Assembly (NCBI GenBank): GCA_030653935.1
Contig: JAURYL010000096.1
Coordinates: 1 to 32,105, forward strand
Reading direction: 5' to 3'
DNA length: 32,105 nt
Origin: Pseudomonadota bacterium
Lineage (GTDB): Bacteria > Pseudomonadota > Gammaproteobacteria > Burkholderiales > Thiobacillaceae
This document shows positions 1-32,105 of this stretch, piece after piece. The position numbers and the translations under genes are program-made. Numbering within the stretch: position 1 is the stretch's first letter; each line of letters starts with the position of its first letter. Under the pieces are notes generated by a model that saw only the letters and a list, made by a program, of their open reading frames with translations, made no database searches and was not told where the DNA came from.

Positions 1-48
1 GTCTCGCCGGCTTCGTAGGCCTGATCAGAAGAACGAAGCCGGCGAGAC
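1..48. repeat. Inverted repeat, REP/hairpin-like
   Basis: Positions 1-16 are a perfect reverse complement of 33-48, separated by 16 bases. There is no T-run, so it is not a classic terminator. It lies downstream of the mtaD-like gene (minus strand, ending at 116) and may be a dispersed palindromic repeat or the end of a longer one cut by the window edge. Bases 49-115 hold nothing else I recognise. Confidence 0.6.
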
Positions 49-115
49 GCCGGCGCTACGGGGCTGCCTCGGTTAATGGGCAATCCGGGTTCAAGTAATC
101 ACGGCCGCCTGTCAG

Positions 116-1450
116 TCAGCCGCGACTGATCAGGCTTTTCCATTTCCCGGCCACGCGCAGGATTTCCTGGCGGTCCAGGTTGCGGCATACGCCGTTTTCC
201 ACGCGCGCTTCTCCACCCACCCAGACGTGGCTGACCTGCTCGCGGCCGACGCTGTAGACCAGGTCGGAGAGCGGGTCGTAGCAGGGCAGGCTGCCGGGAG
301 CGGCCATGTCGATGGCGACGATGTCGGCCTGTTTGCCGACTTCCAGTGAGCCGATTTCCTGTTCCAGGCCAAGAGCGCGGGCGCCGGCGAGGGTGGCCAT
401 TTCCAGCGCCTTGGTGGCGGGGAGGGCGGCGGGGTCGCCAGAGACGCCTTTGGCGAGCAGGGCGGCGAGACGCAGTTCGCCGAGCATGTCGAGGCGGTTG
501 TTGCTGGCGGCGCCGTCAGTGCCGATGCCGACATTGACGCCCTCCGCCAGCAGCTTGGTCACCGGCGCGAAGCCGCTGCCGAGCTTGAGGTTGGACGCCG
601 GGCAGTGCGCGACATGGCAGCCGTGGCTGGCCAGCCAGCCGATTTCCAGGTCGTTGAGGTGAACGCCGTGCACGGCGATCAAGCCGGGTGTGAGCATGCC
701 CAGTGATTTCAGCCGCGCGAGCGGGCGGACGCCGTATTGCTCGATGCTCTGCCGGAGCTCGTCCTTGGTTTCATGCAGGTGGATGTGGATCGGCAGGTCG
801 AGCTGCTCGGCGTAGGTCATGATCTTTTCCAGGCCGCGGTCGCCCACCGTGTAGGGCGCGTGCGGCGCCAGGCAGAAAGTCGCCAGCGGGTTGTCGGCAT
901 GGGCGTCGCGCATGGCCAGGCCCTTTTGCAGATAGCCGTCGGTGTCCGCCGCGTAGCCGGTGGGAAAGTCGACCAGGATCATGCCGGCGGCGATGCGCAT
1001 GCCTGCCTGGGTGGCGGCTTCCACCGCGCCCTCGGCGAAGAAGTACATGTCGTTGAAACAGGTGATGCCGCCGGCGAGCATCTCCAGGCAGGCGAGCAAG
1101 GTGCCGTCGCGGACGAAATCGTGGCTGCCGTGGCGCGACTCGGCGGGCCAGATGTGGTGATTGAGCCAGTCCATCAGCGGCAGGTCGTCGGCATAGCCGC
1201 GCAGCAGGGACATGGCGGCGTGGGTGTGCAGGTTGATCAGGCCGGGGATCAATACATGGCCGGGCAGGCGACGCCGCTCCCGGCAGTCCCAGGCGTCCGC
1301 CTCGGCGCTCGGCAACAGCGCGGCGATGCGACCGTCCCTGACCAGCAGGCTATGGCCGGTCAGCACGCTGGCGGCGGGTTGTACGGGAATGATCCAGCCG
1401 GCGTCGATGCGAAGGTCGGCGCGGTTCGAGTGGGGGGCGGGGTTGGTCAT
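116..1450 (-). CDS. MtaD/TrzA-type amidohydrolase (5-methylthioadenosine/S-adenosylhomocysteine deaminase family)
   Basis: 444-residue cytosolic metal-dependent hydrolase of the TRZ/ATZ (TrzA, SsnA, MtaD) family. Characterised members hydrolytically deaminate methylthioadenosine, S-adenosylhomocysteine or related ring amines, feeding purine and sulfur salvage. Visible motifs are the metal-binding HTH at residues 75-77 after an IPGLINL strand, FNDMY near 132, H224-x-x-E227 within HLHET, the HCPASN segment near 282, and the metal aspartate D312 in GTDGAASNN. The set is complete, so an active enzyme is likely. The ATG at 1450 is preceded by an AGGGA ribosome site. It is the last gene of a minus-strand group with nadC and the Nudix gene but is separated from them by a long palindrome, so co-transcription is uncertain. 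Exact substrate cannot be read from sequence; MTA/SAH deaminase is the usual annotation. Confidence 0.85.
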   Translation of the reverse strand: MTNPAPHSNRADLRIDAGWIIPVQPAASVLTGHSLLVRDGRIAALLPSAEADAWDCRERRRLPGHVLIPGLINLHTHAAMSLLRGYADDLPLMDWLNHHIWPAESRHGSHDFVRDGTLLACLEMLAGGITCFNDMYFFAEGAVEAATQAGMRIAAGMILVDFPTGYAADTDGYLQKGLAMRDAHADNPLATFCLAPHAPYTVGDRGLEKIMTYAEQLDLPIHIHLHETKDELRQSIEQYGVRPLARLKSLGMLTPGLIAVHGVHLNDLEIGWLASHGCHVAHCPASNLKLGSGFAPVTKLLAEGVNVGIGTDGAASNNRLDMLGELRLAALLAKGVSGDPAALPATKALEMATLAGARALGLEQEIGSLEVGKQADIVAIDMAAPGSLPCYDPLSDLVYSVGREQVSHVWVGGEARVENGVCRNLDRQEILRVAGKWKSLISRG

Positions 1451-1507
1451 GGCGATTCCCTGTGGACGATGGCCGGGATGCTAACGCTTCGGACTATGTG
1501 GCCTTGT

Positions 1508-1577
1508 TAGGAGGGCCCGCTTGCGGCCCGAAATCGCACCGTGGGCGGCATATTCGGGCCGCAAGCGGGCCCTCCTA
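1508..1577. repeat. Long perfect palindrome between Nudix and mtaD-like genes
   Basis: A 25-base arm (1508-1532) is perfectly repeated in inverse orientation at 1553-1577, with a 20-base loop. It begins TAGGAGGGCCCGC and ends with the complement. Neither side has a T-run. GC-rich 'taggagggc' palindromes of this kind are dispersed REP-like elements in several Gammaproteobacteria. It may also limit transcription from nadC-nudix into the mtaD-like gene. Confidence 0.75.
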
Positions 1578-1598
1578 CGGGGGGGCGGCTGAACCAAG

Positions 1599-2153
1599 TT
1601 ATCGCGGCTTGTGGAAGATATGTCCCTCGTGGAAGCCATAAGTCCCGGCCTTGCGGTCGGCGTAATAGCGTTCCAGGGTGTGCTGGATGGTGCGGAAGGC
1701 CATTTCATCCCAGGGGATTTCGCTTTCGCTGAACAGCCGCGCTTCCAGGCTCTCCTCACCATGGTCGAAATCCGGGTGCAACAACTTGGCGCGGAACACC
1801 AGGTAGACCTGGTTGATGTCCGGCAGGCTGATCATGAAATACAAACCGAGCATTTCCACCCGCGCGCCGGCTTCTTCCAGGGTCTCGCGGGCGGCGCCCT
1901 CGGCCGTGGTCTCGCCGTTTTCCATGAAGCCGGCGGGCAGGGTCCAGAGACCGTATTTCGGTTCGATGGCGCGCCGACAGAGCAGGATCTTGTCTTCCCA
2001 CTCCGGAATGCAGCCCACCACCATTTTCGGGTTCTGGTAGTGGATGGCGCCGCAACTCGGGCAGACATGGCGTTGCCGGTTGTCACCGGCGGGGACTTCG
2101 ATGCGCACCGGGGTGCCGCACTGGGAACAGAAATTTATGGCGGGGTGGCTCAT
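1599..2153 (-). CDS. Nudix hydrolase with N-terminal zinc ribbon
   Basis: 184-residue Nudix-family pyrophosphohydrolase. The N-terminus carries a zinc ribbon with C9-x2-C12 and C31-x2-C34. The Nudix box runs from G75 through E81 to R89-E90-T-L-E93-E94-x-G96 and matches the G-x5-E-x7-RE-x-x-EE-x-G signature, so Mg-dependent hydrolysis of a nucleoside-diphosphate-linked compound is expected. The ribbon-plus-Nudix layout resembles NADH pyrophosphatase (NudC) but the protein is shorter and lacks a recognisable NudC tail. Its ATG (2153) overlaps the nadC stop in an ATGA junction, so the two are translationally coupled. That coupling suggests a role around NAD or nicotinate nucleotide turnover, which is inference. 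Substrate unknown. Confidence 0.85.
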
Positions 2154-2986
2154 ATAAATCGCATGGAGAAGTCGATGGCGCGCAGGTTCTTGGTGAGCCC
2201 GCCGATGGAAATACGGTCCACCCCGGTCTCGGCGATGGCGCGCAACCCTTCCAGGCCGATGCCGCCCGAAGCTTCCAGTTGCGCCCGCCCGGCGTTGCGC
2301 GCGACGGCGGCGCGCATGCCGGCGAGATCGAAGTTGTCGAGCAGGATCAGTTTCGCGCCAGCGGCCAGGGCCTCTTCAAGCTGCGCCAGGGATTCCACCT
2401 CGATCTGGACGCCGACCTTGCCGGCGGCCAGGGCAAACGCCGCCGCCAGTGCTGGTTCGATGCCCCCCGCCGCCGCGATGTGGTTTTCCTTGATCAGGAT
2501 GCCGTCATACAGACCGATGCGCTGGTTCTCGCCGCCGCCACATTTCACCGCGTATTTCTGCGCCAGGCGCAGGCCGGGCAGGGTCTTGCGGGTGTCATGG
2601 ATGCGCGCGCGGGTGCCGGCGATGGCATCGACGTGACGGCGCGTCTCGCTCGCCACTCCGGACAGGGTTTGCAGGAAATTCAGGGCCGGCCGCTCGGCGG
2701 TGAGCAGCGCCCGCGCCGGGCCTTCGATTTCGCACAGTACCTGGCCCGCCGCGATGCGCTCGCCATCGTGTGCCCGCCAGGTGATCCGAATCGTCGGGTC
2801 GAGCGCCGCGAAGCAAGCATCGAACCAGGCCGCGCCGCAGAGCACGGCATCCTCGCGGGTGATGACGCGGGCGCTGGCCCGGGTCGCGGCGGGGATGAGG
2901 CGCGCGGTGAGGTCACCGGCGCCGACATCCTCGGCGAGCGCGGCGCTGACATTGAGGGCGATGGTGTCTTTTGGAGGCGGCGTCAT
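2150..2986 (-). CDS. nadC: Nicotinate-nucleotide pyrophosphorylase (quinolinate phosphoribosyltransferase)
   Basis: NadC condenses quinolinate with PRPP, releasing CO2 and pyrophosphate, to give nicotinate mononucleotide in de novo NAD synthesis. It acts in the cytosol as a homodimer. Landmarks match the family: [19 protein letters not shown], then [10 protein letters not shown] (catalytic and PRPP-binding), [16 protein letters not shown], and the C-terminal segment [13 protein letters not shown]. The frame stays open upstream to a TTG at 3028, but I choose the ATG at 2986 (278 residues) because it puts the N-terminus where other NadC proteins begin and falls downstream of a good promoter. 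The stop codon overlaps the start of the Nudix gene by four bases. Confidence 0.95.
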
Positions 2987-3045
2987 GGTGTGTGGGGAAG
3001 CGCCAAAGACGACGCCGGTAATGATCAATATTGCAGGTCGCGCCG

Positions 3046-3074
3046 ATTGTAGGGGGGCGGGGGAGGGCTGTCAT
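3046..3074 (-). promoter_or_regulatory. Probable sigma-70 promoter of nadC
   Basis: On the minus strand ATGACA (3074-3069) is followed after 17 bases by TACAAT (3051-3046), matching five of six consensus bases in each element with ideal spacing. Transcription would start near 3039, about 50 bases before the nadC ATG. Confidence 0.65.
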
Positions 3075-3126
3075 GGCGTCGACGCCGCCGCGATGTCGGG
3101 CATGTGAAAGAAATCGCGGCGGCGGG

Positions 3127-3156
3127 TTGCTTCTCGGCTGGCTTCCCCACTAGAAT
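3127..3156 (+). promoter_or_regulatory. Promoter of tRNA-Val
   Basis: TTGCTT (3127-3132), an 18-base spacer and TAGAAT (3151-3156) end 13 bases before the tRNA. The GC-rich discriminator (GCGCCCC) just after the -10 element is typical of stringently controlled stable-RNA promoters. Confidence 0.7.
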
Positions 3157-3169
3157 GCGCCCCGACCTT

Positions 3170-3246
3170 AGGCGCGTAGCTCAGCTGGTTAGAGCACCAC
3201 CTTGACATGGTGGGGGTCGTTGGTTCGAGTCCAATCGCGCCTACCA
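3170..3246 (+). tRNA. tRNA-Val (anticodon GAC)
   Basis: 77-base cloverleaf with acceptor stem AGGCGCG/CGCGCCT, D-loop segment AGCTCAGCTGGTTAGAGC, anticodon loop TTGACAT with GAC at 3204-3206, T-loop GTTCGAGTCC and encoded CCA (3244-3246). GAC reads the valine codon GUC (and GUU). Confidence 0.97.
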
Positions 3247-3253
3247 ACACATT

Positions 3254-3283
3254 AAAGCCGGAACATCCGTTCCGGCTTTTTCG
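3254..3283 (+). terminator. Intrinsic terminator after tRNA-Val, directly before thrS
   Basis: An 11-bp perfect stem AAAGCCGGAAC (3254-3264) / GTTCCGGCTTT (3269-3279) with ATCC loop runs into TTTTTC. The hairpin ends only a few bases before the thrS ribosome site (GAAGG, 3289-3293). It may therefore also act as a thrS attenuator for transcripts arriving from the tRNA promoter. Confidence 0.85.
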
Positions 3284-3301
3284 TTTCCGAAGGTGGCTGA
3301 C

Positions 3302-5197
3302 ATGCCTGTGATTCGTCTTCCCGATGGTTCCGAACGCGTATTCGATGCGCCAGTGACGGTGGCCGAGGTGGCCGCCAGTATCGGCGCCGGCCTGGCTCGC
3401 GCGGCGCTGGCCGGCAAGGTGGATGGCCAGATGGTCGATACCTCGTACCGTATCGACCGTGACGTCCGGCTCGCCATCGTCACCGACAAGGACGCCGATG
3501 GCGTCGACCTGATCCGCCATTCCACCGCGCACCTGCTGGCGTTCGCGGTGAAGCAACTGTTCCCGGACGCCCAGGTGACCATCGGCCCGGTGATCGAGGA
3601 CGGCTTCTATTACGACTTCTCCTATAAGCGCCCCTTCACCCTGGAAGATCTGGCGGCGATCGAGAAGCGCATGGGCGAGATCGCGAAGAAGGACATTCCG
3701 GTCTCCCGCGAGGAGTGGGATCGAGATCAGGCGGTGGCCTATTTCGAGTCCATCGGCGAGCACTACAAGGCCGAACTGATTGCCGCGATTCCGCAAGGCC
3801 AGACCATTTCCCTGTATCGCGAGGGCGATTTCGTCGACCTCTGCCGAGGCCCGCACGTGCCGTCCACCGGCAAGCTCAAGGTGTTCAAGCTGATGAAGCT
3901 GGCCGGCGCCTACTGGCGCGGCGACTCGAAGAACGAGATGTTGCAGCGCGTCTACGGCACCGCCTGGGGCCACAAGGACGATCTGGCCGCCTACCTGCAC
4001 CGCCTGGAAGAGGCGGAGAAACGCGACCATCGCCGCCTCGGCAAGCAGCTCAACCTGTTCCATCTCCAGGAAGAGTCGCCGGGCATGGTGTTCTGGCATC
4101 CGCATGGCTGGGTGCTGTGGCAGGAAATCGAGCAGTACATGCGCCGCAAGTTCATCGAGTGCGGCTACCAGGAAGTGAAGACCCCGACGATCATGGATAA
4201 GTCGCTGTGGGAGAAATCCGGCCACTGGGAAAACTACCGCGAACAGATGTTCACCACCGCCTCGGAAAACCGCGATTACGCGGTGAAGCCGATGAACTGT
4301 CCCGGTCACGTGCAGATTTTCAATCACGGTCTGCATTCCTACCGTGACCTGCCCATGCGCCTGGCCGAGTTCGGCTCCTGCCACCGCAACGAGCCTTCCG
4401 GGGCTTTGCATGGTCTGATGCGGGTGCGCGCCTTCACTCAGGACGATGCTCACATCTTCTGTACGGAAGGCCAGATCCAGCCCGAGGTGTCCGACTTCAT
4501 CAAGATGCTGCAAGCGGTGTATGCCGATTTTGGCTTCAGCGATGTGCTGGTGAAACTCTCCACCCGCCCGGACAAGCGGGTCGGTTCGGATGAGTCCTGG
4601 GACAAGGCGGAGGCCGGTCTCGCCGCCGCCCTGGAGCAAAATAATCTGGCGTTTGACCTGCAACCGGGCGAGGGCGCGTTCTACGGCCCCAAGATCGAAT
4701 TCACGTTGAAGGATTCGCTCGGCCGCCTCTGGCAGGTCGGCACCATCCAGCTCGACTTCAACCTGCCGGTACGTCTGGGCGCCGAGTTCGTCGACGAGGA
4801 CAACACCCGCAAGCCACCGGTGATGCTGCACCGCGCGATTCTCGGTTCGATGGAGCGTTTCATCGGCATCCTGATCGAGCATTACGCCGGCAATTTCCCG
4901 GTCTGGCTCGCCCCGGTGCAGGTGGTGGTCATGAATATCACCGACAATCAGGCGGAATATGCCGCTGAAATCGTGCAAAACCTTAAAAAACAAGGTGTCC
5001 GCGTGGTTTCAGACTTGAGGAACGAGAAGATCACCTATAAAATCCGCGAGCACTCCATGCAGCGCATCCCCTACCTGATCATCGTTGGCGATAAAGAACG
5101 CCAGGAAGCCAAGGTGGCGGTACGCAAGCGCGGCGGCGAGGATCTCGGTCAGATGGACCTGGATGCTTTCCTCGGCAAATTGCGTGGAAGTGAGTGA
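3302..5197 (+). CDS. thrS: Threonyl-tRNA synthetase
   Basis: 631-residue class II synthetase that activates threonine, charges tRNA-Thr in the cytosol, and edits mischarged serine. Domains in order are an N-terminal TGS domain (about 1-60), the editing domain with HSTAHLLAF and the CRGPHVP segment, the catalytic core (motif 1 near NYREQMF, motif 2 [16 protein letters not shown], motif 3 [12 protein letters not shown]) and the anticodon-binding domain from about APVQVVVMN. The zinc ligands correspond to C333 (NCPGH), H384 (DDAHIFC) and H510. A GTG at 3293 would add three residues. The ATG at 3302 is preferred because GAAGG lies 8 bases upstream and MPVIRLPDG aligns with the usual N-terminus. 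It heads the translation gene cluster. Confidence 0.98.
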
Positions 5198-5204
5198 ACA
5201 ACCT

Positions 5205-5240
5205 GAGGGGCCGATGCAATTGATCGGCTCCTCGTTTTTT
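5205..5240 (+). terminator. Intrinsic terminator/attenuator between thrS and infC
   Basis: GAGGGGCCGAT (5205-5215) pairs with ATCGGCTCCTC (5223-5233) with one G-U pair, loop GCAATTG, then GTTTTTTT. It begins 7 bases after the thrS stop and ends just before the infC ribosome site, so it sets how much infC message comes from thrS transcription. Confidence 0.8.
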
Positions 5241-5254
5241 TCAAGGGGCTTGAA

Positions 5255-5773
5255 ATAGCACAGGACAAAGAACCCCGGATCAATGGCGAGATTGACGTCT
5301 CCCCGGTCCGATTGGTGGGTGTGGAAAGCGAGCAGCTGGGTATTGTCAGTCTGCGTGAAGCGTTGGCAATGGCCGAAACGGCCGAGCTGGATCTGGTGGA
5401 GATTGCGCCGCAAGCGCAGCCTCCGGTTTGCCGAATCATGGATTACGGCAAATTCAAGTATCAGGAAAGCAAGAAGCAGCACGAGGCCAAGCTCAAGCAG
5501 AAGCAGATCCAGATCAAGGAAGTGAAGTTTCGTCCGGCGACGGACGACAACGACTATCAGGTCAAGCTGCGCAACCTGATCCGCTTTCTCGGCGAAGGCG
5601 ACAAGGCCAAGGTCACGTTGCGTTTCCGTGGTCGTGAAATGGCCCACCAGGAGTTCGGTCTTGATTTGCTCAAGCGGGTGGAAGCCGATCTGGCGGAGCA
5701 TGCCGTGGTCGAGCAGTTTCCCAAGATGGAAGGGCGCCAGATGATCATGGTGCTCTCACCCAAGAAGAAGTAA
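5255..5773 (+). CDS. infC: Translation initiation factor IF-3 (ATA start)
   Basis: 172 residues. IF-3 binds the 30S subunit, keeps it apart from 50S and rejects wrong start codons. The N-domain carries RINGEI and [12 protein letters not shown], then [10 protein letters not shown], a Lys/Gln-rich linker, and the C-domain ending [13 protein letters not shown]. No ATG, GTG or TTG gives a full N-terminus: the first, TTG at 5312, would delete the conserved RINGEI. Reading upstream in frame gives ATA GCA CAG GAC AAA GAA CCC CGG ATC AAT, with AAGGGG (5243-5248) six bases before the ATA. IF-3 genes commonly use AUU, AUA or AUC starts, which the factor itself discriminates against, giving autoregulation. 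An ATT at 5219 lies inside the terminator loop and is rejected. Confidence 0.95.
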
Positions 5774-5893
5774 TCCGGATTTACCCCGAGGCGGGCACGG
5801 GCCTCGTGAATCAACCGTGCCGACAAGTGCTGTCAGGCTGTTCAAGCGCTCTCGAGGAGGGCCGCCCGATGGCATCGAAGAAATGGAGCAATC
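5774..5893 (+). promoter_or_regulatory. Untranslated infC-rpmI spacer with small hairpin; possible L20 control site
   Basis: A 120-base spacer contains CGAGGC (5787-5792) pairing with GCCTCG (5801-5806). In other Gammaproteobacteria ribosomal protein L20 represses rpmI-rplT by binding structured RNA upstream of rpmI. The position fits, but I cannot show the pseudoknot or the L20 site by eye. Confidence 0.3.
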
Positions 5894-6091
5894 ATGCCCA
5901 AAATGAAGTCCAAGAGCGGGGCCGCCAAGCGTTTCCGCGTGCGGGGCAACGGCACTCTCAAGCGCTCGTCTGCTTATATGCGTCACATCCTGACCAAAAA
6001 AACCACCAAGCGTAAGCGTCAGTTGCGTGGGATGTCCGATGTCCACGCTGCGGATGTCGGTCACGTTCGCGCCATGTTGCCCTACGCATAA
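5894..6091 (+). CDS. rpmI: 50S ribosomal protein L35
   Basis: 65-residue basic ribosomal protein of standard length. It starts [14 protein letters not shown] and contains the family signature through [17 protein letters not shown], ending in MLPYA. GGAG at 5885-5888 precedes the ATG by 5 bases. It is part of the large subunit. The rplT gene follows after 11 bases with its AAGGAG overlapping the rpmI stop codon, so the pair is made together. The gene pair is classically repressed by L20. Confidence 0.97.
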
Positions 6092-6102
6092 GGAGATAGA
6101 GC

Positions 6103-6468
6103 ATGCCAAGAGTTAAACGTGGTGTAACCGCACACGCCAACCACAAGAAGGTTATCGACGCAGCCAAGGGTTATCGCGGCCGTCGCAAGAACGTATTCCG
6201 CGTCGCCAACGAAGCGGTGATGAAGGCCGGTCAGTATGCCTACCGCGACCGTCGCCAGAAAAAACGTCAGTTCCGCGCCCTCTGGGTTGCCCGGATCAAC
6301 GCCGCCGTGCGGAGTCTCGGAATGGACATGAATTACAGCGTGTTCATGCACGGTCTGAAGAAAGCCGGCATCGAGATCGACCGCAAGGTTCTCTCCGATA
6401 TGGCTATCGTCGACCAGCCCGCGTTCGCCAAGATCGCCGAGCAGGCCAAGGCCAGCCTGGGGGCGTAA
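6103..6468 (+). CDS. rplT: 50S ribosomal protein L20
   Basis: 121 residues (family about 118). L20 binds 23S rRNA early in 50S assembly and is the autogenous translational repressor of rpmI-rplT in enteric bacteria. The N-terminus [16 protein letters not shown] and the segments [14 protein letters not shown] and [19 protein letters not shown] are diagnostic. An AAGGAG site lies 7 bases before the ATG. An intrinsic terminator follows. Confidence 0.98.
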
Positions 6469-6489
6469 GCTTTTTGCCCCCAGCATGAG

Positions 6490-7556
<1,067 letters not shown>

Positions 7557-7565
7557 TTCCCCGCC

Positions 7566-9935
7566 ATGCAATTCTCCGAAGCCTGGCTGCGTAGCCTCGT
7601 CAATCCCGCCCTGAACACCCAGGAACTCGGCCATCTGTTGACCATGGCCGGTCTGGAAGTGGAGGCCATCGAATCCGTCGCGCCCGCGTTCAATCAGGTC
7701 GTGGTCGCGGAAATCCTCAGCGCCGAAAAACATCCCAACGCCGACCGCCTTCAGGTCTGCCAGGTGGCTGTCGGCGGCGCGGAGCCGCTGACCATCGTTT
7801 GCGGCGCCCCCAATGCCCGCGCCGGGTTGAAGACCGCCTGTGCCCTGGTCGGCGCGGTGCTGCCTGGAGCTCAGTTGCAACCACTCCAGATCAAGCAGGC
7901 CAAGGTCCGCGATGTGGCCTCGTTCGGCATGCTCTGTTCCAGCAAGGAACTGGGCATTCCCGGCGATGCCGCCGGCATCATGGAACTGGCCGCCGAGGCG
8001 CCGGTCGGCCAGTCACTGCGGCAGTGGCTGAACCTCGACGACAGCCTGATCACCCTCAAGCTCACACCCAACCGGGGCGATTGCCTGTCGCTCGCCGGTA
8101 TTGCCCGCGAAGTCGCGGCGCTGACCGCGACGCCACTGGCGCCGGTCGATTGCGCGCCGGTTAGCGCCGGCGGCGACGCCACCCACGCCATCGGCATCAC
8201 CGCCGAGGCTGCTTGCCCGCGTTACTGCGGCCGGGTGATACGCGGCATCGATGCCGCCGCCAGCAGCCCCGCCTGGATGGTCGAGCGCCTGGAGCGTTCC
8301 GGGCTGCGCCCCATTCATCCGGTGGTGGACGTGACCAATTATGTCCTGCTGGAACTGGGCCAACCCATGCACGCCTTTGATCTCGCCAAACTACAAGGCG
8401 GCATCCAGGTACGCATGGGCCGGGCGGGGGAGCAACTTGCCCTGCTCAACGAGCAAAGCATCACGCTGACGGAAGACGCCCTGGTCATCGCCGACGACTC
8501 CGGCGCCCTGGCCCTGGCCGGCATCATGGGCGGCGCCGGCAGCGCGGTATCCGAGGCCAGTGTCGACATCTTCCTGGAAGCCGCGCATTTCGACCCCGAC
8601 GCCATCGCCGGTCGCGCCCGTTGTTATGGTCTTTCCACCGATTCCTCGCACCGCTTCGAACGCGGCGTCGACCCGCAACTGCCGCGCCGCGCGATGGAAC
8701 GCGCCACGCGCCTGATCCTGGATATCTGCGGCGGCGAATGCGGCCCGATCAGCGAGGCCGGCTCTGGCGTCGCGGCGCCCGCCGCCATCGATTTCCGTCC
8801 GGCGCGGGTGCGCCGCCTGCTCGGTTTCGACCTCGCCGATGCCACCATGCGCGGCATCCTGCAAGGCCTGGATCTGGGCGTCGCAGGCGAGGGCGAGACC
8901 TGGGCCGTTAGCGCGCCCAGCCACCGCTTCGACATCAAGGGCGAGGTCGACCTGATCGAGGAGATCGCTCGCGTCCACGGTTACGACGCGATTCCCGTGG
9001 CGGCGCCGCGCGGCCAGGCCAGCCTGTTGCCGGTGGAGGAGGGCAAGCGCGCGCAGCATGACCTGAAAAAGCTCATGGTGGCGCGGGGTTACCAGGAAAT
9101 CATCACTTACAGCTTCATTTCGGAAGATCTGGACAAGGATTTCCGCGCCACGGGTGAGGCGCTGCCGCTGCTCAACCCCATCGCCAGCCAGATGGGTGTG
9201 ATGCGCGGCAGTCTCATGGGTGGCCTGGTCCAGACGCTCAAGCACAACCTCAACCACGGCCAGGAGCGCCTGCGCCTGTTCGAGATCGGCCGCGCCTTCC
9301 ATAGCGCCGAGGCGGACGCCCAGCCACGCCTTGCCGCCGGTCTCGCCTATGGCGCCGCCCACGCCGAGCAATGGGGCGAGCCGACCCGCGGGGTTGATTT
9401 CTTCGACATCAAGGCCGATGTCGAAGCGCTGTTGCATCCACTGCCGGCGCAATTCGAGCCCGCCGCGCATCCCGCCCTGCACCCCGGTCAGTGCGCGCGC
9501 GTCAGTATCGCGGGGCAGGCGGCCGGCTGGATTGGCGCCCTGCATCCGCGTCTGACCCAGCGCCACGCGCTGGCCAAGGTGCCGATCCTGTTCGAAATCG
9601 ACCTCGCCCTCCTGCTCAGCGGGCAGGCGCCGAGCTATCGCGGCGTGCCCCGGCTGCCCGCCGTACGTCGCGACATCGCCGTGGTGGTCGACGAGAAGCA
9701 GCCGCTTGCCGCCATGCTGGCGGCCGTGCGCGCCGCCATGCCTCCCCTCGTTTCAGATTTTTCCTTGTTCGATGTGTACCAGGGACAGGGGGTTGAGTCT
9801 GGCAAAAAGAGCCTTGCATTCAAGATGTTGTTACAACATACTGAGAAAACGCTTACAGAATCCGAGATCGACTCGGCCGTACAGGAAATCATCGGCATAT
9901 TGGGTAACCAGTTCGATGCCAGCCTGCGACGGTGA
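7566..9935 (+). CDS. pheT: Phenylalanyl-tRNA synthetase beta subunit
   Basis: 789 residues, normal for bacterial PheT. It gives the B1-B8 domain series: an N-terminal tRNA-binding EMAP/OB domain with VVVAEILSAEKHPNADRLQV near 45, the B3/B4 editing domain (NRGDCLSLAGIAREVA, DVTNYVLLELGQPMHAFD), the B5 domain with IEEIARVHGYD near its end, the inactive class II-like core (MRGSLMGGLVQTLKHN, LFEIGRAF), and a C-terminal ferredoxin-like anticodon-binding domain from YRGVPRLPAVRRDIAVVVD. It hydrolyses Tyr-tRNA-Phe and completes the synthetase. ihfA follows after 15 bases, the classic pheST-ihfA operon. Confidence 0.98.
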   Translation: MQFSEAWLRSLVNPALNTQELGHLLTMAGLEVEAIESVAPAFNQVVVAEILSAEKHPNADRLQVCQVAVGGAEPLTIVCGAPNARAGLKTACALVGAVLPGAQLQPLQIKQAKVRDVASFGMLCSSKELGIPGDAAGIMELAAEAPVGQSLRQWLNLDDSLITLKLTPNRGDCLSLAGIAREVAALTATPLAPVDCAPVSAGGDATHAIGITAEAACPRYCGRVIRGIDAAASSPAWMVERLERSGLRPIHPVVDVTNYVLLELGQPMHAFDLAKLQGGIQVRMGRAGEQLALLNEQSITLTEDALVIADDSGALALAGIMGGAGSAVSEASVDIFLEAAHFDPDAIAGRARCYGLSTDSSHRFERGVDPQLPRRAMERATRLILDICGGECGPISEAGSGVAAPAAIDFRPARVRRLLGFDLADATMRGILQGLDLGVAGEGETWAVSAPSHRFDIKGEVDLIEEIARVHGYDAIPVAAPRGQASLLPVEEGKRAQHDLKKLMVARGYQEIITYSFISEDLDKDFRATGEALPLLNPIASQMGVMRGSLMGGLVQTLKHNLNHGQERLRLFEIGRAFHSAEADAQPRLAAGLAYGAAHAEQWGEPTRGVDFFDIKADVEALLHPLPAQFEPAAHPALHPGQCARVSIAGQAAGWIGALHPRLTQRHALAKVPILFEIDLALLLSGQAPSYRGVPRLPAVRRDIAVVVDEKQPLAAMLAAVRAAMPPLVSDFSLFDVYQGQGVESGKKSLAFKMLLQHTEKTLTESEIDSAVQEIIGILGNQFDASLRR

Positions 9936-9950
9936 CGGAGACAACACCGC

Positions 9951-10259
9951 ATGACCCTCACAAAAGCTGAACTCGCCAACCTGCTGTTCGAAAAGGTGGG
10001 CCTGAATAAACGCGAGGCCAAGGAGATGGTGGAAACCTTCTTTGAGGAAGTCCGCACCGCCCTGGAAAGTGGCGATTGCGTCAAATTATCCGGCTTCGGC
10101 AACTTTCAGTTGCGCGAGAAGCCGCAACGCCCCGGCCGCAACCCCAAGACCGGAGAAGAAATGCCGATCACGGCGCGGCGCGTGGTGACGTTTCACGCCA
10201 GCCAGAAGCTGAAAGCGATGGTGGAGGAGGCAGCGGCCAATGTCGGAACATCCGCCTAG
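9951..10259 (+). CDS. ihfA: Integration host factor alpha subunit
   Basis: 102-residue HU/IHF-family DNA-bending protein that pairs with IhfB. It acts in nucleoid structure, transcription, replication and lambda-type site-specific recombination, which is relevant to the prophage integrated 3 kb downstream. [20 protein letters not shown], the GFGNFQLR turn, and the DNA-intercalating arm [20 protein letters not shown] with its conserved proline identify it as the alpha subunit. GGAG lies upstream of the ATG. Its last 20 bases overlap the MerR-type gene. Confidence 0.97.
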
Positions 10260-10614
10260 TTCTGAACTGCCGGCGATCCCGTCGAAGCGTTATTTCACCA
10301 TCGGCGAGGTGAGCGAGTTGTGCGGCGTCAAGCCGCACGTGCTGCGTTACTGGGAACAGGAATTCAGCCAGTTGAAGCCGGTCAAGCGACGCGGCAACCG
10401 GCGCTATTACCAGCACCACGAAGTCATGCTGATTCGCCATATCCGCGAATTACTCTATGAGCAGGGCTTCACCATCAGTGGCGCGCGCAACCGCCTGTCG
10501 AACGAGGATGAACCCGAGGTCATCGTTGTCGGCGATGTCCAGGAACCGGGTGAGAGGCCGGACCTGTCCGCCATCAAGCGCGAACTGGCCGAGATACTCA
10601 AACTGCTCCGCTGA
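10240..10614 (+). CDS. MerR-family transcriptional regulator downstream of ihfA
   Basis: 124-residue cytosolic DNA-binding protein with an N-terminal MerR winged helix-turn-helix (about 18-85): [35 protein letters not shown] and [15 protein letters not shown]. The short C-terminal half ([15 protein letters not shown]) looks like a dimerisation helix without effector-binding residues or cysteines, so no metal or drug sensing is evident. A strong GGAGGAGG (10223-10230) precedes the ATG, which lies inside the ihfA end. A MerR-like gene after ihfA and before tRNA-Pro is a conserved gammaproteobacterial arrangement. Its target genes are not known to me. Confidence 0.9.
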
Positions 10615-10636
10615 GCACACGCCTGGTTTCCGCGAC

Positions 10637-12079
10637 ATGGGCCAGGAAATCTCCCGCAGCCAGTTCACTCCGGCGGATTTTCAGCGCTTCTATTCGCGGT
10701 TGATCGAAGAAACCAGCCTGCTGGCGCGCGATGCCGCCAGTGGCTGTTTCGCTGATCGCGGCTACGTCGTCGGCTTCGAGCTGGAAGCCTGGCTGCTGGA
10801 CCATGCCGGCTTTCCAAACCCGGTCAATGCCGCCCTGCTGGAACGCCTGGCTGATCCCCTGGTGGTGCCGGAACTGTCCTGTTTCAACGTGGAGCTGAAC
10901 GGCCCACCCGCGCCCATGCGCTCGGGCGCGATCATCGCCATGGAAAACGGGCTCAGCCACACCTGGCAACAATGCCAGTCCGCCGCGCACGGCATGGATA
11001 CCTGCCTGGCGATGATCGGAATTCTGCCCAACATCCGCTTGCGCGATCTGACCCTGGCAAACATGTCTGCCTTGAAGCGCTACAACGTGCTCAATGAGCA
11101 GATCCTGGCGCAACGCCAGGGCGAACCCATCCATATCCACATCGAAGGCCGGGAACGCCTGGAGCGCTCACTTCCCGATGTCATGCTGGAGTCCGCCACG
11201 ACTTCCTTCCAGGTCCACCTGCAAGTGCCTTACAGCCGGGCGGCGCGTTACTACAATGCCTCGCTGATCGCGTGTGGGCCGCTTCTGGCCATGTCCGGGA
11301 ACTCCCCGGTTCTGTTCGGCAAGCGCCTCTGGCATGAGACGCGCATCCCCTTGTTCGAGCAGTCGGTGGAAGCCGGTGGTTATGCCGGACTCGCCGATGC
11401 CCATATCCGACGCGCCGGCTTCGGCCTCGGTTATGTGCGGGAAAACCTGATCGAATTGTTTCGCGAGAATCTCGACCTCTATCCCGTCCTGCTGCCGATG
11501 CCGCTGGAAGCGTCGAGCGCGCGTTATCCGCATGTCCGCCTGCACAACGGCGCCATCTGGCGCTGGGTACGACCGCTGCTCGGCTTCGACGATGCCGGTC
11601 AGGCACATGTGCGGCTGGAACAGCGCATCCTGCCCAGTGGGCCCAGCATTCTCGACATGATCGCCAACGCCGCCTGTTATTACGGTTTGTGCCGCGCCTT
11701 GGCCGACACCGTTGATGCCCCGGAAGCGCGGCTGCCGTTCGCCGCCGCGCGCGCCAATTTCTACCAGGCCGCGCGCGTCGGGTTGGCGGCGGACCTGCTC
11801 TGGGTGGATGGCGAACGCTACTCGGCGGCGGATTTCTGGTCGCGCATCGGCTTGCCCCTGGCGGCGCGGGGTCTGAGTGAATTCGGCCTGCCCGACGCCG
11901 AGATCGCCCGCTATCTCGGCGTCGTCGAGGCGCGTGTCCGCACCGGCCAAACCGGCGCCACCTGGCAATTGGCGCGTCTGAGCGCGGGCGAGGTGAGCGA
12001 GACGGCCATCGCCGCGATGCTCGCCGACTACCTGGAAAACCAGCGCTCCGGCGCCCCGGTGCACGAATGGAGCACGTGA
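10637..12079 (+). CDS. GCS2-type glutamate-cysteine ligase-like protein
   Basis: 480-residue protein resembling family-2 glutamate-cysteine ligases (PF04107: YbdK, EgtA, plant GshA), ATP-grasp-like carboxylate-amine ligases. Visible landmarks are GFELEAWLLD (acidic Mg/ATP site), ELSCFNVELNGPP, TSFQVHLQVP, MSGNSPVLFGK and RLEQRILPSGPSILDM. The ATG at 10637 is chosen because the upstream frame is antisense-like MerR coding; the spacer after the MerR stop is 22 bases. Its stop overlaps the next gene (TGATG), so it forms an operon with the M14/AstE-like hydrolase. A ligase paired with a carboxypeptidase-like hydrolase suggests making and trimming a gamma-glutamyl or similar amide compound, but the actual substrate is unknown. 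Confidence 0.75.
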   Translation: MGQEISRSQFTPADFQRFYSRLIEETSLLARDAASGCFADRGYVVGFELEAWLLDHAGFPNPVNAALLERLADPLVVPELSCFNVELNGPPAPMRSGAIIAMENGLSHTWQQCQSAAHGMDTCLAMIGILPNIRLRDLTLANMSALKRYNVLNEQILAQRQGEPIHIHIEGRERLERSLPDVMLESATTSFQVHLQVPYSRAARYYNASLIACGPLLAMSGNSPVLFGKRLWHETRIPLFEQSVEAGGYAGLADAHIRRAGFGLGYVRENLIELFRENLDLYPVLLPMPLEASSARYPHVRLHNGAIWRWVRPLLGFDDAGQAHVRLEQRILPSGPSILDMIANAACYYGLCRALADTVDAPEARLPFAAARANFYQAARVGLAADLLWVDGERYSAADFWSRIGLPLAARGLSEFGLPDAEIARYLGVVEARVRTGQTGATWQLARLSAGEVSETAIAAMLADYLENQRSGAPVHEWST

Positions 12080-13083
12080 TGTTGACTGTGTACGACCAGC
12101 TCCCCGCCGGCCTGCTTGAACTCGGGCCGGAACGGCTGCACGAAATCTTGCCCGGCCCCACCCTGATTCACCTGCCGGGACGCCGGCCGGCGCCCCTGTT
12201 CGTCTCCGTCCTGTTGCACGGCAATGAGTCGAGTGGCTGGCTGGCGGCGCGGGAAGTGCTGCGGAAATCCCTGGACAACGGCCTGCCGCGCGCGTTCTCC
12301 CTATTCATCGGCAACGTCGCGGCCGCCCGCCACGGCCTGCGCGTGCTGGAGGGGCAGCCCGACTACAACCGCATCTGGCCCGGCGGCGACGTTTCAGCGC
12401 GGCCCGAATACACCATGGCGCGGCGGGTGGTCGAGGAAATGCGCGCGCGTGGCGTCTTCGCCAGTATCGACATCCACAACAACACCGGCCTCAACCCCCA
12501 TTACGGCTGCGTCAACCGCCTGGACAACGAATGGCTGCATCTGGCCACCCTGTTCTCCCGCACGGTCGTCTACTTCACCACGCCGCGTGGTGTGCAATCC
12601 GCCGCTTTCGCCGAACTCTGCCCCGCCGTCACCCTCGAGTGCGGCAAGCCCGGAACCGGCGTGGAACACGCCGCCGCCTACATGGACGCCTGCCTGCACC
12701 TCGCGGACTTCCCGGTTCACCCCGTGCATGCCCAGGACATCGACTTGTTCCACACCATCGCCACGGTCAAGGTACCGGAAGACACCCGTTTCGGATTCTC
12801 CGAAGTCGGCTGTGATATCGAATTCGCGACTGACCTCGACCACCTCAATTTCCGGGAACTCCCCGCCGGAACCCGATTGGGCCGCATTCACGGCAACCGC
12901 GACATCTGCCTGCGCGCCTACGACGAGGCCGGCAGTGATGTGGGACGGCACCTGTTCGACTGCGGCGACGGCCAGATCCGCCTACGCCGCCCGATGATGC
13001 CCGCCATGCTGACCCTGGATACCCGCGTGATCCGCCAGGATTGCCTGTGCTACCTGATGGAACGCCTGCCGCCGCCAGCGTGA
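12079..13083 (+). CDS. M14-type zinc hydrolase, succinylglutamate desuccinylase/aspartoacylase-like
   Basis: 334 residues, predicted cytosolic (no signal peptide). It belongs to the AstE/aspartoacylase branch of M14 metallocarboxypeptidases. Zinc ligands are recognisable as H-x2-E in LLHGNESSGW near residue 47, and the distal histidine in SIDIHNNTGLNP. The PDYNRIW segment follows the first ligands and AVTLECGKPG carries the likely catalytic glutamate. Characterised relatives cleave N-acyl amino acids. An in-frame ATG at 12067 exists, but the ATG at 12079 is preferred because GGAG (12069-12072) is well placed and it forms a TGATG junction with the ligase gene. It lacks the other ast genes nearby, so arginine succinyltransferase catabolism is not supported. 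Confidence 0.8.
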   Translation: MLTVYDQLPAGLLELGPERLHEILPGPTLIHLPGRRPAPLFVSVLLHGNESSGWLAAREVLRKSLDNGLPRAFSLFIGNVAAARHGLRVLEGQPDYNRIWPGGDVSARPEYTMARRVVEEMRARGVFASIDIHNNTGLNPHYGCVNRLDNEWLHLATLFSRTVVYFTTPRGVQSAAFAELCPAVTLECGKPGTGVEHAAAYMDACLHLADFPVHPVHAQDIDLFHTIATVKVPEDTRFGFSEVGCDIEFATDLDHLNFRELPAGTRLGRIHGNRDICLRAYDEAGSDVGRHLFDCGDGQIRLRRPMMPAMLTLDTRVIRQDCLCYLMERLPPPA

Positions 13084-13138
13084 AGCACCCGCCGTGATGG
13101 CACATGGCGAAAAATGTACGCCATCACCGTATTGTCTG

Positions 13139-13167
13139 TTTACTGCCCCGGCCTTCCCCCCTATAAT
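13139..13167 (+). promoter_or_regulatory. Promoter of tRNA-Pro
   Basis: TTTACT (13139-13144), a 17-base spacer and a perfect TATAAT (13162-13167), followed by a GCGC discriminator, 12 bases before the tRNA. Confidence 0.8.
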
Positions 13168-13179
13168 GCGCAGCTTCGT

Positions 13180-13256
13180 CGGGGCGTAGCGCAGCCTGGT
13201 AGCGCACCTGCATGGGGTGCAGGGGGTCGGAAGTTCGAGTCTTCTCGCCCCGACCA
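13180..13256 (+). tRNA. tRNA-Pro (anticodon GGG); probable prophage attachment site
   Basis: 77-base cloverleaf with acceptor stem CGGGGCG/CGCCCCG, anticodon loop ATGGGGT with GGG at 13214-13216, T-loop GTTCGAGTC and encoded CCA (13254-13256). The integrase gene begins 82 bases past its 3' end in convergent orientation, the usual layout when a phage uses a tRNA 3' end as attB. The duplicated att copy would be at the far prophage end, outside the window. Confidence 0.97.
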
Positions 13257-13272
13257 TAGAATCAAAGAGTTA

Positions 13273-13300
13273 GGCCGCCTTTTGGCGGCCTTTTTCTTTT
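13273..13300 (+). terminator. Intrinsic terminator of tRNA-Pro
   Basis: GGCCGCC (13273-13279), TTTT loop, GGCGGCC (13284-13290), then TTTTTCTTTT. It may also stop leftward integrase transcripts less efficiently. Confidence 0.85.
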
Positions 13301-13338
13301 CTTGCCTCTACCAAAACGCGATTCCTCTACCCACTGGG

Positions 13339-14412
13339 TTATTTCTGCCCCGGAATCGATAGGGCGACTCTGCTCAGTTTTGCCATCCGCTGCTTGAGAT
13401 AGATCCGGGTCGTGCCTGTGTCTTCGTGCGCCAGCGAGTCCTGGATGTCCTCGTCGCTGTAGCCTGCGCGTTTGGCGTCGGTGGCGTGTTTCGCGCGTAA
13501 ATCCTTCAGGGTTGCATCCTCGATACCGGCGCGCTTCCTGGCGCGTTCCCATGCCGTGCCGACGCCGTGGGCACTGTAGGCGTCGCCGGTCAGATTGTGG
13601 ATTATGTAGGGGCTGATCCTGGTCTTGCTGCGGCTCACGGCGCGCGCTCGGGCGAGCACGTCGGCGATGGCGGCGGTGATCGGCACATCCACCTTGGCGC
13701 CTGAGCTGGTGGCGGTCTTGCTGGGCTTGAAGCGGATCACACCGGCGTCCTCGTCGACCTGTGTCCAGCGCAGCAGGCGGATGTCCTGGCCACGCTGTCC
13801 GGTGAGGTAGAGTAGATCCACGAACACCTGCATCATGGGGCCGCTGGCGGCGGCGTGCTCGTCATTGCCGAGCAACTTGTCGCGGATGGCCAAGTACTCC
13901 ACATCAGTGATGTAGCGGTCATGCTTGGCGGGCGCCTTGAGGCGGATCGCGTCGACTGGGCTGTCGGCGCGATCGCCCTGGACGATGCACCAGCGGAAGA
14001 ACTTGGCCAGCTGGGCGCGGTACCGCTGGGCGGTGCGCAGCTTGCCGTCCAGTGTCCACTGGTTGAGGAACAGCAAGACGTGTTTTGCCTGGATCTGCTC
14101 GACGCGGAATTCGGAGAAGGCTTCGGCGATCGCGGCCGCCATGCGGGCGACTTCCTTTTGTTCCGCTGCCGATAGGCCGGGCAGGGTCTGCTGTAGCCAG
14201 GTGGTGACGCGTTTTGGCATATGGCTGTCGGTGGCCGCCGGCTGCGATTCCAGCTCGGCCAGGGCGCGATACAGGGCGGCGAGACCTTCGATCGCACGGG
14301 TGAGCGCGTGCCATTTCTTCTTGCGCTTGCCCTCCACCATGCCGATGTACTGGACGCGGTAGTAGCGCCCATCCTTGAGGTGTACGCCGGGCGGGAGATT
14401 GGCTTTTGGCAT
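13339..14412 (-). CDS. int: Phage tyrosine integrase
   Basis: 357-residue site-specific recombinase catalysing integration and, with a directionality factor, excision. An N-terminal arm-binding region (about 1-50) and core-binding SAM-like domain (about 70-170) precede the catalytic domain. Active-site residues are R207 (TGQRGQD), K232, R306 and H309 (LKDLRAKHATD, where the usual first His is Lys303), H329 (SLAHEDT) and the nucleophile Y338 (TRIYLK). An upstream extension of the frame overlaps the DUF4224 gene and is ignored; the ATG at 14412 starts 2 bases after that gene's stop. It is the last gene of the leftward operon and lies beside tRNA-Pro. Confidence 0.95.
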   Translation of the reverse strand: MPKANLPPGVHLKDGRYYRVQYIGMVEGKRKKKWHALTRAIEGLAALYRALAELESQPAATDSHMPKRVTTWLQQTLPGLSAAEQKEVARMAAAIAEAFSEFRVEQIQAKHVLLFLNQWTLDGKLRTAQRYRAQLAKFFRWCIVQGDRADSPVDAIRLKAPAKHDRYITDVEYLAIRDKLLGNDEHAAASGPMMQVFVDLLYLTGQRGQDIRLLRWTQVDEDAGVIRFKPSKTATSSGAKVDVPITAAIADVLARARAVSRSKTRISPYIIHNLTGDAYSAHGVGTAWERARKRAGIEDATLKDLRAKHATDAKRAGYSDEDIQDSLAHEDTGTTRIYLKQRMAKLSRVALSIPGQK

Positions 14413-14414
14413 GG

Positions 14415-14624
14415 TCAGGCGGCCTTGCGCAGCCGCACCTTGGGTTCCTTGTCCTGCTGCATCCTCACCCCGAGCTGCCATCGCGTCAACGCCTCGCGGT
14501 CGAGCATGACGCGATTGGCGCGGTTGCGGAACACGGTCAGCCCCCATTCGCGCAGCAGGCGCTCTTGGGCGGCGGGCTGGTCGAGACCGGTAAGACTGGA
14601 GAGCTCTTCAGGGGTAAGGAACAT
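14415..14624 (-). CDS. DUF4224 protein, excisionase-like
   Basis: 69 residues, starting MFLTPEELSSLTGLDQPAAQ and ending in a basic tail. It resembles the DUF4224 family of small phage proteins that sit immediately upstream of tyrosine integrases. The pattern (EELSSLTG, then RLLREWGLTVFRNRANRVML) fits a small winged-helix fold like excisionases. By position it may be the recombination directionality factor, which is inference. It is spaced by 2 bases from both neighbours. Confidence 0.8.
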   Translation of the reverse strand: MFLTPEELSSLTGLDQPAAQERLLREWGLTVFRNRANRVMLDREALTRWQLGVRMQQDKEPKVRLRKAA

Positions 14625-14626
14625 GC

Positions 14627-15229
14627 CTAGACTCGCCGAAACTCAATCACCCACACCCACGGGTTTGCGTCCCATGAGCCGGCGCCGTTAATGGATTCCC
14701 ACAGTGTTTGATAACCGGCGCGGTATTGCAGATGGTCCAGGTAGCCACCAACGATTGATGGAGTCACCCCCTCGGCAATCGCATCCGCCTCGCTGATGTC
14801 CTGCAACCGCTCGACACGGACGCCGACGATCTCCAGGGTGATGCGCGAGCGGGCGCGTGGCATGTGGATGGATGGCCGCCAGCGCTCCGGCATGGCCATG
14901 GTGGACTCCTGCTCCGGCGTGTAGTCGGCCCTGTACCAGGTCGGCTCGTGGAGGCAGTCGGAGACGTATTCGTCGTAGTACACGCCCCAGGTCTCGCGCA
15001 CCCAAAGTTGATCGCCCGGTGATCCATATGGGCATGGAATCCGATCAGTCAGCCCACCGCTGCGTGGGCCTCTCACGTAGGCCGCGCCGCGCGAGGTGCC
15101 GATTTCACCGACGGTGACGATGGCGCCGTCTTCAGGTCGGGGTTTCATGACGCGCCGGGTCTGGCTTTTCATCCCGGAAAAAATCGCACGCACCATCGGC
15201 GCAGAGAACAGGATAGGGCGCTCAGTCAT
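14627..15229 (-). CDS. Conserved phage protein, ASCH-like
   Basis: 200 residues. It is recognisable as a widespread prophage protein beginning TERPILFSAPMVRAI and containing KSQTRRVMKP, GDQLWVRETWG, a WRPSIHMPRARSRITLEI strand, VERLQDISEADAIAEGV, and the end NPWVWVIEFRRV. The layout (QTRR, then WVRE, then LQDIS, then the terminal strand) resembles an ASCH/PUA-like RNA- or nucleotide-binding fold. Function unknown. Its ATG overlaps the stop of the upstream FtsK-gamma gene in an ATGA junction, so it is coupled to it. Confidence 0.75.
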   Translation of the reverse strand: MTERPILFSAPMVRAIFSGMKSQTRRVMKPRPEDGAIVTVGEIGTSRGAAYVRGPRSGGLTDRIPCPYGSPGDQLWVRETWGVYYDEYVSDCLHEPTWYRADYTPEQESTMAMPERWRPSIHMPRARSRITLEIVGVRVERLQDISEADAIAEGVTPSIVGGYLDHLQYRAGYQTLWESINGAGSWDANPWVWVIEFRRV

Positions 15230-15957
15230 GCCACCAGATCCCGCTGCCCGCTCGCATCCATCGCCGTCACCACGCCGTTCTGTTCCATCTGCTCCATGAG
15301 CCGCGCCGCGCGGTTGTAGCCGATGCGCAGCTCGCGCTGCAGGTGAGTGATCGAGACGCGGCCGCTGGCTTTGACCGCGTCGACGGCCTTCGGATAGAGG
15401 TCATCCTGGCCGCCCAGGGTGACACTTCTCCCCTCGGGCGTCGTGATGATCATGGACGCGCCGTCCTCCACCAGCTGCTCGCGCAGCTTGCGCGCTGCCG
15501 CAGCCACGTCGCCCTCCTTCGGCGCCAGATCCAGCTCTGGCCCAGCCCTGACCTTGATGGCCGTTTCCTCGCCTACCTGCTCTGCCAGGATGGCGGTTTC
15601 ACTACCGCCTGGGGCGAAGGTGGCCAGGAACGACAGATCCACGAATTCCTGGCCGACGATGGCGATGGGCTCGAACTGGAACTTGCGCAGGGTGACGTCG
15701 AGGAATTCGACGCCGGCGATCTCCAGTTCCATGTGCCGCATTTCACCGGCCCATTTGATCGGCGCCATCTTGGGGAAGCGCACCTCACCTTCGCGGAACA
15801 GCATGCCGCGCAGCGCGGGGTCGAATTCGAGCAGGATGTCCGAGTCGGTTTTCATCTGGAGCTTGAGATCGACCATCAAGTGCTTTTCGTCGCCCGGCCC
15901 CTCCTTGCGGATGTTGATGTGCGCGAGGGTGGCGTATTGGTCCAGGGTGATGGGCAT
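15226..15957 (-). CDS. Phage protein with C-terminal FtsK-gamma winged helix
   Basis: 243 residues. The N-terminal two thirds (MPITLDQYATLAHINIRKEG onward) is a conserved-looking beta-rich phage domain with no function I can name. The C-terminus, about 184-241, is a clear FtsK gamma domain: DDLYPKAVDAVKASGRVSIT followed by IGYNRAARLMEQMEQNGVV. In FtsK this winged helix reads KOPS and activates XerD. The motor domain is absent, so this is not a translocase. The frame extends upstream, but the start is set at the ATG 15957 with GGGAGG just ahead, one base after the H-NS-ParB stop. The pair may act together on phage DNA organisation. Confidence 0.85.
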   Translation of the reverse strand: MPITLDQYATLAHINIRKEGPGDEKHLMVDLKLQMKTDSDILLEFDPALRGMLFREGEVRFPKMAPIKWAGEMRHMELEIAGVEFLDVTLRKFQFEPIAIVGQEFVDLSFLATFAPGGSETAILAEQVGEETAIKVRAGPELDLAPKEGDVAAAARKLREQLVEDGASMIITTPEGRSVTLGGQDDLYPKAVDAVKASGRVSITHLQRELRIGYNRAARLMEQMEQNGVVTAMDASGQRDLVA

Positions 15958-15958
15958 G

Positions 15959-17821
15959 TCATTTCCTCCCTTTCTTGGGTTTCGCTGCGTCCTCGGCCGC
16001 TTGTTGGCGCACCACGTCGGGGTCGATGCCCCAGCGGTCGGCCATCGCCTGCAACGGCGCCGGGGTGGTGGTGGGGTCGGATGAGTATCCGGCGACGTGG
16101 ATGTGGGTGACCAGGGTGAGGAGGCGTAGCAGCCCATGTAGGAGGGCAAGGTCCATTTCCTGAATATCTGCCAGCATCCGTTCCGTGGTATCCCGCTCGA
16201 CACGGGCGTCATTGCGGGTCCACACCTTCACCACCAATTTCTGTGCTTCGAAGTCGTGGCGGCTGAAGGCGCCGGCGGCGAGCAGGCGCAGCTCTGCGAC
16301 GTCCAACTCCTCCTCACCGGCGGCGAATAGGATGGATTCGACCAGGCGCCGCCGGAAGGCGGTTTGTTCGCGGGCGATCTTCTCGCGTTCCTTGTCACTG
16401 TTGCCGGCGCCGGCACTGGGAAAGAGCGGTACCTGGATGCCCCGCGCTTCCAGGATTGGCGCGATTTCGGCGGCGGCGATGCATTCCACCAGGGAACCGT
16501 CGCGCGGATGCTGCACGAACACGCTTGGCGCCGATGCGCCGGCGAGCAGTTGCCGGTAGGTGGGGATGGCGGCCTCCTCGCGATCCTCGTAGGCCCGCAT
16601 CTGTTTGTCCCAGGCGTCGTAGGCCGAATGGTAGGCCGCGATCACGTCCTCATCCGCGCCCTCGGCGGGTTCCTCTGGTTCGATCGGCGCGGCGTCCTCG
16701 ATGGGGATGGCCAGGTGCCGGGCGGCGTGGCAGGGTTGATCGAGGGCGAGATAGCCGCTCTCTGATCGAGTCTGACCCGTCACCGCCCAGGGCGGGACGA
16801 TGTCTTCGGCGGGTTTGCCGGTAATGATGGTGTGCCCCGCCGCCTCGGCCATCGCCCGCTTCCGGGCGGCCCAGGCCTCGCGTTTGGCTGCGAAGCAATC
16901 CGGGTCTGTGCAGACGTCTGCACTGGCGACATCGGCGAACAACTCGGGCTGGTTGCCGCTGCGCTTCGGGCAGGTGGTGCAGGGCGCGGTACCAGCGAGC
17001 AGATCGGCCAGCGTGGTGTCGAATCTCGCCTCGGCCAGCCGCAGCATGTAGTGGTTCTGGGCATGGCGCGCGGCATCCCGGTAGGACATGGACCCGTCCC
17101 CCCATGTGTTGAGGATGGCGCCGAGGAACTTAGCCTGGAGCGCGGCGCCGGGAATGCGCGCGACCAGCAGCGCGGTGCTGGCGCTCAGCCTGCCTTCGCG
17201 GAAGGCCACCCGCGCGGCGTCGCACAAGGCGGTGAGCTTGAGCCGGGCGTAGACGTAGGCCTTGGATTTGCCGATCTTGGCGGCCAACTCCTCGGCGCTG
17301 TAGCCGTGGCGCTGCATCAGGGTTTCGTAGCCCTCAGCCTCCTCCAGCGGGTGCAGGTCTTCGCGGTGCAGGTTCTCGATCACCTGGAACTCGACGGCTT
17401 CCTGGTCGCTCAGGTGGCGGATCAGCACTGGCACCAGCGCCAGGTCAGCCACCTGGGCGGCACGCCAGCGGCGTTCGCCGGCGATGATCTCGAAGCGCCC
17501 CGGGTCACCCGGCCACGGCCGCACCAGGATGGGCTGCAGGATGCCATGGCGGCGGATACTCTCGGCCATCTCGGCGATCTTGTCGGCCGGGAAGGTCTTG
17601 CGCGGGTTGGTGGGGCTGGGCGTCAGGTAGCGGTGGCGGACGAATTGCGCGTCCAGCGCATCGGGCGCGGCCTGAACCACCGCCTGCGCCATCAGCTCTT
17701 CCAGGTTGTTTCCGGCTTCCAGCCACTCTTCAACCCAGCGCGGTTTTTTGCCACGACCAGACCACAACATCCCGTTATGCGGGTGGGCGTATTTGATCGG
17801 GAGTTTTTCGGGGGCGTTCAT
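15959..17821 (-). CDS. H-NS-type DNA-binding motif fused to ParB-like protein
   Basis: 620 residues. Residues about 12-41 (YAHPHNGMLWSGRGKKPRW, then EEWLEAG) match the H-NS C-terminal AT-hook-like core (W-SGRG-KP-W). A ParB/Spo0J N-terminal domain follows at about 63-155 with GERRWRAA (115-122) and ENLHREDLHPLEEA, then a helix-turn-helix near 173-198 (AAKIGKSKAYVYARLKL). A four-cysteine cluster (C281, C284, C304, C309) suggests a zinc knuckle. The C-terminal 300 residues are unassigned. GERR is the CTP-binding/hydrolysis motif of ParB clamps. No ParA is adjacent, so classic partition is doubtful; roles in replication, packaging or silencing are possible. GGAG precedes the ATG. Confidence 0.85.
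   Translation of the reverse strand: MNAPEKLPIKYAHPHNGMLWSGRGKKPRWVEEWLEAGNNLEELMAQAVVQAAPDALDAQFVRHRYLTPSPTNPRKTFPADKIAEMAESIRRHGILQPILVRPWPGDPGRFEIIAGERRWRAAQVADLALVPVLIRHLSDQEAVEFQVIENLHREDLHPLEEAEGYETLMQRHGYSAEELAAKIGKSKAYVYARLKLTALCDAARVAFREGRLSASTALLVARIPGAALQAKFLGAILNTWGDGSMSYRDAARHAQNHYMLRLAEARFDTTLADLLAGTAPCTTCPKRSGNQPELFADVASADVCTDPDCFAAKREAWAARKRAMAEAAGHTIITGKPAEDIVPPWAVTGQTRSESGYLALDQPCHAARHLAIPIEDAAPIEPEEPAEGADEDVIAAYHSAYDAWDKQMRAYEDREEAAIPTYRQLLAGASAPSVFVQHPRDGSLVECIAAAEIAPILEARGIQVPLFPSAGAGNSDKEREKIAREQTAFRRRLVESILFAAGEEELDVAELRLLAAGAFSRHDFEAQKLVVKVWTRNDARVERDTTERMLADIQEMDLALLHGLLRLLTLVTHIHVAGYSSDPTTTPAPLQAMADRWGIDPDVVRQQAAEDAAKPKKGRK
16908..16923. repeat. 16-bp perfect palindrome, copy 1
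   Basis: GTGCAGACGTCTGCAC, identical to 31791-31806. It lies within the H-NS-ParB gene, encoding part of SADVCTD. Length and symmetry resemble a ParB-type site, but function is unproven. Confidence 0.5.
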
Positions 17822-17834
17822 GAGGCTCTCCTGG

Positions 17835-18299
17835 TTAGAAGGGGATATCCTGATCGTCGACCTCGATCGGCGCCTGGGCGGGTCGCGCCGGCCTTGGGGC
17901 TTTGCCGCTGGCCTGGGCGTAGTCGGCGGCGCCGGTGTCTGGCGGGGCGTTGCCGGGGGCCGCGCCGCCGCGTCCGCCGAGCATCTGCATGCGGTCGCCG
18001 CGAATCTCGGTTGTGTAGCGGTCGTTACCTTCCTTGTCTTGCCACTTGCGGGTGCGCAGGCTGCCTTCCACGTAGAGCGGGCTGCCCTTCTTCAGGTACT
18101 GGCCACAAATTTCGGCGGTCTTGCCGAAGAATGCGACCGAATGCCATTCGGTTACCTATTGTGGCTCGCCGTTGCGGTCCTTGAACTTGTCGGTTGTGGC
18201 CAGGCGTAGGTTGGCGATGGCATCACCGCTGGGCAGGTAGCGGATATCCGGGTCGTGCCCGAGATTGCCAATCAAGATGACCTTGTTGACGCTGGCCAT
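17835..18299 (-). pseudogene. ssb: Single-stranded DNA-binding protein with in-frame amber codon
   Basis: The full frame would encode a 155-codon phage SSB: N-terminal OB fold ([20 protein letters not shown], later [20 protein letters not shown] and [20 protein letters not shown]), a Gly/Pro-rich linker and the acidic tip DDQDIPF that recruits partner proteins. Codon 48, where SSBs usually have Glu after NGEPQ, is TAG (18158-18156), and the frame is intact on both sides, so a single G-to-T change from GAG would explain it. The product is a 47-residue fragment unless suppressed, read through, or restarted. The ATG at 18299 overlaps the upstream stop (TAATG). Sequencing error is the main alternative. 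Confidence 0.85.
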
Positions 18300-19279
18300 T
18301 ACACCTCCTGCCCACCGAGGGTGGCGATGGGCGGCGTAACCATGGGTGTCCACACCGTATGGCTGCGGCTGGCCTCGCCGAGCACGCGGATCAGGGTGAC
18401 CCGCTCGGCATGGCCGGTGTCGACCTGGCGCATCGCTAGCGTGATGGCATCGGTTTCACTGACAAACGGCGCGAAATAGTCCAGATCGGCGTCTTCGCCG
18501 GCGTGGAGCAGCATCGCCAGGCGGCCGGTCGACTCGTGGGCGGCGATGCCACGATCCAGCACAGCGGGGATGCTGTCGATGCTGTCGCAGTGGAGCGCGC
18601 TGGCGACCTGGTCGAGCAGGTCGCGGTAGCGGCCGAGGTCGGCCTGGGCGGTCTGGAGCGCCCGCTCGGCGGCCTGTTGGTCGGCTTGCGCGGCGGAGAG
18701 TTGATTACCGAGTTCGCGGTTGGCCAGCGCCGGGTCGGCCGGGGGCATGGCGCCATCATCGGCGTCATCCTTCGGCAGGCTGGAAGTCTGCGCTACGGGT
18801 TCCGCCGCCATCTGGTAGATGGTGTATTTGTCGGGGCGGCTGGTGATGACCGTTCCGGCTTTGATGCCGGCCGCGAGCAGGCCGGCGAGGTTTTTTGCGG
18901 GGATGTTGGCGCCTTCGGCGTTGGCCTTGGCGGTCAAGGCAACGCTGTCGATGGGCCCATGCGCGGTGATGAGGCGGATTAGGCGGGCGGTTTTGGATTC
19001 GGACATGGCGTTAAGCTCCTGGTCGGTAGGGGGGGCGATGATCTTTAGGCCGGTGGGCCAGTAGATGTCGTTGGTCTCACCGTCACGGGTGAGGCGCAGG
19101 GTGGACAGCAGCCCAGCATCAACCAGCCGGTCGATAGCCTGGCCCACGATCGCGCGGCATTCCTTGCGGCTCGCGTTGATCTGGTGGCGCGATAACGGCT
19201 GGTCGCGGGTGGCACGGGCTTTGACTGCCTGCTGGTGGATGGCCATCATCAGGTCGTCGACGGGCGTGTAACGGCTCAT
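18299..19279 (-). CDS. Phage protein with winged-helix and coiled-coil regions
   Basis: 326 residues, not assigned to a named family. The first 90 residues ([54 protein letters not shown]) look like a winged-helix DNA-binding unit. A second one may lie at about 93-160 ([38 protein letters not shown]). A Gln/Ala-rich segment near 190-240 ([20 protein letters not shown] onward) is a predicted coiled coil. The C-terminal part has no match I know. The ATG at 19279 overlaps the stop of the tiny upstream gene (ATGA) and the gene ends in a TAATG junction with ssb. A DNA-binding early protein working with SSB in replication or recombination is plausible. Confidence 0.7.
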
Positions 19280-19359
19280 GGATGCACCATTGACGTGAGC
19301 GCGACCCACGCGGCCAGCACCAGGCCGGCGCGCAGGAACAGGAGGGCGATTTGGCGCAT
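19276..19359 (-). CDS. 27-residue single-span membrane protein
   Basis: Short gene encoding MRQIALLFLRAGLVLAAWVA followed by LTSMVHP, nearly all one hydrophobic helix with a basic N-terminus. A good GGAGG precedes its ATG, and its stop overlaps the next start in an ATGA junction, which supports real translation. Function unknown. Confidence 0.55.
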   Translation of the reverse strand: MRQIALLFLRAGLVLAAWVALTSMVHP

Positions 19360-19367
19360 GGTCACGG

Positions 19368-19493
19368 TCAGCCCTCCCTCGGCCAGTGGTAGACGCGGAT
19401 CCCGTCAGCCGTGGTGGCGGAGCGCACCCAGGGCCGAGCGGGGTGGATCAGCGCGAGGATGAGGTAGCCCAGGGGGATGATCTGGTCTCTCAT
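19368..19493 (-). CDS. 41-residue phage protein
   Basis: Encodes MRDQIIPLGYLILALIHPAR and a C-terminal half ending RVYHWPREG. The N-terminal half is hydrophobic (possible membrane-inserted helix). Its ATG overlaps the stop of the 60-residue gene upstream (ATGA), and the 27-residue gene begins 8 bases after its stop. No family recognised. Confidence 0.55.
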   Translation of the reverse strand: MRDQIIPLGYLILALIHPARPWVRSATTADGIRVYHWPREG

Positions 19494-19672
19494 GCCGCCC
19501 TCCGATCCACGACCCGCACGCCGACGCGGAACCAGCCGGGGCCCGGTTTGCGCGGGGCCGCGACCAGGGCGCGGCCATTGTGGTAGAGCGTGCAACCGGC
19601 GGCGACCGCGGCCTGGGCGGCGTCCAACAGCCGCACATGGGAGCGCGGGAGATAGGTCACGATGTTATCCAT
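19490..19672 (-). CDS. 60-residue phage protein
   Basis: Starts MDNIVTYLPRSHVRLLDAAQ and ends WFRVGVRVVDRRAA. It is small, basic and soluble-looking, with an amphipathic helix (LLDAAQAAVAAG) then a beta-rich tail. The start is fixed by the two-base spacing after the stop of the preceding gene, and its stop is coupled to the 41-residue gene. Function unknown. Confidence 0.6.
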   Translation of the reverse strand: MDNIVTYLPRSHVRLLDAAQAAVAAGCTLYHNGRALVAAPRKPGPGWFRVGVRVVDRRAA

Positions 19673-19674
19673 GG

Positions 19675-19803
19675 TCACGCCTCGCTCACGAGATAGGCGG
19701 CCAGCCCGATGACCAAACACATCACGACCACCCAGGCGAGCAGCGCCCAGTAATAGCGTGGGGCGCGCTCATCGGCGGTGTCGAGCAGATCGGGATCAAG
19801 CAT
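19675..19803 (-). CDS. 42-residue single-span membrane protein
   Basis: Encodes an acidic N-terminus (MLDPDLLDTADERAPRYY) and one transmembrane helix (WALLAWVVVMCLVIGLAAYL), ending VSEA. It overlaps the upstream 148-residue gene by 8 bases and the 60-residue gene starts 2 bases after its stop. The tight packing supports it as a gene. Function unknown. Confidence 0.6.
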   Translation of the reverse strand: MLDPDLLDTADERAPRYYWALLAWVVVMCLVIGLAAYLVSEA

Positions 19804-20242
19804 GGCCGGCGCCCTCGAAGCTGGGCGCGCATTCGGCGCATGCGCATTGGCGGTGCGGCGGGTGGGCGGCGGCCTGGCGTTCAGGGTGCCAGAGCAGGTC
19901 TGCGATGGCGGCCTGCCAGACGTCGCGGGTGAGGTATTCCTCACCCCAGAGCGGCCGTTTTGCCCAGCGCACCCAGGCCGCGTCGATGTGCGCGGCGCTG
20001 AGCGGCGTCCATTCACCGGCGATGGCGCGGGCGACGCATTCATCCAGCGCAGCCAGCGCATGGCTTGCCTGGTAGGCGGTCACGCCCTGCTGAGCGAGGG
20101 CGATGGCGCCGTTGTCGCGACAGTCCAGCACCGCGCGACCGTAGGTGGCAAGGTGGGTCACAGCCAGGCGCAGGCGCGCGACCTCGGCGACCAGGTAGGT
20201 GATGTCCGCCGGGGTGGCGTCGGTCAGGGCGTAGGTGGTCAT
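19796..20242 (-). CDS. Phage protein of unknown function
   Basis: 148 residues, soluble, largely helical. It contains ADITYLVAEVARLRLAVTHL at the N-terminus, SHALAALDECVARAIAGEWT in the middle, and a C-terminal CACAEC motif (with HRQ before it) that may bind a metal. No family recognised. Its ATG overlaps the stop of the upstream gene in an ATGA junction. Confidence 0.65.
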   Translation of the reverse strand: MTTYALTDATPADITYLVAEVARLRLAVTHLATYGRAVLDCRDNGAIALAQQGVTAYQASHALAALDECVARAIAGEWTPLSAAHIDAAWVRWAKRPLWGEEYLTRDVWQAAIADLLWHPERQAAAHPPHRQCACAECAPSFEGAGHA

Positions 20243-20634
20243 GCGATCACCTCGGCGATGGCGGCGCGAGCCAGATCGATCGCGCGCTGGCCGACGACGC
20301 CCGCGTCGTCGTGATTGCGCACCACCAATTCCAGGGCGTTGAGCAGGGCCGGCGCGGCGCCGATGAGGCGCAGCATCTGATCCCGGCTCATGCCCTGGAT
20401 GCCCCAGAGCGCGAGCGGGTCGAGAATCGGGGTGTGTTCCGTGTCCGCCGCCATTCGCGGCGCATCAGGTGGCGGCGTGAGCAGGTCGTCGCGCAGCTCG
20501 ATTACGTCGCCGGTATCCAGCAGGGCCCGGTTCTGCTCGGGCCAGATGTGGGTGATGATGCAGGTGAGGGGCTGCATGTGCCCGATGGGCCTGTAGAACA
20601 CCTTGTCACCCGCTTTCCAGGAGGTATTTGCCAT
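20239..20634 (-). CDS. Phage protein of unknown function (leftward operon)
   Basis: 131 residues. The N-terminus MANTSWKAGDKVFYRPIGHM with later CIITHIWPEQNRALLDTG and VIELRDDLL looks like a small beta-barrel (SH3/KOW-like) domain. The C-terminal half (QMLRLIGAAPALLNALELVV) is helical and resembles tails seen in many prophage hypothetical proteins. The ATG at 20634 is chosen over upstream in-frame codons because GGAG lies 8 bases ahead. It is the first sizeable gene of the PL operon. Confidence 0.65.
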   Translation of the reverse strand: MANTSWKAGDKVFYRPIGHMQPLTCIITHIWPEQNRALLDTGDVIELRDDLLTPPPDAPRMAADTEHTPILDPLALWGIQGMSRDQMLRLIGAAPALLNALELVVRNHDDAGVVGQRAIDLARAAIAEVIA

Positions 20635-20660
20635 GACTGACTCCGAAAAAATTGATTCGC

Positions 20661-20789
20661 TCATTGCTGCCATCGATCACCTGGCGGAAGTTCACGACGA
20701 TCACCCTGATCCCGTGTCTTGAACTGCTGCCTGCCTGCGGCTACTGGGATGTTTGCGCCTGTCGCGCTGCGCCCGCTCGGGGTGGCCAT
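20661..20789 (-). CDS. Possible 42-residue basic protein in PL leader
   Basis: Small frame starting MATPSGRSATGANIPVAAGR and continuing basic to GDRWQQ, with AGGAG about 11 bases before its ATG. It is the first frame after the PL promoter, the position of lambda N, and is Arg/Gln-rich. I have no homology evidence, so an antitermination role is only a guess. The rest of 20635-20880 shows nothing I can assign. Confidence 0.35.
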   Translation of the reverse strand: MATPSGRSATGANIPVAAGRQQFKTRDQGDRRELPPGDRWQQ

Positions 20790-20889
20790 CCGGTTGCCTG
20801 CTCCTGCTGTCCCTGTAGGCCTGTCACCGGGGTCCTATGCCGTGAGGCTGCCGGGTGAGGGTGTCCGCTGGGTGGCGGGGAGTGATGCA

Positions 20890-20929
20890 AGTAAAGCAGC
20901 CTTTACCGTTAAAGTCAACGCCCCTTTAC
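20890..20929 (-). promoter_or_regulatory. Leftward promoter PL with operators OL1 and OL2
   Basis: On the minus strand TTGACT (20918-20913), 17 bases, TTTACT (20895-20890). OL1 is GTAAAGCAGCCTTTAC at 20891-20906, covering the -10 region and part of the spacer. OL2 is GTCAACGCCCCTTTAC at 20914-20929, covering the -35. OL1 is the exact reverse complement of OR1, and the OL1-OL2 offset is 23 bases, the same as at OR. Confidence 0.85.
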
Positions 20930-20939
20930 CTTGCCCGCA

Positions 20940-20967
20940 ACAAAAAACCCGCCGGCGCGGGCGGGTT
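20940..20967 (-). terminator. Minus-strand terminator upstream of PL (t-imm-like)
   Basis: Read on the minus strand: AACCCGCC, loop CGCGCC, GGCGGGTT, then TTTTG. It lies between the immunity region and PL, so it would stop the repressor-lipoprotein transcript before it reaches the leftward lytic operon, as lambda t-imm does. Confidence 0.7.
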
Positions 20968-20988
20968 GTGCGTTGTGTAAATCGTCGC

Positions 20989-21017
20989 TTTACTACACGC
21001 AAGCAACGGTTTACACT
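20989..21017 (+). promoter_or_regulatory. Promoter of higBA with operator-like half sites
   Basis: TTTACT (20989-20994), 17 bases, TACACT (21012-21017). The expected start is within a base or two of the HigB ATG at 21026. GTAAA/TTTAC half sites (20977-20993 and GTTTAC at 21009-21014) resemble the phage operators, though with 17-base rather than 16-base spacing, so repressor or HigA control is possible. Confidence 0.6.
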
Positions 21018-21025
21018 TTTGGCCC

Positions 21026-21301
21026 ATGATCCTGAGCTACCGACACAAAGGCTTGGCCGAGTTGGCCGAAACCGGCAAGTCCGCCAAGGTGCGGCCCGAC
21101 CTGTGGGCGCGGGCGCTGCGGCGGCTGGATGCGATGGCGGCGGCGAAGACGCCGGAGGCGTTACGGGTGCCGGGGTTCGATTTCCATCCGCTGCACGGGG
21201 TGCCGCCACGCTACAGCGTGCACATCAACGGGCCGTGGTGCATCACGTTCGGCTGGGAAGGTGAAAACGCGGTGGATGTCGATCTGGAAAACTATCACTA
21301 G
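21026..21301 (+). CDS. higB: HigB-type toxin (RelE superfamily mRNA interferase)
   Basis: 91 residues. It opens MILSYRHKGLAELAETGKSA and has GFDFHPLHG, RYSVHINGPWCITFGW and VDLENYH, the standard HigB pattern (RHKGL, then LHPLKG, then W-ITF, then DYH). HigB toxins cleave mRNA on the ribosome and are inhibited by the downstream antitoxin. No ribosome site precedes the ATG, and the best promoter starts transcription almost at the ATG, so the message may be leaderless. higA follows after 10 bases. It lies inside the prophage immunity region, suggesting addiction or exclusion. Confidence 0.93.
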   Translation: MILSYRHKGLAELAETGKSAKVRPDLWARALRRLDAMAAAKTPEALRVPGFDFHPLHGVPPRYSVHINGPWCITFGWEGENAVDVDLENYH

Positions 21302-21311
21302 GAGTATTGCG

Positions 21312-21614
21312 ATGATGAATATGGCGCGCTGCCCGACGCATCCGGGTGAGATTCTGCGGGAGGATTCCCTTCCTGCCATCGGCTTGTCGGTCGCCGCGTT
21401 CGCGCGTGCCCTGGGGGTCTCCCGGCAGATGGTGCATGGCATTCTGGCGGAGCGGTCGGCGGTGTCGCCGGAGATGGCGGTGCGCCTGGGGGCGTTCTTC
21501 GGCAATGGCCCGCAACTGTGGATTGACATGCAGACGCGGCGCGATTTGTGGTTGGCGGAAAAGCGCATGGATGGGCACTTGCCGACGACTTACACGGTGT
21601 TGTCGGTGCAATGA
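21312..21614 (+). CDS. higA: HigA-type antitoxin
   Basis: 100 residues. It is a helix-turn-helix antitoxin that binds HigB and represses its own promoter. HPGEILREDSLPAIGLSVAA, ALGVSRQMVHGILAERSAVS, RLGAFFGNGPQLWIDMQ and DLWLAEKRM are the family pattern. GGAG (21301-21304), overlapping the HigB stop, precedes the ATG at 21312; an adjacent ATG at 21315 is also possible. Toxin-first order is typical of hig loci. Its stop overlaps the start of a third small gene. Confidence 0.95.
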   Translation: MMNMARCPTHPGEILREDSLPAIGLSVAAFARALGVSRQMVHGILAERSAVSPEMAVRLGAFFGNGPQLWIDMQTRRDLWLAEKRMDGHLPTTYTVLSVQ

Positions 21615-21748
21615 TGCGAAGGGAGACTGATTGGGAACGGGTGAGGCGCGAGGCGGCGGCGGATGCGCCGATTGCGCGGGATGCCGAGGCCGAGCTTTAC
21701 GACCCCAGCCAGTTGCTGCGCGATGCTGTGTGGCAGGGGAGGCTGTGA
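21611..21748 (+). CDS. Small third gene of the higBA operon
   Basis: 45 residues, opening MMRRETDWERVRREAAADAP and ending LLRDAVWQGRL, highly charged and helical. Its ATG overlaps the higA stop (ATGA), and it ends 5 bases before the convergent lipoprotein gene. No family recognised. Its length and charge could suit a chaperone-like or regulatory accessory, which is inference; it might be an unselected frame. Confidence 0.5.
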   Translation: MMRRETDWERVRREAAADAPIARDAEAELYDPSQLLRDAVWQGRL

Positions 21749-21753
21749 TCCTG

Positions 21754-22125
21754 CTAAGGCATGGCTTCCAGCTCGGCGTAGAGCAGATTGGTCAGCGGCG
21801 CCGGGTCAGTGACGCAGCCATAAAGGGTCGGGTGGCAACCGCCCTGAATCGAGATCAGCACTTTGCCGTTCGGCTGCTGGTGTTTAGTCAGGGTGTAAGC
21901 CACGGCGTCATAGACACCTTCATGCGGCCCATAGGTCTGGATCACGGCATCGTTGATGATCTGAATACGGTAGCGGCCGTTGACAGCCAGCCAGGTCTGC
22001 GCGCGCTGCCAGAGCCGCTCGCAGCGTGCTCCATCGCACTGGACGCCAGCCGTGGCGGTAGGACGGTAGAACGTTCCGCAACCGGCGAGCAGTAAAACGA
22101 TAAGAACGCCCCAGCGTTTTTTCAT
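21754..22125 (-). CDS. Prophage lipoprotein
   Basis: 123 residues with a lipoprotein signal: basic MKKRW, hydrophobic GVLIVLLL, lipobox L13-A-G-C16, so it is predicted to be lipid-anchored after cleavage before C16. The mature part has cysteine pairs (CDGARC, and GGCHPTLYGC), suggesting disulfides in the periplasm, and a stretch GVYDAVAYTLTKHQ. The start 22125 is chosen over 22137 because GGAG lies 6 bases upstream. It is transcribed with the repressor and the WYL-TerB gene, so it should be made in the lysogen. Small phage lipoproteins often block superinfecting phage; that role is inferred here. Confidence 0.75.
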   Translation of the reverse strand: MKKRWGVLIVLLLAGCGTFYRPTATAGVQCDGARCERLWQRAQTWLAVNGRYRIQIINDAVIQTYGPHEGVYDAVAYTLTKHQQPNGKVLISIQGGCHPTLYGCVTDPAPLTNLLYAELEAMP

Positions 22126-22164
22126 GAATGGCTCCATTTTTTCAATTTTTCGGCCATGGCGGTC

Positions 22165-23088
22165 CTAGGCTGGAACGATGGCTGTGATAAGCCGTTTATG
22201 CAAGTACTCAAGTGCCTCGGCCTCTTGTCCGGAAACGGTTTTTTCTGTGGCAACCATCGCCTCCGCCGCGTTCAACACCTGCAGCCGCGCGGCGTCTTCC
22301 AGCTTCCCGATTCTCCCGCAGATGAGCTTGAAGGCCTGTTGGGTTGGGATTTCCATCTGCGCGCAGAGTTGTTCGATCTGGTGCAGCGTAATACGCGCAT
22401 CGCCAGAAACGGTGTGGCAATAGCTCAGGAAAATTTTCTTTTCCTTGGCGGTAAAGCGACCATCGGCTTTGCCAATGTAAAACAACGCCCTGAGTGGGTC
22501 GGCGGCCGCGCCCAGCAACTTGTCGAGTGATGCAATGGGAGATTCTTCGTACTTCGCCGCTGCCCACGCGGTCAAGCTATTGATGATCTCGCCGGTCTCC
22601 AAGTCCACCGCGCGGTGGATGCGATCCAGCCGGAACGTGCGGATGGCGCCGCGCAGATGGCAATGACCAATCAAATACCCCGTCGGGTTGCTGGTGTCGC
22701 ACTCTTTCACGTCAACTTGCCGATCTGTCAATGCCCCGGCTGCGTCACGGTAGCTGAGCTTGAGCTGAGATTGTATGGGTCTGGGGTTGGAGGGGGTGAA
22801 ATCATCCTGGGCATCCCAATCGGGTGCATCCAGAGGCTCTTCAGTGGCTGCGACGTCCACCATCACGTTGATTCTTGATGGGGTGGGTGGCAATTGCGCG
22901 GCCGCTTTGATGCGTGCTTTTCCAGAGCCCGACCAGCGCCATAAACCATAGGCCATCAGCCCGGTCAGCATCGCCGGCGCCAGCAGGGTCTGATCGTGGC
23001 TCACTGCGACCATCACGACCTGGATCAGTGCGGAAATGGCACCCAGGACGACCAGGGTTTGCAATGCGGTTTTGAAAAACTCCTGCAT
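22165..23088 (-). CDS. Membrane-anchored WYL-TerB domain protein
   Basis: 307 residues. Two N-terminal membrane segments (about 5-25 and 36-52: TALQTLVVLGAISALIQVVM, and LLAPAMLTGLMAYGLWRW) are followed by a charged linker. A WYL-like domain comes next (about 105-175: LKLSYRDAAGALTDRQVDV, GYLIGHCHLRGAIRTFRLDR). The C-terminus is TerB-like (about 195-300: ALFYIGKADGRFTAKEKKIF, then the IEQLCAQMEIP repeat). WYL domains sense ligands, often nucleic acid or nucleotides, in phage defence regulators; TerB domains occur in stress and defence systems. The start 23088 has GGGAG just ahead. It lies between repressor and lipoprotein genes on the lysogenic transcript. Function unknown; exclusion or defence is a hypothesis. 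Confidence 0.75.
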   Translation of the reverse strand: MQEFFKTALQTLVVLGAISALIQVVMVAVSHDQTLLAPAMLTGLMAYGLWRWSGSGKARIKAAAQLPPTPSRINVMVDVAATEEPLDAPDWDAQDDFTPSNPRPIQSQLKLSYRDAAGALTDRQVDVKECDTSNPTGYLIGHCHLRGAIRTFRLDRIHRAVDLETGEIINSLTAWAAAKYEESPIASLDKLLGAAADPLRALFYIGKADGRFTAKEKKIFLSYCHTVSGDARITLHQIEQLCAQMEIPTQQAFKLICGRIGKLEDAARLQVLNAAEAMVATEKTVSGQEAEALEYLHKRLITAIVPA

Positions 23089-23175
23089 GGTTGCTCCCTT
23101 TATGGCGTTCGATCTATGCCGTTCGCTCACTGGTGGCGGGCCGGCGGTGGGTTTACTTTTTCCTGCCCCAGTCCG

Positions 23176-23577
23176 TTACCCGGATGACTGTTCCGGTTTG
23201 GCCTGGGCGGGATATTCGTTGGCGAGTTGGCGGGCCTGGTGGATCAGCACGTAGAGGCCGCGCTCACTCAACCCGCGCGCGGCCTCGACCAGCTCGCGCA
23301 GCAGCGGGGGCAGCGGCTCGGCGGCCAGGCGGGTGGCGTTGGCGGGGAGGGCGGAAACGCCAGGAAAGATCATTTCACCCGTACCAGACGACACCCAGTC
23401 AGGGTTTACGCGGTTCGATTTCTGCAATCTGGACAGGGCATCACGTTCAGGCGCCGTCAATCCGCGCTCCCACTGGCTCACCGCCTGCTTTGTCACCCCA
23501 GCGGCGGCCCCGAGGCCTTCTTGCGTCAGCCTCAGTTCCTTGCGGAGTTTTTTGATTCTGTCGGATAGGTCTTCCAT
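23176..23577 (-). CDS. CI-like phage repressor (short, no peptidase domain)
   Basis: 133 residues. The N-terminal XRE helix-turn-helix (about 3-65: LSDRIKKLRKELRLTQEGLG, AAGVTKQAVSQWERGLTAP) binds DNA. The remainder (SSGTGEMIFPG, then PPLLRELVEAARGLSERGLY) is a short helical dimerisation-type tail. No S24/LexA-type Ser-Lys autocleavage domain is present, so RecA-triggered self-cleavage is not expected. The upstream frame continues, but the ATG at 23577 falls just after operator OR3; the ATG at 23589 lies inside OR3. No ribosome site is visible for either, and the message may be leaderless. It is the first gene of the lysogenic transcript. Confidence 0.88.
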   Translation of the reverse strand: MEDLSDRIKKLRKELRLTQEGLGAAAGVTKQAVSQWERGLTAPERDALSRLQKSNRVNPDWVSSGTGEMIFPGVSALPANATRLAAEPLPPLLRELVEAARGLSERGLYVLIHQARQLANEYPAQAKPEQSSG

Positions 23578-23580
23578 AGG

Positions 23581-23641
23581 GTCAAGCATATTTGACCCAC
23601 CGGAAAGCCATGTTGACTTGATCAGTAAAGGCTGCTTTACT
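23581..23641. promoter_or_regulatory. OR operators OR3, OR2, OR1 with PR (+) and probable PRM (-)
   Basis: PR is TTGACT (23613-23618), 17 bases, TTTACT (23636-23641), identical hexamers to PL. OR1 is GTAAAGGCTGCTTTAC (23625-23640). OR2 is GGAAAGCCATGTTGAC (23602-23617), 23 bases away, covering the PR -35. OR3 is GTCAAGCATATTTGAC (23581-23596). A probable PRM -10 (minus TATGCT, 23591-23586) sits inside OR3 with a poor -35 overlapping OR2, as in lambda where repressor at OR2 activates PRM. Confidence 0.85.
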
Positions 23642-23647
23642 TTCGGC

Positions 23648-23884
23648 ATGGAAAACATAAGTGCCTCCACGATATTCAATAACCGGGCAGCGTTAGCTCG
23701 TATGGCAGGGGTGACGAAGCAGGCTGCCGGTAACTGGGACCGCATCCCTGCCGCCCGCGTCCTCTCCGTCTCCCGGGCCACCGGCTGGCAGGTGACGCCA
23801 CACGCCCTGCGCCCCGACATCTACCCCAACCCCACCGACGCCCTCCCGCCCGAGGTGGTCGCACAACAGCAGGAGATTGCATAA
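23648..23884 (+). CDS. cro: Cro/YdaS-like regulator
   Basis: 78 residues. It has a helix-turn-helix of the Cro/YdaS type (AALARMAGVTKQAAGNWDRI, PAARVLSVSRATGWQVTPHA) followed by LRPDIYPNPTDALPPEVV and a QQQ tail. It should bind OR/OL to turn off the repressor in lytic growth. The ATG at 23648 coincides with the expected transcription start of PR (-10 ends 23641) and no ribosome site fits, so the mRNA is probably leaderless. Its C-terminal tail is echoed in two later places. It heads the rightward early genes. Confidence 0.88.
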   Translation: MENISASTIFNNRAALARMAGVTKQAAGNWDRIPAARVLSVSRATGWQVTPHALRPDIYPNPTDALPPEVVAQQQEIA

Positions 23885-24151
23885 ATGGCCCTGCATCCCG
23901 ACTTCAAGGCCGCTAATTGGCGCGGCACCACGTCCAGCAATGGCGAGATCATCGGAATCAGCTTCGACCTCGAAGACGGAAGCGTTGTCAGGTTGAAGCT
24001 GGATGCGCATTCCGCCTGCCAGGCCGGCGGATCGCTGATCGAGGAGCTCGCTAAGGGCGGTTACCGCGCCCTGATGAATTCCCAGTCCGCCAAATCGTCC
24101 GGTAATCCGGATGTGGAGGGGTCGATTCCGGATGAGGGCGTGAACGTATGA
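23885..24151 (+). CDS. Small early phage protein
   Basis: 88 residues. The middle (NGEIIGISFDLEDGSVVRLK, LDAHSACQAGGSLIEEL) resembles small phage proteins predicted to bind DNA or nucleotide through a beta-hairpin and helix, but I cannot name the family. The ATG follows the cro stop directly, with AGGAG in the cro tail. Its last 91 bases overlap the convergent 78-residue gene on the minus strand; the C-terminal tail (SSGNPDVEGSIPDEGVNV) is low in pattern, so the overlap probably belongs functionally to the minus-strand gene. Confidence 0.65.
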   Translation: MALHPDFKAANWRGTTSSNGEIIGISFDLEDGSVVRLKLDAHSACQAGGSLIEELAKGGYRALMNSQSAKSSGNPDVEGSIPDEGVNV

Positions 24152-24297
24152 CCGCCATCCAGATCGTCCAGCGCCCGCTGCGGGGTGTCGTAGGCACCGA
24201 GAGATTCCTCCCTCAGCAACGCATGCCATTTCCCGTCTCTCAACCGTGCAATGACATATCGGCCATGTCTGGTGTTGTACGTCCAGTACCCGTTCAT
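24061..24297 (-). CDS. Small conserved phage protein on the opposite strand
   Basis: 78 residues. NGYWTYNTRHGRYVIARLRD, then LGAYDTPQRALDDLDGGHTF, then GLPDDLADWEF. The pattern of aromatic strand, LG-Y-TP--AL-DL-GGHTF, S-G-D-S--G-P-DL--W resembles a small phage/proteobacterial protein family of unknown function that I have seen in similar regions. GAGGAG (complement of 24302-24307) lies 6 bases before its ATG. It is transcribed against the rightward operon, like a separately regulated 'moron' gene, and shares its upstream leader sequence with the 48-residue gene at 24788-24934. Confidence 0.7.
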   Translation of the reverse strand: MNGYWTYNTRHGRYVIARLRDGKWHALLREESLGAYDTPQRALDDLDGGHTFTPSSGIDPSTSGLPDDLADWEFIRAR

Positions 24298-24341
24298 GGG
24301 GTCTCCTCGTTTGATGGCGTGGTGGGTGGAACTTCCATTCT
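24298..24341 (-). repeat. Leader module, copy 1 (upstream of the 78-residue gene)
   Basis: On the minus strand the leader reads AGAATGG, TTCCAC, ACGCCATCAAACGAGGAG, CCCC, then ATG. The same blocks in the same order precede the minus-strand gene at 24934 (copy 2, 24935-24975). A TAGAAT hexamer overlaps the upstream end, but I see no good -35. Confidence 0.55.
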
Positions 24342-24419
24342 ATCGACATGCGAGACCCCACCCTTTCACTCCCCCTCCGACCTGCCGCCCGAGGTGACCA
24401 GCCAGCAGGAGGCCGCGTG

Positions 24420-24620
24420 ATGGACGCACGTACTTGGCAAGATTTGCTTTGGAGCCGTGACCCGGAGTTTCTATGCGAAGCGGCTGACCTCGCCGAATCG
24501 CTCGGTCGGCTCGCCTGGGCCGATGCGATGCGAGAGTCAGCAGACGATTGCCAGTCATTTCCATCCCACCCCACCAGCACCCCGCCCGAGGCGGCCGTAA
24601 CCCAGAAGGCGGCGGCATGA
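24420..24620 (+). CDS. Small early phage protein
   Basis: 66 residues: MDARTWQDLLWSRDPEFLCE, then ADLAESLGRLAWADAMRESA, then a PPEAAVTQKAAA tail resembling the Cro tail. AGGAGG (24407-24412) is 7 bases before the ATG, so translation is well supported. Helical, soluble, function unknown. The stop overlaps the next start (ATGA, 24617-24620). Confidence 0.65.
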   Translation: MDARTWQDLLWSRDPEFLCEAADLAESLGRLAWADAMRESADDCQSFPSHPTSTPPEAAVTQKAAA

Positions 24621-24928
24621 CTCGCCAGAATGCCAACGAGATTTTTGAAATTGGCGGAACCGTTGCGGGTGCGTGGCTGTTCTGGTCGCTGTGCTATCCC
24701 ACGGCGGCAATGCCGCTGTGGCAGCACCTTCCGTGGGTGTTTTCCCTGGCGATCTTCGCCGCGTTGACCGCGCGTGGTCTGTTTTGGTTAGCGGCCTGGG
24801 TGTGGGAAAAATCCGCTCAGCAGAAAGGCGGCCCCCATTCCACCGATCAACGGCCAGTAGCGCATGTCGGCCAGATACATCCAGATTCCAGTGATAAACA
24901 GCGCCGCGCCAATGCTGAGCTGGATTGA
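24617..24928 (+). CDS. Phage protein with two membrane segments
   Basis: 103 residues. Two hydrophobic helices (about 13-32, VAGAWLFWSLCYPTAAMPLW; and about 40-60, WVFSLAIFAALTARGLFWLA) are followed by a polar tail (KSAQQKGGPHSTDQRPVAHV). It is coupled to the preceding gene by ATGA. Its tail, from about codon 58, is antisense to the convergent 48-residue membrane protein. Function unknown. Confidence 0.6.
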   Translation: MTRQNANEIFEIGGTVAGAWLFWSLCYPTAAMPLWQHLPWVFSLAIFAALTARGLFWLAAWVWEKSAQQKGGPHSTDQRPVAHVGQIHPDSSDKQRRANAELD

Positions 24929-24934
24929 TTTCAT
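24788..24934 (-). CDS. 48-residue two-span membrane protein on the opposite strand
   Basis: Encodes MKSIQLSIGAALFITGIWMY, a short loop LADMRYWPLI, and a second hydrophobic segment GGMGAAFLLSGFF, ending PHPGR. A strong GGGAGG lies 6 bases before the ATG. It is almost wholly antisense to the 3' part of the plus-strand membrane protein, yet has clear helices and a ribosome site, so both may be real. Its leader is homologous to the leader of the minus-strand gene at 24297. Function unknown. Confidence 0.6.
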   Translation of the reverse strand: MKSIQLSIGAALFITGIWMYLADMRYWPLIGGMGAAFLLSGFFPHPGR

Positions 24935-24975
24935 GGGGGCCTCCCGTGTTGATGGTCGTGTGGAAGCGCCATTCT
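24935..24975 (-). repeat. Leader module, copy 2 (upstream of the 48-residue gene)
   Basis: On the minus strand AGAATGG, CTTCCAC, ACGACCATCAACACGGGAGG, CCCC and ATG repeat the blocks of copy 1 (24298-24341) in the same order. From 24976 to 25151 no gene is evident; a hairpin lies at 25068-25089. Confidence 0.55.
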
Positions 24976-25067
24976 GGCACGGGGCGCGCCCCCTCCCCAT
25001 CTGTGCATCCGCTGGCAGGCCGGTCGTTCATATGTCTGCCCCTCCTATCTCTCAAGCCGTTTGGGCT

Positions 25068-25096
25068 CCCGGCCAGTGCATCGGCCGGGCTTCTTT
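25068..25096 (+). terminator. Hairpin before the CII-like gene, tR1-like
   Basis: CCCGGCC (25068-25074), loop AGTGCATC, GGCCGGG (25083-25089), then CTTCTTTATT. The U-run is imperfect. Its place between cro and the CII-like gene matches lambda tR1. Confidence 0.45.
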
Positions 25097-25151
25097 ATTC
25101 CAGGTTATCCGGCCATCCCAGGCGGGAAAACCGTAATCAGCAGGTGACCCT

Positions 25152-25634
25152 ATGACATGCCGCAAAGACCCGATGGACCCGCTTTCCGCGCTGTATCTGG
25201 TGGCGTCGAAGTACCCCGGCGGCATTCCGGCCATCGCCGGGCGCCTGGGGGTGGCGGCGTCGACCCTCTACGCGCTGTTGCGCGGCGATGAGGCGATCAC
25301 CCTGGAGCGCGCGGGGCAGATCCTGCACTTCTCGCACCAGGCGCGCGTGGCAGGGTGGGCGCAGCCGCTGCATGCGTTGGCGCATGAGCATGGAGGGGTG
25401 TTCGTGGAGGTGCTGCCGCCCCTGGGCGAGGATGCCGACGCGCTGACTCTGGCGATGCTGCGGGCGGTGTCCGAGTTCGGCGACCTTGCCCGGGAGGCGG
25501 GCGCGGACCTGGCTGATGGCGAGGTGACGCGCCGCGAACTGCGTGAGATCGAGCGGGAGGCCTATGAGGCGATCGCGGCGATCATGGCTTTTGTGGAGCT
25601 GTGCCGCGTCCAGTTGATTAGCCAGGGTCGTTGA
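25152..25634 (+). CDS. CII-like phage regulatory protein
   Basis: 160 residues. DPLSALYLVASKYPGGIPAI, AGRLGVAASTLYALLRGDEA, ITLERAGQILHF and later FGDLAREAGADLADGEVTRR match the phage regulatory CII-like (CP76-type) family: an N-terminal lambda-repressor-like helix-turn-helix and a helical C-terminal part ending ELREIEREAYEAIAAI. Such proteins favour lysogeny or regulate replication genes. The ATG at 25152 has AGGTG just upstream; an ATG 7 codons later is possible. The position after cro matches lambda cII. Confidence 0.85.
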   Translation: MTCRKDPMDPLSALYLVASKYPGGIPAIAGRLGVAASTLYALLRGDEAITLERAGQILHFSHQARVAGWAQPLHALAHEHGGVFVEVLPPLGEDADALTLAMLRAVSEFGDLAREAGADLADGEVTRRELREIEREAYEAIAAIMAFVELCRVQLISQGR

Positions 25635-25683
25635 CCGTCATGCGCGGGGCGGCGCTGGATAAGAGTCGTGAGGCGTGTCGCAA

Positions 25684-26082
25684 ATGAGCCGCCTGAAATA
25701 TCCGCCCTACATGAATCAGCTCGCGGCGGCGCGCCGTCAGGGCATGGTGCCGTGGACGAGGGGAGGGTGGTTCCACGTCTGCCTGGGCTGGGCTACAGCG
25801 CGGCTCATACGGGACAAGTCGTCCTACCCGATGGTGGTCATTCCACTGGATGCGGAGACACCGATGGCGAGTTATGACCTGCGCCCGCTTTCCGGTCTGG
25901 ATTTGAAGTTGGTCTATTCGCCTGGAGACGATCATTACATGGAAGAGGCCGCCGGTCTGATCCTGGCCGTGAGGCCACGCACCCTGTACGCGCATACGCT
26001 GCCCTATGTGGAGGGATCATGGCGATCCTGGCAAGGGCGCGGCGAGACGCTGCTTCCGGGGGTGCGCGAACCATGGGCTTGA
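25684..26082 (+). CDS. Phage protein of unknown function before the replication ATPase
   Basis: 132 residues. N-terminal SRLKYPPYMNQLAAARRQGM, then VPWTRGGWFHVCLGWATARL, and a central segment VVIPLDAETPMASYDLRPL; mixed alpha/beta with several aromatics. I do not recognise a family. The frame opens with a GTG at 25675; ATG 25684 is preferred (GAGG about 11 bases ahead). Its last 64 bases overlap the start of the ATPase gene, so the two are likely translated in concert in the replication block. Confidence 0.6.
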   Translation: MSRLKYPPYMNQLAAARRQGMVPWTRGGWFHVCLGWATARLIRDKSSYPMVVIPLDAETPMASYDLRPLSGLDLKLVYSPGDDHYMEEAAGLILAVRPRTLYAHTLPYVEGSWRSWQGRGETLLPGVREPWA

Positions 26083-27752
26083 AGCTGGTCAAGGAGGCGC
26101 CGGAGCAGCGCGCGGCCCTGGAGTCCGTGAGTAGCGGTGATGGCGGTCTTTTCGACGCCGATGGCCGCCGGGTGATTCAGCACGACGCGGGGAAGCTGCC
26201 GCGCATCCTGGACGAGATCGGGGCGGCGCTGTCGGAGTTTTGCGCCGGCGGCGGGAATCTGTTTCGCTGGGGCGCCGGGCTGTCGCGCGTGTACGTGCTG
26301 GCGGATGATGAGGCGAGCGGCCGCGATGGGCGCGCACAGTTGATGCGCTGGGCGGGGTCGGTGACCCTGCATCCCGTCGACGTGGCGCATCTGCGCGAGC
26401 TGGTAGGCCGGGCGGCGGCGCATGAGAAATACGATGGCCGCGCGGAGAAGTATAAGCCGTGCGATTGCCCTGAGCCGGCGGCGAAGGCGTACATGGCGCG
26501 CGGGTCGTGGCCGGAGATTCCCCTTCTGAGCGGGTTCGTCGAGTGCCCGACCATGACACTCGACGGCCGGGTGCTGGATGCGCCTGGCTATGATGCGGCT
26601 ACCGGGCTGTTCGCGGCCTGGTCGACCATCCCGGGTTACGTCTCTCCACCCCGCACCCCTACTAGGCGAGATGCCGCTGACGCGGCTGAGACGCTGGCAA
26701 AAACGGTGGCGACCTTCCCATTCGTTTCTCCGGCTGATCAGTCGGCGGCACTGGCCGGGATGATTCTGGCGGTCTGCCGCCGGTCGCTGCCGTCGGCGCC
26801 GATGCTATGTGTGACGGCGCCGACCCCAGGCACGGGCAAGACCTTGCTCACCGACACCATCAGCATCCTGGCCACGGGCCGACGCGCGAGTGTGATGGCG
26901 ATGGGCCACGATGAGGCTGAGGCGGACAAGCGCCTGGCCGGTGTGTTGATGGCCGGGGATGCGATGGTGAACATCGATAACGTGGAGCGGCCCCTGGGGG
27001 GCGACCTGCTGTGCCAGGTGCTGTCGCAGCCGGTACTGAAGACGCGCCCGCTCGGCGCGTCCTCGATGGTGGACGTGCCGACGCACGCGATCATGGCGGC
27101 AACCGGAAATAACCTGAGCGTGCAGGGCGACCTAAAGCGGCGGGTGATGATGATCCGCATGGACGCGAAGCTGGAGCGGCCGGAGCTGCGCGCGTTCGAC
27201 GGTGAGCCGCATCTGGAGCGGGTGCTGAGGTTGCGCGGGCATCTTATCCAGGCGGCGTTGACCATTCCGCTGGCCTACGTCGCCGCCGGTGCGCCGGATG
27301 TCGGCACCACGCCGCTGGGCGGCTTCGAGGATTGGGACCGCCTGGTGCGCCGGCCGTTGGTGTGGCTGGGTCTGCCTGATCCGCTCGACACCAACGCGCA
27401 GTTGCGCACCGATGATCCCGACCTGGAAGCGACCCTGGCGCTGCTGACGGCGTGGTTCGATCTGTTCGCGGGGTCTGCCATGACAGCGGCGGATGTCATC
27501 CGGGAGGGGATGGCGAGTGGCGAAGGCTTCGATACCTCGGCCGCGACCCACCCGGAACTGCGCGAGGCGTTGATGTTGATCAGCAACGGCCGCCAGCCGA
27601 CGGCGCGTAGCCTCGGCAACTGGCTGCGGGCGCGCAAGGACAGGGTAGTCGCCGGCAAGCGGTTTGTGGTGCTGCCACAGGACCGTAACGGGGTGGCCAG
27701 GTGGATGGTGGCGACAGGCGAAGCGGGTATTTCAGCGGAGATTCCGATGTAA
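26019..27752 (+). CDS. Phage replication ATPase (AAA+ helicase/primase-associated)
   Basis: 577 residues. The N-terminal third contains a possible metal motif (KPCDCPEP) and a primase-like linker. The centre is a P-loop ATPase: Walker A APTPGTGKT (G271-T-G-K274-T), Walker B VNID with D320, then HAIMAATGNNLSVQGDLKRR with a sensor-1 Asn and arginine-finger-like RR. This layout occurs in phage and plasmid replication helicases adjoining primases. GGAG lies 5 bases before the ATG. A candidate origin directly follows the gene, supporting a role in starting phage DNA replication. The helicase-versus-ATPase distinction cannot be settled from sequence. Confidence 0.8.
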   Translation: MAILARARRDAASGGARTMGLKLVKEAPEQRAALESVSSGDGGLFDADGRRVIQHDAGKLPRILDEIGAALSEFCAGGGNLFRWGAGLSRVYVLADDEASGRDGRAQLMRWAGSVTLHPVDVAHLRELVGRAAAHEKYDGRAEKYKPCDCPEPAAKAYMARGSWPEIPLLSGFVECPTMTLDGRVLDAPGYDAATGLFAAWSTIPGYVSPPRTPTRRDAADAAETLAKTVATFPFVSPADQSAALAGMILAVCRRSLPSAPMLCVTAPTPGTGKTLLTDTISILATGRRASVMAMGHDEAEADKRLAGVLMAGDAMVNIDNVERPLGGDLLCQVLSQPVLKTRPLGASSMVDVPTHAIMAATGNNLSVQGDLKRRVMMIRMDAKLERPELRAFDGEPHLERVLRLRGHLIQAALTIPLAYVAAGAPDVGTTPLGGFEDWDRLVRRPLVWLGLPDPLDTNAQLRTDDPDLEATLALLTAWFDLFAGSAMTAADVIREGMASGEGFDTSAATHPELREALMLISNGRQPTARSLGNWLRARKDRVVAGKRFVVLPQDRNGVARWMVATGEAGISAEIPM

Positions 27753-27849
27753 GCGGCGACTGTTTTCCCCTCTCTGATGGGCTGGCGAACCGGTTTCTAG
27801 GGCGCACTAGGGGAGGTTTTGTCTTTTTCTTGTGATTTTTTCTTGAAAG

Positions 27850-27970
27850 TGCGGGGTGTGCGGGGTGTTGCGGGGTCTGTTCTAGGAGCTACGTGTGATT
27901 TTGTCAGTGACAAATGCAATTTCACATGTTGTGGTTGGAAACGACCCCGCAACACCCCGCAGACCCCGCA
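27850..27970. other. Candidate phage replication origin: iterated TGCGGGGT and perfect 19-bp inverted repeat
   Basis: TGCGGGGTG occurs at 27850 and 27859 and TGCGGGGTC at 27869; their complements occur at 27943, 27953 and 27962. The 19-mer at 27859-27877 is the exact complement of 27943-27961. The 65-base loop holds the palindrome TTGTCAGTGACAA (27901-27913) flanked by TGTGA/TCACA and is AT-richer. No gene is supported in 27753-27989. Placement after the replication ATPase suggests ori; a regulatory structure is the alternative. Confidence 0.6.
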
Positions 27971-27989
27971 GTCGATGCGAGGTGGTGTG

Positions 27990-28451
27990 ATGTCAGGCGA
28001 CTGGATCGAGCGGGTGCTGGATGACTGGGGATGGTGGGCGCGACAGCGTGAGCGTGCCGGATACCGCTGCCGATCGGCGGAGGGGCATTACCGTCGCGAG
28101 CGTGTCGGCGAGGCGGACGATGCGCCGCGCGCGGTGGATGAGGTCATGTGCCTGGCAGTTGAACGGGTGGTGTGCCAGCCGGGGTTCCCGGCGCGGGCGA
28201 GGGGGGTGCTGAAGGGCTGGTATGTGCTGCGGGTGAGCCTGCGCCAGATCGCGAGACTGGGCGGTTTCCCGGCCTGTGAGTTCGAGGCAGAACTTCACCG
28301 GGCGCAACGGATGGTGAAAAATCTTCTTGACAATGCGTCGCGAGCCACTAACATCCTCACCAACAATCCGACATCCGCCGACCTGGTGAGTAGCCCCTGC
28401 CCGATGGCAGGGGCGCGCACGGGCGGCAAAATCACAGCCCGCCAGGCCTAG
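27990..28451 (+). CDS. Q-like phage antiterminator
   Basis: 153 residues. WIERVLDDWGWWARQRERAG, then a DEVMCLAVERVV helix, GVLKGWYVLRVSLRQIARLG and FEAELHRAQRMVKNLLDN fit the pattern of phage antitermination Q-type proteins (wWg..R, then YLxxxSxRqIA HTH-like, then long C-terminal helix). Such proteins let RNA polymerase pass the late terminator and switch on late genes; its position at the early/late boundary agrees. The frame opens at 27819 through the inverted repeats, but ATG 27990 with GAGGTGG ahead is preferred. The last ~40 residues span two hairpins and are not conserved-looking. Confidence 0.75.
   Translation: MSGDWIERVLDDWGWWARQRERAGYRCRSAEGHYRRERVGEADDAPRAVDEVMCLAVERVVCQPGFPARARGVLKGWYVLRVSLRQIARLGGFPACEFEAELHRAQRMVKNLLDNASRATNILTNNPTSADLVSSPCPMAGARTGGKITARQA
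28394..28413 (+). repeat. Hairpin in the 3' end of the Q-like gene
   Basis: CCCCTGCC (28394-28401), loop CGAT, GGCAGGGG (28406-28413). Perfect 8-bp stem without a T-run. Pause or processing site possible. Confidence 0.4.
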
Positions 28452-28468
28452 CCTCGCGGGCTGTTTGC
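28426..28468 (+). terminator. Hairpin at the early/late junction
   Basis: GCAAA-CAGCCCGC (28426-28442) pairs with GCGGGCTG-TTTGC (28456-28468) around the Q-like stop codon. The short TTT makes a weak terminator. This is the expected place for a late-gene terminator acted on by Q, which is inference. Confidence 0.4.
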
Positions 28469-28478
28469 ATTGGTGCCC

Positions 28479-29213
28479 ATGATCGACATCAGCGTAACAG
28501 CCGACTTCAACCGCTTGGCCCAGCAACTGCGGGCGATGGGGAAACAGGTCCCGTTCGCGGCAGCTCAAGCGATCAACGCGGTGGCGTTCACGGTCAAGAA
28601 GGAAACCGGTCCCGCTGAAATGCGGGCGGTGTTCAGCAAACCAACACCATGGACGCTTCGGTCGCTGTTTGTGAAGAAAGCCACCAAGCACACGCTCAGG
28701 GCTGTAGTGGGATGGGGCCAGGACCTATACTCCAAGAGCCGTGCATCGCCGGATGAAATCCTGGGCCATCAAATACTGGGCGGGGCCCGCCGCGAAAAGG
28801 GTTTGGAGATGTGGTTACGCAGCGCCGGGTACATCGGCTCTGGTGAGTTCGTGGTCCCCGGCGCGGCCGCTCGGATGGATGCCTACGGGAACATGAGTCG
28901 CGGCCAGGTGATGCAGGTTATTTCGCAACTCCGAATCGGATCGGACAGCGCAGCATGGAAGTCTGACAGCGCGCACAGTAAGCGGAACGTGAAGCGCGCC
29001 GGCCGCATATTCTGGTCGCGTGGCGGACACCTGCCGCGTGGTGCGTGGGTGTCAAAGGGAGGTTCGGTGGCGCCGCTCCTGGTGGTCATCACGGCGCCAA
29101 AGTATCAGACCAGGCTCAACATCAGGAAGGTAGTACAGCGCACGGTCGCGCAGAATTTTGAGCGCGAGTTTCGGACAGCCCTCAGCCGGGCCATGGCCAA
29201 CCCCAAGGTCTAA
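28479..29213 (+). CDS. Minor tail protein Z-like phage protein
   Basis: 244 residues. DFNRLAQQLRAMGKQVPFAA, then AQAINAVAFTVKKETGPAEM resemble the N-terminus of lambda minor-tail protein Z and related neck/tail proteins (PF06763-like: a helix, AAA-AIN-VA, then basic beta-rich body). Later segments GLEMWLRSAGYIGSGEFVVP and APLLVVITAPKYQTRLNIRK and a C-terminal helix (REFRTALSRAMANPKV) agree with that fold. ATG 28479 has no clear ribosome site. A tail-type gene before the terminase, rather than after the head genes, is an unusual position. Medium confidence in the family. Confidence 0.55.
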   Translation: MIDISVTADFNRLAQQLRAMGKQVPFAAAQAINAVAFTVKKETGPAEMRAVFSKPTPWTLRSLFVKKATKHTLRAVVGWGQDLYSKSRASPDEILGHQILGGARREKGLEMWLRSAGYIGSGEFVVPGAAARMDAYGNMSRGQVMQVISQLRIGSDSAAWKSDSAHSKRNVKRAGRIFWSRGGHLPRGAWVSKGGSVAPLLVVITAPKYQTRLNIRKVVQRTVAQNFEREFRTALSRAMANPKV

Positions 29214-29372
29214 CAGGTCACCCTCGGTTGCGCCGAAAAATTTACGGGTCCTCCTAGTCCACCCCCTCCACGCGGGTAATGCGAGGCGCGGTGAAGCGGT
29301 AGCGGGTGAGTTGCTGGGTTAGTGAAACGCACCATTGGTGCAATGATCGGTGAAACGATGACGAGTGAAACG
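29214..29372. other. Candidate cos region with repeated GTGAAACG
   Basis: GTGAAACG is at 29322-29329, 29350-29357 and 29365-29372, and GTGAAGCG at 29291-29298. The complement, CGTTTCAC, resembles the CGTTTC-type R sites that small terminase subunits bind in lambda cosB. They sit right before and inside the start of the Nu1-like gene, the expected place for cos. Upstream GGGTCCTCC (29249-29257) might be near the cut site. Unproven. Confidence 0.45.
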
Positions 29373-29942
29373 CAACATCTCAGCAGGTCGGCTTTCGCCG
29401 CCAGCCAGGGGTGGAGCCCAAGCTACGTCACCAAGCTGAGCAAACAGGATCGACTCGTGTTCGCCGACGAAACACAGAAGCTGATCGACGTCGGCGCCAC
29501 CCTGGCTGTTCTGGCGCGTACCGAGGACCCAGAGAAAGAGGCTGTGCGCCAGCATCATGCCGGCCGCCGCTCGGCGAATATGGTGCGACCGGATAAAGCG
29601 GGTAAGGATGAAGAACCGGAATCCGCCACCGCCGATCCGACGTACTGGGCGGCCAAGGCCAGGCGCGAATCGGCGCTGGCTGAACTGGCCGAACACGAGC
29701 TGGCGAAGAAGCGCGGAGACCTGGTGGAGCGCGTCCGCGTCGAGTCTGCCGCCTACGCTGTCGGCAGGATGTTGCGTGATGCTGTACTGGGTATGCCTCC
29801 CCAGCTTGCGCCGCAGATCGTCGGCATGTCGGATGCCTTCCAGGTCGAGCAGCTGCTGCGCACCGCGCTACGCAAGGTGCTGGAAGACCACGCCCGGATG
29901 ACTGCCGACGACATGGCCCGCGCGATGGAGGCGACGCACTGA
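29358..29942 (+). CDS. Terminase small subunit, Nu1-like
   Basis: 194 residues. N-terminal winged-helix DNA-binding domain LSRSAFAASQGWSPSYVTKL, SKQDRLVFADETQKLIDVG. A charged linker follows (EDPEKEAVRQ, then YWAAKARRESALAELAEHEL) and a C-terminal helical region (KVLEDHARMTADDMARAMEA) that contacts the large subunit. It recognises cos and starts packaging. ATG 29358 is chosen with GGTGA just upstream; GTG 29322 and ATG 29343 are alternatives. The gene's start overlaps the cos-like repeats. The stop overlaps the large-subunit start (TGATG). Confidence 0.85.
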   Translation: MTSETQHLSRSAFAASQGWSPSYVTKLSKQDRLVFADETQKLIDVGATLAVLARTEDPEKEAVRQHHAGRRSANMVRPDKAGKDEEPESATADPTYWAAKARRESALAELAEHELAKKRGDLVERVRVESAAYAVGRMLRDAVLGMPPQLAPQIVGMSDAFQVEQLLRTALRKVLEDHARMTADDMARAMEATH

Positions 29943-31942
29943 TGGGCACCCTGGCGGACGGCTTCCTCGCCTACGGCGCCGGCTTTCGTTCCGGACTCAT
30001 GCCGGACCCGGCCATGTGGGTCGATGAATGGGCAGACGAGTACATGCGCATCCCGCGCGGAAACGGCGCCGAGCCGGGCAAGTACCGGACCGAGCGCACG
30101 CCGTATGCTCGCGAAGTCATGCGCAGCCTATCGCCTGAACACCCGGCCAAGCGGGTGGTGGCGATGGTCGCCAGCCAGATGCTGAAAACCCAGGTCGGCT
30201 TGAACTGGCTGTGCGCTTCGATCCACCAGGCGCCCGGCAACATGCTGGTGCTGGAGCCCAGCCTGGGGCTGGCCAAGCGCGTCTCCGGCCGGCTAGCCAA
30301 GACCATCGAGGACGTGCCGGTGCTGCGCGAGCGTGTTGCGCCAGCGCGATCCAGGGACAAGCGCAACACCCTAGATACCAAGGAGTTCGACGGCGGCACG
30401 GCCTACATTACCACCGCCGGCAGCGCCGCCAATCTGGCGGAGATCCCAGCCCGGTACATCTACGGCGACGAGGTCGACCGCTGGGAGGTCAGCGTCGACC
30501 AGGAAGGCGACCCGGTCGAACTGGCCGAAGCGCGCACCAGCACCTTCGGCCGCAACGCCAAGATCTACTACAGCAGCTCGCCCACGCAGGACGGCGCCAG
30601 CCGCATTGCCGATCTGTTCGCCCAGGGCGACCAGCGGCACTACTACGTGCCCTGCCCGCACTGCGGCACATACCAGACACTGGAATTCGAGCGGCTGCAT
30701 GCCCGCGAAGACGGTAGCGCCGCCTACGCCTGCGCCGCCGAAGACTGCGGCACCCTGATCGAGGAGCGGGAAAAGGGCGACATACTGGCGCGCGGCGACT
30801 GGCGCGCGCACGCACAGGGCGACGGCGAGACGGTCAGCTTTACCCTTTCCGCGCTGTATGCCCCGCTGGGCTGGGTGAGCTGGGCAGGCCTCTGCAAGCA
30901 ACACGCGAAAGCCCAGGCCGCCGAAGAGCGCGGCGACCACGAGCCCATGCAGGTATTCACCAACACGCGCCTGGCGCGCGTGTGGAAAGAAACCAAATCC
31001 GTCACCGGGCCGAAGGAACTTCAGGCCCGTGCTGAGGATTACCGGCTACGCAGCGTCCCTGCCGGCGTCCTGATTCTGACCGCCGCCGTGGACGTGCAGG
31101 ACAACCGCCTCGAACTCCAGATCATCGGCTGGGGCGAAGGCATGGAACGGTGGGTGCTCGACTACCAGGTCATCTATGGAGACCCCTCCACGGACGTGCC
31201 ATGGCAAGCGCTCGACGCGACCCTAAAAACGCCGTTGCGCACTGCCGCCGGACGCGACCTGGAAATTCTAGCGGTGGCCATCGACTCCGGTGGCCACCAC
31301 ACCCACACCGTCTACGAGTTCTGCCGTCTACGCAAACACCGCCACATCCTGGCGGTGAAAGGGCACGCCAAGCCCGGCCGCCAGATCATGGCCGGCCGCC
31401 CCACGAAGGTGGATATCACCTGGCGCGGCCAGACGGAAAAGGAAGGCGGCGAGTTATGGATGTGCGGCACCGACACCGCCAAGGACTGGCTGCACAGCCG
31501 CTGGAAAGTGGCCGCCGGCCCGGGAGCCGTGCATTTCAGCGCAGACCTGGACGAGGATTACTACAAGCAACTCCTGGCGGAATACCGCAAGACCCGATAC
31601 CTGCGCGGTCACAAGATCACGGAATGGCACAAGGCCAAGTCGGACCGCAATGAAGCCCTGGATTTGAGCGTCTATAACCTCGCCTGCGCCTACTACCTGG
31701 GCCTGCACCGATTCGGCGCGCCGGACTGGGAGCGCTGGCGGCTAAAGGTCGAACCGCCGCAGGGCGATTTGTTCGTGCAACCGGCCCCAAGTGCAGACGT
31801 CTGCACGGACGCCATCCACCAGGCCGCGCCGCCACCGGCACCGGCCACGCAAATCAAAACAGACCCCGCTCCGGCGGGGTCTGTCGTTTCCCAGCAACAC
31901 TGGACCCCGCGCGGTGCCGGCTTCCGGCCGCGCAACAGATAG
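29942..31942 (+). CDS. Terminase large subunit, GpA-like
   Basis: 666 residues. A lambda GpA-family packaging motor and nuclease. N-terminal ATPase: Walker-A-like VASQMLKTQVG near 77-87, Walker B YIYGDEVDRW near 172-181, the AEIPARYI segment, and SSSPTQDGASRI. A zinc-ribbon pair CPHCG and CAAEDCG (near 237-265) is typical of GpA. The nuclease half includes LTAAVDVQDNRLELQIIGWG, VAIDSGGHHTHTVYEFC and EWHKAKSDRNEALDLSVYN (acidic catalytic residues). The extended C-terminus is proline- and alanine-rich. It translates coupled to the small subunit. Confidence 0.95.
   Translation: MGTLADGFLAYGAGFRSGLMPDPAMWVDEWADEYMRIPRGNGAEPGKYRTERTPYAREVMRSLSPEHPAKRVVAMVASQMLKTQVGLNWLCASIHQAPGNMLVLEPSLGLAKRVSGRLAKTIEDVPVLRERVAPARSRDKRNTLDTKEFDGGTAYITTAGSAANLAEIPARYIYGDEVDRWEVSVDQEGDPVELAEARTSTFGRNAKIYYSSSPTQDGASRIADLFAQGDQRHYYVPCPHCGTYQTLEFERLHAREDGSAAYACAAEDCGTLIEEREKGDILARGDWRAHAQGDGETVSFTLSALYAPLGWVSWAGLCKQHAKAQAAEERGDHEPMQVFTNTRLARVWKETKSVTGPKELQARAEDYRLRSVPAGVLILTAAVDVQDNRLELQIIGWGEGMERWVLDYQVIYGDPSTDVPWQALDATLKTPLRTAAGRDLEILAVAIDSGGHHTHTVYEFCRLRKHRHILAVKGHAKPGRQIMAGRPTKVDITWRGQTEKEGGELWMCGTDTAKDWLHSRWKVAAGPGAVHFSADLDEDYYKQLLAEYRKTRYLRGHKITEWHKAKSDRNEALDLSVYNLACAYYLGLHRFGAPDWERWRLKVEPPQGDLFVQPAPSADVCTDAIHQAAPPPAPATQIKTDPAPAGSVVSQQHWTPRGAGFRPRNR
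31791..31806. repeat. 16-bp perfect palindrome, copy 2
   Basis: GTGCAGACGTCTGCAC, identical to 16908-16923 and again encoding ADVCT in frame of the terminase gene. Confidence 0.5.
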
Positions 31943-31951
31943 GACACCGCA

Positions 31952-31984
31952 ATGCCATACGGAACATCACTAGTGTCCGGTTAA
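31952..31984 (+). pseudogene. Head gene after terL, cut off by the IS end
   Basis: ATG at 31952 with AGGAC just upstream opens MPYGTSLVSG and stops at TAA 31982-31984. The sequence TGTCCGGTTAA belongs to the element end. The native gene, presumably a head-tail joining protein as in other lambda-like phages, should continue beyond the IS. Only about 6-7 native codons remain. Confidence 0.55.
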
Positions 31985-32105
31985 ATGTTATCGAGTCGGC
32001 TGTAAAGCCAGTAACGGCAAGGCTTTAGAGCGGACGAAGGGTGTCCACGATTTGAATTATCAGAAGCAAAAAAAGGCCGTGGAACAATTCCGTGAAACAA
32101 TTTTG
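31971..32105. mobile_element. Left end of an insertion sequence (partial)
   Basis: From about 31971 (CTAGTGTCCGGTTAAATG) the sequence drops in GC and leaves the phage gene frame. The exact junction cannot be fixed without the other end. A transposase-like frame begins inside it. Family not determined; the terminal TGTCCGGTTAA would be its inverted-repeat end. Confidence 0.6.
32052..32105 (+). CDS. N-terminus of a probable transposase (partial)
   Basis: The TTG at 32052, with GAAGGG about 9 bases upstream, opens a frame of 18 codons reading to the window end, translated (M)NYQKQKKAVEQFRETIL. The EQFRETI stretch resembles transposase N-termini, but the fragment is too short to assign. The frame has no stop back to the element end, and no ATG is available. 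The identity rests mainly on context. Confidence 0.4.
   Translation, partial: MNYQKQKKAVEQFRETIL

Follow-up and report, generated by a model that had tools for sequence, protein, structure and literature searches.

The window, by which we mean the whole 32,105-nucleotide stretch of DNA analyzed here, contains part of a prophage. A tRNA-Pro gene (13180-13256) is adjoined by the integrase gene (13339-14547, minus strand; phrog_1), and further prophage genes encode a ParB-like protein, a CII-like activator, the terminase large subunit, and one protein similar to DNA polymerase/primase. The palindrome GTAAAGNNNNCTTTAC is present in two perfect copies, at 20891-20906 and 23625-23640, which are the only two in the window and both of which sit within a 31-nt inverted repeat; when up to three mismatches were allowed, nine matches were found against 2.43 expected. 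The first perfect copy, together with a degenerate one (20914-20929), makes up an OL-like operator region (20889-20929), and the second lies in an OR-like operator (23612-23642), the two palindromes being what would be expected of OL and OR. From the OL-like to the OR-like site, the interval holds higB, higA, and a 45-codon ORF on the plus strand and the genes for a lipoprotein, a WYL-TerB-like protein, and the repressor on the minus strand.

The XRE-type prophage repressor gene (23176-23589, minus strand) was recognized by Pfam HTH_3 (6.9e-12) and by phrog_4, transcriptional repressor (2.3e-16). A start at 23589 or 23577 is more likely than one at 23649, because the operator palindrome occupies 23625-23640. 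Divergent from the repressor is the gene for a Cro-like regulator (23648-23884, plus strand; phrog_35, 4e-16; Pfam YdaS, 3e-11). On the minus strand, 87 bp separate the repressor gene from the WYL-TerB-like gene and 39 bp separate the latter from the lipoprotein gene, and no terminator-like site was found in either gap; three weak terminator-like sites lie inside the repressor, WYL-TerB-like, and lipoprotein genes, in a region that holds six such sites against 3.2 expected. Coordinates and operator palindromes thus bear out the proposal of the sequence-only reading that OL and OR enclose these genes and that they follow the repressor. Between the OL-like operators and higB, a minus-strand hairpin with a T run (20946-20967) resembles a terminator, and leftward transcription through the repressor, WYL, and lipoprotein genes could pass antisense to higBA and end there.

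The plus-strand neighbors include a HigBA toxin-antitoxin pair in which both components matched their models: HigB (21026-21301, plus strand; Pfam HigB-like_toxin, 4.2e-10; phrog_3066) and HigA (21312-21614, plus strand; NCBIfam antidote_HigA, 4.1e-29). The 45-codon ORF (21611-21748, plus strand) overlaps the higA stop and shares 82% DNA identity over 95 bases with contig C45 of the same genome, which encodes BrnA beside BrnT (Pfam BrnA, 1e-14; BrnT, 4e-16). In the alignment, the first 32 and last 13 residues of the 45-residue protein correspond to the two ends of the C45 BrnA, with the middle missing. We rejected this protein as a new partner of the minus-strand products and consider it an internally deleted BrnA antitoxin remnant. 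The complete BrnT-BrnA pair of the same genome (L002:1301-1892) is the relative of this remnant, and matches to the BrnA ends occurred in 3 of 149 genomes. The earlier suggestion that HigBA and the 45-residue protein form part of the unit found no support: HigBA and the BrnA remnant are convergent to the minus-strand genes and are probably outside the repressor-linked unit.

The WYL-TerB-like gene (22165-23088, minus strand) encodes a protein of 307 residues with predicted membrane helices at residues 2-29 and 33-64, a WYL barrel at about 102-162, and a TerB-like helical domain at 172-302, in an AlphaFold model with a pLDDT of 86.6. The two N-terminal helices agree with the two-span membrane protein proposed previously. 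The WYL assignment was likewise upheld, by Pfam (1.3e-9; 38.3 bits, above the cut-off of 21.8) and by fold matches of the barrel to CapW with ssDNA, BrxR, and PafBC. In an alignment of 20 sequences, Y113, R123, C143, R150, F152, R156, and G166 were invariant. The TerB part of the claim stands less firmly than the WYL part; the model contains a TerB-like helical domain with a fold match to 2ou3, while the Pfam TerB score (0.073; 13.8 bits) falls below the cut-off of 24.4, the best relative reaches 24.0 bits, and all seven members scanned were either below the cut-off or without a match. The N-terminal DNA-binding domain of WYL regulators was not recovered, in that no HTH family exceeded its Pfam cut-off and predicted membrane helices occupy its place; a lone weak winged-helix match (Lhr, E 0.13) covers residues 19-61. 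Run on the window's genes, PADLOC returned WYL-domain matches only, and the lipoprotein had no match.

The lipoprotein (21754-22125, minus strand; 123 residues) has a signal peptide and a lipobox, LLLAGC, that ends in the cysteine expected of a bacterial lipoprotein; it matches phrog_16082 (5e-15), is supported by its family alignment, and carries four further cysteines in its mature part. A glycine after the lipidated cysteine leads one to expect sorting to the outer membrane. The family comprises 57 loci, and in six of the eight inspected the gene lies ahead of a tail assembly gene in a lambda-like prophage; no WYL gene was noticed near the family members in tail modules among those eight. 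In E. coli phage vB_EcoM-606R7, a member lies between a 'host killer' gene and a YdfU-family gene. Two different lipoprotein genes were seen by eye in tandem before the tail assembly gene in five lambda-like prophages (L137, L143, L146, L148, and L149).

Among samples of 369 genomes of the class, 41 of relatives, and 398 of the phylum, matches spanning both domains were found beyond the window in the phylum sample only (G771, G450, G544, and G734), G771 being the same contig as Pseudomonas sp. ML96. Some match was present in 3 of the 41 relatives, none of which spanned both domains other than the window's own, and when 300 genomes of the order were searched with a profile, 18 gave matches, with only the window's own extending over the TerB part. 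Viral contigs provided the WYL-TerB-like relatives L065 (53% identity), L066, and L064, and GTDB genomes provided L067, from a Zoogloea oleivorans MAG, and a copy broken over two frames, L069. The larger class consists of proteins with membrane helices and a WYL domain without TerB; it was first met in Yersinia phage vB_YenM_201.16, where the gene lies between CI and the integrase, and it accounts for most of the at least 30 loci of one locus search. C-terminal additions among the membrane-anchored or TerB-fused WYL proteins vary (none, TerB-like, or BRCT-like). The membrane-anchored WYL proteins of L054-L057 end in a BRCT-like region and are encoded directly behind an S24-type repressor (recognized by Pfam in L054 and L057; the BRCT match of L054, at 0.0026, is below the cut-off). 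The Autographiviridae phage BUCT609 of Stenotrophomonas encodes a 69-residue protein with little besides a WYL domain (L006:2983-3192), directly before the DNA primase gene, and related Stenotrophomonas phages match as well.

The linkage to be checked in other prophages recurred as a place beside the repressor. We compared 34 loci whose WYL genes encode membrane-anchored or TerB-fused proteins (L004 and L035-L067, the window excluded), and in 32 the WYL gene is immediately preceded, on its own strand, by a repressor-type ORF that ends at most 290 bp away. The two exceptions are L058, which is cut by the contig end, and L065, where two genes separate the HTH gene from the WYL gene; there, a single-strand run (3764-5894) consists of an HTH gene, a HipA-like kinase gene (below the Pfam cut-off), an unnamed gene, and the TM-WYL-TerB gene. 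The repressor reference set came in part from these very loci, and 17 directly upstream proteins (from 16 of the 34 loci and L032) were therefore checked with Pfam; 15 reached the cut-off of HTH_3 or Phage_CI_repr, and those of L064 and L066 did not. In a rough control over 18 sources, in which gene calling missed the WYL genes of both L060 and L063 and the window's repressor was absent from the references, a repressor-type neighbor accompanied 12 of 14 flagged WYL genes and 4 of 171 other genes, two of the four (L053 and L066) being WYL genes that the flagging pattern had missed. The proteins form nine clusters at 50% identity, the window's included, and the upstream repressors are of differing types (P2-type CI, S24-type, and plain XRE). 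Many of the 34 loci are P2-like, and many are near-copies of P2-like prophages, so that the locus count overstates how independent the recurrence is; where a P2-like locus has an integrase, the WYL gene lies between it and CI. The link between repressor and WYL gene is strong.

The WYL-TerB-like loci number ten: the window, L029, L030, L031, L032, L064-L067, and L069. A repressor lies directly upstream in five (the window, L032, L064, L066, and L067), and the others comprise the HTH-led run of L065, a tail operon (L029), a position near an integrase (L031), a chromosomal-looking setting (L030), and the broken copy (L069), with the functions of these neighbors assigned mostly by eye. In L029 (Pseudomonas sp. 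ML96), the WYL-TerB-like gene (6305-6991) is oriented opposite to the tail operon in which it lies, next to a membrane protein gene (5874-6293) with, by eye, a zinc-ribbon-like cysteine pattern.

The window's own gene lies directly behind the prophage repressor on the same strand, as a repressor-linked exclusion module would. Two abortive systems, rexAB and bstA, occupy this slot, and BstA homologues are often found downstream of putative prophage repressors (PMC8585504). Elsewhere, WYL domains have been proposed to sense ligands in defence systems and have been listed in fusions with TerB and BRCT (PMC4012209), TerB may sense signals in the Ter system (PMC7824862), and the WYL domain of DriD binds ssDNA made by DNA damage (PMC12340889). 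Taking these together, we regard as the most likely role, though we put it forward tentatively and at a little short of even confidence, that of an exclusion or abortive module, expressed by the lysogen from the rexAB/bstA slot and built on a membrane-tethered nucleic-acid sensor. The promoter of the repressor would also express the WYL-TerB-like protein in the lysogen, and the N-terminal hairpin would anchor it in the inner membrane with both domains on the cytoplasmic side. The barrel would most likely bind a nucleic acid or nucleotide that signals a phage entering or replicating, ssDNA being the best guess by analogy with DriD and CapW; the membrane and the TerB-like domain would receive the signal, and infection would be stopped by a block of entry or an abortive response. 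The lipoprotein, probably in the outer membrane or periplasm, may be separate exclusion cargo or a partner on the envelope side. Gene order, the WYL domain, the predicted helices and fold, the operators, and the recurrence of the slot are the observations beneath this scheme; the settings of L030 and L029 are a counterpoint to exclusion, and a repressor-adjacent slot also suits lysogeny-tuning genes.

Whether the lipoprotein belongs to this mechanism was judged from its occurrence elsewhere. A strict lipobox ORF lies within 300 bp downstream in 3 of 10 WYL-TerB-like loci (the window, L067, and L069), compared with 2 of 222 control genes. The L069 case is doubtful, since the lipobox stretch and the TerB-like part of its broken WYL-TerB gene share one open frame, and the enrichment rests on this locus: without the window the comparison is 2 of 9 with 2 of 222 (p 0.008), and without both the window and L069 it is 1 of 8 (one-sided Fisher p 0.10). 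No strict lipobox ORF followed the TM-WYL genes without TerB in 22 loci, near-copies included. The order of repressor, WYL-TerB, and lipoprotein is shared by the window, L067, and the viral contig L064, in which a lipoprotein-like ORF 17 bp downstream has an imperfect lipobox that fails the strict rule. The L067 lipoprotein contains a BamE domain (1.8e-6), and profiles of the window's family align with the L064 and L067 proteins over little beyond the signal peptide. The DUF2511 protein encoded further downstream in L060 begins with a signal-like stretch, and an ORF resembling it is present in L062. L064 and L069 each encode, behind the lipoprotein-like ORF, a small protein (7128-7412 and 7725-8027, respectively) that has a cysteine cluster and a single hydrophobic segment and is a possible third member. 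With a lipobox ORF in few loci and no relation detected between the lipoproteins, the lipoprotein-WYL link is weak; of the proposed partnership, the recurrent order in L067 and L064 speaks for it, and most WYL loci lack a lipoprotein. We consider it slightly more likely than not that these are two independent cargo genes on one transcript, the WYL-TerB protein acting alone and the lipoprotein serving separately in exclusion or conversion. The family's presence in tail modules and in vB_EcoM-606R7 favors such independence, the commoner lipobox ORFs behind WYL-TerB-like genes argue against it, and it could hold whatever the role of the WYL-TerB protein.

The repressor, not the lipoprotein, is the most tightly linked gene, and the main rival to an exclusion role is therefore that the protein regulates lysogeny: a membrane-held WYL domain would sense products of DNA damage such as ssDNA, or the state of the cell, and adjust the repressor or induction, its partner being the repressor rather than a rival phage. 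The ssDNA binding of DriD and the CI-integrase placement in P2-like loci fit this proposal. The repressors, however, differ in type, which makes one mechanism acting on all of them less likely, there is no evident reason for a regulator to be membrane bound, and one WYL-TerB-like gene lies in a tail operon; we judge it rather unlikely. Distinctly less credible to us is a lysogenic conversion gene unrelated to phages that helps the host under envelope or metal stress. TerB does come from stress or tellurite systems, as the 2ou3 match recalls, and lipoproteins at this place include the BamE-domain protein, but the TM-WYL class mostly lacks TerB and yet keeps the slot, and the neighborhoods inspected by eye showed no further ter gene.

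Returning to the membrane-tethered sensor with an exclusion role, we can also frame it more broadly, with considerable reserve: a widespread prophage immunity class may exist, in several kinds of temperate phage, in which inner-membrane WYL sensors directly behind the repressor carry exchangeable C-terminal outputs, some TerB forms with a lipoprotein, and would exclude a rival by detecting its DNA at the membrane as it enters or begins to replicate. The position behind the repressor is one at which temperate phages carry exclusion genes for expression in the lysogen, and membrane helices joined to WYL at that position across nine clusters make a testable candidate for a new exclusion mechanism. 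Interest derives from this recurring class more than from the WYL-lipoprotein pair, and it raises the question of why a nucleic-acid-sensing regulator domain should be tied to the membrane behind a repressor.

Small lipoproteins made by prophages reportedly act in superinfection exclusion of the Ltp type (PMC3952083); the window's lipoprotein resembles these by description, and phrog_16082, which it matches, is without functional annotation. Glo of Vibrio phage K139, a secreted or periplasmic product, has been reported in exclusion (PMC4870250, PMC8537503); the likeness is that of an exported phage product, by description only, and the available portions of these sources mention no membrane WYL protein with Glo. 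BrxR, CapW, PafBC, and DriD possess a WYL barrel, with which the window protein shares a fold match and the conserved Arg/Phe motif; they are DNA-binding regulators in the accessible parts of their descriptions, whereas the window protein has membrane helices, a TerB-like domain, and no HTH above cut-off. The WYL-TerB domain pair itself is known from the fusions of Makarova et al. 2014, whose available text mentions neither membrane anchoring nor a place behind prophage repressors (PMC4012209). A literature search of titles and abstracts, with subscription papers largely outside it, found nothing on membrane-anchored WYL proteins behind prophage repressors, so that, as far as we have seen, the anchoring and the recurrent repressor-side place have not been described. 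No Rex- or BstA-named match was returned by Pfam, NCBIfam, PHROGs, or PADLOC. BstA and lambda RexAB are close in arrangement, with the same slot behind the repressor and expected expression in the lysogen (PMC8585504). The window differs from them in having a lipoprotein and a membrane hairpin that bears WYL and TerB-like domains, and the presence of membrane sensors in the same slot of other, partly very different prophages suggests, from their sequences, an undescribed guard against rival viruses.
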